A DNA stretch of 64,000 bases. It comes from Anaerostipes butyraticus (GTDB lineage Bacteria; Bacillota; Clostridia; Lachnospirales; Lachnospiraceae). Below the pieces are notes generated by a model. That model saw nothing but the letters and a program-made list of their open reading frames with translations. It was not told where the DNA came from and searched no databases. Positions 1-64,000 of this stretch are shown one piece after another. A program made the translations under genes and the position numbers. How positions within the stretch are numbered: the first letter of the stretch is position 1; the number at the start of each line of letters is the position of its first letter. The stretch spans positions 1-64,000 of the forward strand of contig NZ_BLYI01000009.1 in assembly GCF_016586355.1 (NCBI RefSeq), written 5' to 3'.

Positions 1-1177
1 CCGCAGCCTGCAGAGATAATTTCAGCCGAGAATCTTCTCTCTCACTCGCTCTTTTTCTGCAAAGCAGGCTTTCCCTTGCGTTATATGTAAGAAGCTGATA
101 TATGATTTCTACAATATCCTCTTCTGCAATCTCTCCTCTGTCATATGTCTGAAACGAAATAACGATTTCCATTTCATTCTCCCTGCAGAACTTGGACATA
201 TAAAAAAGAATCCCGTCCACAAGCCAGTCATTGCAGTAAATTCCTGTCTGTACTGCTTCATATTTCTTTTTCAAATCTCTCATGTATTTCCAGAGTTTTT
301 TCTGATTTGCTTTGGAAATTTCTCCATGCCTAATCTGGTCCGCAATCATGTTGATCTGATCAATCCGTAAATCTTCCCGACTCGATTCCATTTTCATAAT
401 CTGCTGTTTTAATACCTGCAAATAGTTGTCCATAAAAGATGTTTGAGTGTACAGAAAAGCATTTGCATTCTCTGTTTTACTGCGGTACTGTACAAAAAGG
501 CAAAAGCACGCAATGCTTCCCACAACTGACACCATAAGTATTGGCAGCATAATCCATCCGTTAAAAACATCACCATTTATAAGCCCCCGAAAACTTGTAG
601 CAATCCCGGAAATAAAATAAAGTCCTATGATTGTCCATCCAGTTTTTCTATGTTTCGGTTCGTATGTCTGGAGCCACGACAACAAAGGTTTCAAAAACCA
701 TATTTCAATTTTTACCAAAAAATACATCAATGGTAACGTCAGAAAATCAACCATCATGAACGGAAGCGCATACCCCATTGGGTCTCCTCGCCCCTCCAAT
801 GAGTTAATGGCTGCTAAAACGATTCCAAAAATGACAGCATAATTTACCTCACATACTATCTGCGCCAGTCCTATTTTCAATACACTGCCTAAATACATAC
901 AGCTCCAAAGGATTATATAAACCAGTGTCGAATAGACAATTAAATACGATAATTTCAAAACACGAAACCATATTTCCTCTCCCCAAAATACTCCAAGAAC
1001 ATATTCCAAAATGATGGTTTTTCCTGCCCATAACAGTCCTCGTATCACCCAGGGCACCGCCGTTTGTCTCTTTGTGACCAAAATACTGTTTAAAAAAATA
1101 ATAGAAGTCAAAATATATTCAATTCCAAAAATCAGAATTCTCAGACATGTACCTGCAATTTCCATAGTTTTCTCCAT
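1..1177 (-). CDS. AgrC-like membrane pseudokinase, third tandem paralogue (3' end outside window)
   Basis: Partial: the C-terminus runs off the left edge. The ATG at 1177 lies one base after the TAA of the upstream paralogue, so translation is probably coupled; an in-frame ATG at 1165 is the alternative. The protein starts MEKTMEIAGTCLRIL and has several hydrophobic segments, then a helical region ending in a motif (KYEAVQTGIYCNDWLVDGIL) nearly identical to the paralogue at 2603-3937. The place where AgrC-type kinases carry RHDxxxH reads INMIADQIRHG, and the N-box position reads IIYQLLTYNARESL, so the phospho-acceptor histidine and the asparagines are missing. Likely a membrane sensor without kinase activity. 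Paralogy is seen directly; the function is inferred. Confidence 0.75.
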   Translation of the reverse strand, partial: MEKTMEIAGTCLRILIFGIEYILTSIIFLNSILVTKRQTAVPWVIRGLLWAGKTIILEYVLGVFWGEEIWFRVLKLSYLIVYSTLVYIILWSCMYLGSVLKIGLAQIVCEVNYAVIFGIVLAAINSLEGRGDPMGYALPFMMVDFLTLPLMYFLVKIEIWFLKPLLSWLQTYEPKHRKTGWTIIGLYFISGIATSFRGLINGDVFNGWIMLPILMVSVVGSIACFCLFVQYRSKTENANAFLYTQTSFMDNYLQVLKQQIMKMESSREDLRIDQINMIADQIRHGEISKANQKKLWKYMRDLKKKYEAVQTGIYCNDWLVDGILFYMSKFCRENEMEIVISFQTYDRGEIAEEDIVEIIYQLLTYNARESLLCRKRASEREDSRLKLSLQAA

Positions 1178-1178
1178 G

Positions 1179-2600
1179 TTACGACTGTATTTCCAGGTGA
1201 GATACATTCGTTTCCGCATTATTATCCCTGCCCGCCAAAATAGTTTCTATTTTCAGCTGATTTTCTTCTTCTACAGTCTGCATATTTCCGCCAAATTGTT
1301 TTACGCAGCGTCTTAACGTCTTAATAGGTTTTCTGCTCTGAGAATGATGCCTCAATCTCTGCAGCAATGTTCTCTCCTTTGCCCTTCTATCTTCCGGCAC
1401 TTTATATTCCAATCGGAAAATAACCTGATTCTTTACCGTTCCGCCGTACAACTTTATTGTACTTTCTCTCTGTCCATCCTCTCTGTTTTTTGTCAGAGCA
1501 GTTTCCAGCAGACACATCAGAACCTTTCCCGCGCACATCTCATCCAGACTGCCCTTCCTGTATCTGGCAAATGATATTTCCAAAATCAGATTTTGTCTTT
1601 TAAAAATATCTGCGTAATAATACAAAACAGAATCTACAAACATATCATCACTGTACACTCCCGCCTGTATTTTCTGATACTGGTTTTGTATTGCCTTTAT
1701 ATAGTTTTCTATCTGAACTGTTCCCTCAAAAACTCCTATCTGTTTTATCTTCTCCATTTGTTTATCTATGATTTGCTGTTCCATTTCCATATTCTGGATT
1801 TGCTGTCTGACCGCCTTCATATGCAGCATCATCAGATTTTGCTTTATGTTCAGAAATTCATGTTCCTGAAAAATCTGCTGCTGATATTTTCTGTAACTCC
1901 AGGCAGTAAGGCAAAAAGCTGCAATCAATACCAGAGCCACAATTAAGATTCCCATTTTGTATGTTCTGAAGATTCTTTCCAGGCTGTTTAGTGTACTCTG
2001 ATAAAATCCAACTCCAATATAAAGAAAAAAGATAACTGTCCAAAATTTTTTATGCTTTAATTCCTGATTTCTAAATCTGGAGATCTTTTTTCCGCAAAAT
2101 GTCCGGACCAGAAACCGAATGCAAAAGAACGTAGCGAAACAAAGCAGGCAGAGTAAAACGGTTCTCCATCCAAATGGTCTGGAATACATATCTTCTATTC
2201 CAGACCCCGGATTTTGAAGCAATATGATGCTGCCTCTGCTGATTGTCAGAGCCAGCAATTCTCCGCTGATACTGATGAGAACACTTTTTATTATGCTGTC
2301 TTCATATGTATACCAAAACGCAAATAAATATAAGATAATATGTACTGTTTTTATAAACATAAGGAGCCACTGCGCCGCCAAATAGTGTTCTATATCTGCA
2401 CTTAGTCCCATTTGAAAAACACAGTCTATTATGATTATTTTTACCGCACAGCAAAGGGCGATCCACTTTACAGAATGTACTCTTCTTAATAACTCATCCT
2501 GGACCAGTATCGCAATGGCAGAATGAATGGTTCCAAAGATTATGAGATTCATTATAATCACCTTTTGCCCGGCCAGGTTCGCCCAGATTTGTCCCCACAT
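1179..2600 (-). CDS. AgrC-like membrane pseudokinase, second tandem paralogue
   Basis: 473 residues, the most diverged of the three paralogues. The ATG at 2600 sits two bases after the upstream stop, with AGGGAG about 8 bases ahead; a later in-frame Met (MNLIIFGTI) is possible. Six to seven hydrophobic helices fill roughly residues 15-235, followed by a coiled region (MKAVRQQIQNMEMEQQII) and the family motif IQAGVYSDDMFVDSVLYYYA. At the H-box position there is no RHD, and at the N-box position the sequence reads VLMCLLETALTKN instead of HNLLDNAVEA. No glycine-rich ATP lid is visible. It lies between the first and third paralogues with 1-2 bp gaps, so all are probably one transcript with the kinase and regulator. 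Proposed role: a sensory, non-catalytic partner of the kinase at 3954-4688. Confidence 0.75.
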   Translation of the reverse strand: MWGQIWANLAGQKVIIMNLIIFGTIHSAIAILVQDELLRRVHSVKWIALCCAVKIIIIDCVFQMGLSADIEHYLAAQWLLMFIKTVHIILYLFAFWYTYEDSIIKSVLISISGELLALTISRGSIILLQNPGSGIEDMYSRPFGWRTVLLCLLCFATFFCIRFLVRTFCGKKISRFRNQELKHKKFWTVIFFLYIGVGFYQSTLNSLERIFRTYKMGILIVALVLIAAFCLTAWSYRKYQQQIFQEHEFLNIKQNLMMLHMKAVRQQIQNMEMEQQIIDKQMEKIKQIGVFEGTVQIENYIKAIQNQYQKIQAGVYSDDMFVDSVLYYYADIFKRQNLILEISFARYRKGSLDEMCAGKVLMCLLETALTKNREDGQRESTIKLYGGTVKNQVIFRLEYKVPEDRRAKERTLLQRLRHHSQSRKPIKTLRRCVKQFGGNMQTVEEENQLKIETILAGRDNNAETNVSHLEIQS

Positions 2601-2602
2601 GA

Positions 2603-3937
2603 TTACTTCTCCCTCTGCATTTGAATACTAATCTGTTTCTTCTCCCCTTTGATTTCTGACGCGATGATTTCCCCATGATAAGGAACTATTTTTATCGAAA
2701 GACTTCTTTTCAAGTCTCTTTTCAATTTTTTTATTGATTTCACAGAACAAAATGAAGCATTCAAAATCAGCTGATTTCTCACTGCCTCTGCCTGCAGGAA
2801 TAGGGAACGGGAATCTCTCTTTTCTTCTCTGCAACGCAGACTTTCCCTCACGCCATATGCAAGCAGCTGATATATAATTTCTGAAATATCTTCTTCTGAA
2901 ATGTATCCCCTGTCATATTTTTGAAAATAAAAAGATGCTGCAATTCCATTTTCTCTGCAAAATTCTGCCATATGATAAAGGACTCCATCCACCAGCCAGT
3001 CATTACAGTAGATTCCTGCCTGTATAGCTTCATATTTTTCTTTCAGATTCTCCATATAGTTCCATAATTTCTCCCGGCTGAATCCTTTCATTTCTTCATT
3101 TTCTATCTGTCCTGCAATTCGATTCATCCGGGTTATCTGCGAACTTTTCTGATCCGACTCTGCTGTCTGTATCTGCTGCCTTAACAATTGAAAATAGTTT
3201 TTCATAAATGCCGTCTGGGAATATAAAAAAGTATTTGCCTGCTCTGTCTTCTTGCGATACCGCATGAAAACCAGAAATCCCACGATACTCCCTGCAACGG
3301 ATACGATAAATACCGGAAACACCGTCCAGTCAATAAAAACATTTCCATTGTCAAGTCCCCAAAAACTTGAAATAATTCCTGAGATAAAATATCCTCCTAC
3401 AATGACCCATCCAATTTTTCTATATTTCACTTCACGAACCCGAATCCATGATAATAAAGGTTTTAAAAAATGTATTTCTATTTTTACCACGCCATACGTA
3501 ACCGGAAACAGCAAAAGATCCGGCAGCATAAACGGAAGCATATATCCCATCAGTTCTTCTCTGTTCTCCAAATAATTAAAAATAATCAAAACCGCACCTA
3601 TAATGATGCAATAATTTACTTCACACACAATCTGTGCTAATCCGGTTTTTAAGACACTGCTGGAATACATACAGCCCGCCAGGATGATATATACTAAAGT
3701 GGAATGGATCGTTATATAAGATAATTTCAAACATTGGAACCACAGCTGGTCTCCCCAGAATGAACCCATAACATATTCCAGCACAAGCGTTTTGGTCATC
3801 CACAATATGGTGAGCATAAACACAAACAGGATGGTTCTTTTTTTCTTAATCAGAACTGTATCTAAAAAGGTTATGTTAATTAAAACATATGTCATCCCCA
3901 AAATCAGAATCCTCAGACATGTTTCTGCCATCTGCAT
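2603..3937 (-). CDS. AgrC-like membrane pseudokinase, first tandem paralogue
   Basis: 444 residues from the ATG at 3937 (MQMAETCLRILILG), chosen because GAGGAAAG lies just upstream; a longer reading frame would overlap the preceding kinase gene by 53 bp. About seven transmembrane helices in residues 5-225, then a coiled region and the motif YEAIQAGIYCNDWLVDGVLY. This part aligns with the dimerisation/ATPase part of the neighbouring GHKL kinase, but RHDLAKH is replaced by MNRIAGQIENE and HNLLDNAVEA by IIYQLLAYGVRESL. The C-terminal 90 residues have lost the GxG lid. It closely resembles the third paralogue. Membrane location is clear; loss of kinase activity is inferred from the missing residues. 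Such topology suits peptide sensing, as in AgrC, but no ligand is identified here. Confidence 0.78.
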   Translation of the reverse strand: MQMAETCLRILILGMTYVLINITFLDTVLIKKKRTILFVFMLTILWMTKTLVLEYVMGSFWGDQLWFQCLKLSYITIHSTLVYIILAGCMYSSSVLKTGLAQIVCEVNYCIIIGAVLIIFNYLENREELMGYMLPFMLPDLLLFPVTYGVVKIEIHFLKPLLSWIRVREVKYRKIGWVIVGGYFISGIISSFWGLDNGNVFIDWTVFPVFIVSVAGSIVGFLVFMRYRKKTEQANTFLYSQTAFMKNYFQLLRQQIQTAESDQKSSQITRMNRIAGQIENEEMKGFSREKLWNYMENLKEKYEAIQAGIYCNDWLVDGVLYHMAEFCRENGIAASFYFQKYDRGYISEEDISEIIYQLLAYGVRESLRCREEKRDSRSLFLQAEAVRNQLILNASFCSVKSIKKLKRDLKRSLSIKIVPYHGEIIASEIKGEKKQISIQMQREK

Positions 3938-3953
3938 ATTTCTTTCCTCGTTC

Positions 3954-4688
3954 CTACTCTTTGCAGCATAAGATAATCTCCTCTTCGAAGATCCCTTCTT
4001 TTTCATCTACTCTGATTTTCATCGTGCCGGAATATTTTTCTACAAGATTTTCAATAATCTTTGTTCCGATTCCATGCTCCTCTTTCCTGGCCTTACTGGT
4101 CTCAAAAGTTACTTTCTCCCCTTTCTGAACTCGATTTCTGACATGAATCCATATATTTTTCTCATCCCGGCGCATAGAAAACCAGACTCCTTTTTCATCA
4201 CCATCTGTGATTCGATCCTGTGCTTCAACAGCATTATCCAAAAGATTATGGAGAAGCCCTACAATATCTATTTCTTCTATTCCATTATAAATACAGTCCT
4301 CTACTTTTACATCAAATAGTATGCCTCGTTCCGCGCACTGTTCCTTCTTAATCGTTAAAATGGAGTTGACCAATTCATCTCTGCAAAATTCCTGATGCTT
4401 CAACAAGTCATATCTCTGCTTCAGATTATCCATATATTCCTGTATTTCACCGGAATCGGATTGTCTCCCCATAAGTTCTTCCAATGTCTGGATATGTTTT
4501 GCCAGATCATGCCTGTATTTTCTTGTGGCGTCAATTCTGCTTTGTATTCCGGCGTAAAATTCTTCCATGGAAAACATATACGACTGCATCAGACGATTTT
4601 CCTGCTCCATCTCACGTGTCTTCATAACACCAGCAGCAAGAATAAAGCATACAAGCAGCGCAATACATAAAACAATCGGTATCCACAT
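3954..4688 (-). CDS. Short GHKL sensor histidine kinase, AgrC type, one membrane helix
   Basis: 244 residues. One hydrophobic helix at about residues 4-21, a coiled linker, then an AgrC-type phospho-acceptor motif YRHDLAKHIQ (His60). The GHKL ATPase domain shows the N box HNLLDNAVEA (147-156) and the G-box HGIGTK (205-210). It is half the length of typical AgrC/ComD kinases (about 430 residues) because the polytopic sensor domain is absent. It lies 28 bp after the LytTR regulator and just before three membrane paralogues that have the sensor domain but lack these catalytic residues. That complementarity suggests the kinase takes its input from them. The kinase call is firm; the split-receptor arrangement is inference. 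Confidence 0.9.
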   Translation of the reverse strand: MWIPIVLCIALLVCFILAAGVMKTREMEQENRLMQSYMFSMEEFYAGIQSRIDATRKYRHDLAKHIQTLEELMGRQSDSGEIQEYMDNLKQRYDLLKHQEFCRDELVNSILTIKKEQCAERGILFDVKVEDCIYNGIEEIDIVGLLHNLLDNAVEAQDRITDGDEKGVWFSMRRDEKNIWIHVRNRVQKGEKVTFETSKARKEEHGIGTKIIENLVEKYSGTMKIRVDEKEGIFEEEIILCCKE

Positions 4689-4716
4689 CTATCTATTCCC
4701 CCTTCATATCTATTTT

Positions 4717-5442
4717 CTAAGATATCTGTGTCAATGCCCACCGCATGAAAGCTTCTTTTGTCGATTTTCGATAACTTCGGCTGATCATAATTCTTCTGTC
4801 ATCATTCAATATGAACAAATCTGAAAGCATTTCCCTTACCGCCGGCAGGTATACAATATAACTGTTATGGCATCGCACAAAATCGATCTCCGGCAGCTGT
4901 TTCATTAGTTCCGCTAATTTTTCTTTAATCTCATATGTACCATATACTGTTATGATATTGGTCTTTCTTCCGCTTCTCTCAAAGCAGATAATATCTGCCG
5001 GGGCAAGACTGATTTCTTTTCCCTTAATAACAGAAAAGACCAATTTCTCACGGCTCTGTGCAAGTTCATGAAGTACTTTCCCGAAAATTTCGCCAATTCT
5101 TTCTCCGAACTGCTCTTTTAACGCAAAAAACACATGATCTGTGTGATAAATCTCCGTCGCGTAATAAAGATAGTTGGTTAAATAAACAATCTGACAGTCT
5201 TTCCACTTTTGATTGATCTGTGCTGCCAGATCAATTCCAGTCACATCTTTTTCTTTCTCCTCTTCCAGGACAATATCCATAAAAATTACATCCAAAGAAG
5301 GACCCGGCCATGAAGTCAGTTCCTCCGACGAGGTGAAACAGTGTACTCTTATCTCCGTTCCCGTCTTTTTTCCATAGTCTTCTATTATATTTCCGGCATT
5401 CTTCTGCCAGATTTTATCGTCATCGCATATCCCTATCTGCAT
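4717..5442 (-). CDS. LytTR-family response regulator, AgrA-like
   Basis: 241 residues. The N-terminal receiver domain has the acidic pair in MQIGICDDDK (Asp7/Asp8) and the phospho-acceptor Asp56 in VIFMDIVLEEE. The C-terminal LytTR DNA-binding domain covers about residues 135-235 (DIICFERSGRKTNIITVYG, FVRCHNSYIVYL). It is the first gene of the kinase/pseudokinase run and starts at an ATG preceded by GAGAGGAGAAAA. LytTR regulators usually bind paired direct repeats and in Firmicutes often control peptide signalling, bacteriocin or surface functions; the target here is not visible. No agrB or agrD-like gene lies next to it within the window. Confidence 0.92.
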   Translation of the reverse strand: MQIGICDDDKIWQKNAGNIIEDYGKKTGTEIRVHCFTSSEELTSWPGPSLDVIFMDIVLEEEKEKDVTGIDLAAQINQKWKDCQIVYLTNYLYYATEIYHTDHVFFALKEQFGERIGEIFGKVLHELAQSREKLVFSVIKGKEISLAPADIICFERSGRKTNIITVYGTYEIKEKLAELMKQLPEIDFVRCHNSYIVYLPAVREMLSDLFILNDDRRIMISRSYRKSTKEAFMRWALTQIS

Positions 5443-5476
5443 TTTTCTCCTCTCTTCTCATCAGTGCTTTTAAATA

Positions 5477-5505
5477 ATTATAGCTTAAGATTGATGCGAT
5501 TACAA
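5477..5505 (-). promoter_or_regulatory. Sigma-A promoter of the LytTR/kinase operon
   Basis: Reading leftward: TTGTAA (5505-5500), a 17-base spacer and TATAAT (5482-5477), about 35 bases ahead of the regulator start codon. A GATTG/CAATC dyad overlaps the -35 region and could be an operator, though this is weak. Confidence 0.7.
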
Positions 5506-5546
5506 TCAATACCTTATGTTTCTATATAATAGAATTAATTCCTGTT

Positions 5547-6377
5547 TTATACTATATTTCCAATTATAAACACCGCAAAAAATATCATTCCGAGGCCTGA
5601 CAGAATCTTTCCTATTTTTGCTCCCAGATCCTGATTATACTTCCCTGTCACCCAGGCAGCCGCCAGCTGAATGACAAAATATATGATCAGCGTGTAATGG
5701 ATTCCCTGAAAGGACAGCGCCCCTCCCTGATTTCCGGACCATATGGGAACACCCCAGGATACCAGAAACATATCCCCCAGGCACATCCCCATCCGATAAG
5801 GAAACCCGAACAGCCATCCAAGCAGTGACAGACAAAAGCCGTAAGTTCCATAACCTGCCGGTTTTGCTCCGCTGGCTTTCCAGCATTTTTTCAAACTCCA
5901 GAAAACCAGATAGCCTGCCAGACATCCAATGGCATTGGCAGTCACGTCGTCTATATCTGCCAGTCTTCCTGTGAATAAAAACTGAATGATCTCAATTCCA
6001 AGAGACAGAATTATCCCAAAGCCAATATATTTCCAATGCCATTTTGTATCCTTCTGAGAGATCAGCGGCGGAAAAACACCGGCCGGAAGAAATAAGAGTA
6101 CATTTAATAAGAAGTAACTGGCGTCAAAATCCTGAAAGGGAATCATTTGATCATTATGTGCATTATGAATCGACCAGGGCGCTGCAATCCCTGTAATCAT
6201 CAGAAGCGTCACCAGATACACCAGGGCGATATAGTATAAAATATAATCCTTTCCCTGTCCGGCAGACTTTTTTAAACATATTTTGTGGAACCCATAGAGC
6301 ATCAGTGTCAAAAGAAGCCCGATCCAGCAGGCTTTTGACAAATATGACATGCCGATTAATAATTTAGAAACTATCAT
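5547..6377 (-). CDS. VanZ-like membrane protein
   Basis: 276 residues with about seven hydrophobic helices. The central part shows the VanZ-family signature: an NVLLFLPAGVFPPL-type helix, then SLGIEIIQFLFTGRLADIDD and a following helix with ANAIGCLAGYL. VanZ-like proteins are integral membrane proteins; the founding member gives low-level teicoplanin resistance, but most chromosomal ones have no assigned role. It is 13 bp downstream of the lipoprotein gene at 6391-7218 and probably co-transcribed with it. No van cluster is nearby, so glycopeptide resistance should not be assumed. The extra C-terminal helices (about residues 180-276) are longer than the minimal VanZ domain. Confidence 0.85.
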   Translation of the reverse strand: MIVSKLLIGMSYLSKACWIGLLLTLMLYGFHKICLKKSAGQGKDYILYYIALVYLVTLLMITGIAAPWSIHNAHNDQMIPFQDFDASYFLLNVLLFLPAGVFPPLISQKDTKWHWKYIGFGIILSLGIEIIQFLFTGRLADIDDVTANAIGCLAGYLVFWSLKKCWKASGAKPAGYGTYGFCLSLLGWLFGFPYRMGMCLGDMFLVSWGVPIWSGNQGGALSFQGIHYTLIIYFVIQLAAAWVTGKYNQDLGAKIGKILSGLGMIFFAVFIIGNIV

Positions 6378-6390
6378 AATCCTTCTCCCT

Positions 6391-7218
6391 CTATCTGATC
6401 TTCGGAATGGTATATCGAAATCCGGTTTCTTTTTTTATTTTTTCTAATTGTTTCAGCTTCTTCTCCAGATCGCTTTTTCCATCATAATGAAGATATCCCT
6501 GACATTTCACTGATAATAAAATCTTTTGAAACTCCCCGGAATCGTTCTCTTTCAGACTGAGAGACGGAAAGACAAGCATCCGGTCCAGCAGTATTTCTTC
6601 ATTGTCCAGTGAAATGCCTGCATCCTTTTTAAAAAATCCCCTGATCTGGAATTTCAGATCTTTTTCCCCCAGATACTTCCCCTGGAATGTATCTCCGGCT
6701 TTGAACATCTTCTGATAAGAGGCCCCTGCCAGCACTGGAATGATCTGCTCCGCTCCTCTTTGATAATCTTCTTTTCCAAACATCTCCCCTGTCCCAATCA
6801 ACTCATTCATTTTCTTCTGGCAGACAAAATTGTAAGATACCTGCAGAGATTCAAGGGGTGACAGAATCTGTCCGTTGATTTTCTGATTCATCGCGTCTTT
6901 TCCCCCGGAAACATATGCTTCATCTCTGGGAAATTTCCCCAGATACTCAATATCCTGCCGGCCGACGTCATAATAATCGCCGCCAAAAGCATTGTTCAGC
7001 ATTTCGTAAGTTTCCTTTAAAGTATCATAAGCATCTTTTTGCTTTAGAAAGTCTTCGAAACTGCTGTCTCTGCTGTCATAATCATCTGTGAGCATCCAGT
7101 CCCCACCTTCTGATACTGTAATTTCCTGAGATTTTTCCGCAGTGTCCTGCGAAATCACGATTCTGCAGCATCCGTACAGCAGCCCGGCAGCTGCCAGGAT
7201 AATCATTAATTTTTTCAA
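6391..7218 (-). CDS. Lipoprotein with a MacB/FtsX-like extracellular domain
   Basis: 276 residues from a TTG start at 7218, chosen because GGGGGA lies 7 bases upstream and the product then begins MKKLMIILAAAGLLYGCC, a short lipoprotein signal with a lipobox (LLYGC). An upstream ATG in frame at 7269 would put 17 extra polar residues before the signal. The mature part includes IIPVLAGASYQKMFKAGDTFQG followed by KFQIRGFFKK, which resembles the extracellular domain of MacB/FtsX-type ABC permeases (the value-then-GDxF pattern), but no permease helices follow. This is therefore a free-standing surface version of that fold, an inference. It is transcribed with the VanZ-like gene. Confidence 0.6.
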   Translation of the reverse strand: MKKLMIILAAAGLLYGCCRIVISQDTAEKSQEITVSEGGDWMLTDDYDSRDSSFEDFLKQKDAYDTLKETYEMLNNAFGGDYYDVGRQDIEYLGKFPRDEAYVSGGKDAMNQKINGQILSPLESLQVSYNFVCQKKMNELIGTGEMFGKEDYQRGAEQIIPVLAGASYQKMFKAGDTFQGKYLGEKDLKFQIRGFFKKDAGISLDNEEILLDRMLVFPSLSLKENDSGEFQKILLSVKCQGYLHYDGKSDLEKKLKQLEKIKKETGFRYTIPKIR

Positions 7219-7254
7219 AATCCATCCCCCACTTTGTTCATCTATGTTTTTATC

Positions 7255-7283
7255 AGTATATATTATCAATCGTGATCCATCAA
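7255..7283 (-). promoter_or_regulatory. Sigma-A promoter of the lipoprotein/vanZ-like pair
   Basis: Leftward TTGATG (7283-7278), a 17-base spacer and TATACT (7260-7255), about 36 bases ahead of the TTG start codon. Confidence 0.65.
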
Positions 7284-7312
7284 TATATTTTCCTTAATTT
7301 ATTCTCTTCCCA

Positions 7313-7360
7313 TTGCGCCGCAGCCTGGTTTCTGCTAGAATGATATCAGAACATACGTTC
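7313..7360 (+). promoter_or_regulatory. LexA-controlled promoter of the helicase gene
   Basis: TTGCGC (7313-7318), 17 bases, then an extended -10 TGCTAGAAT (TAGAAT at 7336-7341). Directly downstream, at 7349-7360, is GAACATACGTTC, a match to the Gram-positive LexA/DinR box (GAAC-N4-GTTC). The box covers the expected transcription start, the usual position for SOS repression. GGGAGGG follows at 7371-7377. Confidence 0.82.
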
Positions 7361-7384
7361 ATTTTTATCAGGGAGGGTACACCA

Positions 7385-9544
7385 TTGGAATATTCATTAG
7401 AACAACTGAATGAAGAACAGCTCCAGGCAGTCACGTCCACAGAAGGATTCGTGCGTGTCATCGCAGGCGCCGGCTCCGGGAAAACCCGTGCGCTTTCCCA
7501 CCGTTTCGCTTATCTGGTCAACGATGTCGGCATCCTGCCGGGGAATATTCTCTGTGTCACATTTACCAATAAATCTGCCAATGAAATGCGTCAGAGAATC
7601 CACCAGCTGACCGGCGACAATGATACCGGATATATCAATACCTTCCATGGATTCTGTGTATCCATCCTTCAGGAAGACAGCCATGTGGTACAGTATCCGA
7701 AAAATTTTCTTGTGCTGGATAATTCCGATATTGATTCCATGCTGAAGATCATCTATGAAGAGCGTGGACTGACTCTGCGTCATATGACGTTTGCCAAAGC
7801 CAGAGATATGATTGAAATCCGCAAGTTATTTAAGAATCCGGACTATTATCTGGATATGATCACCATGTCGCTGGACACTCTGCAGCACAAATATCTGCAT
7901 GCCTCAGATCCTTCTGATATTATTTTTTACGGTTATCTGTACCAGGAAAAAAAATGTTTCGGCCTGGATTACAATGACCTGATCAAATTTTCTTTATATA
8001 TTTTTGAACAGAATGAGGAAATCCGCCTGAAATGGCAGCAGCGGCTGGAATATATTATGATTGATGAATTTCAGGATATTGATGCGCTCCAATATAAGCT
8101 GATGGAGGTCTTATGCGGACATCACAAAAATCTGTTTATCGTAGGAGACCCGGATCAGACCATTTACACCTGGAGGGGCGCCAATGTAAAATACCTGTTT
8201 CACTTTGATAAGGTATTTCCTGGAACTGAGACGATTATGATGACAAAGAATTACCGCTCTACGCCTCAGATTCTTGCCGCGGTAAATTCTCTGATTGATA
8301 AGAATGAACATCGAATAAAAAAAGACCTGATTCCAATACTTCCTGATGGACCGTCCGTTCTTTGTTATCATGGAGACAGTTCTCTGAAGGAAGCACAGTG
8401 GATCATTTCTCAGATAAAGAAACTTCAGAAATCCGGTATTTCTTATGATGATATGACTATTTTATACCGGGCCCATTATATCACCCGCACTATTGAGGAA
8501 GTACTGCAGAAGGAAGAGATTCCTTACACGATATACAGCGGCGTGCAGTTTTTCGGCCGGATGGAGATCAAAGACGCTCTGTCTTATCTGCGCATGATTG
8601 CTTTTAAAGATGACCTGTCTTTCCTCCGGATTGTCAATGTGCCGAAGCGCAATATTGGAGAACGGCGCATCCGTTTCCTGCAGGAATACGCACAGCAAAA
8701 CCACGTATCTCTGTATGACGCCTTGAAAGAAACCATTCATCATCCGATTTTTAAGGGGACAAAGGCGGCTTCTTTTATCGATTTGATTGAGTCATTTTCG
8801 GATACCTATGAAGAACAGACCATTTCCGAACTTCTGTCCGAAGTCCTGGATCAGAGCGGATATGAAGAAATGCACCGGACCGCCGGCAGCCAGGAACGTC
8901 TGGACAATCTGGCAGAATTGAAGCAGTCAGTTTATGAATATGAAATTTCCTGCGGAGAAGAAAGCACTCTGGAACATTATCTGGCCCACGTCGCCTTGTT
9001 TTCCAACAGTGACGCCCAGGATTCCAAAGGCAAAGTGAAACTGATGACGGTTCATGCCGCCAAAGGACTGGAATTTCCTTATGTTTTTCTGTGCGCCATG
9101 AATGAAGGAATCTTTCCTTCCAAGAAAACTTCCACCATAGACGGTATGGAAGAAGAACGGCGTCTCGCTTTCGTAGCCATGACAAGAGCGCAGAAACGAC
9201 TGTATCTGTCTGAAAGTGAAGGGCGGAATTTTGACGGCTCCATGCGGTATCCGTCCCGTTTTCTCCTGGATATTGACGAATCTCTTCTGGAATACGAGCG
9301 GAAGCCTTCGGATCCATTGATTTCTGATACCAGAGCTTACATCCGTTACAGCAGCCGGTATCTGGACGGATATCAGCCGGAAAAGGAAATATTTGAGATT
9401 GGTGATAAAATCCGTCATAAAATTTTCGGTCTCGGGACCATCCTTCAGATTGATTCATCGAAACAAGCTTATCTAATCCAGTTTGACCGTATGAATACAC
9501 CCCGGCAGATCTCTTTCCGGGTAACATTAGAAAAGGTCCGATGA
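7385..9544 (+). CDS. UvrD/PcrA-family ATP-dependent DNA helicase (superfamily 1A)
   Basis: 719 residues from the TTG at 7385, which follows GGGAGGG by 7 bases; a longer frame from 7313 would start inside the promoter. Helicase motifs are in order: Walker A RVIAGAGSGKTRAL, motif Ia VTFTNKSANEM, motif II MIDEFQDID, motif III VGDPDQTIYTWRGA, motif IV-type LYRAHYITR, motif V MTVHAAKGLEFPYVFL and motif VI RRLAFVAMTRAQKRL. The C-terminus carries a short Tudor-like PcrA tail (IGDKIRHKIFGLGTIL) that in PcrA contacts RNA polymerase. It likely acts 3'-5' on DNA in repair and replication restart. The LexA box indicates SOS induction. Whether it is the primary PcrA or a second UvrD-type helicase cannot be told from this window. 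Confidence 0.93.
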   Translation: MEYSLEQLNEEQLQAVTSTEGFVRVIAGAGSGKTRALSHRFAYLVNDVGILPGNILCVTFTNKSANEMRQRIHQLTGDNDTGYINTFHGFCVSILQEDSHVVQYPKNFLVLDNSDIDSMLKIIYEERGLTLRHMTFAKARDMIEIRKLFKNPDYYLDMITMSLDTLQHKYLHASDPSDIIFYGYLYQEKKCFGLDYNDLIKFSLYIFEQNEEIRLKWQQRLEYIMIDEFQDIDALQYKLMEVLCGHHKNLFIVGDPDQTIYTWRGANVKYLFHFDKVFPGTETIMMTKNYRSTPQILAAVNSLIDKNEHRIKKDLIPILPDGPSVLCYHGDSSLKEAQWIISQIKKLQKSGISYDDMTILYRAHYITRTIEEVLQKEEIPYTIYSGVQFFGRMEIKDALSYLRMIAFKDDLSFLRIVNVPKRNIGERRIRFLQEYAQQNHVSLYDALKETIHHPIFKGTKAASFIDLIESFSDTYEEQTISELLSEVLDQSGYEEMHRTAGSQERLDNLAELKQSVYEYEISCGEESTLEHYLAHVALFSNSDAQDSKGKVKLMTVHAAKGLEFPYVFLCAMNEGIFPSKKTSTIDGMEEERRLAFVAMTRAQKRLYLSESEGRNFDGSMRYPSRFLLDIDESLLEYERKPSDPLISDTRAYIRYSSRYLDGYQPEKEIFEIGDKIRHKIFGLGTILQIDSSKQAYLIQFDRMNTPRQISFRVTLEKVR

Positions 9545-9566
9545 CATATTCATCGAACCTTTTCTG
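9530..9566 (+). terminator. Intrinsic terminator after the helicase
   Basis: AAAAGGTCCGATGA and TCATCGAACCTTTTCT form a stem of about 14 bp that overlaps the stop codon. It is symmetric enough to serve the convergent nitroreductase gene as well. Confidence 0.7.
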
Positions 9567-9594
9567 ATATTTAAGAAGGTATACACATCCTCTT

Positions 9595-10461
9595 TTAAAC
9601 TTCACAGGAAGCAACGACTTTATATTCTTCCGGAATGCCGTAATCTTTTTCCACCGGTTCCAGTTTCCACTGAATCTGGCACAGTGACTGTTCAATGACT
9701 CCTTCAAAATACAGCATCGCGATTCCCGCGTCAATCTGCTCTTCGTATTCATTTGTCTCTTCATCATCCCTCACTGTCAGAATGATTTTAGAACCATCGA
9801 TCAGGAATCTCCATGGCTGGCGGTTTAATGTAGACGGCGCCCTTCTGGCATAATCCATCGGATCATAAAGAGCCCGCTCTGTCAGAGTATCTACATCGGC
9901 TTCCTGTCCCCACTGATCAATATAAACGATCTTCTGCAGCGGAAGTCTTCCTGCTCCGCCTGCTGATTTCTTCTTCATATCAGCCTGCGTATAATTTCCA
10001 CCGGTCGCCACTGCTCCCGTTGTGATCTTTCTTGCTTTCTTTCCATATCCTAATGCAATGATTCCCACAACCTCTTTGTCTGTTACAAGATTTAATTTAT
10101 GGATCACGGTCTTACTGTCTTCAAATGTAATCCAGCAGGAGGCAACTCCCAGTTCATTTGCTTTCAGGCAGATTCCCTCTCCTACATATCCTGCATTTTC
10201 AATATAATGATCTTTCTTTTCTGAAAGAAGAATCGCATAATGAGGGGCGTTGATCATGATTCCTTTGTATCCTGCAAACCCATCTAACTGACGATAGACC
10301 ATATCATAATCCATGAAACGGATATCTACCGCAATGTCCTCCACAAGTTTCGGACAGGTTCTCGCATAGTCCCGTATCTCCTTTGCTGTCTTTGCGTCGA
10401 TCGTCTTGTCTTTATAATCACGCACTGAATATTTGTTGGCAATGGTTTGTCTGTAATCCAT
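9595..10461 (-). CDS. Nitroreductase-family protein, long two-lobe form
   Basis: 288 residues. The N-terminus (MDYRQTIANKYSVRDYKDKT) has the typical nitroreductase FMN-binding start (R-S/Y-VRDY). The middle shows GICLKANELGVASCWI and VVGIIALGYGKK, and a second lobe has the RRAPSTLNRQPWRFLI segment typical of FMN binding. The length and the repeated-lobe layout suit the TM1586-like nitroreductase group rather than the compact 170-200-residue NfsB type. Predicted FMN oxidoreductase; substrate unknown. It has its own extended -10 promoter and a GAAGGAGG ribosome site, separate from asnB upstream. A shorter relative occurs at 13996-14673. Confidence 0.82.
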   Translation of the reverse strand: MDYRQTIANKYSVRDYKDKTIDAKTAKEIRDYARTCPKLVEDIAVDIRFMDYDMVYRQLDGFAGYKGIMINAPHYAILLSEKKDHYIENAGYVGEGICLKANELGVASCWITFEDSKTVIHKLNLVTDKEVVGIIALGYGKKARKITTGAVATGGNYTQADMKKKSAGGAGRLPLQKIVYIDQWGQEADVDTLTERALYDPMDYARRAPSTLNRQPWRFLIDGSKIILTVRDDEETNEYEEQIDAGIAMLYFEGVIEQSLCQIQWKLEPVEKDYGIPEEYKVVASCEV

Positions 10462-10492
10462 TGTATTCGCCTCCTTCTCTCTTGTTTTTTCT

Positions 10493-10501
10493 ATTATACC
10501 A
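10493..10501 (-). promoter_or_regulatory. Extended -10 promoter of the nitroreductase gene
   Basis: Leftward TGGTATAAT (TATAAT at 10498-10493), about 32 bases ahead of the start codon. No good -35 is visible, consistent with an extended -10 promoter. Confidence 0.5.
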
Positions 10502-10543
10502 CATATGGATCGGAAATTCCGTGGAATCTTGCACTTTTCTTCT

Positions 10544-12397
10544 TTACAGGTTCAACCGGATCTTATAATGTTCCAGCCAGTAATTGACCTGCAGCAGATA
10601 AGCCGTCATCTGCGGCCCTGCCATCAATTGTCCATACCACGGTTTTCCGTAATCTTTCGGACTTTCCAGGAATTTTTCTACCTTTTTCTTATCCGTCAGC
10701 TGATTGATCGGAGCCTCGCCTTTTGCCATGACCCTTCTCAGTTCCTCAGAGAGCATCCTCTCATAATCAGGATCATAGGTTTTCGGATAAGGACTTTTTC
10801 TCCGGTACAAAACTTCTGGCGGAAGATCTTCCTTTCCTGCTACCCTCAGAAGTCCTTTTGCCTCGCCATTGAGGCACTTGATCTTCCACGGAACATTATA
10901 AAGGTATTCCACAATCCTGTGATCTGCAAACGGCACTCTGGCCTCCAGTCCGGAGTACATACTGGTCCGGTCCATACGGTCTAATAATGTTACCATAAAC
11001 CATCTGAGATTTAAATAGGAAATTTCCCTTCTGCGGGACTCAGTGGAATCTTCTCCATATAATTTCGGCGTCTCATCAATGGTCTTTTGATAAGCTTCCC
11101 TGGAATATGATTCCAGATCAATCATTTTCAGGATATCATCTCTCAAAAGCATTTTTCTTGGTTCCATATCCATAGACCACGGAAAATTGTCGGCCTCAAA
11201 ACATTCTTTCTTATGAAACCATGGGTATCCTCCAAAAATTTCATCTGCGCACTCTCCTGTCAAAGTTACCTTATGGCTTTTGGCTACCAAAGAGCAAAAA
11301 TACAGCATGGAAGATTCTACATCCGCCATACACGGCAGATCTCTGGCATCCACTGCCCGGTAAAGATCAGAAATCAGATCCATATTCCCGCACTCCAAAA
11401 ATGTATGATTCGTTCCGGAATACGTTACCATTTTCTCTACCCATGGACGATCTTCCGATGGCTGAAACGAGTTGGCCTGAAAATACTGATGATTGTTCTG
11501 AAAATCAAAAGAAAAGGTATCCAGCTGTTTCCCTTCTTTTTTCAGAGTTTTCGCGCAGATCGAAGTTACCAAACTGCTGTCCACCCCTCCTGAAAGAAAC
11601 GTACAGATTGGAATATCCGAAAGCATCTGCATCCGAACGGCATCATGAACCAGCCAGGATGTTTTCTCTATGGTTTCCTTAACAGAATCCTCATGAGGCT
11701 TTGCCTCCAGTTTCCAGTAAGCATGGTCTTTCCATCCTTCTTTTCCATATTCAATCAGATGCCCCGGAAGCACCTCGCGGATTCCCTGAAAGACACCTTT
11801 CCCATAGGATTTTGCCGGTCCAAGGCCAAACACTTCTCCCAGCCCTTCTCTGTCAATGACCGGTTCCACTCCCGGGTATTGAAATAACCCTTTTAGTTCA
11901 GAAGAAAACACCAGCGTATTCCTTTTCATTGTATAAAACAATGGTTTTACACCAAGGCGGTCCCGAAACAGATACAGCTTTTTTAAGGCTCCGTCCCATA
12001 TGGCAATAGAGAAAATCCCATTCAATTTTTCCACAAAAGCTGCTCCATAGCGCATATACCCGACTAAAATGACTTCTGTGTCGCTGGTCGTCTGAAATTT
12101 CGCACCTTTTCTCTCCAGTTCATTTCGAAGAGATTTCATATTATAAATTTCTCCATTAAAAATAACCGCACAGTCTTTCCGGTCTTTTTGGCGAATCATC
12201 GGCTGATGTCCGTTTTTCAGATCAATGATGGAAAGTCTCACATGTGCCAGACCGCATTCGTCATCCAGATAGGTGCCTTCATCATCCGGGCCCCTGTGCT
12301 TTTGGATCCGGTTCATATCATCCAATACTTTAATCCAGGATTCTTTTTTTCTGTGATACTGTTCCCCGGGATTTGAAAATCCTGCAATTCCACACAT
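10544..12397 (-). CDS. asnB: Glutamine-hydrolysing asparagine synthetase
   Basis: 617 residues. It begins MCGIAGF, so Cys2 becomes the N-terminal nucleophile of the glutaminase domain (residues 2-210, with RLSIIDL, GEIYN and SDTEV motifs). The synthetase domain shows the PP-loop CTFLSGGVDSSLVTS, then TGECADEIFGGYPW and the LLDRMDRTSMYSGLEARVPF signature. It makes asparagine from aspartate, glutamine and ATP. The start is 26 bp after the dipicolinate synthase B gene on the same strand, so dpsA-dpsB-asnB may be one transcript. B. subtilis has a sporulation-linked asparagine synthetase (AsnO); the position here suggests a similar developmental role, which is inference. Confidence 0.93.
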   Translation of the reverse strand: MCGIAGFSNPGEQYHRKKESWIKVLDDMNRIQKHRGPDDEGTYLDDECGLAHVRLSIIDLKNGHQPMIRQKDRKDCAVIFNGEIYNMKSLRNELERKGAKFQTTSDTEVILVGYMRYGAAFVEKLNGIFSIAIWDGALKKLYLFRDRLGVKPLFYTMKRNTLVFSSELKGLFQYPGVEPVIDREGLGEVFGLGPAKSYGKGVFQGIREVLPGHLIEYGKEGWKDHAYWKLEAKPHEDSVKETIEKTSWLVHDAVRMQMLSDIPICTFLSGGVDSSLVTSICAKTLKKEGKQLDTFSFDFQNNHQYFQANSFQPSEDRPWVEKMVTYSGTNHTFLECGNMDLISDLYRAVDARDLPCMADVESSMLYFCSLVAKSHKVTLTGECADEIFGGYPWFHKKECFEADNFPWSMDMEPRKMLLRDDILKMIDLESYSREAYQKTIDETPKLYGEDSTESRRREISYLNLRWFMVTLLDRMDRTSMYSGLEARVPFADHRIVEYLYNVPWKIKCLNGEAKGLLRVAGKEDLPPEVLYRRKSPYPKTYDPDYERMLSEELRRVMAKGEAPINQLTDKKKVEKFLESPKDYGKPWYGQLMAGPQMTAYLLQVNYWLEHYKIRLNL

Positions 12398-12423
12398 ATA
12401 TCTCTACCTCTTTTCTTTTCCAT

Positions 12424-13008
12424 TTACCGGCTGCAAAGAACAGGCTGGTACTGTCTTCCCTTCAGCGCCTCCAGCATTGCCGGAATGATCAGCCCGGTAT
12501 CTGCCGTCATAGAATTTGGCTTTTTTACCGGGTCGTCCTGTCCAAACGGGACAAAATATACATTCTTACTGTTTAAAAGATACCCGATATTTTTAAAATT
12601 CATTCCCAGTGCATCATTGGTTGCCATGGAAATCAGCAGCGGTTTCCCATTTCTTAAATGAGCCTTGGCCGCCATCAAAGCCGGGGTATCTGTAATACCG
12701 TTTACCAGCTTTGCCATAGTATTTCCTGTGCAGGGAAGCATCAGCAAAAGATCAAAACACCCTGTCGGCCCAATTACCTCCGCCTGCTCTATGGTCAGCA
12801 TCGGTTCCTGTCCTGTTATTTCTGTTACTTCATGGATAAAATCCTTCGCTCTTCCAAACCGGCTGTTAATCGTCTGAGCAGAATCAGAAAAAATCGTCTG
12901 TACTTTTGCCCCCTCTTCCACCAGTATTTTTATCCCTTTGATGGCTTTTGCAAAAGTACAAAAAGACCCTGTCATGGCAACGCCAATCCTTTTATTTTCC
13001 AGCTTCAT
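12424..13008 (-). CDS. dpsB: Dipicolinate synthase subunit B (flavoprotein)
   Basis: 194 residues. MKLENKRIGVAMTGSFCTF and LLLMLPCTGNTMAKLVNGITDT are characteristic of the SpoVFB/DpaB flavoprotein family (Rossmann-like fold with a PCTGNT FMN loop). With subunit A it oxidises dihydrodipicolinate to dipicolinic acid in the mother cell during sporulation. Its start overlaps the end of dpsA by 17 bp, so the pair is translationally coupled. This gene pair is strong evidence that the host forms endospores. Many Clostridia make dipicolinate with EtfA instead, so a SpoVFAB pair is also a lineage marker. Confidence 0.93.
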   Translation of the reverse strand: MKLENKRIGVAMTGSFCTFAKAIKGIKILVEEGAKVQTIFSDSAQTINSRFGRAKDFIHEVTEITGQEPMLTIEQAEVIGPTGCFDLLLMLPCTGNTMAKLVNGITDTPALMAAKAHLRNGKPLLISMATNDALGMNFKNIGYLLNSKNVYFVPFGQDDPVKKPNSMTADTGLIIPAMLEALKGRQYQPVLCSR

Positions 13009-13873
13009 ATTCTGTTTTTCCTTTCAGTTTTATCACTTTTTCCGCCAGCCGGATCCCGGAAGACTTTGGAGCATAAATTCCCGGAAGACTGGGGCAGAGA
13101 TAACTTTGCACCTGAAGTTTTCCGGCAGCTTCCTGATCAACGCCTCCTGGAGCAGACGCAATGTCTATAATACAGGCATCCCTGGACAGACGCTTTAATT
13201 CCGGATACTTTAATACTACAGCCGGAACCGTATTGAAAATATAATCAAATCTCAGGATATGTCTGGACAGTTCTCCAAAATCCATACTGGAAAATCCCAC
13301 TGCTTCGCTCTCACTTCTTGCCCTGTCGCTTCTGGCACATACTGACACTTCTGCATCCATGCCCTTTAGTTTCTGCGCCAGCACCTTTCCACAGCGCCCA
13401 TACCCAAGTACCAGACACCGGCTTCCATGAAGATTGACCGGTTTTAATTCCATTGCCTTTACAATGGCTCCTTCCGCTGTCGCAATCGCATTATAGATCG
13501 CAACATCATCCATTTTCATAAAATCATAGACTTCCACGTCTTTTTCCCGGCAGACTTTTCGGATCTTATCTGAAATACACCCTCCAAATAAACTCTGTCC
13601 CGGACGCAGTTCATCCATCAGTTCTTTTACCCAAAGACCGCCGTTTTCCAAATCAGAGGTGATCTTTTTTTCATCTTTTGAAAACACCACCGGCCCGATA
13701 ATACTGTCTGCGCCAGACACTGCTTCCTGCAGACTTTCTCCACGCCTGCAGCCCGGATCCAGATCTTTTTCTCTGATACCATATACAATGACCCGATATC
13801 TACGGTTCTTTAATTCATTGGCCAGATATACCTGACGGCGGTCCCCGCCGATTACCGCAAAATCATACTGCAT
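12992..13873 (-). CDS. dpsA: Dipicolinate synthase subunit A (NAD(P)-binding)
   Basis: 293 residues. The N-terminus MQYDFAVIGGDRRQVYLANEL and the central CLVLGYGRCGKVLAQKLK are the two nucleotide-binding glycine motifs of the SpoVFA/DpaA family; IIDIASAPGGVD near the C-terminus is also typical. It is the dehydrogenase subunit that forms dipicolinic acid with subunit B. The start codon follows AGGAATGGG, and a candidate sigma-K promoter lies about 30 bases upstream. First gene of the dpsA-dpsB-asnB run. Confidence 0.94.
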   Translation of the reverse strand: MQYDFAVIGGDRRQVYLANELKNRRYRVIVYGIREKDLDPGCRRGESLQEAVSGADSIIGPVVFSKDEKKITSDLENGGLWVKELMDELRPGQSLFGGCISDKIRKVCREKDVEVYDFMKMDDVAIYNAIATAEGAIVKAMELKPVNLHGSRCLVLGYGRCGKVLAQKLKGMDAEVSVCARSDRARSESEAVGFSSMDFGELSRHILRFDYIFNTVPAVVLKYPELKRLSRDACIIDIASAPGGVDQEAAGKLQVQSYLCPSLPGIYAPKSSGIRLAEKVIKLKGKTEYEAGK

Positions 13874-13904
13874 TTCCCATTCCTGTCTTTCTCGTATTCT
13901 TCAT

Positions 13905-13933
13905 TAATATATGTTGCAATTCTTCTTCTTGTT
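13905..13933 (-). promoter_or_regulatory. Candidate sigma-K promoter of dpsAB-asnB
   Basis: Leftward AACA (13933-13930), 16 bases, then CATATATTA (13913-13905). This fits the sigma-K consensus mACm then CATAnnnTA. B. subtilis spoVF is a sigma-K gene, which supports the call. The match is short and could be chance. Confidence 0.5.
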
Positions 13934-13954
13934 CATCCCTGAGTATGGTATAAT
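13926..13954 (+). promoter_or_regulatory. Extended -10 promoter of the second nitroreductase gene
   Basis: TTCTTG (13926-13931), 17 bases, TGGTATAAT with TATAAT at 13949-13954. It overlaps the -35 part of the divergent sigma-K candidate. Confidence 0.55.
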
Positions 13955-13995
13955 GAAATCAATTTGTACGATACGTAACAGAAGGGAGAATGAAC

Positions 13996-14673
13996 ATGAA
14001 TCTTTTAGACGCTATACAAACACGCCATTCTGTACGCTCCTATACCGACCAGAAAATAGAAGGAACAGTAAAAGACGAATTGTCATCCTTTCTCCAGGAA
14101 TGCAATCAGGCCAGTGGTCTCCATATGCAGCTTGTTCTCAATGAACCAAAGGCATTCAGCAGTTTTATGGCTCGTTTTGGAAAATTTTCCGGTGTCAGCA
14201 GTTATATTGCCATTGCCGGTAAAAAAGACAACAGCGCAGAAGAACTTTGCGGATATTATGGTGAAAAAGTTGTTTTAAAAGCTCAGCATCTGGGTCTGAA
14301 TACCTGCTGGGCTGCAATGACTTACAATAAAATCAAGACAGCGTATAAACTGGAAAAAGACGAAAAAATCTATATGGTCATTGCCATTGGCTACGGAAAA
14401 CACCAGGGAACTCCTCATAAGAGCAAATCGGCTCAGGATGTGTCCAATCTTTCTGATGCTTCTCCTGAATGGTTCCGAAACGGTGTAGAAGCCGCGCTTC
14501 TGGCTCCTACAGCAATGAATCAGCAGAAATTTTATTTCACTTTGAATGAAGATCAGACTGTTTCCGCAAAATCCGGCATTGGTTTTTACAGCAAAACAGA
14601 TCTGGGCATTGTCAAATATCATTTTGAGATAGGTGCAGGTACTGAAAACTTTCAATGGCGTACAGATTCTTAA
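13996..14673 (+). CDS. Nitroreductase-family protein
   Basis: About 225 residues from the ATG at 13996, which lies 7 bases after GGGAG; an ATG two codons earlier is too close to the ribosome site. MNLLDAIQTRHSVRSYTDQK is the usual FMN-binding N-terminus; GYYGEKVVLKAQHLGLNTCW and IYMVIAIGYGK follow, and the second lobe has EAALLAPTAMNQQKFYF. It belongs to the same long nitroreductase group as the protein at 9595-10461 but is about 60 residues shorter. Likely an FMN oxidoreductase; substrate unknown. Divergent from the dipicolinate operon. Confidence 0.82.
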   Translation: MNLLDAIQTRHSVRSYTDQKIEGTVKDELSSFLQECNQASGLHMQLVLNEPKAFSSFMARFGKFSGVSSYIAIAGKKDNSAEELCGYYGEKVVLKAQHLGLNTCWAAMTYNKIKTAYKLEKDEKIYMVIAIGYGKHQGTPHKSKSAQDVSNLSDASPEWFRNGVEAALLAPTAMNQQKFYFTLNEDQTVSAKSGIGFYSKTDLGIVKYHFEIGAGTENFQWRTDS

Positions 14674-14679
14674 AGGGAC

Positions 14680-14820
14680 TTGACACATTATGCTATAATG
14701 ATAATAGGTGCATAGAAACCCTGCATACAAACAAGAGCTTCCACTACACTGGAGGCTCTTTTTCATTATAACGGCGATGCCCCGTGAGGACGCAGGAAGA
14801 TGCAGCTATGCATTTTGACT
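14680..14820 (+). promoter_or_regulatory. Promoter and structured leader of the L25 gene
   Basis: TTGACA (14680-14685) and TATAAT (14694-14699, extended TGC-TATAAT) mark promoter elements, but the 8-base gap means they are not a pair: either the extended -10 works alone, or TTGACA pairs with TAATAG 16 bases on. Downstream, TGCATAG (about 14709-14715) can pair with CTATGCA (about 14804-14810), and CCTGCAT with ATGCAG, enclosing a GAGCTTCC/GGAGGCTC hairpin followed by TTTTT (14736-14763). This could be an attenuator or ribosomal-protein leader. I cannot match it to a named RNA family. AAGGAGG precedes the start codon. Confidence 0.45.
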
Positions 14821-14846
14821 AACGTTGATTCAAGGAGGTATATCAA

Positions 14847-15419
14847 ATGAACACATTAAACGCAGAAAAAAGAGATATGAAAGTAAAGGCAAAAAAACTA
14901 AGGCGAGAAGGCTATATCATCGGAAATCTGTTTGGTAAAGATATTGAAAACTCCATTCCACTGAAATTGGATTCCCATGACACGACCATGTTTCTGAAAG
15001 ATCATAAAAAGGGAGCGCACATCACCCTGAACATCGACGGAAACAATACAGAAGCTATGATCAAAGAAATCAACTATAACGCACTGAAAAAAGATATTGA
15101 ATTTATTAACTTCCAGCAGCTGGTAGCCAATGAAAAAATCAATGCCGCAGCTCCGGTTGTCCTGTTAAACGAAGGTTCTGTTCAGAATGGTATTGTAGAA
15201 CAGTCCTTATCTGAAATCGAATACGAGGCATATCCGGCTGATCTGGTAGAATCCGTAGAAATCGATCTGGCAAATTACAAAGCCGGCGACCTGATCCATG
15301 TAGAAGATCTGGATATTGCAAAAAACGAGAAAATATCTCTGATTACTTCTCCGGATACAATCGTTGTAAATATCGCAGAGCCGGAAGCAGCTCCAGATGA
15401 AGACGAAGAAGAAGAGTAG
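14847..15419 (+). CDS. rplY: Ribosomal protein L25 / general stress protein Ctc
   Basis: 190 residues. The N-terminal half is the 5S rRNA-binding L25 domain (MNTLNAEKRDMKVKAKKLRR, then IPLKLDSHD, ending near IEFINFQQL). The C-terminal half is the TL5/Ctc beta domain (YPADLVESVEIDLANYKAGD and SPDTIVVNIAEP) with an acidic tail of Asp and Glu, as in long Firmicute L25 proteins. It binds 5S rRNA in the large subunit; in Bacillus the homologue is stress-induced. It stands alone between a structured leader and a strong terminator. Confidence 0.92.
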   Translation: MNTLNAEKRDMKVKAKKLRREGYIIGNLFGKDIENSIPLKLDSHDTTMFLKDHKKGAHITLNIDGNNTEAMIKEINYNALKKDIEFINFQQLVANEKINAAAPVVLLNEGSVQNGIVEQSLSEIEYEAYPADLVESVEIDLANYKAGDLIHVEDLDIAKNEKISLITSPDTIVVNIAEPEAAPDEDEEEE

Positions 15420-15430
15420 AAATAGAAAAC

Positions 15431-15469
15431 AAAAATCAGGCAGGACTAAAAAGTCTGCCTGATTTTTTT
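15431..15469. terminator. Bidirectional intrinsic terminator
   Basis: AAATCAGGCAGGACT, a four-base loop and AGTCTGCCTGATTTTTTT form a 15-bp stem with A and T tracts on the two sides. It serves the L25 gene and the convergent zinc-ribbon gene. Confidence 0.9.
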
Positions 15470-15474
15470 ATCTG

Positions 15475-16362
15475 TTACTGAATCTCAAATGTAAAATCAT
15501 TCAGTGTAATGTCAAAGTTATCGCTGTATGCGCCAAGCTGCAGTTTAAATGATTTATCCGGATCCATCTTCTTGAACAAAATAATTCCTGTATCGGAAGA
15601 TCCGGCTGAAATCGTATCTTCCAGCTCATCATACCCAGCCATATAGGACTCATCACTCAGTCCGATCTGCTTCCCATCCTGGATTGCTTCTGCGGCATAT
15701 GCGTAAATATTTACCGTATCGCTGGAATCATTTTCTGCTTTTACATATATCCTGGTTTCTTCTTCCGCAAATTCAACTTTCTCCACGGTTACCTTCACAC
15801 CATGCTGGGCAGAGGTCTTATTCACCGTGATTTCTTTCACCGTTGGAGCCGCAACATCCTGATATGTTGTCTTCTCCACAGATACTGCCTGGATCTGAGG
15901 ACAGGAAACCTTTCCTCCCACGACATTCTCTCCGGTAAATTCTCCGGTAATCCAGCCATCAACAGAAATATAATCTTCGTTTTCAAATTTTTTATCTGTT
16001 ACTACAATAAAGTTTTTATCGTAATCCTTTATGTCATACCAAACCTGAAGAACATAAGTTCCGTTATCTTCTTCTACATTAAACACCTGTCCTTTGATCT
16101 TGATATACTTATCCTTGTACTTATCCGGATTCGTAAATACACTGCCAATCTGATCTTCTTTTACATATTCTTTTTCTTTCGGCGGCTTATTAGAATTACC
16201 ACTCACCAAAATCAAAACTGCGGCAATTACAACCACAACGGCGATGACAATTCCCCAGACCAATTTATGACTTACTTTCTTTCCACACTCCGGGCATACC
16301 TTAGCGCCTTCCGGCAGTTCTGCATTGCAATGTTTACAGACTCTCTTTTTCGACTTTTTCAT
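15475..16362 (-). CDS. Zinc-ribbon membrane-anchored protein with two beta domains
   Basis: 295 residues. An N-terminal cytoplasmic zinc ribbon (CKHC at 9-12, CPEC at 23-26) is followed by one transmembrane helix (about 34-53) and an extracellular part. The first extracellular section (IGSVFTNPDKYKDKYIKIKG to VDGWITGEF, about 70-140) looks like an OB-fold tRNA_anti-like domain; the second (KEITVNKTSAQHGVKVTVEKV onwards) resembles the DUF4352 immunoglobulin-like domain of Firmicute surface proteins. Function unknown. Single gene with its own AGGAGG site, between two terminators. Confidence 0.78.
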   Translation of the reverse strand: MKKSKKRVCKHCNAELPEGAKVCPECGKKVSHKLVWGIVIAVVVVIAAVLILVSGNSNKPPKEKEYVKEDQIGSVFTNPDKYKDKYIKIKGQVFNVEEDNGTYVLQVWYDIKDYDKNFIVVTDKKFENEDYISVDGWITGEFTGENVVGGKVSCPQIQAVSVEKTTYQDVAAPTVKEITVNKTSAQHGVKVTVEKVEFAEEETRIYVKAENDSSDTVNIYAYAAEAIQDGKQIGLSDESYMAGYDELEDTISAGSSDTGIILFKKMDPDKSFKLQLGAYSDNFDITLNDFTFEIQ

Positions 16363-16446
16363 AAACTTTTCCTCCTATTTTTTATACGTTACTATTATAC
16401 AACAAAAAAAGTATCTTCAGTTACATTCTTTTTCTTTTTTCACAAA

Positions 16447-16482
16447 AGAAAGACAGGAAAACCCGTGCTTCCCTGTCTTTCT
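16447..16482 (-). terminator. Terminator of the gal operon
   Basis: AGAAAGACAGG (16447-16457) pairs with CCTGTCTTTCT (16472-16482) in an 11-bp stem. Leftward it is followed by TTTTG, about 55 bases after the galE stop. Confidence 0.85.
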
Positions 16483-16537
16483 CTTAAATTCCTGGTTCCT
16501 AATTTCCGCAAAGCAGAAATTATATCCCATTTTCTGA

Positions 16538-17530
16538 TTATTTGCTGTATCCGTTTGGATGTGTGCTGTGCCATTTCCATGCAGTCGCAATAATCTCTTC
16601 CAGATCTGCATGTTCTGGTTTCCATCCAAGAACTGTCTTTGCTTTTTCACTGGATGCAATCAGTGTTGCCGGATCTCCGGCACGGCGTCCTTCTTCGATT
16701 GCTTTGATTGGCTTTCCTGTTACTTTTCTTGCAGTCTCGATGACTTCTTTTACCGTAAATCCAACACCATTTCCAAGGTTGAAGATGCTGCTTTCATTTC
16801 CGTCCATCAGATATTTCACTGCCAGAATATGTGCCTGGGCAAGATCTGTTACATGAATATAATCTCTCACACATGTGCCGTCTTTTGTATCATAATCAGT
16901 TCCGAAGATGCTGATGGCCTCCCGCTGTCCGTTCGGGACCTGTAAAATCAATGGAATCAGATGAGTTTCCGGATTATGCGCTTCTCCAATCTCTCCACTT
17001 ACATGAGCGCCGCAGGCATTAAAATAGCGAAGGGATACATAACGAAGTCCATGAGCCTTTCCTACCCATTTAAACATCTTTTCCATGGACAGTTTTGTTT
17101 CTCCATATGTGTTGGTCGGCTCTGTCTTATCCGTCTCTACGATCGGCACTTTTTCCGGCTCTCCATACGTTGCAGCAGTAGAAGAAAAGACAATCTTATC
17201 AATTCCATGCGCAACCAGAGATTCCAGCATCGTTTTTGTTCCACAAAGGTTATTGTCATAATATTTGAGAGGTTTTACCATACTCTCTCCAACCAGTGAA
17301 TTTGCCGCAAAGTGGATGACCGCATCAATATCTTTTTCCTGATCCAGCACGCTGTCAACAAACTCCCTGTTTCTTAAATCTCCCTGATAAAATTTAGCCT
17401 TTGGATGCACTGCTTCAATATGTCCTGTCTCAAGATTATCAATGATGACAACCTCTTCTCCTGCATCAATCAATTCATACACTGTGTGAGAACCAATATA
17501 TCCGGCTCCTCCTAACACTAAAATCTTCAT
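16538..17530 (-). CDS. galE: UDP-glucose 4-epimerase
   Basis: 330 residues, standard length. The N-terminal Rossmann motif GGAGYIGSHTVYEL, IDNLETGH, the active-site region FSSTAATYGEP with YGETK (YxxxK catalytic pair), and RYFNACGA are all diagnostic of GalE. NAD-dependent interconversion of UDP-glucose and UDP-galactose, the last step of the Leloir route. Last gene of galK-galT-galE, 15 bp after galT. Confidence 0.96.
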   Translation of the reverse strand: MKILVLGGAGYIGSHTVYELIDAGEEVVIIDNLETGHIEAVHPKAKFYQGDLRNREFVDSVLDQEKDIDAVIHFAANSLVGESMVKPLKYYDNNLCGTKTMLESLVAHGIDKIVFSSTAATYGEPEKVPIVETDKTEPTNTYGETKLSMEKMFKWVGKAHGLRYVSLRYFNACGAHVSGEIGEAHNPETHLIPLILQVPNGQREAISIFGTDYDTKDGTCVRDYIHVTDLAQAHILAVKYLMDGNESSIFNLGNGVGFTVKEVIETARKVTGKPIKAIEEGRRAGDPATLIASSEKAKTVLGWKPEHADLEEIIATAWKWHSTHPNGYSK

Positions 17531-17545
17531 CCTTACTCCGCCTTT

Positions 17546-19042
17546 CTATAAAATTTCTATAAATCTCTGGAAAGCTTTTCTTCCTTCCTCTGTACATTTA
17601 TAGACACCTGCATCTTCCAGAACCTTAACAAATACCTGTCCGATCTCCTCTTTCAGAATATCCATCACGTTATCCTGGTTTATCTTATTATATTTTGGCA
17701 TAAAATCATGAACCCAGTCAATATGTTTCTGCAATTCTTCATAGTTTTCCATCGGTTTATTTTCCACCAGACATTCTGCCAGCAGTTCCATCTCCTTTTT
17801 CAGTCTGGATGGAAGAACTGCCAGTCCCATGACTTCAATCAAACCAATATTTTCTTTTTTGATATGATGGTATTCACTGTGAGGATGATACAGCCCCAGA
17901 GGACACTCCTCGGTTGTAATATTGTTTCTGAGTGTCAGATCCAGTTCATAGACATCGCCTTTTTTTCTTGCGATCGGTGTGATCGTATTATGCGGTTCGC
18001 CATCTGTCTCTGCAAAAATGTATGCTTCTTCATCGGTATAGCCGCGCCATTTTGTTAAAATATAATCTGCCAGATCGATCAGGCGGTTCTCATCTTTGCA
18101 GCGAATCCGGATGACCGACAACGGCCAGTGTACAATTCCTGCTTCCACATCTTCATATCCCGGAATCTGAATTTCTTTTTCTATTTGCGCCCGTTCCATT
18201 GCGAACTCGTAATGTCCTCCCTGGAAATGATCATGCGTCAGTATAGATCCCCCCACAATTGGAAGATCTGCATTGGATCCAAGAAAATAGTGCGGGAACT
18301 GTTTTACAAAATCAAACAGTTTGCGGAATGCATTCCGGTCAATCTTCATCGGAACATGCTCTCCATTGAATACAATACAGTGTTCATTATAGTAAACATA
18401 CGGAGAATACTGAAATCCCCACTTACTTCCGTTGATCGTCAGCGGAATGATACGATGATTCTGTCTTGCCGGATGGTTCATTCGTCCTGCATATCCCTCA
18501 TTTTCCATACACAGCTGACACTTCGGATAGGCGCTCTGTTTGGCATTTTTCGCTGCTGCAATGGCTTTCGGATCTTTCTCCGGCTTGGAAAGGTTGATGG
18601 TAATGTCAATCTCACCATAAGGGCTGTCAACCTTCCATCTCATATCCTTTTTGATTCGGTATCTTCTGATATAATCGGTATCCTGGCTGAATTTATAGAA
18701 GAAATTGGTTGCTGCCTCCGGACTTTCTTCATAATGCTCCCAGAATTCTTTTATGATCTGACTTGGCTTTGCTACCAGAACTCCCATCAGTCTGGTATCA
18801 AACAGATCTCTTGTCACGACATCGTTGCTTTTTATAATGTAGCGGTCATATGCCGCATCCAGCAGATTCTTTAAAATATCTTCCAAAACGATCTCTTCTC
18901 CGGATATATCCGGTTCTTCATACTCATCCAGATGAAAAATCTCCAGATACTGATTGATCGTATAAATCTTATCTTCCGGCTGGATCAGTTCATGATCCAG
19001 TCCATACTGTACCAGCTTTGTAATCTCTTTTTGCAGATCCAT
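17546..19042 (-). CDS. galT: Galactose-1-phosphate uridylyltransferase, Firmicute (class II) type
   Basis: 498 residues from the ATG at 19042 (MDLQKEITKLVQYGL); a longer frame to 19111 would run into galK. Class II GalT features include the length near 500 residues, YPKCQLCMENEGYAGRMNHP, HDHFQGGHYEFAMERA and LYHPHSEYHHIKKENIGLIE. It exchanges UMP between UDP-glucose and galactose-1-phosphate. It begins one base after the galK stop, and AGGAAAGAAGG sits inside the galK end. Middle gene of the Leloir operon. Confidence 0.95.
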   Translation of the reverse strand: MDLQKEITKLVQYGLDHELIQPEDKIYTINQYLEIFHLDEYEEPDISGEEIVLEDILKNLLDAAYDRYIIKSNDVVTRDLFDTRLMGVLVAKPSQIIKEFWEHYEESPEAATNFFYKFSQDTDYIRRYRIKKDMRWKVDSPYGEIDITINLSKPEKDPKAIAAAKNAKQSAYPKCQLCMENEGYAGRMNHPARQNHRIIPLTINGSKWGFQYSPYVYYNEHCIVFNGEHVPMKIDRNAFRKLFDFVKQFPHYFLGSNADLPIVGGSILTHDHFQGGHYEFAMERAQIEKEIQIPGYEDVEAGIVHWPLSVIRIRCKDENRLIDLADYILTKWRGYTDEEAYIFAETDGEPHNTITPIARKKGDVYELDLTLRNNITTEECPLGLYHPHSEYHHIKKENIGLIEVMGLAVLPSRLKKEMELLAECLVENKPMENYEELQKHIDWVHDFMPKYNKINQDNVMDILKEEIGQVFVKVLEDAGVYKCTEEGRKAFQRFIEIL

Positions 19043-19043
19043 C

Positions 19044-20327
19044 TTATAAAACCTTCTTTCCTCCGTATTTGCGCACTTTAAGTACATGACAGGAACCTTT
19101 TCCGAATACATGCTCTATGGTTTCTTTATACATTCCTACAATATCGTTTGGTACAAAAGCCTGTATGGTTCCGGCGAATCCGCCTCCGTGGACTCTGCTG
19201 ACTCCCCGGTCTCCCAATGCCACATCACTGACCGCAAGTCCGATAGAAACACTCTGATTCTGAAGATCATGACCGGAGTATACATTCTGAAGATATTTGA
19301 AAGAAGAATCTCCGGATGCCTTTACCAGTTTTTTAAATGCCTCAAAATCTCCCTGTTCCAAAGCCGCTACTTCTTCATCCACTCTCTTATTCTCTTCAAA
19401 CAGATGCATGGCACGCAGTACTGCACGGTCTCCCAGGATTTCACGGATCTTCGGCAGATTCAGATAGAATTCGTTCTTATCCACTCTTCTTAATACATCT
19501 TCATCAAAGAAATTTGCCACCTTTTTCATCTCTTCCGGAATTGCCGCATAATCGTCTGTCAGATCCGCATGAGACCCTTTGGTATCTACAATACAGAGAC
19601 TGTGACCATATTCCTCGAAATCAACATTCACCTGCTTTACGATCGGATTTTCCGGATCTTTGAAATCAATGTTAATCAGACCGCCTACGGAAGACGCCAT
19701 CTGATCCATCAGACCGCATGGCTTGCCGAAATATACATTTTCTGCATACTGTCCAATCTGAGCAATCAAAATCGGATCGACTTTCATGTCATTGTACAGT
19801 CCGGAGAAAATATTTCCGAGCAGAACTTCAAATGCCGCAGAAGAAGACATTCCTGCCCCATTTAATACATCACTGGTTATATAAGCCTGAAATCCTCCAA
19901 TCTCATATCCTTTTTCCTTTAATTTAGACGCTACCCCTTTGGTCAGAGCCTTGGATGTTCCCTTTTCTTCTTCTGACAAATTAAGATCATTGAGATTCAC
20001 TTCAAATGGTTCATACCCCTCTGATTTGATCCTGATCTGCTCATCTTCTGTTTTCGCAACAACCGCTATAGCATCCAGATTAATAGAAGCTGCCAGTACT
20101 TTGCCATACTGATGATCCGTGTGATTGCCTCCTACTTCACTTCTTCCCGGAGCGCTGTAGATTTCAACTTCTTTTTCTCCGTATAACGCTTCAAACGCTT
20201 CCAGGGCTTTGATATAACGCTCCTTCTGATATTCCAGCATATTTTTATCCACATAAATATCTTTTAATAATTCCTCATATGCCCCATCTCTAAATGCATC
20301 CTTTAACTCCGCAGTAGTTTTTGCCAT
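19044..20327 (-). CDS. galK: Galactokinase
   Basis: 427 residues, longer than E. coli GalK (382) as in related Clostridia. GHMP motifs: GRSEVGGNHTDHQYGKV (substrate signature, with a Gly-Gly-Asn variant of the usual GEHTDY), VLNGAGMSSSAAFEVLLG (ATP loop) and RVHGGGFAGTIQAFVP near the C-terminus. Phosphorylates galactose at C1. First gene of galKTE; the promoter spacer contains a repressor half-site. Confidence 0.95.
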   Translation of the reverse strand: MAKTTAELKDAFRDGAYEELLKDIYVDKNMLEYQKERYIKALEAFEALYGEKEVEIYSAPGRSEVGGNHTDHQYGKVLAASINLDAIAVVAKTEDEQIRIKSEGYEPFEVNLNDLNLSEEEKGTSKALTKGVASKLKEKGYEIGGFQAYITSDVLNGAGMSSSAAFEVLLGNIFSGLYNDMKVDPILIAQIGQYAENVYFGKPCGLMDQMASSVGGLINIDFKDPENPIVKQVNVDFEEYGHSLCIVDTKGSHADLTDDYAAIPEEMKKVANFFDEDVLRRVDKNEFYLNLPKIREILGDRAVLRAMHLFEENKRVDEEVAALEQGDFEAFKKLVKASGDSSFKYLQNVYSGHDLQNQSVSIGLAVSDVALGDRGVSRVHGGGFAGTIQAFVPNDIVGMYKETIEHVFGKGSCHVLKVRKYGGKKVL

Positions 20328-20369
20328 GCCTGTATCTCCTTTCTAAGACGTTCTTGATTTCTTAAACTT

Positions 20370-20436
20370 ATCGTAACACCGTTTAGTAAATATTTCAAGA
20401 TATTTTACTAAATTTTTTACTGCATTTTTTAGTAAA
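20370..20436. promoter_or_regulatory. galK promoter with repeated TTTAGTAAA operator half-sites
   Basis: Leftward promoter: TTGAAA (20398-20393), 17 bases, TACGAT (20375-20370). TTTAGTAAA (20382-20390) lies in the spacer, its inverse TTTACTAAA at 20404-20412, and two further half-sites TTTACT (20416-20421) and AGTAAA (20431-20436). The divergent regulator gene has an extended -10 TGTTATAAT with TATAAT at 20476-20481. The half-sites are a likely target for the adjacent LacI-family protein. Confidence 0.65.
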
Positions 20437-20527
20437 CAGGAATGAGTTTATCTTCCTTTTCTTCTGCTTCTTTGTTATAATGATTCCAAAACAATTTTGA
20501 CTCTGGAAAGAAAGAGAGAAAAACCTT

Positions 20528-21538
20528 ATGGCAACAATAAAAGAGATTGCAGAAAAAGCAAACGTTTCTGCCGCAACCGTCTCCCGCGTTCTGAATCACG
20601 ATGACACTTTGAGTGTCACCACTAAAACCCGGGACCGGATTCTTAGAATCGCACAGGAACTGCATTACATGAAAAAAAAATCCTCCGCCTCCCAGTCTGC
20701 TCTGGGTATTTTCCAGTGGTACTCCATGTTTCAGGAACTGGAAGATCCGTACTATCAGGCAATCCGAATCGGTATTGAGACATACTGCGCCAGCCGCCAG
20801 ATTGAAGTTGTCCGGACATTCCGCAGTGATTCCAATTATCTGGAAGCGCTCAAAGGAGTCCAGTCTCTGATCTGTATTGGAAAATTTGATCAAGAGATGA
20901 TGGATCAATTTGAAACGATTACGAAAAATATTATTTTCCTGGATATGAAAACATCCCGGATTCGATGCAATACCATTTCCCTGGATTTTACCCAGGCTGT
21001 TACGGATATCATGGATTACCTGACCGGTCTTGGCCACAAAAACATTGGATATCTTGGCGGCAGAGAACGTCTGGAAGATGACACCTACTATTTTGAAGAG
21101 CGGAAGGAAACCTTTCTCCGCTACTGCCAGGAACATCAACTTATCTTCGAGCCTTATATCAGAGAAGCTGAATTTTCTGCTGAATCCGGCTACCAGATGA
21201 TGCTGGAGCTGATTCATTCCGGCACTCTTCCCACCGCTGTGTTTGCGGCAAGTGATCCCATTGCACTTGGAGCCATGCGGGCACTTCATGAAAACGGATA
21301 CAGAGTTCCGGAGGATGTATCTGTCGTGGGATTTGACGACATAAATGTGGCAGGTTTTTCCAATCCGCCGCTTACTACCGTCCATGCCCCGGCAGAATTC
21401 ATGGGAGAATACGCGGCACACTTTATCACTCTTCTGTCCAAAGATACCTCCCTGGAATACCAGACGCCAGTGCGGCTGACACTTCCATGCTCTCTGGTTA
21501 TTCGTAATTCCTGCAGCAAACCGAGGGAAAATTTATAA
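20528..21538 (+). CDS. LacI/GalR-family transcriptional regulator
   Basis: 336 residues. The N-terminal HTH reads MATIKEIAEKANVSAATVSR then VLNHDDTLSV, typical of LacI/GalR. The periplasmic-binding-like effector domain shows ALGIFQWYSM, GHKNIGYLGG, FAASDPIALGAMRAL, VVGFDDINVAGFSNPPLTTV and a C-terminal PCSLVIRNS. Divergent from galKTE, so it is the probable galactose-responsive repressor of that operon. The effector is inferred from context. Confidence 0.93.
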   Translation: MATIKEIAEKANVSAATVSRVLNHDDTLSVTTKTRDRILRIAQELHYMKKKSSASQSALGIFQWYSMFQELEDPYYQAIRIGIETYCASRQIEVVRTFRSDSNYLEALKGVQSLICIGKFDQEMMDQFETITKNIIFLDMKTSRIRCNTISLDFTQAVTDIMDYLTGLGHKNIGYLGGRERLEDDTYYFEERKETFLRYCQEHQLIFEPYIREAEFSAESGYQMMLELIHSGTLPTAVFAASDPIALGAMRALHENGYRVPEDVSVVGFDDINVAGFSNPPLTTVHAPAEFMGEYAAHFITLLSKDTSLEYQTPVRLTLPCSLVIRNSCSKPRENL

Positions 21539-21556
21539 TTCTAAAAATGATACCAG

Positions 21557-21607
21557 CGGTTCCTTTCGAAAGGAGAAGATTCTCCTTCTGAACAGGAGCC
21601 GTTTTTT
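21557..21607 (+). terminator. Intrinsic terminator after the LacI-family gene
   Basis: CGGTTCCT (21557-21564) and AGGAGCCG (21594-21601) enclose a smaller AGGAGAA/TTCTCCT stem and are followed by TTTTTT. Confidence 0.85.
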
Positions 21608-21634
21608 CATATCTTATCCTCTTTTCATTTTACA

Positions 21635-21703
21635 GAACTTTTGTTCGGTTTTGTGTTGTACATATGTTCGATTTGTGATATCATATAACCAAAACATACG
21701 TTC
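21635..21703 (+). promoter_or_regulatory. SOS promoter with three LexA-like boxes
   Basis: Promoter: TTGTAC (21656-21661), 17 bases, TG-A-TATCAT with TATCAT at 21679-21684. Boxes: GAACTTTTGTTC (21635-21646, perfect GAAC-N4-GTTC), GTACATATGTTC (21658-21669, one mismatch, overlapping the -35), and AAACATACGTTC (21692-21703, one mismatch, just after the expected start). GGAGG follows at 21704-21708. Confidence 0.8.
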
Positions 21704-21717
21704 GGAGGTTTTGTCCT

Positions 21718-23187
21718 ATGGAAACTGCTGCCTGTAAAATGACTCTGCAAGAAAAATTGAATATTCTGGCTGATGCAGCCAAGTATGATGTGGCCTGCAC
21801 ATCCAGCGGTTCCAGCCGCCGGGGGAAGAAGGGATATCTTGGAAATGCTGTCTCTTCCGGTATCTGCCACAGTTTTTCCTCGGACGGACGCTGCATCTCT
21901 CTGTTGAAGATTTTATTCACCAATGAGTGTATTTTCGACTGCAAATACTGCCTGAACCGGTCCAGCAATGACCAGCCAAGAGCCACTTTTACACCAGAAG
22001 AAGTATGCACTCTTGTCACAGAATTTTACCGCCGCAATTACATTGAAGGCTTATTTTTAAGTTCCGGCATCATGAAAAGTCCCACTTACACGATGGAACA
22101 GATGTATCAGGCTGTCTATCTGCTGCGGACCAAATACAAATTCAATGGCTACATTCATGTAAAAGCAATTCCCGGAGCGCCGGAAGAACTGATTGCCCGG
22201 ATGGGATATCTGGCAGACCGCATGAGTGTCAACATAGAACTTCCCACTACAGAAGGACTTTCCAAGCTTGCTCCGCATAAAAAGCCGGAAAACCTGGTAA
22301 AACCGCTTCGCCAGATTCAGGACGGCATTACCAGCCACCGTCTTGCCATCGGAAAAGACCCTCAGATGGAACGATCCAACAGCAGCAAGTATCTGCCTCA
22401 CACGATTTTCCGTGAAAATCCTTACCGGCGTCTGCCGTCCGGTTCCGATCCTGTCTCTGTACATCTGCCTGCTTCTGCCCGGTGCCAGGCACATTTTGTA
22501 CCTGCAGGGCAAAGCACACAGATGATCATTGGAGCCACCGGCGAAAATGACCTGCAGCTTCTGTCAACAACGCAGAAGCTTTATCAAATGTATGATCTGA
22601 AACGGGTTTTCTTTTCTGCCTATGTGCCGCTGAACGAAGATGCCCTGCTGCCTGCCATTGGCACTGCTCCGCCTCTTCTCAGAGAACACCGATTGTACCA
22701 GGCGGACTGGCTTCTCCGTTACTACGGATTCCATGCGGAAGAACTGTTAAGTCCGGAACGTCCGAACTTTAATATTCTTCTGGATCCAAAATGTGACTGG
22801 GCTCTCCGCCATCTGGAATACTTTCCGGTGGAGATTAACCGTGCTTCTTACGCTGACCTTCTCCGGGTACCCGGCATCGGAACCAAATCCGCAGGACGAA
22901 TCGTCAAAAGCAGAAGAGGCGGACTGCTGGATTTTCAGCATCTGAAAAAAATCGGCGTTGTATTAAAAAGAGCCAAATATTTTATTACCTGCAATGGGAA
23001 AATGATGCACCGGATTCCAATCAAAGAAGATTTTATCACACGACAGCTGATCCGTACGGATTCCAAAAAGAACTGGGAAATTGAACATCCCCAGACCTAC
23101 CGCCAGTTATCATTATTCGATGACTTTCATTTTCAGTCGGAAATTACTATGGAAGACTCCCATAAATCAATTCTTGGGCAGCTATAA
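21718..23187 (+). CDS. Putative DNA modification/repair radical SAM protein
   Basis: 489 residues. The radical SAM cluster motif is FTNECIFDCKYCLNRS (CX3CX2C, about residues 76-84). The C-terminal part has a helix-hairpin-helix DNA-binding motif, RVPGIGTKSAGRIVKSRRGG (near residue 385). This matches the family described as a radical SAM protein linked to a uracil-DNA-glycosylase-like partner (the TIGR03916 type). Its chemistry is not established. The next gene, 20 bp on, is its known companion. The LexA boxes upstream support a DNA-damage role. The start codon follows GGAGG at normal spacing. Confidence 0.88.
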   Translation: METAACKMTLQEKLNILADAAKYDVACTSSGSSRRGKKGYLGNAVSSGICHSFSSDGRCISLLKILFTNECIFDCKYCLNRSSNDQPRATFTPEEVCTLVTEFYRRNYIEGLFLSSGIMKSPTYTMEQMYQAVYLLRTKYKFNGYIHVKAIPGAPEELIARMGYLADRMSVNIELPTTEGLSKLAPHKKPENLVKPLRQIQDGITSHRLAIGKDPQMERSNSSKYLPHTIFRENPYRRLPSGSDPVSVHLPASARCQAHFVPAGQSTQMIIGATGENDLQLLSTTQKLYQMYDLKRVFFSAYVPLNEDALLPAIGTAPPLLREHRLYQADWLLRYYGFHAEELLSPERPNFNILLDPKCDWALRHLEYFPVEINRASYADLLRVPGIGTKSAGRIVKSRRGGLLDFQHLKKIGVVLKRAKYFITCNGKMMHRIPIKEDFITRQLIRTDSKKNWEIEHPQTYRQLSLFDDFHFQSEITMEDSHKSILGQL

Positions 23188-23207
23188 TTGAGAAAGGATT
23201 TTAAGAC

Positions 23208-23960
23208 ATGACTACTATCTTTACCTGCAAAGACCAATTTGATGATATGATGACATGTATTTATGACGCCTGGGCTTCCAGACTGGGACACTCCAACATC
23301 CGTCTGAAAGCAGAACCGGTAGGAAATCTGGAATTATTCTGTGAATACCGGCATGTGGACTCTGATCCTGAGAAAACCGCCAGTGTTATCCGATCTATCC
23401 AGAAAAAGATTTCACCTTATGCTTATTCTATGATTTATAAAGCTGCCATGTCAGATCAGGAAGATAAACTGGATGCCATTTACCGTTTTGTCGTCGCCGG
23501 CTTCCACTATGGAGCTTCTGTCACTGACTATCTTCAGGAACCTGTTGTCATGCGGATTTTTGAACTTAGCCGAAAGGTGGCCAATGAAGCACACTACCAT
23601 AGGGAATTCATCCGGTTTGCCAATATGGAACACCGGATTCTGGTAAGCCATATCGAGCCAAAAGCCAATGTTCTGACGCTGGTTGCTCCTCATTTTGCCG
23701 ACCGGCTGCCTTCTGAAAACTGGATGATCATTGATGACACCAGAAACCTTGCCATTGTCCATCCGGCTGACTGTGATTACTATCTGACGGATCTCTCTCA
23801 AAAGGAAATGGACCGCCTGTCTCAAAAGACAAACGATCCATTTGTAGAATTATGGAAAGGCTTTTTTGAAAATATCGGCATAAAAGAACGCCGAAATCCG
23901 AAATGCCAGCGTAATATGCTTCCTCTGTGGTACCGGAAACATATGCCGGAATTTCACTGA
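23208..23960 (+). CDS. Radical-SAM-linked DNA metabolism protein (DUF4130/TIGR03915 type)
   Basis: 250 residues. MTTIFTCKDQFDDMMTCIYDAW and the later EFIRFANMEHRILVSHIEPK and PSENWMIIDDTRNLAIVH are typical of this family, which is found almost only beside the radical SAM protein encoded directly upstream. In some genomes the protein is fused to, or accompanied by, a uracil-DNA-glycosylase-superfamily domain; no such domain is evident in this length. Co-transcribed from the SOS promoter. It ends 6 bp from the convergent phosphatase gene. Confidence 0.85.
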   Translation: MTTIFTCKDQFDDMMTCIYDAWASRLGHSNIRLKAEPVGNLELFCEYRHVDSDPEKTASVIRSIQKKISPYAYSMIYKAAMSDQEDKLDAIYRFVVAGFHYGASVTDYLQEPVVMRIFELSRKVANEAHYHREFIRFANMEHRILVSHIEPKANVLTLVAPHFADRLPSENWMIIDDTRNLAIVHPADCDYYLTDLSQKEMDRLSQKTNDPFVELWKGFFENIGIKERRNPKCQRNMLPLWYRKHMPEFH

Positions 23961-23966
23961 CTTCAC

Positions 23967-24431
23967 CTATATGTAAGAGTTCTCCTGAAGATAGGAAAGC
24001 AATGCTTCGCATCCTTCCACTACATCCCGATACGTCTCGTCAAAGTTTCCTGTATACCACGGATCTGCTATATCTCTGGGATGCTCGGAAAAATCCAGAA
24101 GCAGATGCATCTTTCCATCCGGATCTCCGCCGGTAATTCTTTTCATATTCCGAAGATTAAAATGTTCCATTCCAATCAGGAAATCATAATCTTCATAGTC
24201 CTGTCTCGTCATCTGCACCGCATGATGCTTTAAAACCGGAACGCCAACCTGACGAAGCTTGCTCACGGTTCCATAGTGCGGCCCATTTCCAATTTCTTCT
24301 CTGCTGGTCGCAGCAGAATTAATATAAAACTTATCTTTCAATCCGCGTTTGTTCACCATATCCTGAAAAACAAACTGAGCCATCGTGCTGCGGCAGATAT
24401 TGCCGTGACAGATGAAAAGTACTTTAATCAT
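23967..24431 (-). CDS. Low-molecular-weight protein tyrosine phosphatase (integration target)
   Basis: 154 residues from the ATG at 24431 (MIKVLFICHGNICRS); GAGG lies about 10 bases upstream. The P-loop is CHGNICRS (C-X5-R, Cys8 and Arg14), and the general acid lies in DPWYTGNFDETY. It removes phosphate from tyrosine residues or related substrates. The first 35 coding bases are the attachment site for the two elements to its right, so its present start codon and upstream region come from element 1. The displaced original 5' end remains at 49574-49608. The intact frame shows the element restores the gene. Confidence 0.93.
   Translation of the reverse strand: MIKVLFICHGNICRSTMAQFVFQDMVNKRGLKDKFYINSAATSREEIGNGPHYGTVSKLRQVGVPVLKHHAVQMTRQDYEDYDFLIGMEHFNLRNMKRITGGDPDGKMHLLLDFSEHPRDIADPWYTGNFDETYRDVVEGCEALLSYLQENSYI
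24397..24431. other. Attachment site, left copy (within the phosphatase 5' end)
   Basis: 35 bp from ATATTGCCGTG to ATCAT. The first 11 bases are identical in the three copies in the window; the rest differ at a few positions, as expected when the right part comes from a different source at each junction. It covers codons 1-12 of the phosphatase. Confidence 0.85.
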
Positions 24432-24545
24432 TGTTGCATAACCTCGCATTTCTTAGTTTTTCTTAGTTTTTCGGGCTTTGTAAGCCTTTGTAAATTTTTG
24501 CTTCCTGGCATAATCTGGTTTATTTTCGCATAATATTGTCCGCAA

Positions 24546-24586
24546 AAGGTGTAAAATAAGGTGTATGTTTTTCTATTTTACACCTT
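24546..24586. repeat. Integrase arm-type repeats, left end of element 1
   Basis: AAGGTGTAAAAT (24546-24557) and AAGGTGTATG (24558-24567) in tandem, with an inverted copy TATTTTACACCTT (24574-24586). The inverted copy also makes a hairpin that may terminate the integrase transcript. Matching repeats lie at 38648-38669. Confidence 0.65.
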
Positions 24587-24610
24587 GCTATTTTTAATTA
24601 AAAATCGTAA

Positions 24611-25810
24611 TTACACAACCTGAATCCGGGCAACTTCTGCCCTTGCATCCTCAAGATTTACATGCGTATATGTATTCAGCGTTACGCTGATCTCTGAGTG
24701 GCCCATCAAATATTGCAATGCTTTTGGATTCATTCCGGATTTTGCCATATTTGAGCAATAGGTGTGCCGGCATACATGCGGGGTGATGACAGGCATCTGT
24801 ACTTTATAAGTATTATTATACTTCTGAATGATGTGTTGAAAATAATGCTCCCAGTGCAGGGAATAACAGATACTTCCATTTTTATCAAAGTATAAGAATC
24901 CACTTTTTCCATCTACCATAGGTTCTGCTTTGGGCGGGTTTCGTTTTTCTATTATTTTCCGAAAACATTCCTCTACATCCGCACTCATAGGTATCTTTCG
25001 CGTTCCACTGGTTGTTTTAGTCTCTTGAATATAATATCCGATTTTTGATTTTTTCTGCAATTGGTGATCGATGTTGATCGTATGCTCCTTAAAATCAATA
25101 TCAGAAATCGTCAAACCACAAAATTCCGAGATGCGAAGGCCGGTTTTAAATAATATGTAAATTCCCTCATAATACCTGCAAAAATGAGGATCCTCCTTCA
25201 CAAACCGTAGGAACTTTCGTTCCTCAGCCCTGCTGATTGCCTCTCTTGTCACACTGTCATTCACAACCACTTCCATTAGCTGAAACTGAAATGGATTTTT
25301 CCTGATTAGGTCATCATCCACTGCCAACTGAAATGCCGGACGAAGAACTCCTCGGATCGAATGGATGGAACTATAGCTTTTCTTTTCTACCTGCTGAAGA
25401 TGTATCAGCCAACATTTTGCATCCGAAATCCGAACCGTATCAATCCTTCTTTTTCCAAATGGATCTTTCTTCAATAAATTGATAATTGTTCCGTATCCTG
25501 CAACTGTAGTAGGTCTGACACCGGTTTTTGTTGATGTATATTTTTCAACCAGTTCCAGTACCGTCATATTTCCGCCATTTGTTGCAATCTGCTCAAAATG
25601 ATCCGCCTGGATTTTCTTCTCCATCTCTCGAAGCGACAAAGTACGGCGCTTTCCTTTCGGAGCTGCATCGTTATGGTCTAAGCGCCAGCTATATACGCAG
25701 CGCTCCTTTCCCATCTCATCGACATACTTAAATCGATATCTGCCATCAGATAACTGTATTTCTCCATTGTGTAATATACGTCCTCTATGATCTCTCCTTT
25801 TTTCACTCAT
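24611..25810 (-). CDS. int: Tn916-type tyrosine recombinase (integrase 1)
   Basis: 399 residues. An N-terminal AT-hook-like/arm-binding part (MSEKRRDHRGRILHNGEIQ), a core-binding domain (about 90-190), then the catalytic domain with Arg in FKTGLRISEFCGLTISDID, the HVCRHTYCSNMAKSG box, the LMGHSEISVTLNTYTHV box and its nucleophilic Tyr. About half identical by eye to integrase 2 at 38923-40122. It uses the phosphatase-gene site rather than the loose A+T-rich targets of Tn916. GAAGGAG precedes the ATG. Confidence 0.94.
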   Translation of the reverse strand: MSEKRRDHRGRILHNGEIQLSDGRYRFKYVDEMGKERCVYSWRLDHNDAAPKGKRRTLSLREMEKKIQADHFEQIATNGGNMTVLELVEKYTSTKTGVRPTTVAGYGTIINLLKKDPFGKRRIDTVRISDAKCWLIHLQQVEKKSYSSIHSIRGVLRPAFQLAVDDDLIRKNPFQFQLMEVVVNDSVTREAISRAEERKFLRFVKEDPHFCRYYEGIYILFKTGLRISEFCGLTISDIDFKEHTINIDHQLQKKSKIGYYIQETKTTSGTRKIPMSADVEECFRKIIEKRNPPKAEPMVDGKSGFLYFDKNGSICYSLHWEHYFQHIIQKYNNTYKVQMPVITPHVCRHTYCSNMAKSGMNPKALQYLMGHSEISVTLNTYTHVNLEDARAEVARIQVV

Positions 25811-25944
25811 AATATTTCGTCTCCTTCATTAAATGTTCATTTAACTTGGAAGACCGTCTCGGTTTATTCATTATACCACAAGACCTTCTCTTCGCTAAGA
25901 TAAAATGAACATTATTTTCATTACTATTTCTTCTATTCTGTTAC

Positions 25945-26154
25945 TTAAACTGTACTGGCTGTATCCAGATAATCTTCAAACAATTTCCTTTTGAATCGAA
26001 TATGAGAACCTACTTCCAAAATAAAATCTGCTCCTTCATTTTCACCTGCGATTTGTCTCAATCTCTTTTCTCCAATTCCGTAATATTCTGCTGCTTCGGA
26101 AACATTTAAAGAATATTTCTTCCAAACAGGTATTGTTTTTTCTGTATAATTCAT
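25945..26154 (-). CDS. xis: Excisionase, element 1
   Basis: 69 residues from the ATG at 26154, 7 bases after GGAGG. MNYTEKTIPVWKKYSLNVSE, the AAEYYGIGEKRLRQIAG winged-helix region and FKRKLFEDYLD are typical of the Tn916 Xis/excisionase family. It lies upstream of the integrase, as in Tn916. The 135-bp gap to the integrase probably holds regulatory sequence; no clear promoter is assigned. Confidence 0.88.
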   Translation of the reverse strand: MNYTEKTIPVWKKYSLNVSEAAEYYGIGEKRLRQIAGENEGADFILEVGSHIRFKRKLFEDYLDTASTV

Positions 26155-26182
26155 TCGCATTCCTCCTTCCCTCGGTTTGTAT

Positions 26183-26965
26183 TCAACAAGGTTTTCGCTT
26201 TCCCATTTTCATACTTGCAATCGCTTCTCGTTTGCTTGTGCCTCCAACATACATGGGTGTACACATTTCCAAAATACGATCATAGATACGTCTTTTATCT
26301 AACATGGTCTCGCTTTTTATTTCTTTCAGTGGAAGATTGGTCGTGATGATCAAAGGTCGTCCCGAACGGATCCTGCGGTCTATGACGCTAAAAATAATTC
26401 CTAACGCATATTCTGAATTTCGTTCCACACCAAGATCATCAATAATCAAAAGCTGATATAAAGCCAATGCATTGATATATTCCATTTTGTCTGCCAGTGG
26501 AAATATATCATCGATAATGGTATTGAAATTTGTCATCTTTACCGTTACTTCCTGCTTTAAAAGTTCATTGGCAATACACCCGGCAATATAACTTTTCCCG
26601 GTACCAACCGGTCCCCAGAACAAACACCCAATATGATTTCTTTTCATTTCCTCCCAGTTATCAACATAGCTTTTTGCCTTATGCATTACCGCGTCTGACA
26701 TATCTGCATTCTCAAATGTCCACTCTTCCATTCTGCTCTCGTCAAAACAGATACTTGTATTTCTGCTGACTAATTCCTGGTACTCTTTGTCTTTAAAATA
26801 TTTTTGTTCTTCTTCATACGTTTTTCTGTCACAGGCACATTGTCTGGAATGTTTCTTCATCTCCATAAAGCCACCCTCAGGAAAAAAAGCTTCTTTCGCT
26901 TCCCCACAGACTTTGCAGTATTGCAAACCATCACTGCCTACACATACGGTATCTTCTTCTCGCAT
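26183..26965 (-). CDS. DnaC/IstB-like helicase-loader ATPase, element 1
   Basis: 260 residues from the ATG at 26965, which overlaps the stop of the replication initiator (TGATG). An N-terminal zinc-finger-like region (CKVCGEAK, then a CAC pair) is followed by a AAA+ ATPase with Walker A GCLFWGPVGTGKSYIAG, Walker B LLIIDDLGVER and sensor-1 PLIITTNLP. Such proteins load the replicative helicase on element DNA. The layout matches element 2 (40417-41259). It suggests element 1 can replicate as an excised circle. Confidence 0.9.
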   Translation of the reverse strand: MREEDTVCVGSDGLQYCKVCGEAKEAFFPEGGFMEMKKHSRQCACDRKTYEEEQKYFKDKEYQELVSRNTSICFDESRMEEWTFENADMSDAVMHKAKSYVDNWEEMKRNHIGCLFWGPVGTGKSYIAGCIANELLKQEVTVKMTNFNTIIDDIFPLADKMEYINALALYQLLIIDDLGVERNSEYALGIIFSVIDRRIRSGRPLIITTNLPLKEIKSETMLDKRRIYDRILEMCTPMYVGGTSKREAIASMKMGKRKPC

Positions 26966-27492
26966 CACAAACTCTCTCCTTCCCCATAGCAATAATTTAC
27001 TTCATGATATTTATTACTTTTATATTTCTCAGTTACTTTACTAGGTGCCACATTTCCGACTCCTGCACAGCCATTTTTACGACCAGATGATGGGTGCTTT
27101 TCCGACTCTATTACAGCCATCTTTTCAACCGCCTTATCATCAACCGTCTGTAAACCTATCTCATCCGATGGAATTTTTACATATAAATGATTGGGTTTTG
27201 AAAATCCACCGGATCTGCGAACCAATAGTCCCACATCATCCAATTCCTTCAATGCTGTTTTTACAGAAGATTTGCATTTGTCGATTTGAACAGACAATTC
27301 CTCTATCGGAAAAATCAGATAAACATTTCCATACTTATCTATCCATCTATTCTTTCTCGATATCCGTGCCCGGTCATACAAAATCATATAAAGAAATTTT
27401 GCAGTTTGAGAAATTCGCAGCTTTAGCAAAAACTTCGGAAACTGGAAGTACTGAAGCATCTGCTCTGACTCCTTCATGTATTCATATTTCAT
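26965..27492 (-). CDS. Replication initiator-like winged-helix protein, element 1
   Basis: 175 residues. YFQFPKFLLKLRISQTAKFL and SSVKTALKELDDVGLLVRRSGGFSKPNHLYVK are typical of the RepA N-terminal winged-helix family of plasmid and ICE initiators. It is shorter than the element 2 counterpart (about 244 residues) because the C-terminal DnaD-like part is missing. Coupled to the DnaC-like gene by stop/start overlap. The 0.7-kb region upstream has several dyads and may be its origin. Confidence 0.8.
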   Translation of the reverse strand: MKYEYMKESEQMLQYFQFPKFLLKLRISQTAKFLYMILYDRARISRKNRWIDKYGNVYLIFPIEELSVQIDKCKSSVKTALKELDDVGLLVRRSGGFSKPNHLYVKIPSDEIGLQTVDDKAVEKMAVIESEKHPSSGRKNGCAGVGNVAPSKVTEKYKSNKYHEVNYCYGEGESL

Positions 27493-27730
27493 TCTTTTCT
27501 CGCCTCATTTCTGTTTCTAATTGTTGTAAAAATCATTTTTATGCCGGCTAAAAAATGTTCTTACACATATACAAAAGATGAAGGGCATAAATACAGCCTC
27601 TTAATGAAAAATTTTTATTTTTCCTGCAAGAAATACCCTTTCATTAATACGAAACGCTGAGAGGCATTTTTACAGCCCCCTGAGGAAATTTTTTTATTTT
27701 TTCGGTTAATTGAATACTTAAAAACAAAAA

Positions 27731-28020
27731 ACACTCACCTATTCCAGGTGAATGCCTTATCAAAATTTCCTTATTTTGTTGTCTGTGACGCTTGCTCAGA
27801 TATGCTTGCGTATCTGCTAAAATGTAATTGCCAGCAATTATATTTTCACGTGGGTATGGGGACGTAATCCCCATCAAGATCTGCTACTCGTAAGTAATAC
27901 AAAATTGTCAAAATGACAATACTGTATTACACGGGTGGATCTTGCTCTGGTTATAACGTATGAATTCATACAATAATAGGCCCAAATGGGCTCTTTCACC
28001 ATTTGGGCCTATATATTGTA
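27731..28020. other. Dyad-rich non-coding region, candidate origin
   Basis: The 736 bp between the initiator (27492) and the nuclease gene (28229) hold no convincing gene; a 77-codon frame at 27644-27877 has no family features. Dyads: CACCTattccAGGTG (about 27737-27751), ATGGGGA-cgtaa-TCCCCAT (27856-27874), a nested pair GTAATACA/TGTATTAC around ATTGTCA/TGACAAT (27894-27930), and a long stem ATAGGCCCAAATGG/CCATTTGGGCCTAT (27976-28012) extended by TACAATA/TATTGTA. It could include a replication origin, an oriT or terminators. Confidence 0.45.
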
Positions 28021-28179
28021 AGTCTTTCGGATAAAAGAGTAAAAAGTAACTGTCCAAACTGTATGTTTTTATCATAGAATTGATTTTATTGGGGCCGGTA
28101 TAGATTTGCTATATTTATTTATCTTCTTGACACAGACAAATAACTGATCCAAATTTATTATTAGAAATCACATTTTTAT

Positions 28180-28209
28180 TTGTCACTTTCGCACATTTTA
28201 ATATATACT
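28180..28209 (+). promoter_or_regulatory. Promoter of the PLD nuclease gene
   Basis: TTGTCA (28180-28185), 18 bases, TATACT (28204-28209), then TTTAGGAGG and the ATG at 28229. Confidence 0.6.
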
Positions 28210-28228
28210 AGATTTAGGAGGTGTTTTT

Positions 28229-29464
28229 ATGCCGATATTAAATCAACCATTTCAAGGACAATTAGGTAATGTTCTTATAGACAAAATTGAAAACTATGAT
28301 TATTCTAGCCTTACTATTTTTTCTGCCTTCGCCAAAAACAGTGGTGTACTCAGATTAAAATCCTCATTGGAAAAGTTCAAGAAATCAACTGGGCACATCA
28401 AAGCATTTATAGGAATAGATCTAGATGGTACTTCCTACGAAGCACTTTTGAACCTATTTTCTCTATGCGATGAATTGTACGTTATTCACTCCGAAAATAT
28501 ATCAACCACATATCACAGTAAAATCTATCTATTAGAAAATGCTACTTGTGCATGGTGTGCCATCGGATCAAACAATCTAACCGGAGGGGGATTATGGACA
28601 AATTTTGAAAGTACTTCAATCCAGGAATACTCATTACCTACACAAAAAAGTGAACTAGACAATATTTATTCAATAATTAATAAATATTCTGATGATTCAT
28701 ATATTTGTTCTACTAAAATCGAATCAATAAACGACATTAATACTTTGCTAGATTCCAATTACATAAACAAAGAGGTTTCACAAAAAATCACAACAATCAA
28801 AAAAAGAACAATAGAAAAAGCAAATCAAAAAAAGAATCATCTATTTGGTTCTGAAAAAGTATCTATTCCTATTAGCATAACTAAAGAACGACCAAGGAAA
28901 TTGTTCTCTAAGGCAAAAACAACTACAGATGTCGATTTTATTGTTGATTTGCCAACTACTACACCAGCATTTACAAATGAACAGTTTTGGTTTGAGATGC
29001 GTAAATCCACTGGTGGGTCGAGAAATATTCTTGATTTATCAAAGCTTGGACAAATTGTAGAAGGCTCCGTTATAGGAACTCCATATGAATATACAGATCC
29101 CCATCGTATGTATGGAGGAGTTAAATTCTTTGAAATTGATCCAGAAGATACTACCAGAGAAAAAGATATTACCATCAATTACTTGGGAAAAGACTACTTT
29201 CCTTCCACAATTAAATTTGCTCCTAATAATGGTAGTTGGAGAATTCAATTAAAGGGCAAACCAACAGATGGTACTGATGAATTATCAAAATTTGGAAACC
29301 GTGGAGATTTTGTCTTCAAAATTCTTGTTTTTGAAAAAATTACCCCTGACTACTATGTTCTCTCACTCCTAGACAATAGTGAATTAGATAATATTAAATC
29401 ACTCAGTCGCGTATGGGGAAAAAACGGAAGTGGTGCTGCCTCTAAAGCATACGGAATGTTATAA
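28229..29464 (+). CDS. PLD-superfamily restriction endonuclease, NgoFVII/BfiI-like
   Basis: 411 residues. The N-terminal nuclease domain has one phospholipase-D motif: His96 and Lys98 in TTYHSKIYLLEN, then Asn115 in AIGSNNLTGGG. A linker rich in Lys follows, then a C-terminal region (NEQFWFEMRKSTGGSRNI to NNGSWRIQLKG, about 250-345) that resembles the B3-like DNA-recognition domain of BfiI/NgoFVII enzymes. Such enzymes work as dimers with one shared active site, need no metal, and recognise asymmetric sites. Two adenine methylases converge on it, as expected for an asymmetric target. AGGAGG precedes the ATG. The nuclease family is fairly firm; specificity is unknown. Confidence 0.83.
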   Translation: MPILNQPFQGQLGNVLIDKIENYDYSSLTIFSAFAKNSGVLRLKSSLEKFKKSTGHIKAFIGIDLDGTSYEALLNLFSLCDELYVIHSENISTTYHSKIYLLENATCAWCAIGSNNLTGGGLWTNFESTSIQEYSLPTQKSELDNIYSIINKYSDDSYICSTKIESINDINTLLDSNYINKEVSQKITTIKKRTIEKANQKKNHLFGSEKVSIPISITKERPRKLFSKAKTTTDVDFIVDLPTTTPAFTNEQFWFEMRKSTGGSRNILDLSKLGQIVEGSVIGTPYEYTDPHRMYGGVKFFEIDPEDTTREKDITINYLGKDYFPSTIKFAPNNGSWRIQLKGKPTDGTDELSKFGNRGDFVFKILVFEKITPDYYVLSLLDNSELDNIKSLSRVWGKNGSGAASKAYGML

Positions 29465-29472
29465 TATTTTTA

Positions 29473-29500
29473 TGGAACAGTGATTAAAACCACTGTTCCA
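29473..29500. terminator. Bidirectional terminator between nuclease and methylase genes
   Basis: TGGAACAGTG and CACTGTTCCA form a perfect 10-bp stem (29473-29500) followed by a T-rich run; it overlaps the last codons of the methylase gene on the other strand. Confidence 0.75.
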
Positions 29501-31712
29501 CTTCTTTTTTCGTATAATATTTATCAAAAGTACTTGCGATCTCTTTTATTTGCTCTGTAGATAGACCATACATAGCTCCTACTAAGCAATCCAACTCTGA
29601 AATAATCTGTTTTCGACTTTTTTTTGTGCTGTCACAAATATCGTTATTCTCAAATAAAGCACTCACTCTTTTATCTTTGGCATATAAGTACTTAATTCTC
29701 GCATATACATGATTTCGTATTGTATCCTCTTTATCCTGAAATACAATTACTGATTCATATATTTCTTTCTTTGGTACAGGTATTTGTTTAATTATAGTTT
29801 GAGTTAAGTCTAATCCTGCCATCTTCAATCTGACTATATAATCAAATATTATTGAATTAAACAAGACAAGTATTTGTAGCATATCATCAATATTGTCTAA
29901 CTGAAGTATTTGTATTGACTGGCATGTAGGTATTAAAGGTAACAATGTTGCCAGCATAGTTCTTCGATTTGTTGCAGAAGTCAAGCTTCTCCATGCAATA
30001 ATATAGCCCTCATGAAAGTTTTTTGAAAGATTATCCCAAATTTCACTTTTAATATAAAATCTCGCTTCAGGATATTCCGTGCCTGTAACATCGTCGATTG
30101 GTATTGCTGTAGCCTTATTCTTATATTTTTCGTTTTCATTCATACCCTTGAATGTAGCATAATTTCCCGTATAAAGTTCAATAAACTTTCCTTCATAAAT
30201 AGGTAAATAGCCCATTTTTTTCTCACGTAATATATGCTGTGAGTGATTAGTAAGATGTACTAACCTTCCGAAACGACAACCAGTATATTCATTTCCAAAG
30301 GTAGGATTATTATTATAAACACTACATAAAAAATCTAATTCTTCATTACTTGTTATATTCGGTAACATACCAGTTTCAGGATTTAACACCCTAAGCATTT
30401 CATTTGATATTGTTATTTTATCTTTAACATAGAATTCTCTATAATCATCTATATCTACTGCTATTTGTAAATCTTTTTTATTATCATTGCTATAATATAC
30501 AACAGAAAATTCCTCTCTCGAATCAATATTAAAAATCTTTTTTCGATTCATAAACATATAAATTTCATAGATTTTTTTAGAAGCCATACTATGTTTCATA
30601 AATTCACTATAGACCGGCATTTTCAATAATGAGCTTTTTACAATCATTCCTACAATACCTTTTTTTGATATATGTTTTAATGCATACTCTGTAAACAAAG
30701 CGTATGTATTAAGTTCACCCACCCTTGTATCAATAAATACCTCCTGCTTTTTTATATCTTCCTTTGCAATCTTATAGTCTTCTAGAATTGACCGATAAAA
30801 TTTTTGATTTGTCTCAAGAGCATTATTTACAACATTCTCTCGATTTTTCTTAGAAGCTATCAAATGTATATCCATGTAGTGAGAAAGGAATTTTTTTTCT
30901 TCAAAGCGAATTTTTTCCCAAGGTGGATTACCAATTACAACGTCATACGACTCACTAATATCAATAGCTAAATCAGAGTTATAATACCTTCCACTTAAAG
31001 CCATAGAAAACGCTTTCGTAGATTTCTGGGAATTACTCACAGTTAGCAATGGATTTCCTAAAATAATATGTTGCGCATTATTTCCTACATGTTCTTCTAT
31101 TAACCTAGACCTTGTAATCATAATTGCAATCGGATCAACATCCACTCCAACCAGTTTCACTTTAATACCATAATCTTTACATACTTTATATGCTGCAATC
31201 AAAAATGCTCCTCCGCCACAAGAGAAATCTGCTACGCTAATAATATTCGGATTAGTTATACAATTCACCAAGTATTCATCTATAGCTTTTTTAGTAATTT
31301 CATAAGCAAATTCTTCCTGTGTATAATAAGAGCCCAACGTATCTCTACTATTCTTTCCTCCTGAAAATTCAACAAGATTATTACACATACGATAATCAAC
31401 CGATAAATATGCTTGATATACCGCATTAATATCAATTTGAGTTTCATCATCTATAATCCTTGCAATTTCTTCAGCGATATTTTCGGTTGCAGGATAACTA
31501 AAAAGTAAATTCAAATTATCTTTTGATTCCAATCCTAAACTTATCGCTCGTTCTTTTACCCTATCAACTTTTCCAGTTGTATTCTTTATCGCCACTAAAA
31601 GAAATGCCACATATGAATATACCGTAAACAACTCTCTTATTTCTTCCCAGTTTTTTTCTTCACTGTTCTGATTAATATATGCAGACACTACTTGTCTAAA
31701 CTGATTTACCAT
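29484..31712 (-). CDS. N6-adenine DNA methyltransferase, Eco57I-like (M1)
   Basis: 742 residues. LGSYYTQEEFAYEITKKAID is the usual entry to the methylase fold; motif I is ADFSCGGGAFLIAAYKV (about 162-178), motif IV is NPPW (262-265, YDVVIGNPPWEKIRF). The C-terminal half (HEGYIIAWRSLTSATNRR and later DYIVRLKMAGLDLTQTII) is like the target-recognition region of Eco57I/TaqI-type adenine methylases. It protects one strand of the site cut by the PLD nuclease, in all likelihood. Its start lies inside the 3' end of the second methylase gene (17-bp overlap), so the two are coupled. Confidence 0.88.
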   Translation of the reverse strand: MVNQFRQVVSAYINQNSEEKNWEEIRELFTVYSYVAFLLVAIKNTTGKVDRVKERAISLGLESKDNLNLLFSYPATENIAEEIARIIDDETQIDINAVYQAYLSVDYRMCNNLVEFSGGKNSRDTLGSYYTQEEFAYEITKKAIDEYLVNCITNPNIISVADFSCGGGAFLIAAYKVCKDYGIKVKLVGVDVDPIAIMITRSRLIEEHVGNNAQHIILGNPLLTVSNSQKSTKAFSMALSGRYYNSDLAIDISESYDVVIGNPPWEKIRFEEKKFLSHYMDIHLIASKKNRENVVNNALETNQKFYRSILEDYKIAKEDIKKQEVFIDTRVGELNTYALFTEYALKHISKKGIVGMIVKSSLLKMPVYSEFMKHSMASKKIYEIYMFMNRKKIFNIDSREEFSVVYYSNDNKKDLQIAVDIDDYREFYVKDKITISNEMLRVLNPETGMLPNITSNEELDFLCSVYNNNPTFGNEYTGCRFGRLVHLTNHSQHILREKKMGYLPIYEGKFIELYTGNYATFKGMNENEKYKNKATAIPIDDVTGTEYPEARFYIKSEIWDNLSKNFHEGYIIAWRSLTSATNRRTMLATLLPLIPTCQSIQILQLDNIDDMLQILVLFNSIIFDYIVRLKMAGLDLTQTIIKQIPVPKKEIYESVIVFQDKEDTIRNHVYARIKYLYAKDKRVSALFENNDICDSTKKSRKQIISELDCLVGAMYGLSTEQIKEIASTFDKYYTKKEVEQWF

Positions 31713-34392
31713 ACTTCTTTAATTCACCATCCTCGTAAATAATAAACGGTTTATCCTTAAAAACACCACAATGAATCAAATTGAACTTACTTTTTAACCA
31801 CTGATCAATATCTAGTTGTTTTCCATAAACACTTTCAAACGATTCAATCAGTTCATCGCTGTTTATCTTCTCTTTAACAACACCTGTTGTCACTGAATAT
31901 CCCATTTCATGCAATAAGTAGTTATGAATAATTAAATCTTTATATTTTTCCAATGTATGTTGCATCATAAAAAAAGATTGACATATTTGTTCTACCAAAC
32001 TTGTTGGACTTATTTTCAAATCTTTAGCCACATATTCTAGCATACCATCACACCCCAAAGAAGCTTTTGATGTTCGTGATCGTTTTAACATGCAGGCATC
32101 ATCAAGAAGTTTTGCAAGATATTTATCAAATTTAGTAATATCAACCTCCTGAACTGTCTTTATTCTAAAAGCGCATTCTCCAACTGCTTTAGACAAAGCA
32201 TTTCTTTCAACTTTATTCAAAGAAAACTCAGACAAAATTATTTCATCACATTGACTTTCTACTTCCAATTTAAGTAATTCATTCAGTATATCACTTTTAA
32301 ATAACTCCCATGCTTGTTGATTCAAATCAATTTCATTTCCCACCTGTGTAACATCAATATATTCAAGGTTATTTGGTCTAGATTGTAAGTGTTTACATTT
32401 CAAATCCACACACAACCTTGCCTTCCTTTCTAATACTGTCGAGCACAAAAGAGTCGGCTCTACAGGAATGCGTCCTATATACCCTGCTGCAATGGTTAAT
32501 TTAGGAGATATAGTCCTTACATAATTGGCAGCTAACCTTGAATTAAGAAATGCCATATGTGCATATTCATTACCTTGTAGTATTCTTATTCCTGGTCCTG
32601 AAGCAATAAAAATTTGATTGTTTAGCAATAATCTTACATTTAATCCTGCAGTTCCTGTATCACTAAACACTAACTGCGTTTTTCCAAAATATTTTATATT
32701 TCTTAATGCAGACCCTTTCTGTTTCTTGATATATTCTCCATTTTCTCCCCACTTTACAACGCTGTTATTTAATCCTTCCCAGCGACAATATCCTCCCCCC
32801 TTACTTACTGGAATCCATTCTTTTTCACCAAAATGTTCCCAAAAATACCCTACTAATTCTTTAGCATTTCCGGTCGATGTCCCTTGCATTGGAACCGCTG
32901 AAGAACTATATTGTTCCTTATCCTTATAATTCATATCTAATGCATTGTTATCAGAAAGGACAAAACCATTCACCCCATTTAATTTGTCTTGATTAATTTC
33001 AAATAAACCTTCTTTTGTTATTAATTTTTTTATCTTATCCGACAATGACTCCACAGAAAGATTTATAATTTTAACACATGGAACTCTTTTTTGATTTTTC
33101 TTTTCAAATACAATCAAAGAGACATTTGATTTTTCTCCACTTAAATCTATAAATGCGCCTGAACCCAAATTCGCAATATATCGAAAATAATATTCACTCA
33201 CATATTTTTCTCTAGCTTCTGAAAATGATTTCAAATACATCCATGCATTTTGTGATACAATTCCGCAAACACCATCCGCACATAAAAGATTACCTATGGC
33301 TTCCATAAACGCAACACAAGTATCACAATTTGCTAAGGGATAATTCATCTTCAAAAAATTCTTTTGTTCCTTAGACATACCTTTTATTGACGCAAATGGA
33401 GGATTTGTTACTATTACTTTAGCGTTACCTAATGCTTTATCATGTTCCACAATATCTCCACTCAAAATATTACACACTATCCTATTATCTTTTGCCAAAG
33501 AACCAACAGTGACATCTTTTTCCATTGCACAAAAAATATTAGGAATTATCTTTTTCCATACATCAAAAGATGCTTTACCACCTTTCTCTCGAATTATAGA
33601 AAGTGCTTTTATTCTAATATTCACCACAGCAATTTTGGCAATAATATCATCAATATCATACCCATATAGCTTTTTTGCTTGAGATATGACTGTATTCTCA
33701 ACATCAACTTCTGTACATCCAGCACACAAAAATTCTAAACATTCAACAAGAAAATTGCCTCCGCCCAAACACGGATCAAGTATTTTTTTTGCTAAAGACA
33801 ATTCTTCTATATGGTGAACAATAAAATCTATCATATATTTTTCTGTAAAAAACTGTGTATTACTATAATCACTATTATCAATAATTCTATTTGAATATTG
33901 ATAAGCCCACGAAACAACACTCTCCACTTCCTTGTTATTTTTATATAATTTGATAAATTCAACTGCCATATCTAGAATTTCTTTGTCAATCTCATATGGA
34001 TTAACCTTACCTGAAATATCAAAAAAAATTTGATTGATAATCTCTAATTCACTTTCATTTGTTCCGATATAAGTTGAACATAGAACACCTGAAAGAATTG
34101 ACAAAACATATATCTTTTTATCAGATTCTATAAATTCATATTGCTCTGCCTTTTTATACATGCATTTTAATACTTTTTTTAAATCAGTTCTCACAAGTGA
34201 GTATGACTTTTTTTTCTCCATTATTGGGTTCTTTTTTCGTGCATCCGCTGGTCTTACAGCATTTTCAGGAACCACCCACATATTTCCTATCATTTTTGCG
34301 CCATTAATCCTTCCTTCATGGCACAAGATTTGCACTCTTCGTTTACTAATATTCCATTTATTTGAAACATCTTGTATAGACAAATAATCCAT
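31696..34392 (-). CDS. N6-adenine DNA methyltransferase with N-terminal HTH (M2)
   Basis: 898 residues from the ATG at 34392 (AAGGAG 9 bases upstream). The first 50 residues are a MerR/excisionase-like HTH (MDYLSIQDVSNKWNISKRRV, then GRINGAKMIGNMWVVPE). The methylase part has motif I ILDPCLGGGNFLVECLEFL and motif IV NPPF (VIVTNPPFASIKG). A long recognition half follows (SGPGIRILQGNEYAHMAFL, ISPKLTIAAGYIGRIPVEP). The HTH could give self-regulation of the R-M operon or add DNA-binding specificity. Forms a two-methylase operon with M1. Confidence 0.86.
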   Translation of the reverse strand: MDYLSIQDVSNKWNISKRRVQILCHEGRINGAKMIGNMWVVPENAVRPADARKKNPIMEKKKSYSLVRTDLKKVLKCMYKKAEQYEFIESDKKIYVLSILSGVLCSTYIGTNESELEIINQIFFDISGKVNPYEIDKEILDMAVEFIKLYKNNKEVESVVSWAYQYSNRIIDNSDYSNTQFFTEKYMIDFIVHHIEELSLAKKILDPCLGGGNFLVECLEFLCAGCTEVDVENTVISQAKKLYGYDIDDIIAKIAVVNIRIKALSIIREKGGKASFDVWKKIIPNIFCAMEKDVTVGSLAKDNRIVCNILSGDIVEHDKALGNAKVIVTNPPFASIKGMSKEQKNFLKMNYPLANCDTCVAFMEAIGNLLCADGVCGIVSQNAWMYLKSFSEAREKYVSEYYFRYIANLGSGAFIDLSGEKSNVSLIVFEKKNQKRVPCVKIINLSVESLSDKIKKLITKEGLFEINQDKLNGVNGFVLSDNNALDMNYKDKEQYSSSAVPMQGTSTGNAKELVGYFWEHFGEKEWIPVSKGGGYCRWEGLNNSVVKWGENGEYIKKQKGSALRNIKYFGKTQLVFSDTGTAGLNVRLLLNNQIFIASGPGIRILQGNEYAHMAFLNSRLAANYVRTISPKLTIAAGYIGRIPVEPTLLCSTVLERKARLCVDLKCKHLQSRPNNLEYIDVTQVGNEIDLNQQAWELFKSDILNELLKLEVESQCDEIILSEFSLNKVERNALSKAVGECAFRIKTVQEVDITKFDKYLAKLLDDACMLKRSRTSKASLGCDGMLEYVAKDLKISPTSLVEQICQSFFMMQHTLEKYKDLIIHNYLLHEMGYSVTTGVVKEKINSDELIESFESVYGKQLDIDQWLKSKFNLIHCGVFKDKPFIIYEDGELKKYGKSV

Positions 34393-34505
34393 AAGTATAA
34401 TCTCCTTATATATCAAATCTTCTTTATTATAATCTCACCCGCGAATATTATCAACATTTTTCTCATCATTTTCATACTATCACTTGCCTAAATATATAAA
34501 AGAAA

Positions 34506-34562
34506 CGAACCACTCTAGAAATGTTAAGTCGTTCCAGACATTGACATTTCCAGAGTGGTTCG
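34506..34562. repeat. 19-bp inverted repeat in a 330-bp non-coding gap
   Basis: Arms 34506-34524 and 34544-34562 (CGAACCACTCTAGAAATGT and its complement with one mismatch) with a 19-base loop. No strong T tract follows, so it is not a typical terminator. The surrounding gap (34393-34743) has no gene that I can support. Confidence 0.6.
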
Positions 34563-34743
34563 CTGTAAGGTAACCAAGGAAACTTATGGCAAATTCTCTC
34601 ACATCATGCTTATGTGCATTTGGAATTTCTCATTTTAGCTTGTACCTAAAGTCATTAATGGAAGGCCCTGTTTTAGTGAGGTAAGATTTGCAATTAGGAT
34701 ACTTCCGCAAGAGGAGCCTGCATTCTACAGTAAACATATTCAC

Positions 34744-35643
34744 TTAATCAGTAAGTCCTTTCCATACTATATTATTCAATTCCGAAACTGTTAATTCTCC
34801 AGATTGGAATTTAGTCCACGCTCCTACATAGTCAACATTACTGGTTAACGCTTTTATTTCAAATTCTTTATTAGGAATATATTCTGTTGCTATCACTTGA
34901 TTAATTTTCATAAGAACATTTTGAAGCATCTGCATTTTAAATAACTTCATTTGGATTTCCTTATACAAAATATAACTATCCGACAAACCATCCGTTCCAA
35001 AACTCCAACCAATGTTTCTCACCTTTTTTAAGAACCTTTTTCTGTTTTTATCTGCATGTACGCTAAAATCATATGCAGGCTCAGTGTTTATTAATTCTAG
35101 AGAATTAGATGTAATATCATATTTTCCCAAATGTTTTACAAGGTTTTTAAAGTAATTTCTTTTATATCCAAATTCCTTTAAGTCAAAAATAATTAATTTA
35201 CCTTCTTCAATATTGAATTCAGAGATTCCATTTGAATAAGTCTTTGAGTAAAACTTACCTTTCTTTGGAATTCCTTTTACTTCTCCTATATGAATAGCGC
35301 TTAGTTTTTTAATTTCTTTTCCATTCGCATCAGATTCGTTAATATAATCTGGCTTTACGAAAATATATGCCTTTCCATAAACAGCCATGCTATAAAGGAC
35401 TCTATCAATAGATTGACTAAACTCATATGAAAAATCATAATGCCTACCGTTTCCAAATAATTCTACAATCTCTTTATCATCTGGAATGATTATATAGAAA
35501 TCTCTTCTATTAATTTTTTCTTCGCTTAACGAATACTCATAACCTGAAAACAACTCACTGTAAAAACTATGCGAATAAATGTTATCAATGGGACGTTTAT
35601 ATACTTTTTCCATCTTCCTTTTTATTCTTAATATATTATTCAT
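34744..35643 (-). CDS. Protein of unknown function, second gene of a two-gene cargo operon
   Basis: 299 residues, not recognised. No signal peptide or membrane helix. It has a mixed alpha/beta look in residues 45-180 (DFYIIIPDDKEIVELFGNGR, VLYSMAVYGKAYIFVKPDYI, KLIIFDLKEFGYKRN) and a helical C-terminus with IGWSFGTDGLSDSYILYKEI. Its start overlaps the end of the 814-residue membrane protein gene by 8 bp, with GGGAGG at good spacing inside that gene, so the two are tightly coupled. The location beside a restriction-modification system in an integrative element suggests phage defence, an inference from context only. Confidence 0.6.
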   Translation of the reverse strand: MNNILRIKRKMEKVYKRPIDNIYSHSFYSELFSGYEYSLSEEKINRRDFYIIIPDDKEIVELFGNGRHYDFSYEFSQSIDRVLYSMAVYGKAYIFVKPDYINESDANGKEIKKLSAIHIGEVKGIPKKGKFYSKTYSNGISEFNIEEGKLIIFDLKEFGYKRNYFKNLVKHLGKYDITSNSLELINTEPAYDFSVHADKNRKRFLKKVRNIGWSFGTDGLSDSYILYKEIQMKLFKMQMLQNVLMKINQVIATEYIPNKEFEIKALTSNVDYVGAWTKFQSGELTVSELNNIVWKGLTD

Positions 35644-38080
35644 TCAAATCATCCTCCCACGAAAATCTAGTGTGAAATCTCTTTTCCTTAGGGAGTAGCG
35701 GATTAATACATATAACCCAAAATACTTCGGATGGATCTGTCGTAAATCCCATATCTAAAAAATTTGAGCAAAATGCTTTAATAATTTTACTATCAGTCTT
35801 TATCTCTTGTCTGAACATAACATATTCCGTTTCAATAGTAGCAGACTCTCTTATTGCATTTGCGACAAATTGATTCCACTTTGTTTCAAGGATATCTCTT
35901 GCCCCTATACCAAAAAGGAATTTATTTCTCCGTGATGCAAATTCGATTAATTGAGCTGCAAGCTCTGTTGACTTCTCCTCATCCTCTTTTACATTAAGTA
36001 CAATTTTTGAAGCTTCTTTTACGATACTACACCATTCTACATCTTTAAAAAATTCGCCCCACAATATTCCAAGTCCACCAATTTGTGCCCATTCAACAAT
36101 CGGAGACGTAAACATATAATATGCATATTCTACTCTATATAAATCTTTGTTCTTTATAAAATCCGTTCTGATATACTCCTGATATAAAAGCATTATCTTT
36201 GTTAAAATCTCAAAATCTTTTTCAAATTGCTTTTTATCTGAGTTGACAATAGCCTCAACCGTATCTTCTGCAATATGGTTATAGCACTCACCTAAAAAGT
36301 CAGGATATTCTTCTCTTCTATCCCAATTTTTAATTGCAAAAGCACTTGAACATTTTAGCAACATTTCTGGAAGTTCTATTTTACATTCCAAAAATTTTTC
36401 TTCTACTCCTGCTAATCTACTGTCATCCCATTTATCTGCAGAATCCAAATGATATTTATTTAAATTCTTTTCTACCTGATTTGCAAACTTAAAGAAATTT
36501 GACAACTTAGACTCATATTCATAGAATCTCGTAAGCATAATGCACGCTTCATAATACATATTTTTTTCAACAAAAAAACTACTCAATGAATATGCCTGTT
36601 CGACCCCTTCTTTAACCATATCAAATAAGGTATTTACATAAACAAACTCCTCTTTTGCCACATACTGCTTAATTAACCAATCAGGAGTGATCCGATGTCC
36701 TTCTGCATAAACCTCAGTTATCATCTTCTTATATATTTCTATATAATTTCTTCCCCTAATTGCCTTTATAGAGTTGTATCTCTTTCCGGTGTCAATTCCT
36801 TTTATAACCGATTTACTTATTGCATTAATATCAAGATTACTAAAATACTTACTTGACTCCAATATTATATCCAAATATAAAAGAGAAATATGTTCGACAA
36901 TTCCTGCAAAGGCAACATTTTCTTCTATTTTAGTGTTATCTACAAAACTTTGAATAACACTTTTTAGCCAATCAATTTGTCCTACATAGTAATTTGCCTC
37001 TTTTTGTTCTATTGCGGATTTACAAACTGACTCAAAGACTGAAAAATAACTATATAAAGTCCCCCAGTCATTCCTTTTAATCAAATAATTTACACATGCA
37101 TGATTTATTGACATTAATTCATCTTCGAACCAATAAAAATCAGGTTTTTCCTTTGGTCTTAATGAGGTTCCTGTTCTTAACGCCATTGAGGTTTCCGTGT
37201 CATTAGCAAAATGCCACTTCTGATATACTCCTTTTCTCCTAAACCACAATGAATCTCTCGAAATATGCCTCTTAATAAGCCAATACTGTTCAATAAGGTC
37301 TAGATTCGTACACATAAAATTAAGAATAGATGAGCTATCTGCCGAATCAGGATTACATCCATATTTTTGAATAACTTTTAGTAATTCAATTCTATCTGAT
37401 GCAATCTTACAAAAGTGATTTTGATAATTTGCATCTGATGCATACAGTTCTCGATTAAGACTTTTGGTAATCACTCTTCCTAATGCAATATAAGCATCAT
37501 CTGATACTCTAAATACATCTGACAACTGGTATGTTCTATTTCCAGTTATTCCAAAAGAAATAACGACCACTATTGACCATATAATTAATGTACCGGCAGA
37601 TACCCAACCAACGTCATATCCCATTAATAATTCAACAAGTATAATTGTTCCATATATTATACAACTACTAATGGCATTTAAACACTTTACCGTCAACCTA
37701 TCATATTGAAAGGCAATAGCTATTTTTTCTGGAGCATTAGCATATCTTGTAGAATATATACTTGAAATATTAGAGCAATACAATCCTAAAATAACACCTG
37801 CAACGCCTAATTCTCCAATAAGTACATCTGACAAAATATTACTATTTATAACCAGTATCACGCCAATGCTAAGTAACAGCTTATCCAACAAACCAAGAAT
37901 TGTTGCTAATATTATTCCCTTAATAACACCAGAAACAAATCTCTCCAAAAGAAGTCTGTTAAACGACCAATATTCCTTAGATGACTGTCTTCGACTTTCC
38001 AAAGTAAAGCGTATCTTTTTAAGTTTAAAAATCCAATTTAATAGTATCTTTCTTATTTTCCAATATCTTTTAGTTTTCAA
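35636..38080 (-). CDS. Large membrane/helical-repeat protein of unknown function, first gene of a two-gene cargo operon
   Basis: 814 residues from a TTG at 38080 (MKTKRYWKIRKILLNW). A basic N-terminus is followed by four or five membrane helices: about 48-80 (FVSGVIKGIILATILGLL, then LLLSIGVILVI), 88-105, and two at 130-175 (ISSCIIYGTIILVELLMG, TLIIWSIVVVISFGITG). The remaining 600 residues are predicted mostly helical and resemble a solenoid, with no catalytic motif that I recognise. The topology suggests a membrane-anchored cytoplasmic helical platform. Coupled to the 299-residue gene. A membrane effector in an anti-phage pair is plausible but untested. Confidence 0.6.
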   Translation of the reverse strand: MKTKRYWKIRKILLNWIFKLKKIRFTLESRRQSSKEYWSFNRLLLERFVSGVIKGIILATILGLLDKLLLSIGVILVINSNILSDVLIGELGVAGVILGLYCSNISSIYSTRYANAPEKIAIAFQYDRLTVKCLNAISSCIIYGTIILVELLMGYDVGWVSAGTLIIWSIVVVISFGITGNRTYQLSDVFRVSDDAYIALGRVITKSLNRELYASDANYQNHFCKIASDRIELLKVIQKYGCNPDSADSSSILNFMCTNLDLIEQYWLIKRHISRDSLWFRRKGVYQKWHFANDTETSMALRTGTSLRPKEKPDFYWFEDELMSINHACVNYLIKRNDWGTLYSYFSVFESVCKSAIEQKEANYYVGQIDWLKSVIQSFVDNTKIEENVAFAGIVEHISLLYLDIILESSKYFSNLDINAISKSVIKGIDTGKRYNSIKAIRGRNYIEIYKKMITEVYAEGHRITPDWLIKQYVAKEEFVYVNTLFDMVKEGVEQAYSLSSFFVEKNMYYEACIMLTRFYEYESKLSNFFKFANQVEKNLNKYHLDSADKWDDSRLAGVEEKFLECKIELPEMLLKCSSAFAIKNWDRREEYPDFLGECYNHIAEDTVEAIVNSDKKQFEKDFEILTKIMLLYQEYIRTDFIKNKDLYRVEYAYYMFTSPIVEWAQIGGLGILWGEFFKDVEWCSIVKEASKIVLNVKEDEEKSTELAAQLIEFASRRNKFLFGIGARDILETKWNQFVANAIRESATIETEYVMFRQEIKTDSKIIKAFCSNFLDMGFTTDPSEVFWVICINPLLPKEKRFHTRFSWEDDLNE

Positions 38081-38103
38081 TAGTGTCTATCCCATCTTCT
38101 AAT

Positions 38104-38417
38104 TTCACAATAGTGCAATAGATTGCCATGTCTCACAATCTCTCAAAACATCAAGTATGTTTCCCATTGATACGCTCGTCCACATTTTATAACATTCAAG
38201 AGCGGTCTTAATATCCTTACTCATAATACACTCTAACATCTGAATACTTCTTATCAGTATTATCATATAGATGAAACGAGTAGCCTCTCAAACGATAAAC
38301 CCCAATTGTTTTTAATACTTTCTCTACATCTTCACGAGATGTAATCTCCATTCCTGCATCTGCATAAGATTGCACTTGTTGTTCTATTGTTAATATTTGT
38401 TTTGGATACTGATACAT
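38104..38417 (-). pseudogene. Broken Abi_2 (AbiD/AbiF-type) abortive-infection gene
   Basis: The ATG at 38417 opens a 66-codon frame (MYQYPKQILTIEQQVQSYAD, then VLKTIGVYRLRGYSF) that matches the N-terminus of Abi_2 proteins, which are normally about 300 residues; it stops at 38217. A second short frame follows (MSKDIKTALECYKMW, then WQSIALL, to about 38104) and may be the remnant of the C-terminus. The catalytic HEPN R-X4-6-H motif is not present, so any toxin is dead. A large internal deletion is likely. Confidence 0.6.
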
Positions 38418-38424
38418 AAAACAC

Positions 38425-38485
38425 CCCATAAATAAAAAAATCCCACCGGGTTGCGCATGAAAAATCAGAGGCGTGGTGGTTTCTG
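38425..38485 (-). ncRNA. Possible abiF-type structured RNA upstream of the Abi_2 remnant
   Basis: Leftward the sequence reads CCACCACGCCTC, then CATGCGCAACC, then GGTGGGATTTTTTT, just before the Abi_2 start codon. CCACC and GGTGG form a terminator-like stem with a T tract. A conserved RNA is known next to abiF genes in Firmicutes; the position and the CCACC/GGTGG stem are compatible, but I cannot confirm family membership without a covariance search. Confidence 0.4.
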
Positions 38486-38647
38486 TTAATATTATTATAC
38501 AATTTCCGATGTTGCTGTCAAGATTTCTTTTGTAAAAAATCAGCAACTTCCTATTTTTTTGAAATTATGCTTGCATTTAACATTTTCTAATTTTCAAAAC
38601 ATATCTTTTGTAGTTCCCTACATTTTAATTACCGATTCGATCTTCCA

Positions 38648-38669
38648 AAGGTATAAATAAGGTGTAAAT
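38648..38669. repeat. Integrase arm-type repeats, right end of element 1
   Basis: AAGGTATAAAT (38648-38658) and AAGGTGTAAAT (38659-38669) in tandem, same orientation as the left-end pair at 24546-24567, about 57 bp inside the middle attachment copy. Confidence 0.65.
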
Positions 38670-38725
38670 TGTTCGTCTCCATCTCAGAAATCCTACAAAA
38701 TCAAGGCTTTCTCGCCATACTTTAA

Positions 38726-38760
38726 ATATTGCCGTGGCACACGAATAGTATTTTTATCAT
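38726..38760. other. Attachment site, middle copy (element 1 / element 2 junction)
   Basis: 35 bp aligned with the left and right copies; reading leftward it encodes ATG then Ile-Lys-Ile-Leu-Phe-Val-Cys-His-Gly-Asn-Ile followed by a stop. It is a phosphatase 5' mimic belonging to element 2's left end. AAGGGA lies upstream of this ATG. Confidence 0.85.
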
Positions 38761-38887
38761 ATCTCTTATATCCCTTCAAAAGCCTTCAAACCTTGATATT
38801 ACGGGCTTTCCGGCGCTCTTTTCAATTTTTGTGTTTTGCCTTAAATTCACGCTCTTCTTTGTAAATCTACGCAAATTCACGGGCAAA

Positions 38888-38910
38888 TGGTGTAGTAATT
38901 GGTGTAGTAA
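38888..38910. repeat. Integrase arm-type repeats, left end of element 2
   Basis: TGGTGTAGTAA (38888-38898) and TTGGTGTAGTAA (38899-38910), followed by a weaker third copy (TTGGTGCAT). Matching pair at 49496-49517. They lie just after the integrase stop codon. Confidence 0.7.
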
Positions 38911-38922
38911 CTTGGTGCATTT

Positions 38923-40122
38923 TCAACCTGATTTTCTCTGCTTTTCCGGCATGACAGTTCCCTTGAAATCTATAATTTTTGCCATCTGCTCTGCTGCCCG
39001 GTCATAGCTGGCGTGGGTGTAGACATTCAGCGTTACTCCAACGTCAGAGTGTCCCATCACATACTGCAAGGTCTTTATATCCATACCGGCGTTTGCCATA
39101 TTGGTACAGAAAGTATGGCGGAACACATGGGGTGTGATATGCGGCAGCGGCTTGTCCGGGTACAGCTTCTTATACTTTTTCATCGCCCAGCGCATTTCAT
39201 TTTCAATATGCAACGCCACCTTGGGTTTGTCGTCCTTATCCAGCAGCAGAAATCCGCTGTATCCGTCTACAATGATTTCCGTCTTTATCTTCCTGCGGCG
39301 TTCAAGAATATTCTTCAGACTTTGATAGACTTCCTCTGTCATGGGAATAAAGCGGCAGCCGCACTCCGTCTTGGTTTTCTCGACATAATACTTTCCGCCC
39401 CGTTCCCGGACAAGCTGGTGGTCTACCCGGATTCGCCGGTTTTCAAAATCCAAATCACTTTTTGTAAGGCCGCAAAATTCACTGACACGCATACCCGTTC
39501 CCAGCAGCACGACAAATTCATCATAATACTTGGTGTAGGTTTTGTCCTCCCGGATAAAGCCCATCCAAATCTCCTGCTGTTCCTCCGTCATGGCAATCCG
39601 CTTCTGTGAGTCATTGGGAACCACGTCCACTAATTTGAAGTCAAAAGGATTGCGGCGGATAATATCCTCGTTGTATGCCATCTGAAAAGCGGGTTTCACA
39701 ACGCCCCTGACACTGGTGATGGTGCTGTACCCTTTCCCGTCGCTATGGAGCTTCATAATCCACTGTTGCGCGTCTGATACCTTAATATCCCTTATCTTCC
39801 GGTAGCCAAAATCTTCTTTTTTAATCAGGTTCAGAACAAAATTGTACCCGATTTTGGTATTGTAGCGCACACCCTGTTTCAAGCTGATATAGCGTTCCAC
39901 AAGGGCAATCACGGTTGCTTTTCCAGCGGCATAGTCAATCCCTTCGTCAAGCTGCTTCTGGATTTCTTTTTCCTTTTCCCGCAATTCCTTCAAATCAGAG
40001 GAATAGATGGTCTGCCGTTTGCCTTGAACGTCTGTATAGCGGTACTGATAAATCAGGTCTTTTCTCTGGCTCTCTCCTGTCCGCAGGATTCTTCCTTTAT
40101 GGTCTTTGCGTTTCTCGGACAT
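38923..40122 (-). CDS. int: Tn916-type tyrosine recombinase (integrase 2)
   Basis: 399 residues from the ATG at 40122 (MSEKRKDHKGRILRTGESQR), 7 bases after AAGGAG. Catalytic boxes: LLGTGMRVSEFCGLTKSDLD (Arg), HITPHVFRHTFCTNMANAG (His-x-x-Arg) and YVMGHSDVGVTLNVYTHASY (His and the nucleophile Tyr). Paralogue of integrase 1, with the same site but different arm repeats. It catalyses insertion and excision of element 2. Confidence 0.95.
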   Translation of the reverse strand: MSEKRKDHKGRILRTGESQRKDLIYQYRYTDVQGKRQTIYSSDLKELREKEKEIQKQLDEGIDYAAGKATVIALVERYISLKQGVRYNTKIGYNFVLNLIKKEDFGYRKIRDIKVSDAQQWIMKLHSDGKGYSTITSVRGVVKPAFQMAYNEDIIRRNPFDFKLVDVVPNDSQKRIAMTEEQQEIWMGFIREDKTYTKYYDEFVVLLGTGMRVSEFCGLTKSDLDFENRRIRVDHQLVRERGGKYYVEKTKTECGCRFIPMTEEVYQSLKNILERRRKIKTEIIVDGYSGFLLLDKDDKPKVALHIENEMRWAMKKYKKLYPDKPLPHITPHVFRHTFCTNMANAGMDIKTLQYVMGHSDVGVTLNVYTHASYDRAAEQMAKIIDFKGTVMPEKQRKSG

Positions 40123-40207
40123 TGTCAAACTCCTTTCCGTGATGGAAAGAGCCTTGATATGACATAACTATTGTATCATATCAAGTTCTGCTTTCACATC
40201 ACAAATT

Positions 40208-40402
40208 TCAAATGGAATACTCCTGCTCAATGAATTTATCAAATAGACGGCGTTTTATCAGGCGCTTGCTCCCCACCCACAAAACAAATTGGCAATTCTG
40301 TTCACTGGTAAGGTCGCGCAGCTTGTTGATACCAATTCCTGAATACGCAGCCGCTTCTTCTAAGGTCAAATTACTCTTTTCCCAAATCGGGACTTCCTTC
40401 AT
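40208..40402 (-). CDS. xis: Excisionase, element 2
   Basis: 64 residues from the ATG at 40402 (8 bases after GGAG); a TTG two codons earlier is too close to the ribosome site. MKEVPIWEKSNLTLEEAAAY, GIGINKLRDLTSEQNCQFVL and KRRLFDKFIEQEYSI are typical of Tn916-like Xis. Same position as in element 1. Confidence 0.9.
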   Translation of the reverse strand: MKEVPIWEKSNLTLEEAAAYSGIGINKLRDLTSEQNCQFVLWVGSKRLIKRRLFDKFIEQEYSI

Positions 40403-40416
40403 AGGCAATACTCCTT

Positions 40417-41259
40417 TCAGTCAGCAATCAGTTTCTTCATGCTCTTCATTTTCCGCTGCGCGGTTTCCTGCCGGAAATTCTCGCCGGTGAAGCGCACCGG
40501 GACGCACATGGAAAGCAGGCGGTCATAAATCCGGGAATGGGCGGTGTCCTCCGGGTTTCGCAGGTCGTCCAGCGTGAGGTTGGTCGTGACGATCAGCGGC
40601 TTGCCGCTGCGGTAACGGCTGTCAATCACATTGAAAACCTGCTCCAAACCGTACTCGGTGCCGCGCTCCATGCCGAAGTCGTCAAGGATAAGCAGCGGAT
40701 AGCGGCAAAGGCGGGAAATGTATTCGTTGCGCCCCTCAAAGCTGGCGGCAAGGTCATTGAGGATAAGGGCAAAGTTTGTCATGCGGACGGGGATTTCTTT
40801 CTCCATGAGGGCGTTTGCGATACAGCCCGCAAGGTAGCTTTTCCCGGTTCCCACGCCGCCCCAGAACAGGCAGCCGATATTGTCGGTTCGCATATCCTCC
40901 CAGTGTTCCACATACCGGCGGGCAATCCCTGTCTGCGGGTTCCTGCCGTTGTCGTTCTCAAAAGTCCAGTCCCGCATGGTGGGGTCGGTAAAGCCCCGGC
41001 GTTTCAGTTCCTCTACGGTGTCAAGGTGCCTGCGCCGCTTCTCGGCGGTCTCCCGTTCCTCGCGGGCGGCTCTCTGGCAGTCGCACTCTGCCGGGTGGCG
41101 GTCGCGCCCAAAGATAGCGGCCTTGTCCGGCGCAAAATAGGCTTCTTTCGGCTTGCGGCACTTGCCGCAGTAGAGTAAACCGTCCTCGCCGGTGTAGTCC
41201 TCCGGCTCCGGGGTGGCAGCCGTCATATTCTCCAAAACAGCGTTGATTTCGTTCTTCAT
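40417..41259 (-). CDS. DnaC/IstB-like helicase-loader ATPase, element 2
   Basis: 280 residues from the ATG at 41259 (AAGGAGGGCGAGAG upstream), overlapping the initiator stop by 4 bases. A zinc-binding N-terminus (YCGKCRKPK, ECDCQ), then the AAA+ core with Walker A GGVGTGKSYLAGC, Walker B LLILDDFGMER and PLIVTTNLT. Presumably loads the host helicase at the element origin. Orthologous to 26183-26965 but with far higher G+C, so the elements diverged in different hosts. Confidence 0.92.
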   Translation of the reverse strand: MKNEINAVLENMTAATPEPEDYTGEDGLLYCGKCRKPKEAYFAPDKAAIFGRDRHPAECDCQRAAREERETAEKRRRHLDTVEELKRRGFTDPTMRDWTFENDNGRNPQTGIARRYVEHWEDMRTDNIGCLFWGGVGTGKSYLAGCIANALMEKEIPVRMTNFALILNDLAASFEGRNEYISRLCRYPLLILDDFGMERGTEYGLEQVFNVIDSRYRSGKPLIVTTNLTLDDLRNPEDTAHSRIYDRLLSMCVPVRFTGENFRQETAQRKMKSMKKLIAD

Positions 41260-41987
41260 AAACTCTCGCCCTCCTTGCATGAGTAGTCAGGGATGCCCTT
41301 TTTCGGGGCGCCCTTTTTGTCGTTCCCCGCCCATATTCGCAGGGCGGCGGCATAATTCTGGTAGCTTTTCCCGCTGGCGGCAAGGTAGCGGCTCATTTCC
41401 TCGATGAACCGTTCCAGCCGGTCGGGGTACTCTGCCTGCAACTCGTCGTATTCGGCCTGTGACAGAAAAATATTTCCATATCGGCCATAGGGTGCGGGCG
41501 GCTCCCCACTCACTCCCTTTGTTTGGTTCTCTGTAAGGTTGTTTATAGTAGTTTGGTTAGGGGACGGTTTTCCGACCATCATAAGGTCGGTTTTCTGACC
41601 ATCAGTAGGTCGGTTTTCCGGCTCTATGAGGGTCGGTTTTCCGGCCATCAGTTGGTCGGAAAACTGTACCTGTGGCACACGCGGCACTTTCACATATAGC
41701 CGGTTCGGTGCGGAGAAGCCGCCCCGTTCCCGTTCCAAAAGCCCCGCCATGTCCAGTTCATTCAGCGCCCCCTTTATAGTGGTGCTGCCTTTATCCAGTA
41801 TTTCGGCTATCTCCGCGATGGGATAGATAATATAAATCCTGCCCTTGTCGTCCTGCCACTTGTTCTTCTGGGAGAGGGTGGAGCGGTCTAACAGCAGCGA
41901 ATACAGCAGCTTGGCGGTCTGGGAAATCTCCATTTTCAGCAGGAAACGAGGATAAGGCAGAAAGAGAGGCAGCGGCGTGTCTGTCAT
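41256..41987 (-). CDS. Replication initiator-like winged-helix protein, element 2
   Basis: About 243 residues from the ATG at 41987 (MTDTPLPLFLPYPRFLLKME). GGAGGTGAT lies 18 bases upstream, so a non-ATG start slightly earlier is possible. Winged-helix part: ISQTAKLLYSLLLDRSTLSQ, STTIKGALNELDMAGLLERE and APNRLYVKVP. C-terminal part: LSQAEYDELQAEYPDRLERF, then SRYLAASGKSYQNYAAALRI, which resembles the DnaD-like tail of such initiators. A run of VGKP/DGQK-type repeats joins the two. Same family as 26965-27492, which lacks the tail. Confidence 0.82.
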   Translation of the reverse strand: MTDTPLPLFLPYPRFLLKMEISQTAKLLYSLLLDRSTLSQKNKWQDDKGRIYIIYPIAEIAEILDKGSTTIKGALNELDMAGLLERERGGFSAPNRLYVKVPRVPQVQFSDQLMAGKPTLIEPENRPTDGQKTDLMMVGKPSPNQTTINNLTENQTKGVSGEPPAPYGRYGNIFLSQAEYDELQAEYPDRLERFIEEMSRYLAASGKSYQNYAAALRIWAGNDKKGAPKKGIPDYSCKEGESL

Positions 41988-42122
41988 GATATAATCAGCG
42001 ATAGTATCACCTCCCTGTGTTCGGGTTGATTTTGGCAGTTTGTCACGCATTAGGACGGCGTTTCCGGGGGAAAAGGATAAATGTATCGCGCACCCTTTGA
42101 CACCCACGAAAAAAGCCTTGAT

Positions 42123-42509
42123 TTATGCGGGTTTGAAAGGCTCTAAAGCGTGACATTTATGCCTTTGTTTCCGCTTTCTCTCGGCGGCTTTGATTTTCTT
42201 CATGCGTCCGGCGCAGTCGGGGCAGTATTTTCCCCGGTTGGATTTGGGGACAAAGGCCGCGCCGCAGACGGCGCACCGTTTCTGGCTCCCCCGGTACAGG
42301 AGGGCTGCGGCCAGCTCCCCGTCAAAGGGCAGGACAGCCACACGGAACCAGCGGCACATGAGGGAAAGGGAAATGCTCTGGACGCACACGCAAGGCTCCC
42401 CGTCGTCCAACAGCAGGCAGTTTCCCTCGTCATAGTTACAGCACTCATGCACCAGCCGCCGCGCCCGCCGGTGCTGGCGGTAGTCCATGCGGGGCAGCTT
42501 ATCGCTCAT
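42123..42509 (-). CDS. Cysteine-rich element protein
   Basis: 128 residues from the ATG at 42509, overlapping the relaxase 3' end by 11 bp. Two cysteine groups: HECCNYDEGNCLLLDDGEPC then CVC, and CAVCGAAFVPKSNRGKYCPD then C, a zinc ribbon. The C-terminus is strongly basic. Proteins of this type (called cysteine-rich VLP proteins) are common between relaxase and replication genes in Firmicute IMEs; the role is unknown, perhaps DNA binding or relaxosome regulation. Confidence 0.75.
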   Translation of the reverse strand: MSDKLPRMDYRQHRRARRLVHECCNYDEGNCLLLDDGEPCVCVQSISLSLMCRWFRVAVLPFDGELAAALLYRGSQKRCAVCGAAFVPKSNRGKYCPDCAGRMKKIKAAERKRKQRHKCHALEPFKPA

Positions 42510-44133
42510 GGCTCTGCTCCTTTCTGCGGCGGGGTTCCTCCCGGCGTAAAATCTGGTCGATATTCCGCTTGACGGTCTGCAACTCCGTGTACCGCTGTTT
42601 CTGTTCGTGGTAGGTGTTATACAGGCCGGATTTCTTGGAAACAAGCTGCTCGATCTCGTCCTGCAACGCTTTCCGGGCGGGCAGCCTGGTAATGCCATGT
42701 GCCTTGAAATACCGGGCGGCTGCATCGGCTATGATAAAATCGCTCTCATGCGCCTGCCGGTATGCTTCGCGGGCTTTGGGGGATTTCTGCGCTTTCAGGC
42801 CGTCGCGGGCGGGCTTGGTCTTGGCGTAGGCAAGTACCTGTCGCTGCAACTCCTTTTTCCCTTGCAGCTTCGTTTCCAGCGTTTTCAGTTCGCCGCTGGT
42901 CTGGCGCATTTCCTCATAGGCGGTATCAAAAGCAGCTTCCAACTGCTCCGGGGAAGTGAAGCCGTACTGCTGGTACACATTCAGCGTCTTGGCCATCTGC
43001 TTGATGTTGTGTATCTTCGCCCAATGCTCGTAGCCTTTGCCCTTGCCCTCGGCCTTTTTCTGCTCAATGTCCACAAGCCGCTGCACACCGTCCTGTTTCG
43101 GGGCGGTTTGTGGGGCTTTTGTGGGCTGTATGCCGGTTTTCCCATGCCGGGGATATTCGGGTATGGCTGCGGCCTTTTCTGTGGCTCTGGCGGCGTTCCG
43201 CTCCAAAACGGCAAGGACAGCGGCGCGGTCAAAATCGTCGCCCAGTTTCCGGGCGGTAATGGGCTTTGTCCTGTCCGGCGTGAGGTAGGACAGCCGACCA
43301 CGGCTCTCCTTGACGGCCACGCCCTCCCGCAGCAGCAGAGAGGAAAACTCGTCAAAGCCGGTGGCGGTGGCAAGGGCTTTCCGTATGGTCTGCCGCAGTT
43401 TTTCCTTGTTCGTTTCAAACTTGGTCTGCCGGGGCGTGATACCGCCTGCAATCATGGGGGCGTTCTGCCTGTCCAGCGCGGCCTGTCCTTTTTTCTGCGC
43501 CCAATACTCCCGGTCGGTCACGCGGTTCTTACTGCCGTTCAGGAGGTCGATTTGGTAAAGCCCCTCCCGGTGGCACATCTCCATGACTTCGGACTTGAAG
43601 TAGCGCAAGGCCGCATCGGTACAGCGGTGCTTGCAGCCGGCTTTCGTGTCGGCTGGCCTGTCCATGTAGGGCAGGAACGGCACTTCCTCTATCCGCAGTG
43701 AATTGATAACGATATGCACATGGATATTGCCGCTGTGGTTATGGCCGTCCGGGTGAGTGCATACAAGGGCCTGGTGGCCGGGGAAATGCTCTTTACAGAA
43801 TTGCTCCCCCAATTCCTGCGCCCGGTCTACGGTCAAGCCGTTGTCCGGCCCGGCCCGTGGGTCAAAGCTGATGATATAGTGGTGGCTTTTCACATCTTCC
43901 CGCCGCTGGTTTTTCCCGTAGCGGAGATTTGCCCGCATACACGCAACGGCAAAATCCTCCCCGCCGCAGTTCAGCGTGGACAGCCGGTAGTCCTCGCGGG
44001 GGATAAGCCTGCCGGTTTCATCAAGGACGGGCTTCATGGTAAACTCGTCATGCTCAAAGAGTAAGTATTGTTCGGCGGCTCCGTAGTCGGCATTTTTAGA
44101 GTTGATATGCTTGAGTGTTGCCAACCGCATCAC
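42499..44133 (-). CDS. Relaxase / mobilization nuclease
   Basis: 544 residues. The N-terminal relaxase domain has the histidine triad in the HPDGHNHSGNIHVHIVINSL region (about 115-140), with a candidate catalytic Tyr near YLLFEHDEF and later YFKSEVMEMCHREGLYQIDL. The C-terminal half is a long coiled coil (EQLEAAFDTAYEEMRQTSGE to LQTVKRNIDQI). It nicks at oriT and pilots one strand during mobilization. Its start overlaps mobC by 38 bp. The family is MobP-like by motif appearance; the exact class is not assigned. Confidence 0.88.
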   Translation of the reverse strand: MMRLATLKHINSKNADYGAAEQYLLFEHDEFTMKPVLDETGRLIPREDYRLSTLNCGGEDFAVACMRANLRYGKNQRREDVKSHHYIISFDPRAGPDNGLTVDRAQELGEQFCKEHFPGHQALVCTHPDGHNHSGNIHVHIVINSLRIEEVPFLPYMDRPADTKAGCKHRCTDAALRYFKSEVMEMCHREGLYQIDLLNGSKNRVTDREYWAQKKGQAALDRQNAPMIAGGITPRQTKFETNKEKLRQTIRKALATATGFDEFSSLLLREGVAVKESRGRLSYLTPDRTKPITARKLGDDFDRAAVLAVLERNAARATEKAAAIPEYPRHGKTGIQPTKAPQTAPKQDGVQRLVDIEQKKAEGKGKGYEHWAKIHNIKQMAKTLNVYQQYGFTSPEQLEAAFDTAYEEMRQTSGELKTLETKLQGKKELQRQVLAYAKTKPARDGLKAQKSPKAREAYRQAHESDFIIADAAARYFKAHGITRLPARKALQDEIEQLVSKKSGLYNTYHEQKQRYTELQTVKRNIDQILRREEPRRRKEQSHER

Positions 44134-44494
44134 CTACTTTCCCCAGGACTTCATACTTGAGGGCGGCAAGGTCGGCTATGGCGGCGCGTACCTCGCCGGA
44201 CAACGCATTGTAGGGTGCGCCGTACTCGTTCAGATACCGGGCTATCTGGTTGAGGTTGCCGCCGATCCTGCCATACTCGGCTGTGAGTTTCCCGACAGCG
44301 GAAAGCAGCTCGTCATTGACCGCCGACACATGGATAATGGGGCGTATGGTGGTGCGCCGTATCGCCTGCCGGAGAAATTCGGACTGGCTGATACCATAGG
44401 GCGCAAGCCGCGCTGTGAAGTCGGCGTATTCATCTTCGGACAGCCGGGTTTTCACAACGCGGATGCGATGGGGCGTGTTATATCGCTTTGTCAT
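44096..44494 (-). CDS. MobC-like relaxosome accessory protein
   Basis: 132 residues from the ATG at 44494 (MTKRYNTPHRIRVVKTRLSE), with GAAGGGAG upstream; a longer frame to 44593 lacks a ribosome site. RLAPYGISQSEFLRQAIRRT is a ribbon-helix-helix-like segment, and IGGNLNQIARYLNEYG is the typical MobC tail motif. It helps the relaxase bind oriT. Directly upstream of the relaxase, next to the candidate oriT. Confidence 0.88.
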   Translation of the reverse strand: MTKRYNTPHRIRVVKTRLSEDEYADFTARLAPYGISQSEFLRQAIRRTTIRPIIHVSAVNDELLSAVGKLTAEYGRIGGNLNQIARYLNEYGAPYNALSGEVRAAIADLAALKYEVLGKVGDAVGNTQAYQL

Positions 44495-44511
44495 AGGCTG
44501 TAAATCTCCCT

Positions 44512-44700
44512 TCACTTTACAACGGACATTTTCTCGGCGTTTGTCCGGGAACGCTTGAAATTTTTTCTGTGTGGGCGGGCTGGCTCTAAACATCCTCTCA
44601 CTTTACAACGGACAAATTTCCCCAAAAACTTGGTAGCTGTTGCGGAAATATTTTTGCGGCGTAAGCCGCCATAGCAGGGTTTGGGGAAGGCACTCCCCAA
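44512..44700. other. Candidate oriT upstream of mobC
   Basis: A 17-bp direct repeat TCACTTTACAACGGACA occurs at 44512-44528 and 44598-44614. Nearby are hairpins GCGGC-GTAA-GCCGC (44656-44669) and TTGGGGA-aggcac-TCCCCAA (44681-44700). Repeats and dyads just ahead of mobC-relaxase are the usual oriT setting. The rest of the gap to 45111 has no gene that I trust; overlapping frames there look like high-G+C noise. The nick site is not identified. Confidence 0.45.
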
Positions 44701-45111
44701 CAAGTTTCCCGCGAGGGGCAAAACCGCAGAATTGCGGATTTTGGCACCGTGGTAGAAACTTGCTCTGTAACTGCCGCAGACTGCCCCTGTCTGGTTCTTT
44801 CGCACATAGAACGGACAGGGCGGGGCTTCCGGCCCGCTGCGGACGGTCTTTTTTCCTTTCGCCAAAGATACTTTTGAAAGGCTGCCAGCTACCCGCTGGA
44901 CGGGGATTTTTCAAAATTTCTCTTTGCCCTCTACCACGGACAATAATCAAGAATGCCAAACGCCGGGGCAAAAATTTCTCCCTCACTTACTACTCCAACT
45001 TGAAAGGGTCAAAATGGCCGAAAACAGAACCGGTCAAACAAAAAAAGCAGCAAATCTTTTTCAAGACTTACTGCTTTCGCTGGCCGCCAGTAGGCGGCAG
45101 GTATTCAGTTT

Positions 45112-45324
45112 TTATGGCTCGTCCGGCGGATAGTCAAACCGGAACTTGAATTGGCAGTCAATTAGTCGCTGTTTCACATAGTCCTCCACCTCGGCATTGA
45201 CCTGTCCGTTCACTTTGGAGAAATAGCGGATATATCCGGCGTAGTGGCGCAGGACGGCGTTCACGGCTTCCGGGTCGCCCTCATGGGCTTTGACGATTGT
45301 TTCATAAGGGAGCAACTTACTCAT
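45112..45324 (-). CDS. Small HTH conjugation-element protein
   Basis: 70 residues from the ATG at 45324 (MSKLLPYETIVKAHEGDPEA). The sequence through VNAVLRHYAGYIRYFSK and VEDYVKQRLIDCQFKFRFD matches the helix-turn-helix family found next to sigma-like genes in Tn916-type elements. It overlaps the end of the sigma-like gene by 8 bp, so the two are coupled. Probably a transcriptional control protein of the element. Confidence 0.82.
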   Translation of the reverse strand: MSKLLPYETIVKAHEGDPEAVNAVLRHYAGYIRYFSKVNGQVNAEVEDYVKQRLIDCQFKFRFDYPPDEP

Positions 45325-45739
45325 ACCGGCACGCCTCCATTTCCTCGCGCAGCCGCCGCAAGGCAAGCTGGATATGCCGCCCCGCTGTGCTGCGCGTCCG
45401 GCCGATATGTGCGCCGATCACTCGCTGCGGCTGGCGCAGGAAGTAGTAGCGCAAAATCACTTCCTGTGTCTGCTTTGGCTGGGCGGAGAGCGCGGCGGCA
45501 AGAGCGGCGTTACAGAGCAGGACGGTCTGGCCGCAGACGGTAAAGGGGTATTCCTCGTCCGGCTCCGGCCCGGCAAACTGGACAAACTTCTCGTCCATCA
45601 GATAGTCAAGGGAAATTTGCCGCTCCCATTTCCGGCGAAGCTGCAAAATCTTATCGCGGGCAGCATAGCGGATTACTGCCTTACAAAAGGCGTTGTGCTT
45701 GCGCTGGATGTACTCCTGATAGGCTTCAAAGTCGGTCAT
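45317..45739 (-). CDS. Sigma-70-like regulator of the element
   Basis: 140 residues from the ATG at 45739 (AGAGAGGGGGA upstream). MTDFEAYQEYIQRKHNAFCK at the N-terminus and a C-terminal region-4-like HTH (TQEVILRYYFLRQPQRVIGA then HIGRTRSTAGRHIQLALRRL). Such short sigma-like proteins in Tn916-family elements control excision and transfer genes. It is followed by the 70-residue HTH gene and then by the mobilization region. Confidence 0.85.
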   Translation of the reverse strand: MTDFEAYQEYIQRKHNAFCKAVIRYAARDKILQLRRKWERQISLDYLMDEKFVQFAGPEPDEEYPFTVCGQTVLLCNAALAAALSAQPKQTQEVILRYYFLRQPQRVIGAHIGRTRSTAGRHIQLALRRLREEMEACRYE

Positions 45740-45805
45740 GGAAATTCCCCCTCTCTGAATAATAGTGTGGGGCGGCAGCACTCCTTGCTGTCGCCCCTTG
45801 ATTGC

Positions 45806-47209
45806 CTATCTGCAAAGGCGGGCGGGGCTGTCAACGGCGGCGCGTATGCGTCGTTCATCTTGACCGTTGACTGGCTCGGCTGGCTTTGCTATTACCTTGC
45901 GGTAAACGTAAATGGATATGATCGCAGTAATCACTTCCGTGATCCAAAACGCATTCCAGACGCCAACCGCTCCGAGAAACCTGCTGAGTAAAAACGCAGC
46001 CGGGATGATTACCAGTACATACCGGCAAAGAGAAATCAGTAAGGAGGGCGTGCCTTTCCCCAGCCCCTCCAATGCGCCGGAAGAAGTAACAGAAACCGCC
46101 GAGACGATAAATCCGGCCCCGATGATGCGCAAGGCAGTTTCCCCGGCCTGGATCGTCGCTTCCGTGTGGGTAAACAGCCCTATCAGCTGGCCGGGGATCA
46201 GCAGACATATCGCGGTTCCAAGCACCATAATGATACCGCTCATGCACAAAACAATCTGATAAATCTGGCTGACTCGTTTGTGCTCCCCTGCACCGTAGTT
46301 ATAGCCGATCAGGGGGCGCATCCCCTGCACAATGCCATTCGCCGGAAGATAGATGAAGGTCTGCAATTTGTAATAGATCCCCAAAACCAGAATATACACT
46401 TCGGAATAGGCCGCTAAAATCGCATTGAGCGCCGAAATCAAAAGAGACGGAAGTGCAAGATTCAGGGTTGCGGGAATGCCGATAGAATACAGCTTGATGA
46501 CCATCTTTTTGCTGGGCAAAATGTACTGCCTGCGGATATGCACGCGAATTGGCCGCAAAAGATAGACTACAAGGTAAATCGCCAGTGTCAGAGCCTGTCC
46601 GATGCCGGTTGCCAGCGCAGCGCCTTCAATTCCCATTTCCGGGAATGGGCCATAGCCAAAAATCAGAACGGGGTCTAAGACGATGTTTGTGATGCACCCG
46701 CACATCAGGCTGATCATGGTTGTCTTCATGTTTCCTACTGCCTGGAACAATTTCTCAAACGCCATGCTGACGGTAACAATGAGCGTAAAGGCGAACGCAA
46801 CGATAGAATAGCGGACGCCAAGTTCAATGACCGCTTCGGATGAAGTGAACATCCGCAGGAAAACCGGCATGATGGCGATACAGCAGACTGTCATAACAAC
46901 GCCATGAATCACGGCAAGCACAAGTCCCTGCGTGGCGGCCTGATCCGTTTTTTCATGATCCCCCGCGCCCAGATAGAAAGCGATCACTGCATTGATCCCA
47001 ACGCCAAATCCAATTCCGGCAGCATTGATAAAATTTTGAATCGGGTAAACCAATGATAATGCCGTCATCGCTTCCTCGCTGATCTGCGCGACGAAAAAAC
47101 TGTCTACAATATTGTAGAGGGAATTAACCAGCATGGATAATACCATAGGCAATGACATGGATAAAATCAGCGGTAATATCGGTTTCTCTTTCATGAAAGT
47201 GTCGTTCAT
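45806..47209 (-). CDS. MATE-family efflux transporter (distal pump of element 2)
   Basis: 467 residues with about 12 membrane helices. PLILSMSLPMVLSMLVNSLY, NIVDSFFVAQISEEAMTALS, GVGINAVIAFYLGAGDHEKT and the second-half MRPLIGYNYGAGEHKRV are typical of Na+- or H+-coupled MATE multidrug exporters. The ATG shares its first base with the upstream MATE stop (TAATG), so the two pumps are coupled and may work together. Last gene of the nitroreductase-MATE-MATE operon. Confidence 0.92.
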   Translation of the reverse strand: MNDTFMKEKPILPLILSMSLPMVLSMLVNSLYNIVDSFFVAQISEEAMTALSLVYPIQNFINAAGIGFGVGINAVIAFYLGAGDHEKTDQAATQGLVLAVIHGVVMTVCCIAIMPVFLRMFTSSEAVIELGVRYSIVAFAFTLIVTVSMAFEKLFQAVGNMKTTMISLMCGCITNIVLDPVLIFGYGPFPEMGIEGAALATGIGQALTLAIYLVVYLLRPIRVHIRRQYILPSKKMVIKLYSIGIPATLNLALPSLLISALNAILAAYSEVYILVLGIYYKLQTFIYLPANGIVQGMRPLIGYNYGAGEHKRVSQIYQIVLCMSGIIMVLGTAICLLIPGQLIGLFTHTEATIQAGETALRIIGAGFIVSAVSVTSSGALEGLGKGTPSLLISLCRYVLVIIPAAFLLSRFLGAVGVWNAFWITEVITAIISIYVYRKVIAKPAEPVNGQDERRIRAAVDSPARLCR

Positions 47210-48570
47210 TATTTTCCTCCCTGGAACATGTTATGAGATATTTTTGAGCGATGCCATGCCATTATCACAAGAGCAACGAGCAAAGTGGCAGTTTCAGCAA
47301 CCGGAAATGCAAGCCAGATCCCGTTCAGATGGAACAATTTGTCCAGACACCATAGGGATGGAACAAGGAAAAACATCTGTCTGCATAATTGGATTGCCAT
47401 GCTGGAGCCAACTTTTTCTGTGGCCTGAAAATAGGTGGAAATCATGGTAGAGAGGCCGCAGAACAGATAGCTTGCCGCCATAATCCGCATAGCGGAGATT
47501 CCAAAGGAGCGCATGGCTTCCGACGCCGTGAACAATCCCAAAATCTGCGCCGGAAAGAGGATGACAGCCAACGTTCCCAGTATCATCATGCCAGTGACCA
47601 AAGCGGTTCCGTACCGGAAAGCGGAATGCAGCCTTTCGCGGTTCCCCGCACCGTAGTTAAACCGCATAACTGGTAAACAACCCTGGATCAAGCCGTTTAC
47701 CGTCATAACGATCAGCTGCTGCACCTTAAAATATGCACCGAAGAAAGCGATCGCCGTATCGGAATACGCCACCAGAAACAGATTGACGAAGGTCACCATA
47801 AACGAACTGAGGGCGTTCATAATAAAAGATGGCAGGCCAAAGGCAAAAATACGGCGGATCATCTGCTTTTGCAAATGAAAGCCTTTGATTTTTACCTGCA
47901 CCTTCTGCTTTTTGCCCAGCAGCAAAGCAAACGCCAAAATCATGGACAGCAGATAGCCCGCAACGGTAGCTACCGCAGCGCCGCGGATTCCCATAGCCGG
48001 GAAAATGCCAATACCAAAAATCAGGATGGGATCGAATACAAAATTGACCACCACGCCCGCAATCTGAAACCACATGGGAGCAATCATGTTCCCGGTGGCC
48101 TGTATCATCTTCTGGATGGCGATATGCACCATATTGGGAATTTGCATGAACGAACACACACTCATATAGGCGATGCTCAGCTGATAAATTTCTTCATTAT
48201 TGGTAAACGTCCGAAAATAGGGTTTCATAATCAGCAAGGACAGAAGATTGAGCAAAGCACCAATTCCAAAGGCCAGTAACAATCCATGCGTGACGGTGGT
48301 ATTTGCCTCGTCCTGCTTTTTCTGCCCAAGATACCCTGCAATCAGTACATTCACGCCCACACCGATCCAGATAGACGCCGCATTCATCAGTGTTGTAATC
48401 GGGAATGACAGAGAAACAGCGGTCAGCGCATTCTCACTCAGCCGCGCCACAAACGCGCTGTCTATCAGGTTATAGGAATATTGCAGGAACATGGAAATAA
48501 GCGGCGGTATCGACATTTGCCAGATGAGCTTTCCAACAGGGGCGACCGCCATTTTATTATTGGTCTGCAT
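47209..48570 (-). CDS. MATE-family efflux transporter (proximal pump of element 2)
   Basis: 453 residues from the ATG at 48570, 7 bases after GGAGGG (an ATG six codons earlier lacks a site). About 12 helices: KLIWQMSIPPLISMFLQYSY, NLIDSAFVARLSENALTAVS, GVGVNVLIAGYLGQKKQDEA and LPVMRFNYGAGNRERLHSAF. Related to, but clearly different from, the next pump. Coupled translation of two MATE genes suggests a heteromeric or two-substrate export unit, an inference; MATE pumps usually act alone. Confidence 0.92.
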   Translation of the reverse strand: MQTNNKMAVAPVGKLIWQMSIPPLISMFLQYSYNLIDSAFVARLSENALTAVSLSFPITTLMNAASIWIGVGVNVLIAGYLGQKKQDEANTTVTHGLLLAFGIGALLNLLSLLIMKPYFRTFTNNEEIYQLSIAYMSVCSFMQIPNMVHIAIQKMIQATGNMIAPMWFQIAGVVVNFVFDPILIFGIGIFPAMGIRGAAVATVAGYLLSMILAFALLLGKKQKVQVKIKGFHLQKQMIRRIFAFGLPSFIMNALSSFMVTFVNLFLVAYSDTAIAFFGAYFKVQQLIVMTVNGLIQGCLPVMRFNYGAGNRERLHSAFRYGTALVTGMMILGTLAVILFPAQILGLFTASEAMRSFGISAMRIMAASYLFCGLSTMISTYFQATEKVGSSMAIQLCRQMFFLVPSLWCLDKLFHLNGIWLAFPVAETATLLVALVIMAWHRSKISHNMFQGGK

Positions 48571-48629
48571 ACTTTCCCTCCTCTCCACAAAGTGTCCGGC
48601 GCAAAAAAATTGCGCCGGACAGCAGGTTA

Positions 48630-49151
48630 TTAAATCCGAACAATATAGTTTTGTTTGCGTGCTGCGGGCTGACCGGCTTCCTTAGCTGGATAACCCAATG
48701 CAATCGCTCCGACGCCATGCAAGGTTTCCGGCAGCTTCCACTCCCGCAGGAGAGCCTTACCGCTTTCACTGTCGAAAATCTCACGTTCCCGATGTACCCA
48801 TACGGTTCCCAGCCCAAGAGCATGGGCGGCGAGCATCATATTTTCAAGGACGCAGCTTCCATCCTCTACAAAGGTGTTTGCGGAGCCATCTGCCAGAACC
48901 AAAATCACGACAGGCGCGCCATAATAAGGGTCTGTATTGTTCCCCATCACTTCTGCGTTTAACCTGGCGATTTCCTGCCGGTATTTGGGGTCTGTGATTG
49001 CAATGATGGTAGGGGATTGACGTCCTCCGCCGGTAGGTGCATAAGTCCCGGCTTCCAGTACAGCGTCCAACGCCTCGGAAGGGACAGGTTGCGGTTTGTA
49101 AGCCCGTACACTACGGCGCGTCTTGATCAGAGATAAGAAGTTGTTTTCCAT
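48630..49151 (-). CDS. Nitroreductase, compact type
   Basis: 173 residues. MENNFLSLIKTRRSVRAYKP opens with the FMN-binding RRSVR motif; TYAPTGGGRQSPTIIAI, ENMMLAAHALGLGTVWVHRE and VGAIALGYP follow. This is the standard single-domain nitroreductase length, unlike the two longer relatives in the chromosome part. It is the first gene of the pump operon, with GGAGG upstream. It may reduce the exported compounds or detoxify nitro-drugs, an inference. Confidence 0.9.
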   Translation of the reverse strand: MENNFLSLIKTRRSVRAYKPQPVPSEALDAVLEAGTYAPTGGGRQSPTIIAITDPKYRQEIARLNAEVMGNNTDPYYGAPVVILVLADGSANTFVEDGSCVLENMMLAAHALGLGTVWVHREREIFDSESGKALLREWKLPETLHGVGAIALGYPAKEAGQPAARKQNYIVRI

Positions 49152-49172
49152 AAAAAATCATCCTCCATTCTG

Positions 49173-49265
49173 TCAACATTTCCGAGATGCAGGCAACAAA
49201 AAAGCCACACAACTATCATAAGACAGTTGTGTGGCAAAAAGATGACCGAATCCGGAAAAGTCCAC
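49173..49265 (-). CDS. Possible 30-residue leader peptide of the nitroreductase-MATE operon
   Basis: A GTG at 49265 opens a 30-codon frame that runs through the attenuator hairpin and ends at 49173, ahead of the nitroreductase start. The C-terminal part reads YDSCVAFLLPASRKC. There is no clear Shine-Dalgarno site and only about 12 bases separate the predicted transcription start from the GTG, so translation is uncertain. A second, shorter frame starts with a TTG nearby. If translated, ribosome stalling could control terminator formation. Confidence 0.3.
   Translation of the reverse strand: MDFSGFGHLFATQLSYDSCVAFLLPASRKC
49204..49235 (-). terminator. Attenuator-like intrinsic terminator in the operon leader
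   Basis: Leftward GCCACACAACT (49235-49225), a 10-base loop, AGTTGTGTGGC (49214-49204), then TTTTTT. It is a perfect 11-bp stem with a T tract, placed between the promoter and the nitroreductase gene, so it would stop transcription unless antiterminated. Confidence 0.85.
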
Positions 49266-49283
49266 TCAAATTTTACGTCTATT

Positions 49284-49312
49284 ATTATAGCGATCTTTCA
49301 GGAGACTGTCAA
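49284..49312 (-). promoter_or_regulatory. Consensus sigma-A promoter of the nitroreductase-MATE operon
   Basis: Leftward TTGACA (49312-49307), exactly 17 bases, TATAAT (49289-49284). A perfect consensus, which implies strong constitutive initiation and control at the attenuator downstream. Confidence 0.9.
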
Positions 49313-49411
49313 GCATCAATCATTACGGAATTGTGGCGGCTGTCTGTTGTTTTTTTGTGTTACTTTATGGCACATGAGCATTTGCTCAAGGAACATACTT
49401 ACCTACATGTA

Positions 49412-49451
49412 GCAAGCGGCGATACTCCTATTCTGGAATATCGCCGCTTGC
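49412..49451. repeat. 13-bp inverted repeat near the right end of element 2
   Basis: GCAAGCGGCGATA (49412-49424) and TATCGCCGCTTGC (49439-49451), a perfect stem with a 14-base loop, between the operon promoter and the arm repeats. There is no T tract; it may be a protein-binding site or an insulating hairpin. Confidence 0.6.
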
Positions 49452-49495
49452 GTTCTTATATATCGAAACTTGTCACATCAAGGTTCTTTCAAAAA

Positions 49496-49517
49496 TGGTG
49501 TAGTAGTGGTGTAGTAA
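49496..49517. repeat. Integrase arm-type repeats, right end of element 2
   Basis: TGGTGTAGTAG (49496-49506) and TGGTGTAGTAA (49507-49517) in tandem, same sequence and orientation as 38888-38910, about 57 bp inside the right attachment copy. Confidence 0.72.
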
Positions 49518-49573
49518 GCGCCCTTCTGCTCCAAAGAACCACTGATTTTACAGGCTTTTTCAGGACTTTTCGA

Positions 49574-49608
49574 GATATTGCCGTGGCAGATGAATAGTAT
49601 TTTTATCA
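49574..49608. other. Attachment site, right copy (displaced original phosphatase 5' end)
   Basis: Reading leftward: ATG, then Ile-Lys-Ile-Leu-Phe-Ile-Cys-His-Gly-Asn-Ile, the N-terminus of the phosphatase, preceded by AAGGAGAAG at about 49618-49626. It is followed by unrelated codons. This is where the chromosomal gene began before the elements arrived. Confidence 0.85.
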
Positions 49609-49654
49609 TGTTAACACTTCTCCTTATCTCTCTCATTTTCTTTCTCTTCAAATT

Positions 49655-50185
49655 TCAATCCAAAAATCCATTTTTGACCGAATCAATCCATTTTTCAATC
49701 GTTTCTGCCAGAACATACTGCTGCCGTAAAACAGCCATGCCTGTTTCAGGAATTTCGGCAGCATTTTCCTTTTCCCGCAGATTCTGTTCCAGATAACCTT
49801 TCAATTCTTTTATATTTTCTTCTATTAAAGAGATACACCTTTTCTGCTTTTCCAGAGGCAGGCTGTCCAAATTGACAACAACCGCATTAAAGTCCAAAAA
49901 AATATGAATCGGTTTTGCAGATATTTCCATCATAAGATTTTCAAATTCCTGCTTTCCTTCATCCGTTAAAGAATAAATTGTTTTTTCGGGCATATTCCCT
50001 GCTTTCACAGTAGTTCCCTGAATCAGTCCTTTTTTTTCCAGCTGTATTGTTTTTTTATAAATTGAAGGTGTACTGATTTTCACCCACTTTGATATATTCC
50101 GATATTCCACTAATTTTTGAATATCATATGCACTCATGGGCTCCTTTTTCAGCATCCCTAACACAATCAAATCAATCGTTGCCAT
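49655..50185 (-). CDS. PadR-family transcriptional regulator
   Basis: 176 residues from the ATG at 50185 (MATIDLIVLGMLKKEPMSAY); an ATG eight codons earlier lacks a ribosome site. The winged-helix part shows YDIQKLVEYRNISKWVKIST, PSIYKKTIQLEKKGLIQG and KTIYSLTDEGKQEFENLM. The C-terminal part is a helical dimerisation arm (QKRCISLIEENIKELKGYLE). Divergent from a MATE pump with palindromic operators between them, so it probably represses the pump. Its 3' end lies 46 bp from the displaced phosphatase 5' end, so the phosphatase once followed padR directly. Confidence 0.9.
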   Translation of the reverse strand: MATIDLIVLGMLKKEPMSAYDIQKLVEYRNISKWVKISTPSIYKKTIQLEKKGLIQGTTVKAGNMPEKTIYSLTDEGKQEFENLMMEISAKPIHIFLDFNAVVVNLDSLPLEKQKRCISLIEENIKELKGYLEQNLREKENAAEIPETGMAVLRQQYVLAETIEKWIDSVKNGFLD

Positions 50186-50220
50186 TTTTCCTGCCTTTCC
50201 GTACTTCATAAGTTTTAACT

Positions 50221-50375
50221 GCTATAAATTATAGCATTTAAGAAATCTTAATTATTATAATTTATAGTATTTTATTTTCTATTTTCTGTCAAGAAATATC
50301 CTTCTCCTCTTGACATATACTATATTTTATAGTACTATTCTCAGAGCAATTCACTATATTTTATACTACTATAAA
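50221..50375. promoter_or_regulatory. Divergent padR/MATE promoters with palindromic operators
   Basis: Rightward promoter TTGACA (50310-50315), 17 bases, TACTAT (50333-50338), with the palindrome ACTATA-TTT-TATAGT (50319-50333) in the spacer. Leftward promoter TTGACA (50292-50287), 17 bases, TACTAT (50269-50264). Further operator copies: GCTATAA-A-TTATAGC (50221-50235), TTATAATTTATAGT (about 50255-50268), and two degenerate copies at about 50352-50375. Confidence 0.75.
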
Positions 50376-50406
50376 TTACTTTATTTATGAAAGGAGTCAT
50401 AATGCA

Positions 50407-51771
50407 ATGAATGAACAAAACTCAAAATTAGAACTGCTTGGGAACGCACCTGTTTCTAAAGCACTTGTTTCTCTTGGTATACCGATTATGATCGGTATGC
50501 TGATCAATGCCTTCTATAATCTGGCAGACGCATATTTTGTCGGCGGCTTAGGCGAACAGCAAATGGGAGCAATCTCTATTGTTTTTCCTATTGGACAGGC
50601 AGTCGTTGGCCTGGGATTAATGTTTGGAAATGGAGCAGCTTCCTATCTTTCCCGTTTACTGGGCTGTGGAAATAAAAAAGCTGCCGATATAGCAGCCAGT
50701 ACAGCGCTTTACAGCAGCGTTTTTATTGGAGCAGTTTTCATTATGATTGCAGCCATTTTCCTCAAACCCATTTTAACCTTGCTGGGCGCTACGGAAACCA
50801 TCATGCCATATGCGCTGGTTTATGCCCGTATTTACATACTTTCCTGCATTTTTAATGTATTCAATGTCACAATGAACAATATTGCAGCAAGTGAAGGCGC
50901 AGCTAAAACAACCATGTTTGCACTGCTTTCAGGTGCCGTCATCAACATAGGCTTAGACCCTCTTTTTATCTATGCTTTTCACATGGGAGTAGCCGGTGCG
51001 GCAATCGCCACTGCAATTTCGCAGTTTATTTCCACAGCCATTTACCTGTCATATATTCTGAAAAAGAAGAGTGCTTTCACATTTGCCATAAAAAACTTCT
51101 CTCCATCCGGACAGATTTATATAGAAGTTTTAAAAATAGGGATTCCGACTTTAGTGTTTCAGCTTCTCACCAGCCTCTCGATTGCACTTATTAATCGTGC
51201 TTCATCCGCTTATGGAGATTCTATTATCGCCGGAATGGGAGCCGTAACAAGAATCACCTCCATGGGAACCTTAATCGTTTTTGGCTTTTTAAAAGGTTTT
51301 CAGCCTATTGCGGGCTTTAGTTACGGCGCAGAAAATTTCCAAAGGCTGCGGCAGTCTGCCAAGATATCAATTCTATGGTCCACCGCTTTTTGTATCATCG
51401 CGGGCTTGTTCATGATTATATTTTCTGCTCAGATTATTGCACAATTTGCCAATGGGAATAAAGAAATGATTTTATTCGGTCAGAAGTCTCTTGCAGCCAA
51501 TGGTTTTTCATTTTTTCTGTTTGGTTTTTATACCGTTTATTCTTCTCTGTTTTTAGCTTTGGGAAAAGGAACCGCTGGTTTTGTTCTCGGCGCCTGCCGC
51601 CAGGGAATCTGTTTCGTTCCTGTGATCCTGCTCCTGCCTGGGATTTTCGGATTAAATGGGATCTTATATGCTCAGCCGGCTGCTGACGTCCTTTCTGCTA
51701 TTGTAACTGTATTTATGGCGTTTACTCTCCATCGCAGATTATCAGGAGAAGAGCAGGCCTCAAACCATTGA
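50407..51771 (+). CDS. MATE-family efflux transporter, PadR-linked
   Basis: 454 residues, about 12 helices. KALVSLGIPIMIGMLINAFY, NLADAYFVGGLGEQQMGAIS, MFGNGAASYLSRLLGCGNKK and GFQPIAGFSYGAENFQRLRQ identify a MATE exporter. The start follows GGAG; a three-codon frame (ATG CAA TGA) overlaps just ahead and may tune initiation. The divergent PadR regulator and operators suggest drug- or metabolite-induced expression. Confidence 0.93.
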   Translation: MNEQNSKLELLGNAPVSKALVSLGIPIMIGMLINAFYNLADAYFVGGLGEQQMGAISIVFPIGQAVVGLGLMFGNGAASYLSRLLGCGNKKAADIAASTALYSSVFIGAVFIMIAAIFLKPILTLLGATETIMPYALVYARIYILSCIFNVFNVTMNNIAASEGAAKTTMFALLSGAVINIGLDPLFIYAFHMGVAGAAIATAISQFISTAIYLSYILKKKSAFTFAIKNFSPSGQIYIEVLKIGIPTLVFQLLTSLSIALINRASSAYGDSIIAGMGAVTRITSMGTLIVFGFLKGFQPIAGFSYGAENFQRLRQSAKISILWSTAFCIIAGLFMIIFSAQIIAQFANGNKEMILFGQKSLAANGFSFFLFGFYTVYSSLFLALGKGTAGFVLGACRQGICFVPVILLLPGIFGLNGILYAQPAADVLSAIVTVFMAFTLHRRLSGEEQASNH

Positions 51772-51793
51772 ATTTAATTCTAATCTAAACATT

Positions 51794-51827
51794 TGCAGCC
51801 CATACAAACACTGTTGTATGAGCTGCA
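51794..51827 (+). terminator. Stem-loop after the PadR-linked MATE gene
   Basis: TGCAGCCCATACA and TGTATGAGCTGCA (51794-51806, 51815-51827), a 13-bp stem with one mismatch, followed by CTTCTTT. Confidence 0.6.
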
Positions 51828-51907
51828 CTTCTTTAAAAATTTCGCTGTTCCTAAAATCCCAATTTTATTCCCGCCTGCTGCCATATTCTTTTATATCTTG
51901 TCTTTTA

Positions 51908-53317
51908 TTAACCCAAAACCTCATCTTCCCTGCTCTTCTTCCATCCGGAACCTTTCAGTTCCTTTTTTAATCCCGGGTTCGCTATGCAAATAAAGGAAAC
52001 AATACTAAACAGAGCACCAATCGCATCTGATATGGTTCCCGCATAAAAAATAAAACGGATATCTGCAATATACGGCAAAGCAAAAATACAGATAATATAA
52101 ACAATTTTCCTGAAAACAGACATCGGAAATGCGAACCGGATCTTTCCCATGGCGGTTAAACCATCTACCAATGCATACTGTACCGCAACTCCCAAAAGTG
52201 CCATAGTATACATCCGGATGCTGGAAGACGCCAGCTGGCACAGACTGTCATTCTTCAGAAACATTCTGACAAACACTTCCGGAAATGCCTGCACCGCAAT
52301 CTGCAGCAGTCCGATATACACGCCGCAGAGCAGAAATACACCAATCAATCCGTGCAGAATTTTTTCATAATGTCTGGCTCCATAATGATAACTAAAGATT
52401 GTACCGCATCCGGACGCAATCCCCTGCGCCGGGCAGAATACAATGGTCATAAAGCTTTGTATGATGGTTGCACAGGTAATCAGCTGATCTCCCCTGACAG
52501 GGCCTCCGTACCTTCGGAGCGCCATATTCAGCAGAATAATAATCAGATTGTCCAGAATCGTGATTAAAAAGGACATGGATCCGATAGATATAATCTGCCT
52601 CCAGAGTTTTAAATTTATGTTATCAAAGTTCAAGCGTACCGGTATCTTATCGCCGCAAAGCTGCCAGATTACATACACTGCCATACAGCACTGAGAGAAA
52701 ACAGTTGCCGCGGCAGCTCCTGCAATTCCCATGCCGCATCCGAAAATCAGGATCGGATCCAGAATCACATTAACCAGTGCCCCAATCATCACAGACACCA
52801 TTCCCTGTTTTGAAAATCCTTGTGCCAAAAGAAACTGGTTCAGTCCCACTCCCAGCAGGGAAGCGATCGTACCCAGAATATAAATTGTAAAATAAGTTTC
52901 GGCATATGGATACATTGCATCACTGCACCCCATAGTATAAAGCAGCGGCTTTCTAATCAGCAGCAAAATCACCGTAAGCAGAACAGATATACCTAAAAGC
53001 AAAGTCACTGCGCTGCCAAGCGTTTGTTTTGCCCGTTCCTGGTTTTTCTGTCCCAGACTGATACTCATGCAGGACGCACCGCCAATTCCCACCATATACG
53101 CGAATGCCGTAACCGCAGTCAGTGCCGGGGCACATATTCCAATACTTGCAAGGGCCGTTTCTCCCGTCCCCGGAATCTGTCCTACAAAAATCCGGTCAAC
53201 AATACTGTAAAGCAAATTGAAAAACTGGCCAAACATGGCCGGAATCCCCAGCCTGAAAATCAGCTTCCTGATAGAATTTTTCTCCATCAGCTCCGCTGTG
53301 TATATGTCATTTTGCAC
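51908..53317 (-). CDS. MATE-family efflux transporter
   Basis: 469 residues from a GTG at 53317, 8 bases after AAAGGAG; a longer frame with ATG at 53338 includes the ribosome site itself. About 12 helices: KLIFRLGIPAMFGQFFNLLY, SIVDRIFVGQIPGTGETALA, GIGGASCMSISLGQKNQERA and GIASGCGTIFSYHYGARHYE. Independent of the pump on the other side; no regulator adjoins it. Confidence 0.92.
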   Translation of the reverse strand: MQNDIYTAELMEKNSIRKLIFRLGIPAMFGQFFNLLYSIVDRIFVGQIPGTGETALASIGICAPALTAVTAFAYMVGIGGASCMSISLGQKNQERAKQTLGSAVTLLLGISVLLTVILLLIRKPLLYTMGCSDAMYPYAETYFTIYILGTIASLLGVGLNQFLLAQGFSKQGMVSVMIGALVNVILDPILIFGCGMGIAGAAAATVFSQCCMAVYVIWQLCGDKIPVRLNFDNINLKLWRQIISIGSMSFLITILDNLIIILLNMALRRYGGPVRGDQLITCATIIQSFMTIVFCPAQGIASGCGTIFSYHYGARHYEKILHGLIGVFLLCGVYIGLLQIAVQAFPEVFVRMFLKNDSLCQLASSSIRMYTMALLGVAVQYALVDGLTAMGKIRFAFPMSVFRKIVYIICIFALPYIADIRFIFYAGTISDAIGALFSIVSFICIANPGLKKELKGSGWKKSREDEVLG

Positions 53318-53414
53318 GGAAATCTCTCCTTTTCTCATATGTTATCGTTTTACTTTTCATTTTTATGGATACTCCGTTAATTTGGAATATCATGTCGTGT
53401 CATAGGAAAAGCCA

Positions 53415-53461
53415 GCGAAGGCACAGTATCTTCCCCACTGTAATTCTTCACTGACTTTTTG
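53415..53461 (-). terminator. Terminator after the phosphatase-like gene
   Basis: Leftward GTCAGTGAAG and CTTCGCTGGC form a 10-bp stem with two G-U pairs, an inner ACAGT/ACTGT stem, and end in TTTTCC. Confidence 0.65.
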
Positions 53462-53463
53462 TT

Positions 53464-54009
53464 TCATGATTCAAATTCATATTTAAGAACTTCGCAGTTT
53501 TTTACGCCAAATGCCGCAAATTCCGCATTGGTCATCTCGTAAAAATAAGATTGCACCACTCTGGCAATCCCATTGTGAGCAACCAGAATATAGGTTTTCT
53601 CCCCAGATTCTTCCTTGATCTCATCCAGCAGATTATAAATTCTCTGGGCAAGATGGAGCATGGACTCTCCGCCTTCATACCGGCTGCAGAAGTCTTCTTT
53701 TGCTTTCTTAAATTCCTCACCATCTCTGGCGGTAGATTCCCATTTTCCGAAGTTTTGTTCTTTCAGACGAGGCTCCACCCGGGCCGGAATTCCGGTAATC
53801 TCAGAGATATGCCGGGCTGTTTCTGCCGCGCGCACCAGCGGAGAATACAGGATTTCATCCGCCTGAATTCCTGCTTCAAGGATCTTCTTTCCCGTTTCTA
53901 CTGCCTGCTGATGACCATATTCTGTCAGCTCAATATCTGTGGCGCCGCAGATTTTATTTTCAACGTTCCACACGGTCTGTCCGTGACGAACAAAATATAC
54001 ACATCCCAT
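53464..54009 (-). CDS. Histidine phosphatase (phosphoglycerate mutase-like)
   Basis: 181 residues. RHGQTVWN (residues 8-15) is the phosphohistidine motif; LTEYGHQQAVETGKKI, YSPLVRAAETARHI and the second catalytic His in ILVAHNGIARVV follow. Family members are phosphoglycerate mutases, cobalamin phosphatases or broad phosphatases; no cobalamin gene adjoins, so the substrate stays open. It starts 6 bp after the NifX-FKBP gene and is likely co-transcribed with it. Confidence 0.9.
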   Translation of the reverse strand: MGCVYFVRHGQTVWNVENKICGATDIELTEYGHQQAVETGKKILEAGIQADEILYSPLVRAAETARHISEITGIPARVEPRLKEQNFGKWESTARDGEEFKKAKEDFCSRYEGGESMLHLAQRIYNLLDEIKEESGEKTYILVAHNGIARVVQSYFYEMTNAEFAAFGVKNCEVLKYEFES

Positions 54010-54015
54010 ACCGGC

Positions 54016-54867
54016 TTATTTCACCTCAACAAGCTCGATCTGGAAGTTCAGTTCTTTTCCTGCCATCTCATGATTTGCATCAAATGTAATATTGGTTTCA
54101 TCCTTTTCGATGACTTTCACAGGAACCGGCTGTCCTAACTGATTATACAGATAAACCTGCTGTCCCACTTCCAGATCTTCAGATCCCGGAAGCTGTTCGA
54201 TCTTCATTGGAATGATCGCGTTTGGATCCGGCATACCATAAGCTTCTTCCGGCATCAGATGAACATTCACTACCTGTCCCACTTCCAGATCTGCTACTGC
54301 TTTGTCAAATCCCTGAATCATCTGTCCTGCTCCGCAGATAAATTCCAATGGTTCTCCGCGGTCATAAGAAGAATCAAACTGAGTTCCGTCATTAAATGTA
54401 CCTTTGTAATGGGTCCTGCAGGTTTTTCCTACATTACGTCCGGTAAACGCAGGCTGATGGGCTCCGCATCCGCCTCCGCAGCTGCCGCCGCAGGAATGGC
54501 CTTCACCGTGATCTCCGCAGCTGTGTCCTTCTTCGTGATGATGATCACAATTTGCTCCTGTGGAAATCAGTTCACCTTTTAAATAAGCTTCCACTGCTTC
54601 ATCTGCATTTCCTTCTGCTCCGGAACACAGTTCAACCCCTGCTTTGGTCAAAGCAGACTGAGCGCCCTCACCAATACCGCCGCAGATCAGTACATCAACA
54701 TCCTGTTCTGCCAGAAGTCCGGCTAAGGCTCCATGGCCAATACCGTTAGATCCGATCACTTTACTGGAAATCACTGTGTTATCTTCAATTTCATACAATT
54801 TAAAAGATTCTGTTCTTCCAAAATGCTGAAAAATATTTCCATTATCATATGCTACTGCTATCTTCAT
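54016..54867 (-). CDS. Fusion of NifX/NifB-type cofactor domain with SlyD-like FKBP prolyl isomerase
   Basis: 283 residues in three parts. Residues 1-105 (MKIAVAYDNGNIFQHFGRTE, VDVLICGGIGEGAQSALTKA) are the dinitrogenase iron-molybdenum cofactor domain. Residues about 106-135 are a His/Cys/Gly-rich metal-binding stretch (CDHHHEEGHSCGDHGEGHSC). Residues about 140-283 are an FKBP of SlyD type (TCRTHYKGTFNDGTQFDSSY, IQGFDKAVADLEVGQVVNVH, NHEMAGKELNFQIELVEV). SlyD proteins handle nickel and aid folding; the NifX-like domain binds metal clusters. A metal-cofactor handling chaperone is a reasonable guess. Confidence 0.88.
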   Translation of the reverse strand: MKIAVAYDNGNIFQHFGRTESFKLYEIEDNTVISSKVIGSNGIGHGALAGLLAEQDVDVLICGGIGEGAQSALTKAGVELCSGAEGNADEAVEAYLKGELISTGANCDHHHEEGHSCGDHGEGHSCGGSCGGGCGAHQPAFTGRNVGKTCRTHYKGTFNDGTQFDSSYDRGEPLEFICGAGQMIQGFDKAVADLEVGQVVNVHLMPEEAYGMPDPNAIIPMKIEQLPGSEDLEVGQQVYLYNQLGQPVPVKVIEKDETNITFDANHEMAGKELNFQIELVEVK

Positions 54868-54957
54868 TTTACATACTCCTATTGTTATATTTACACCGCA
54901 GTTAAGCCGTGTCTGATAAGATTATACAACGAAACGAAAACATTATAAAGGAGAATT

Positions 54958-55494
54958 TCAAATATCTGTTCTCTTCTGCCTGCCATCCTGAAAAGCCTTT
55001 TTTATTTTCTGCAGTGCCCGGTGATATCTTTCCTGATTTCCCGAAGAACACGCAAACCGGCCCATTGGCTCCAGCAGCTGCCGCAGTTCTTCTTCCTTTC
55101 TGCTCCTTGTACACACCAAATAAATTCCACCATCGTTTGTTCCCTGACCATGCCCGGCCATATGCTCTAAAATCTGGATTTTATTTTTTTCATCCAAATG
55201 ACTGGCTCCCTGCAGGCAAGAAATCATATGTATACTATCATCTTCGATCGGATCTCTGATCTTCTGCAGAACCTCAATCAGATTTCCAATCAAAACCCCG
55301 TATTCTGTCTGATCGCTCTCTTTCTCCAACTGCACAAAGATTTCTTTGATTATCTCACGGCGCCAGCGATTTTTCGAAATTTCTGTAATATGAAGTGACC
55401 GATATTCCTGATACTTTCTGGTGTCGTCATGACACATATGAAATTCCAGACCATTGTATTCTTTAAAAAATGCTTTCGCTTCCAGAATGTCCAT
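54958..55494 (-). CDS. Protein of unknown function
   Basis: 178 residues, not recognised. No membrane helix or signal. It is mostly helical with a possible short active-site-like motif GHGQGTNDGGIYLVCTR. It follows the PHP phosphoesterase gene by about 35 bp on the same strand, so the two may be co-transcribed. The start MDILEAKAFFKEYNG has a GGGGATG-type ribosome site. Confidence 0.5.
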   Translation of the reverse strand: MDILEAKAFFKEYNGLEFHMCHDDTRKYQEYRSLHITEISKNRWRREIIKEIFVQLEKESDQTEYGVLIGNLIEVLQKIRDPIEDDSIHMISCLQGASHLDEKNKIQILEHMAGHGQGTNDGGIYLVCTRSRKEEELRQLLEPMGRFACSSGNQERYHRALQKIKKAFQDGRQKRTDI

Positions 55495-55529
55495 ATTTCA
55501 TCCCCTTTGGTTTACTGGAATGAGGTCAA

Positions 55530-56363
55530 CTATAATTTATGAAATACCGGTTTCATATTTTCGAATGTACAGAATTTCTGATATCCCAGCTCCTTCAGCA
55601 TTTCTTTTGTTTCTTCTATGTAGGCTCCCAGATGTTCCGGTTTATGGCTGTCGCTGCCAATGGTTATGATTTCACCGCCCAATTCTCTATATAACTTCAA
55701 AATATGTTTTGACGGCATGGTATCAGTCAGACCGTACCGGTGAGATGAAGTATTCACTTCGATTCCTTTGCCGTCCGCAATGACCTGTTTTAATATTTCT
55801 TCCACCATCGGCTTAATCTTTTCAAATGGATACACACCGGCTTCGTCATAACGTGCAATCAGATCCATGTGCCCAAGGACACTGTAATCTTTATATTTCT
55901 TGATAACTTCCAGCATTTCCGCATAGTATCTTTCATTGTATTCTTTTTGTGTCCGTCCTCTCTGAAAATCCTTGGTCCAGAATTCTTTGTCTTCCACCTG
56001 ATGAATGGATAAGATAATAAAATCATAGGTATAACGATCATACAGCGCCTGAAATTCCGGAATCGTATGGGTCTGGATTCCAAACTCCAGTCCTGTACGT
56101 ATCTTGATTCTGTCTCCATACTGCTGCTTCATCCGGTCGATTTTCTCCATATATTTCGGATAATCTACATTGGCAAAAGGCTCTCCATCCCGATACGGAA
56201 TCTCTTTTCCACAATTCCAGTCCAGTTTGATTCCATAATCCACATGATCTGTGAAGCAAATCTCGTCCAGTCCCATTTTAATGGCATCCTCAATGACATC
56301 TTCCATTGGATAAACAGAATCATCACTAAATTCTGTATGTACATGATAATCCGCTAACATCAT
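55530..56363 (-). CDS. PHP-domain phosphoesterase, histidinol-phosphatase-like
   Basis: 277 residues from the ATG at 56363 (MMLADYHVHTEFSDDS), with GGAAGGGG just upstream; a second ATG three bases on is possible. PHP metal motifs: DYHVHTEFSD, CFTDHVDYG, SVLGHMDLIARYD, VNTSSHRYG and TIGSDSHKPEHLG. It resembles HisK-type histidinol phosphatases (about 260-270 residues), but no other his gene is in the window, so a general sugar or nucleotide phosphatase is also possible. Confidence 0.85.
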   Translation of the reverse strand: MMLADYHVHTEFSDDSVYPMEDVIEDAIKMGLDEICFTDHVDYGIKLDWNCGKEIPYRDGEPFANVDYPKYMEKIDRMKQQYGDRIKIRTGLEFGIQTHTIPEFQALYDRYTYDFIILSIHQVEDKEFWTKDFQRGRTQKEYNERYYAEMLEVIKKYKDYSVLGHMDLIARYDEAGVYPFEKIKPMVEEILKQVIADGKGIEVNTSSHRYGLTDTMPSKHILKLYRELGGEIITIGSDSHKPEHLGAYIEETKEMLKELGYQKFCTFENMKPVFHKL

Positions 56364-56475
56364 AATTCCCCTTCCTGATTTTTGTTTTCCAGTTATCATT
56401 ATAGCGTACTAATATATGAAAAAACTATCAGATATGAACAGAAAATGATAACAATCTTTCAGGATGATTCTTGTG

Positions 56476-58188
56476 TCAACATGACTCACTGGAAATTCCT
56501 CTTTGCGCTAATTCCTCTATTTCACTCTTGAATGCACGCTTTCTGGTATGCTTTTTCTTATAATATTCAATCAATTTTCTCATTCCGTCCGCCTCGCCTC
56601 GTTCTTCCAGAATCTCTCCCAGCAAAACGACCAGCTTTGCTGCTTTAAAATAACTTTTGCGGTATCCACCGCCAACAACGTGCTCTGTCCGCCTGTCTAT
56701 CTCTTTTTTCAGCCATTGAATATACTTTTCTTTTTCTTCCTCCGGTATATTTTCAGACATTCGCCATGCACGAATATAATCAGAAAACGTTTCACCTTCA
56801 GAACCTGCAAACCCCATTCTATACTTCATATCGCTGAGCACACTTTGTTCCGCAATCGTTTTTGTCTCTTCATCTTTTTTCAAATAGAGTAATAACAGAG
56901 GGACGATTGCTCCTTTGATGTCCGATGTCCAGCCTAAATAGACAGAATCGTTCATGCATTTCTCTATAATACTTCGATAATCTCCCAACATAAAACGATA
57001 AATTATTTTTTTCTCTTGATTATTTATGGAAGCCTCTTTCTGCTCATCAGCAGGAGCTGACCAATTAGAATAACGTCTCCAGGTATCTGAATCAATCTTT
57101 AAACCGCGAACTCTCTGCAGCGCCCAGTCTGTAATTTTATGATCATTCAATCGAAACAAAGCCAGCAGATGCCTGCTGGTAGGATCTGAAAAAAAAGCTT
57201 CTCTGTAAAAGTAACTCAACAGTCTTTCATCTTTTATATTTTCGATTGCTTTCACAGCAATATCCGCAATATCTCCCCTGATCCTTTTCTCCCTGTCGAT
57301 TTGTTTTAATGCTTTTTCCGCGGCAGTGATACATCCCTCATAATTATAATTTTGATATTTTCTCTCGCAGCATTCCAGGTACAACAACGGATGTGTTTCA
57401 CAATTTTCTTCTGCTGTTTGAAGTAATTCTCCCTCTCCACCAAGATAAATACAGGCGTCTATAAGCAGTTTCGCCGCACGATTTCCCGGGGTATGCATCA
57501 GAAAATCCTTCCATTCTTTCATAAAATCATCTGCATCTTCGATTGGATCCGGTCCGAAAGAAAAGATATCCGTCACCTTAATATCCGCACATTCATCCCA
57601 TGTTAAATATTCATAAATTTTTCTGATGCGGCTTTGCCCGGAATGAACCTGATAACAAGAATATAATAAATTCAAAGATATTTTGCGAAAATTCAAATTA
57701 ATTAATTTTTCTTCTGCCAATTCCATCAGGGATATTCTTTCGGCGTCGCCATATTCCGAGTCTGCGTAAAATTCTATTCTATAAACCCGATCCAAAATAT
57801 CAAAGGAGTCCCGATATTCTCTTTGCAGCATCAACTGGTGAGACAAGCGGATTACTTTTATGAGCATCGGAATGATATCAAAAATATCATAATACTCTGT
57901 GACCCAATCCGGATCCCATGTCCATTCTCCTTCGTTATATTGTTCATATTCTTCCATACCGAAGTAAATTTCTCCTTCATCTACCTGCCGAAACCAATTT
58001 TTCAATTTGTCCTTCGTCAACCCTTTCTCTGCATAGACATCTGTCCTTCCAGATAATCGGTTTAAAAATTTCTCTCTGTCTTTCTCCTCCACAGTTCTTG
58101 CCTGATTAAAAATCCACTCTGTTTTCTGTTTCTCTGACATTTGATTTAATTGATCTTCTACTTTTGTAATATAGGTTTTAAAATCCAT
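56476..58188 (-). CDS. Large helical protein of unknown function beside the XRE-ImmA-PIN cassette
   Basis: 570 residues, soluble, not recognised. Helical throughout, with TPR/HEAT-like spacing in the middle (LLYLECCERKYQNYNYEGCI, TAAEKALKQIDREKRIRGDI, YFYREAFFSDPTSRHLLALF). Acidic N-terminal half, basic C-terminus (YKKKHTRKRAFK). The gene is flanked by a 13-bp direct repeat AATCTTTCAGGAT (56453-56465 and 58238-58250), which may mark a past insertion or a duplicated control site. It lies 69 bp after the PIN gene on the same strand. Confidence 0.5.
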   Translation of the reverse strand: MDFKTYITKVEDQLNQMSEKQKTEWIFNQARTVEEKDREKFLNRLSGRTDVYAEKGLTKDKLKNWFRQVDEGEIYFGMEEYEQYNEGEWTWDPDWVTEYYDIFDIIPMLIKVIRLSHQLMLQREYRDSFDILDRVYRIEFYADSEYGDAERISLMELAEEKLINLNFRKISLNLLYSCYQVHSGQSRIRKIYEYLTWDECADIKVTDIFSFGPDPIEDADDFMKEWKDFLMHTPGNRAAKLLIDACIYLGGEGELLQTAEENCETHPLLYLECCERKYQNYNYEGCITAAEKALKQIDREKRIRGDIADIAVKAIENIKDERLLSYFYREAFFSDPTSRHLLALFRLNDHKITDWALQRVRGLKIDSDTWRRYSNWSAPADEQKEASINNQEKKIIYRFMLGDYRSIIEKCMNDSVYLGWTSDIKGAIVPLLLLYLKKDEETKTIAEQSVLSDMKYRMGFAGSEGETFSDYIRAWRMSENIPEEEKEKYIQWLKKEIDRRTEHVVGGGYRKSYFKAAKLVVLLGEILEERGEADGMRKLIEYYKKKHTRKRAFKSEIEELAQRGISSESC

Positions 58189-58257
58189 GCTATTCTTCCT
58201 TTGTGAAACTACACTTTATGTTCGCTCTATTTATGATAATCTTTCAGGATTGTCTTT

Positions 58258-59193
58258 TCAAAAAATTATATGAATCCCATCAGGCTGCATAATATAGTCT
58301 GTAAGTTCACTAACACTCATAGAAATCTCTTTTCGTCTCAAATCAAAAATTCTCATTCCCAATATTTTAATATTTCCACTGACTCCTGTCTTCAGGATTG
58401 CCTCGATTTTATCTTTTTCTCTTAGAATATTTTCTCTATATAAAGTCTGGACAAACTTTGGTGTGCTAAATATAATAACTTTCTTTCCTTTATATTGTTT
58501 TGCTGTTTTTTTTAAAAGTAAATCTATTTTACTTGCCGCTCCTTTATCATCTGTAATCACACAAAATTTCCCATCTTTTTCACCCGGTATATGAGACAAA
58601 ATATGCAGACATACTGCCAGCAGTTCTTCTCCTAAATTATCTCCAGATTCCTTTTTTTCTCTCATTGTTTTAAAAAAACATTGATAGACATTTTTTTGAT
58701 TTAAATTCCTGCCCCTTATAAGCTGATTATAAATTATCTGGTTCTCTTCCAGCATTTCTGTAATTGTACTAACTGGTCCTGCTGCCATTCGTACTGCCCA
58801 GGATAAATATTGATTAATTACTATGTTAGTACTGAAACACGTTTCCATGATTGAAAACAAATCCTCTTCATAGATAATTAAAATCATAATGCCTGCATCT
58901 TTAACGTGTTTTATATATTTTACATATCTTTGATCCAATACTCCCTTCCGGGCAGCCAGTTCCATTAAAATACATCTGGTAATAATCACAACTCCATCCT
59001 TAAATCGTATATATCTTAATAAATATTCCGCATCCCCCGGTTTCAAATTCGCATGTCTTTGAAACGAACAAGCATCATAGAAAAAACATCTTTCATGATT
59101 TAAAATTTGTTCTGTAATTGTTTTTCTGTCCACCGTTACGTATGGAGCAATCGCCGACATATTCTGAGGTATATCTGTATAGCCATCCGCCAT
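58258..59193 (-). CDS. PIN-domain-like protein, third gene of an XRE-ImmA-PIN cassette
   Basis: 311 residues. The PIN-like fold is suggested by FFYDACSFQRHANL (first Asp), IITRCILMELAARKG (Glu) and GKFCVITDDKGAASKI (paired Asp), the spacing of acidic residues seen in PIN ribonucleases. The C-terminal 60 residues are a separate small domain (LREKDKIEAILKTGVSG). Its ATG abuts the stop of the ImmA/IrrE-like gene, so the two are coupled. Likely an RNase effector controlled by the two upstream genes; toxicity is inferred. Confidence 0.7.
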   Translation of the reverse strand: MADGYTDIPQNMSAIAPYVTVDRKTITEQILNHERCFFYDACSFQRHANLKPGDAEYLLRYIRFKDGVVIITRCILMELAARKGVLDQRYVKYIKHVKDAGIMILIIYEEDLFSIMETCFSTNIVINQYLSWAVRMAAGPVSTITEMLEENQIIYNQLIRGRNLNQKNVYQCFFKTMREKKESGDNLGEELLAVCLHILSHIPGEKDGKFCVITDDKGAASKIDLLLKKTAKQYKGKKVIIFSTPKFVQTLYRENILREKDKIEAILKTGVSGNIKILGMRIFDLRRKEISMSVSELTDYIMQPDGIHIIF

Positions 59194-59997
59194 TTATGAC
59201 TCCCCCTTTATCTCCAAATAAAGTTTCTCCATATTCCGAAGTACTTTCTGCATCGTTCTTTTATTAATATAATCATTTTCAATGTACCTGTTCCCAAGGT
59301 CATTTACTAATTTCTGAATTCTGACATAATCGTCTTTTTTTGTCGCATCCAGTATACTTTCATCCAGCCAAAGATCTGCGAATACACTTCTAATACATTG
59401 ATAATCTATATTGAGCAAATCATCCAAATAAATGTCTGAATTCAGCAGATTCAACTCAATACATCGAATCAAAACTGCCATATATGGCACCTGATAGTAG
59501 TTCATTAAACGAATCAATATATGCATCTCTCTATTTTCGGATTCACCTTTAAATTTTTTATACATAGACCGAAAACTTACTTCCGGCATAAGAAGCATCC
59601 CAGCGAACAAATTTGCCGCTAATTCTTCCTCCCCATAATACTTATCGATTGCAAATTCTACTTTAGATCCGAATTCATTTTCCTGATAAAATACATGATA
59701 CAGCTCATGGCACACAGCAAAATTTATATTTACTCTTGGCAAAGACGAATTTAACATAATATACCCCAGAGCATCTCCCTTATAACAAAGTGCACCTATT
59801 TCTTTATCTGAAAGTGGCATTTCAAAAATCAGATAGCCCTTTTTTTGAAATGCCGATCTTGCAATCTGCATAATATTTATAACTTCGGTATCACTGCTCA
59901 TATCCGAAAATGCATAGAACTTTCTTACTTTTAATGCAATTTCATCTCTGTGTGAATTACTATATTCCATTATTTTTCTTAAACGTTCTATATCCAT
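59194..59997 (-). CDS. ImmA/IrrE-family metallopeptidase
   Basis: 267 residues. The zinc-binding HEXXH is FAVCHELYHVFYQ (near residue 107), followed by EEELAANLFAGMLLMPEVSF, the downstream metal-ligand helix typical of ImmA/IrrE. Such proteases cut their partner repressors after a signal (phage or SOS-type). The partner here would be the XRE-family protein encoded 3 bp upstream. The C-terminal third (IDYQCIRSVFADLWLDES) is helical and unassigned. Confidence 0.85.
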   Translation of the reverse strand: MDIERLRKIMEYSNSHRDEIALKVRKFYAFSDMSSDTEVINIMQIARSAFQKKGYLIFEMPLSDKEIGALCYKGDALGYIMLNSSLPRVNINFAVCHELYHVFYQENEFGSKVEFAIDKYYGEEELAANLFAGMLLMPEVSFRSMYKKFKGESENREMHILIRLMNYYQVPYMAVLIRCIELNLLNSDIYLDDLLNIDYQCIRSVFADLWLDESILDATKKDDYVRIQKLVNDLGNRYIENDYINKRTMQKVLRNMEKLYLEIKGES

Positions 59998-60000
59998 CTG

Positions 60001-60366
60001 CTACTCCTCCGATATATTCAAGAACCGATAATCCGCGCTTAAAATCTCGTCTATATTTTCTACAAATTTGACAAGTTTTTGCGCCAGCTCCTCCTGCTTT
60101 TTTGTGGGATTCCCTGCATAAAAAGCAATCTTTTCCGGTCCATATTCATCAATTACCGGTATTTGAAAAGAATCACTCAGAAAAAATTCAACTTTTTGTC
60201 CCAAAGCACTCGCTATTTTCTCCATATCTATGCTGGTTATATCCTGTGCACCTGTCAGAATACGTGATAATTTTTTTTGATTTATCCCGGTCTTTAAACT
60301 AATATACGTCTGTTTAATTTTCATCTGTGACAAATAAGCATTCACATTCTTAATATATTTTGTCAT
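60001..60366 (-). CDS. XRE-family HTH regulator
   Basis: 121 residues from the ATG at 60366 (MTKYIKNVNAYLSQMKIKQT); an upstream GTG is too close to AAAGGA. HTH: YISLKTGINQKKLSRILTGA followed by QDITSIDMEKIASALGQKVE. The C-terminal tail (KTQELAQKL-like and DEILSADYRFLN) may be the cleavage or effector region. First gene of the cassette. It probably represses its own promoter. Confidence 0.88.
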   Translation of the reverse strand: MTKYIKNVNAYLSQMKIKQTYISLKTGINQKKLSRILTGAQDITSIDMEKIASALGQKVEFFLSDSFQIPVIDEYGPEKIAFYAGNPTKKQEELAQKLVKFVENIDEILSADYRFLNISEE

Positions 60367-60407
60367 ACTGTACACATCCTTTCTCTACATTTCTACCTCT
60401 AATTTAT

Positions 60408-60435
60408 ATTATACACACTTTCGGTTCCGATACAA
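60408..60435 (-). promoter_or_regulatory. Promoter of the XRE-ImmA-PIN cassette
   Basis: Leftward TTGTAT (60435-60430), 16 bases, TATAAT (60413-60408). The spacer contains a CGGAACCG element that could be a weak operator for the XRE protein. Confidence 0.6.
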
Positions 60436-60517
60436 CACTATAATCTTATTATACGAGATTTGTTATTGTTCTAATTATTTTTATTTGTTTCTATTTTGCG
60501 AAATATAATATAAATTC

Positions 60518-60925
60518 TCATTTAATGGAATTAGTCGAATCTAGATAGCTCAGAATTTCTCCTATCAGTCCCTGATCTGCCGGCAGCCATTCTACACTGT
60601 CCAAATTATCTTGATTCAGCCATTTTGCTGCTTCGTGTTCTTTCAAAATTAAATCTCCTGATTTTACAGTACAGATAAAACATGCCATTGACAAATGAAA
60701 ATCAGGATAATCATATTCTACGGTATCCAATAATTCTCCTACTTCGATTTCTGTATCCAGTTCCTCCTTAATTTCTCTGATCAGCGCATCTTCCAGGGAC
60801 TCATTGACTTCTACTTTTCCTCCTGGAAATTCCCATCCATCTTTAAATTCACCGTATCCGCGCTGTGTTGCAAATACGCTTCCATTATGTATAATAATTG
60901 CCGCCACTACTTTTATTGTCTTCAT
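60518..60925 (-). CDS. Nudix hydrolase, MutT-like
   Basis: 135 residues. Nudix box GGKVEVNESLEDALIREIKE followed by ELDTEIEVG (G-X5-E-X7-REUXEEXGU pattern), with the usual MutT start MKTIKVVAAIIIHNGSVFAT and GWEFPGGKV. Probably hydrolyses 8-oxo-dGTP or a related nucleotide to limit mutation. Monocistronic by spacing. Confidence 0.92.
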   Translation of the reverse strand: MKTIKVVAAIIIHNGSVFATQRGYGEFKDGWEFPGGKVEVNESLEDALIREIKEELDTEIEVGELLDTVEYDYPDFHLSMACFICTVKSGDLILKEHEAAKWLNQDNLDSVEWLPADQGLIGEILSYLDSTNSIK

Positions 60926-61003
60926 TATATACCAGTTCCTTTAACAATTAGTTTTTCTTAAATCATTGTATCTTCCTTTTTTCAGTCTGATTTTTTTGTA
61001 GAA

Positions 61004-61231
61004 TTAATATCTAATGTTCTCTGCTCTTCGATATTGTTCCTCAACCTCTTTTGCTCTAAGATCCATAATGCCCGGAATATTTATTTCTTCACCACAATTC
61101 TCACATATAGCAATAGTTACCTCCATATTATACTGCTTTCCTTTGATATCATATTGCCGCTCAATTTTTTGCAGTGTGTACAAACATTCTTTCCGGCATT
61201 CTGTACAAAAACTGTATCTCTCCTTTTTCAT
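61004..61231 (-). CDS. Solitary YgiT/MqsA-type zinc-finger protein
   Basis: 75 residues from the ATG at 61231 (MKKERYSFCTECRKE), with GGAAGG about 9 bases upstream; an ATG nine codons earlier also exists. Two CxxC pairs (CTEC, CENC) and the family's YDIKGKQYNMEVTIAICENC match the N-terminal zinc-binding part of MqsA/YgiT antitoxins. The C-terminal HTH of MqsA is missing, so this is a short form or a remnant. No toxin gene is seen directly beside it. Confidence 0.7.
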   Translation of the reverse strand: MKKERYSFCTECRKECLYTLQKIERQYDIKGKQYNMEVTIAICENCGEEINIPGIMDLRAKEVEEQYRRAENIRY

Positions 61232-61305
61232 GCTGTCTGCCCTTCCTTTTTTATCCATTCAACTTCTTCCAAATATTCTCTTATTTTTCTCCAATATATT
61301 TCACC

Positions 61306-62001
61306 TCATAATAAAAATTTTTCAATCTCTTTATACTTCATATCCACTTTTCCTATTTTCTTTTCTGTATGATAATGTCCGCAGTACCATTTTTGATATT
61401 CCAGCTTTTCTTCTATCCAATCCAGCCATTCTTCTGTGGATTTATCTACACTGCTCTGGTCTACTCCCGTCATAAACATTTCTCTCGGCTCATACTTTAG
61501 AGGCACTGTATGGCTCAGGATCACATCAATCTTCCAATTTCTTTTCTCCAATTGTTCTTCCACATACCGCTTGATTTCATCGGATGGCTGTTCATCCGCC
61601 CACCATCCGTATCCATAAATGACTCGAATCATTTTATCAATACTGTACGCTCCGCCAATCACAATGGTCTGTTTCCCATCCAAATCAAATATTTCTCCAT
61701 CTTTTGCAAATAAAAGATTCGGGTAGTCCTCCTCCCAATATACAATGCCGCCGTGCCATCTCTTTTCCGCATAACTGTCGATCGTGTCCGGTCTCTGTTC
61801 GTGGTTTCCATGAATACAAAACAATGTAATTGGCAAAGTCTTTAAAAGCTCTTTCTTTTCCCGATCTAAAACCCATCCATTATAATTGATCCCTGCATCT
61901 CCTAAAATAATCATAATATCTTCACAGCTTGTTTTCTCATGTTCACAGAAATCAGTAATCCGTTGAAATTTTCCATGTGTATCTCCTGTCACATAAATCA
62001 T
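61306..62001 (-). CDS. Metallophosphoesterase
   Basis: 231 residues. Calcineurin-like motifs: GDTHGK (residues 6-11), IILGDAGIN, CIHGNHEQRP, ILSHTVP and CGHYHTEK. Two-metal phosphoesterase with unknown substrate; single-gene serine/threonine phosphatases and small-molecule phosphodiesterases share this fold. The YgiT-like gene follows by 74 bp. Confidence 0.9.
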   Translation of the reverse strand: MIYVTGDTHGKFQRITDFCEHEKTSCEDIMIILGDAGINYNGWVLDREKKELLKTLPITLFCIHGNHEQRPDTIDSYAEKRWHGGIVYWEEDYPNLLFAKDGEIFDLDGKQTIVIGGAYSIDKMIRVIYGYGWWADEQPSDEIKRYVEEQLEKRNWKIDVILSHTVPLKYEPREMFMTGVDQSSVDKSTEEWLDWIEEKLEYQKWYCGHYHTEKKIGKVDMKYKEIEKFLL

Positions 62002-62181
62002 GTCAATCTCCTTTCCAACAAATCATAATATCATACACACTCGCTCTTCTCTGCCATCCTAATTTTTTACTTCTCACAAATATCCATTCAATATATATTT
62101 TACTATACTTTTCATATTTATAACAGTATAAAAAACAGGAAAAGGAGTTTTATATCTCATTTCCCTGCTTTTTATCATTTT

Positions 62182-63390
62182 CTAAGCTTTTCGCCATAAT
62201 ATCACTAAACTTATCATCTCTATTCCCAACAAAATCAAAAAAAGAATCGTCGCTTCAGGAATCGTTCCAATCATTCCCGCCAGCATCATAAATCCCGGTA
62301 CCACATATTTCCGTGGATGGTGCCACAAGTCACTCTCTGTTTTCCATTTTCGGATGGGATAAAACCACTCCAGAAGAACAGAGCATATGGCGCTTTGCAG
62401 CGAAAAGCAGACAGCTGTTATGAACATCCATGCAGTGGCCCCTCCTGCCTGAATCTGCCAGCTGCAGAGAAAGATCATGTCTGCTGTCACATTGCATGAA
62501 AAAATAAACAGGCAGTAAGGAATACAAAACGCCTGCTTCTGTCCCGGCAGGAACCGAACCGCTTGTTCCAGAGAGCGATCACAGGACAATAAAATGCAAA
62601 TTGGTGTATTAAGTGTTAAAACAGCAAATCCGATCAGAACAGCAAACATACTCTCCATTTGTCTGAAGATCATCGGCAGTATACAGGCTGCGCACCACAT
62701 GATTTCTGTATTTGCCAGATAATTTTTGTGATCTTTTAAATATCGAAGGAAATAGCACCGCACAGAACCATGCCGATGTGTTTTCGGCGTCCGTTTCTTT
62801 TCCCCTTCCGGCCCGTAAAAAGAATAGGCGTCCGTATTTTGCAGCAATGACAGAGCTGTAACTCCAATCATCAGCAGCATACCTATGAACCAATTTTTGT
62901 TCCATCCAAGAAAAATCACCGCTGCTATCTCTGCGGCGCATAGAATACCTGCAGCGTGATATTTCTTAAGAGAAAAGATAACTGCAGTTACCAGTACTGC
63001 GTTTATCATACAAAAAATCGTGTGTATGATTTCCTGCCATTCCTGTTCTGACACTGCCAAAATCACCGCCAGTAAAACAGCGGTTCTGGAAAAAATCGTA
63101 TACAGACCAAGGGCTGCGGTATAGACAAGAACAAATTTTTTCCCGTCCAGAGGAAGCATCATCATATTCTGCATCTGGGCAGCTTCGGCCTCCGCCGCCA
63201 GAACCTGCCACATAACGCCGGCAGTCAGAAAGCTTATCATAAAATACAGGATAGACGGAGCGATTGTTATACTGATTTCCGCCTGATGCAGTCCCCAATA
63301 TAAAATGAAAATCACAAATAGATTCCGCAGGGCTCTCTCATATTTTGCTCCAAATAATTTTTTTGCGTAACATTTAAATATCATTTTCAT
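62182..63390 (-). CDS. ABC transporter permease-like membrane protein
   Basis: 402 residues with about 10-12 hydrophobic helices (FVIFILYWGLHQAEISITIA, YTAALGLYTIFSRTAVLLAV, MIFRQMESMFAVLIGFAVLT, VVPGFMMLAGMIGTIPEATI). It has no motif that fixes a substrate. It overlaps the ATP-binding gene by 17 bp and is thus its membrane partner. Such two-gene exporters in Firmicutes often move lantibiotics, lipids or signal peptides, but nothing here shows which. Confidence 0.75.
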   Translation of the reverse strand: MKMIFKCYAKKLFGAKYERALRNLFVIFILYWGLHQAEISITIAPSILYFMISFLTAGVMWQVLAAEAEAAQMQNMMMLPLDGKKFVLVYTAALGLYTIFSRTAVLLAVILAVSEQEWQEIIHTIFCMINAVLVTAVIFSLKKYHAAGILCAAEIAAVIFLGWNKNWFIGMLLMIGVTALSLLQNTDAYSFYGPEGEKKRTPKTHRHGSVRCYFLRYLKDHKNYLANTEIMWCAACILPMIFRQMESMFAVLIGFAVLTLNTPICILLSCDRSLEQAVRFLPGQKQAFCIPYCLFIFSCNVTADMIFLCSWQIQAGGATAWMFITAVCFSLQSAICSVLLEWFYPIRKWKTESDLWHHPRKYVVPGFMMLAGMIGTIPEATILFLILLGIEMISLVILWRKA

Positions 63391-64000
63391 AACGCAGCGC
63401 CTCCCGGATTTTTGCGGCGTCTATCTGTTCCTTTTCAAACGTCTGCCGGATCCGTCCTTCTTCCAGAACAAAAACACGGTCTGAGGTCATCGTGATGCTT
63501 TCCAGTATGTGAGAGGAAAATAGGACAGTTCCATATTTTTTATAGCCTGCAATCTGCTGATACAGATATTCTGTACTTTGAAAATCCAGCGCTCCCACCG
63601 GCTCATCCAGAAGCAGGAGTCTGGGTTTCAAAGCAAATGCCGTGATCAGGAATACTTTTTTTCGACTGCCAGTGGAAAGATCTTTGATCAGCGTTTCCGC
63701 ATGGTTTTCAAAATGAAAGCCATGGATCAAATCTGTTACGTCCGGTATTTCTCTTCCATAAGCCCCAAAGACATAAGACAGGTACTCCCAGAATGTAAAA
63801 TATTGAAATGCATTGTCTTCGGCAAATACCGTATAACGGCATGTTTTAAAGCTGCTTTCCCTCGGTTTTACAGGTGTATTATGAAACCAGATGCCTTCAC
63901 AGCGATACGAAGGCAGAAGACCGGACAGGACCTTTAAAAATGTTGTCTTTCCTGCTCCATTTAATCCGATCAGCCCGGTCACCTCGTTTTCATATAATTT
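63374..64000 (-). CDS. ABC transporter ATP-binding protein (N-terminus outside window)
   Basis: Partial at the right edge; at least 208 residues are present. The in-frame GTG listed as a start at about 63982 is inside the gene, since the frame stays open to the end (Lys-Leu-Tyr-Glu-Asn-Glu-Val-Thr-Gly-Leu). Walker A GLNGAGKT, signature LSTGSRKKV, Walker B LLLLDEPVGALD and the switch FSSHI are intact. The signature differs from LSGGQ, as in some antibiotic or lipid exporters. It powers the permease at 62182-63390. Confidence 0.9.
   Translation of the reverse strand, partial: KLYENEVTGLIGLNGAGKTTFLKVLSGLLPSYRCEGIWFHNTPVKPRESSFKTCRYTVFAEDNAFQYFTFWEYLSYVFGAYGREIPDVTDLIHGFHFENHAETLIKDLSTGSRKKVFLITAFALKPRLLLLDEPVGALDFQSTEYLYQQIAGYKKYGTVLFSSHILESITMTSDRVFVLEEGRIRQTFEKEQIDAAKIREALRYENDI

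Follow-up and report, generated by a model that had tools for sequence, protein, structure and literature searches.

In a two-component sensor, each kinase is commonly taken to serve a single signal. AgrC, the HPK10 receptor kinase of Staphylococcus aureus, shares with the locus described here a multi-helix sensor, a coil, a two-helix dimerisation domain, a GHKL domain and a LytTR regulator, but it carries sensor and catalysis on one chain, whereas here they would lie on separate proteins. AtcS/AtcR of Treponema denticola likewise comprises a membrane-bound kinase with no identifiable sensing domain and a LytTR regulator, although the suggested partner of AtcS is an ABC transporter, not a pseudokinase (PMC12070737).

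The window analysed here, a stretch of 64,000 nucleotides from Anaerostipes butyraticus, starts at the first base of its contig (C9) and holds the following features.

5477..5505, minus strand: promoter-like site (TTGTAA-17-TATAAT), from a consensus scan alone, 34 bases upstream of the regulator ATG
4717..5442, minus strand: LytTR response regulator with receiver (Pfam LytTR, 1e-17)
3954..4688, minus strand: one-helix GHKL histidine kinase, 244 amino acids (Pfam, hydrophobicity, motif alignment)
2603..3937, minus strand: p1, type A seven-helix pseudokinase; the ORF opens at 4006, start 3937 preferred
1179..2600, minus strand: p2, type B seven-helix pseudokinase (hydrophobicity, motif loss, model)
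1..1177, minus strand: p3, type A pseudokinase, start about 1177, truncated at base 1 by the contig end

The likely start of p1 at 3937 follows GAGGAAAG, the full ORF spanning 4006 to 2603, and the truncation of p3 is due solely to the end of the assembly. Tight spacing, a shared strand and the promoter-like site before the regulator suggest that regulator, kinase and pseudokinases are co-transcribed; such sites were little above background in the scan (30 observed vs 22 expected, sd 4.5). The regulator matched Pfam Response_reg at E 3.7e-6 and 27.5 bits, below the cut-off of 30.2, and Asp56, Thr89 and Lys109, its presumed functional residues, were identified in its sequence. When the sequences preceding six regulator genes were compared by alignment, one stretch was common to the four Blautia-type loci and was missing from the window and from G705; therefore, no operator is claimed.

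The kinase matched Pfam HATPase_c_5 (E 2.2e-19) and had one hydrophobic segment, with no multi-helix sensor in the same chain. Its His60, N box (148-156) and G box (205-208) were all intact, and His60 aligned with the AgrC motif RKFRHD, that is, with the phospho-accepting His of the RHD motif. Pfam match, AgrC alignment and hydrophobicity thus agree with the preliminary description, which had read this gene as a kinase with all three motifs and a single membrane helix, and the protein, judged by its sequence, looks complete with respect to His and ATP site. In a motif-column alignment, the three motifs were retained in 13/13 kinases, the linked kinase of G036 being excluded because it is frameshifted in the assembly.

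The pseudokinases differed in anatomy. With the mean Kyte-Doolittle threshold set to 1.2, seven hydrophobic segments were found in each of p1, p2 and p3; p2 showed six at 1.4, yet its model contains seven long helices. p1 and p3 were 56-58% identical, and p2 is of a different type. The comparison with GHKL/HATPase models that had been proposed earlier left all three below the cut-offs of Pfam and NCBIfam, such that their kinship with AgrC is invisible to routine annotation, and a weak GHKL match appeared in 3 of the 16 family members scanned (best E 0.0049). In the motif columns, His, N box and G box were missing in 15/15 pseudokinases (p3 being excluded, as its C-terminus is missing), and hence the claim of three seven-helix paralogues devoid of all three catalytic motifs was borne out by hydrophobicity, motif columns and Pfam. 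The possibility that the paralogues are catalytic kinases whose motifs have merely moved was rejected, since the lid/G-box segment is gone and other residues occupy the His and N-box columns. Residues conserved in both kinases and pseudokinases mapped to three places, namely the coil, the second dimerisation helix and the junction between domains. The catalytic residues are among those retained by kinases alone, and the pseudokinases in turn conserve a family-specific set.

The models of p1 and p2 drew on 16 and 18 sequences, reached a mean pLDDT of 76.0 and 75.6 and a pTM of 0.52 and 0.46, respectively, and showed a predicted helix pair followed by a GHKL alpha/beta domain, with AgrC first among the PDB matches, such that the absence of a kinase-like fold, foreseen as grounds for abandoning the idea, did not occur. 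A GHKL/HPK10 fold is accordingly predicted for both proteins, with moderate model confidence. Superposed on the complete AgrC module, the models gave an rmsd of about 10-12 and a TM-score of 0.44-0.49 depending on the target, and isolated catalytic domains fitted better. The AgrC kinship of the pseudokinases was revealed by fold comparison only: their sequence-profile search against PDB sequences yielded 16 weak hits, all at E 0.005 or higher, with no kinase among them.

The loss of all catalytic motifs could also mark the pseudokinases as decaying duplicates of full-length kinases, and contig C10, which begins with a p2-like tail followed by a p2-like gene carrying an in-frame TAA, offers some support for this, both by that stop and by the weaker constraint on the tail (dN/dS 0.44 against p2). 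However, in the orthologue pair that is resolved best, its synonymous sites being unsaturated, dN/dS was 0.12 for the pseudokinase, 0.13 for its cytoplasmic part and 0.14 for the kinase, and it was 0.21 for p1/p3. Moreover, the pseudokinases form one clade across genera (support 100/99) and conserve their family-specific residues. Decay was thus rejected on dN/dS and residue conservation, and is regarded as highly improbable; the arrangement is a conserved system. The missing start of the C10 tail matched no contig, so the array probably runs on through the assembly gap, and the two C10 members probably extend it across a presumed C9-C10 join.

Recurrence of the gene order, which the preliminary description had proposed to look for, was confirmed in other genomes. 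Among the best 80 of 457 relatives, a pseudokinase neighbour (counted from 80 bits upward) was present beside 9 of 14 short kinases vs 0 of 65 long kinases, with no kinase ORF called in L125; as the scan kept the best 80, these 65 long kinases are the ones nearest this subfamily. One of the nine linked loci (L058, Blautia sp. An81) was already in the profile and the other eight were not, and in the more divergent pair of G214 (L160) the pseudokinase scored 70 bits, under the 80-bit line. A second genus held both receptor types, A and B, in identical order. The membrane part of the pseudokinases also matched two full-length kinases, which came from the p1 search and are therefore not a random sample, and three pattern matches in viral contigs included no relative by tblastn.

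In addition to linkage, occurrence was compared across the family, where the pseudokinase was present in 6/397 genomes and the kinase subfamily (E<1e-50) in the same six. The 8-row pseudokinase profile was built from the very six genomes it found and is to that extent circular, and the kinase profile contains five of its six kinases; a single-sequence search had already found all six, matching 7/397 genomes, the seventh (G218) through a full-length kinase. In G131, kinase and pseudokinase lie on different contigs, indicating that linkage alone does not account for the co-occurrence. The distances of 13 sensor-kinase pairs, including the unlinked G131 pair and with the window represented by p2, were correlated (r 0.91), as shared descent could also produce. 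This occurrence with the kinase subfamily in 6/6 genomes, one of them unlinked, argues against the view that the pseudokinases work with one another, or with a further protein, and have no more than the operon in common with the kinase, which would be unregulated or have a different membrane partner. Such a view, which we consider unlikely, draws on short LytTR-type kinases that adjoin large multi-helix genes, of which three carry a GAGKTT nucleotide-binding motif, and on the ABC transporter suggested as partner of AtcS (PMC12070737).

From the anatomy of the proteins, the lost motifs, the predicted fold, the repeated linkage and joint occurrence with the kinase, and the constraint on the pseudokinase, all computed here, a split AgrC-like receptor is proposed with a rough probability of 0.6. 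The seven-helix pseudokinases would be the sensors, in which the last membrane helix would lead through a coil into a degenerate dimerisation-type helix pair, and the single helix of the kinase likewise, such that sensor and kinase could associate physically via these matching parts. A signal at the sensor may then alter autophosphorylation of the kinase at His60, and the kinase would phosphorylate Asp56 of the LytTR regulator as output. One kinase would be used in common by several sensors, of types A and B and duplicated in this locus. Several points count against this split receptor. The kinase could dimerise and function by itself; the G131 pseudokinase adjoins the regulator and not the kinase; the linked kinase of G036 is frameshifted; C10 has one member with a stop and a tail with the higher dN/dS; the model statistics and the AgrC fit given above weigh on the same side; and short kinases outside the subfamily mostly have no such partner. 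Among 15 further regions with short-frame kinases, L160 alone had a motif-less multi-helix neighbour, L163 and L169 showed complementary splits, and the remaining 12 had neither.

In known kinases, regulators dock on the helix face around the His. This face is replaced in the pseudokinases, and 3/14 linked loci (L059, L062 and L067) had kinase and pseudokinase with no regulator in the stretch examined, both of which speak against a role in which the pseudokinase fold binds the (phosphorylated) regulator, not the kinase, as sink, brake or feedback sensor. Conversely, a related regulator was adjacent in the other 11/14, and in G131 the pseudokinase adjoins the regulator with the kinase elsewhere; because the locus scan started from the kinase, finding the kinase in those loci carries no independent weight. 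The precedent is DivL of Caulobacter, a histidine pseudokinase that, as predicted for p1 and p2, retains the fold and that senses a phosphorylated regulator (PMC4211667), but is a single protein with no multi-helix receptor array. Such regulator binding is judged unlikely for the window. The pseudokinases, which are not known to have a ligand, might instead sense nothing and bind the kinase purely to aid its assembly or stability, which appears very unlikely given that the seven-helix part is better conserved than the cytoplasmic part in the L019/L061 pair (86% vs 72% identity) and that the proteins have diverged into types.

Related splits bear on how the proposed sensor and kinase might cooperate. 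The His and the ATP-binding part fall on separate AgrC-like proteins in G401, in G279 and possibly in G036, and such proteins would be functional only if they associate. The G279 type occurred in 1/397 genomes and thus remains a single case, its two sensors having a dN/dS of 0.23 with synonymous sites near saturation. As such splits would require one protein to phosphorylate another, a sensor and a kinase paired 1:1 may lack catalytic activity, and hence we lean slightly towards a ligand-controlled brake or a 2:2 complex over a simple activating 1:1 dimer. More tentatively, and with the balance tilting somewhat against it, the pseudokinases may form an expandable receptor set that shares and competes for one catalytic subunit, with inputs added by receptor-gene duplication alone, as part of a wider habit by which AgrC-like proteins in the family distribute the roles of sensor, phospho-acceptor and ATP binding over different chains.

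The apparent arrangement in some gut bacteria points to a means of connecting several receptors to a single signalling enzyme, and the array raises the question of whether bacteria gain inputs by duplicating receptors only. Moreover, an enzyme-dead receptor family beside a sensor-less kinase would offer a genetically clear case in which to study how a receptor protomer controls its catalytic partner. The preliminary description knew of no system of this kind; in a full-text literature search, judged by title and abstract opening and with subscription journals mostly beyond reach, AgrC-like pseudokinases beside a sensor-less LytTR kinase were not found. Their combination is thus not found in print, but the novelty is narrower than supposed, as every component has a precedent: sensor-less kinases, pseudokinases and split kinases have all been described. 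BceS-BceAB resembles the proposed receptor in that a kinase is activated via a separate sensing membrane protein, and differs in that this partner is a transporter and no relative of the kinase (PMC12189002, PMC12070737). CheA3/CheA4 of Rhodobacter sphaeroides, with kinase tasks on two proteins, resembles the G401 and G279 splits; there, neither protein phosphorylates alone (PMC3591291), whereas the kinase of the window keeps both its His and its ATP site.

The window begins at base 1 of contig C9 of the source genome (3.17 Mb, 85 contigs), where the minus strand carries a LytTR regulator followed by a one-helix GHKL kinase and the seven-helix proteins p1, p2 and p3, in this order:

5442-4717, minus strand: LytTR response regulator
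4688-3954, minus strand: one-helix GHKL kinase
4006 or 3937 to 2603, minus strand: p1, seven-helix protein
2600-1179, minus strand: p2, seven-helix protein
about 1177 down to base 1, truncated by the contig end, minus strand: p3, seven-helix protein

The first ATG of the p1 frame (4006) would put p1 in overlap with the kinase, and the likelier start is the ATG at 3937, preceded by GAGGAAAG; with this start, neighbouring genes are separated by 1 to 28 bases. The regulator is preceded, at a distance of 34 bases, by a promoter-like site, and further upstream the same strand carries a VanZ-like gene (5547-6377; Pfam 1.2e-20) and one gene that matched no Pfam family. The best-supported reading is that the window encodes a divided AgrC-like receptor, in which the seven-helix pseudokinases would sense, the one-helix kinase would phosphorylate, and the two would be joined through a common coil and helix pair.

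The preliminary description, of a one-helix kinase with His60, N box and G box beside three seven-helix paralogues that had lost these motifs, was borne out, as the His, N-box and G-box motifs were lost in 15/15 pseudokinases and kept in 13/13 kinases (motif columns counted without p3 and without the linked kinase of genome G036, which is frameshifted in the assembly). Comparison of 17 pseudokinases with 14 kinases revealed that the positions conserved only in kinases include the catalytic His60, Asp61, Asn148, Asn152, Gly206 and Gly208. Positions conserved in both proteins fall in the coil that follows the final membrane helix, in the second dimerisation helix, where this joins the GHKL domain, and in the GHKL core, and the pseudokinases also have conserved residues of their own (e.g., A307, G308, Y310, D317, and V386-N388-Q389-L390 in p1 numbering). 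Alignment to the kinases suggests that the pseudokinases lack the part matching the AgrC ATP-binding loop (E384-G394) and G box (glycines 394 and 396; PMC6755735).

All three window pseudokinases fell below every Pfam cut-off, and a weak GHKL match was detected in 3 of 16 family members (best E 0.0049). The AlphaFold2 model of p1 (16 sequences, mean pLDDT 76.0, pTM 0.52) showed a seven-helix membrane part followed by one long helix, another helix and a GHKL-type succession of helices and strands, and that of p2 had the same layout (18 sequences, pLDDT 75.6, pTM 0.46). Foldseek searches of both models against 350,542 PDB chains placed the AgrC cytoplasmic kinase first (E 3.6e-6 for p1 and 5.0e-7 for p2); for p2, the ATP-binding domain of AgrC ranked third. 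At moderate model confidence, a kinase-like fold was recovered for p1 and p2. The fit to the whole AgrC module was loose, with an rmsd of 12.4 and a TM-score (by target) of 0.44 for p1, and 9.9 and 0.49 for p2, and single catalytic domains fitted better (e.g., ThkA with p1, 0.68; the AgrC domain with p2, 0.73).

A single-sequence search with p1 found matches in 7/397 family genomes at E 1e-8 or better. The pseudokinase profile matched 6/397 genomes at E <1e-90, the next match (E 3e-48) being a full-length kinase, and the one-helix kinase profile (E <1e-50) retrieved the identical six. This co-occurrence (Fisher p 2e-13) involves circularity, since the pseudokinase profile was built from those six genomes and the kinase profile holds five of its six kinases. 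The gene order was found to recur in other Lachnospiraceae, with the genes linked in 5/6 pseudokinase genomes; in the genome G131, the regulator and pseudokinase share one contig and the kinase lies on another. In the order-level sample, 4/392 genomes contained the pseudokinase at E 1e-25 or better, and G705 was the one addition among these.

A kinase-alignment scan of an 84,980-species genome collection was evaluated for the best 80 of 457 relatives, with the kinase callable in 79. Among these, a pseudokinase lay in the locus of 9/14 short versus 0/65 long kinases, the five partnerless short kinases being more distant (80-100 bits). Among the matches listed, three of these five (L097, L132, L134) adjoin a multi-helix, ABC-like GAGKTT gene, and the hosts include Blautia sp. 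An81, Candidatus Blautia pullistercoris, Candidatus Blautia merdipullorum, a Hespellia MAG and Candidatus Anaerobutyricum avicola. Across the 14 linked loci (the window, L018, L019, L022, L023, L151, L057, L059-L063, L066 and L067), the pseudokinases had 5 to 7 hydropathy segments at a cut of 1.4, and a regulator related to that of the window adjoins in 11, none being found within the examined stretches of L059, L062 and L067. The pairing is not general outside this kinase subfamily: 15 further regions with short-frame kinases comprised one with a motif-less multi-helix neighbour (L160), two with complementary splits and 12 with neither. In L160:1347-3415 (G214), a more divergent short kinase adjoins a motif-less five-helix protein. 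Short GHKL kinases also lie directly 5' of two large multi-helix genes (about 600-720 aa) in L170-L174, which appear ABC-exporter-like by size and layout only.

Complementary splits were observed in related genomes. In G401 (L169:5366-7494), a one-helix protein that has the His motif and neither box shares a 4-base overlap with a multi-helix protein in which both boxes are present and the His is missing, and the examined L169 stretch contained no regulator of this type. In G279 (L163:4536-7153), two seven-helix proteins with the His motif, ending before the ATP domain, flank a two-helix protein that has the N and G boxes and lacks the His. On the opposite strand a LytTR regulator adjoins, and this sensor type occurred in 1/397 genomes. 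G036 harbored a His-only one-helix protein (L024:4586-5353) and, on a different contig, a His-less six-helix AgrC-like protein with an ATP site (L021:254-1600). With His and ATP site in separate chains, phosphorylation would take place between different proteins if the splits are functional, and these cases support association among AgrC-like proteins generally, not specifically in the window. S. aureus AgrC is said, after George Cisar et al. 2009, to autophosphorylate in trans, and one working AgrC sensor reportedly suffices to activate either kinase domain. If trans phosphorylation were the rule of the family, a 1:1 kinase-pseudokinase pair would be dead, which would favor a ligand-controlled brake as the pseudokinase role, or a 2:2 complex with the kinase. 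For the divided receptor, phosphotransfer from kinase to regulator should work, since His60 and an ATP site in the former and Asp56 in the latter can be read from the sequence. In Blautia An81 (G038), LytR-CpsA-Psr, sortase and O-antigen-ligase-type proteins are among the genes 3' of the system, which hints, no more, at the cell surface.

More than one pseudokinase was found only in the window and G705 among the linked loci. The G705 locus, from another genus, repeats the window's order of regulator, kinase, type A pseudokinase and type B pseudokinase, and types A (p1, p3) and B (p2) formed separate clades (support 99/99 each), both with window and G705 copies, indicating that two receptor types were kept, or moved, together. 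Contig C10 of the source genome starts with the C-terminal 115 residues of a p2-like protein, whose missing first 350 residues matched no contig, followed by a second p2-like gene with an in-frame TAA (L006:323-1633), which probably marks the distal end of the array. The simplest reading is A-B-A-(gap)-B-B, with the gap and a presumed join between C9 and C10.

Pseudokinase dN/dS was 0.12 in L019/L061 (dS 0.88; cytoplasmic part, 0.13) and 0.09-0.10 in two pairs near saturation (dS about 2), both L060 pairs being saturated. Kinase values were 0.14, 0.09, 0.13 and 0.26, with one pair saturated, and regulator values 0.04-0.11. Within the array, p1/p3 gave 0.21, and the p2 and C10 tails 0.44 over 104 codons, a value indicating weaker constraint. 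A tree was built from 67 cytoplasmic domains (without p3 and G705; 36 full-length kinases, most randomly drawn). The pseudokinases formed a single clade in it (support 100/99), as did the one-helix kinases, for which support was moderate (88/68); all full-length kinases fell outside both. The pseudokinase membrane part matched 2/65 full-length kinases (L025, E 4e-21; L021, E 6e-11), both of which had been retrieved with p1 as query; among 114 other multi-helix proteins it matched none. The distances of 13 sensor-kinase pairs correlated (r 0.91), as shared descent would also produce.

A full-text literature search returned no account of AgrC-like pseudokinase receptors adjoining a sensor-less LytTR kinase; the combination was not found in the searched literature, and its single elements are already described. 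These elements are a kinase dependent on a separate membrane sensor (BceS-BceAB; PMC12189002, PMC12070737), a LytTR kinase without a sensing domain (AtcS; PMC12070737), a histidine pseudokinase (DivL; PMC4211667) and a split kinase (CheA3/CheA4; PMC3591291).
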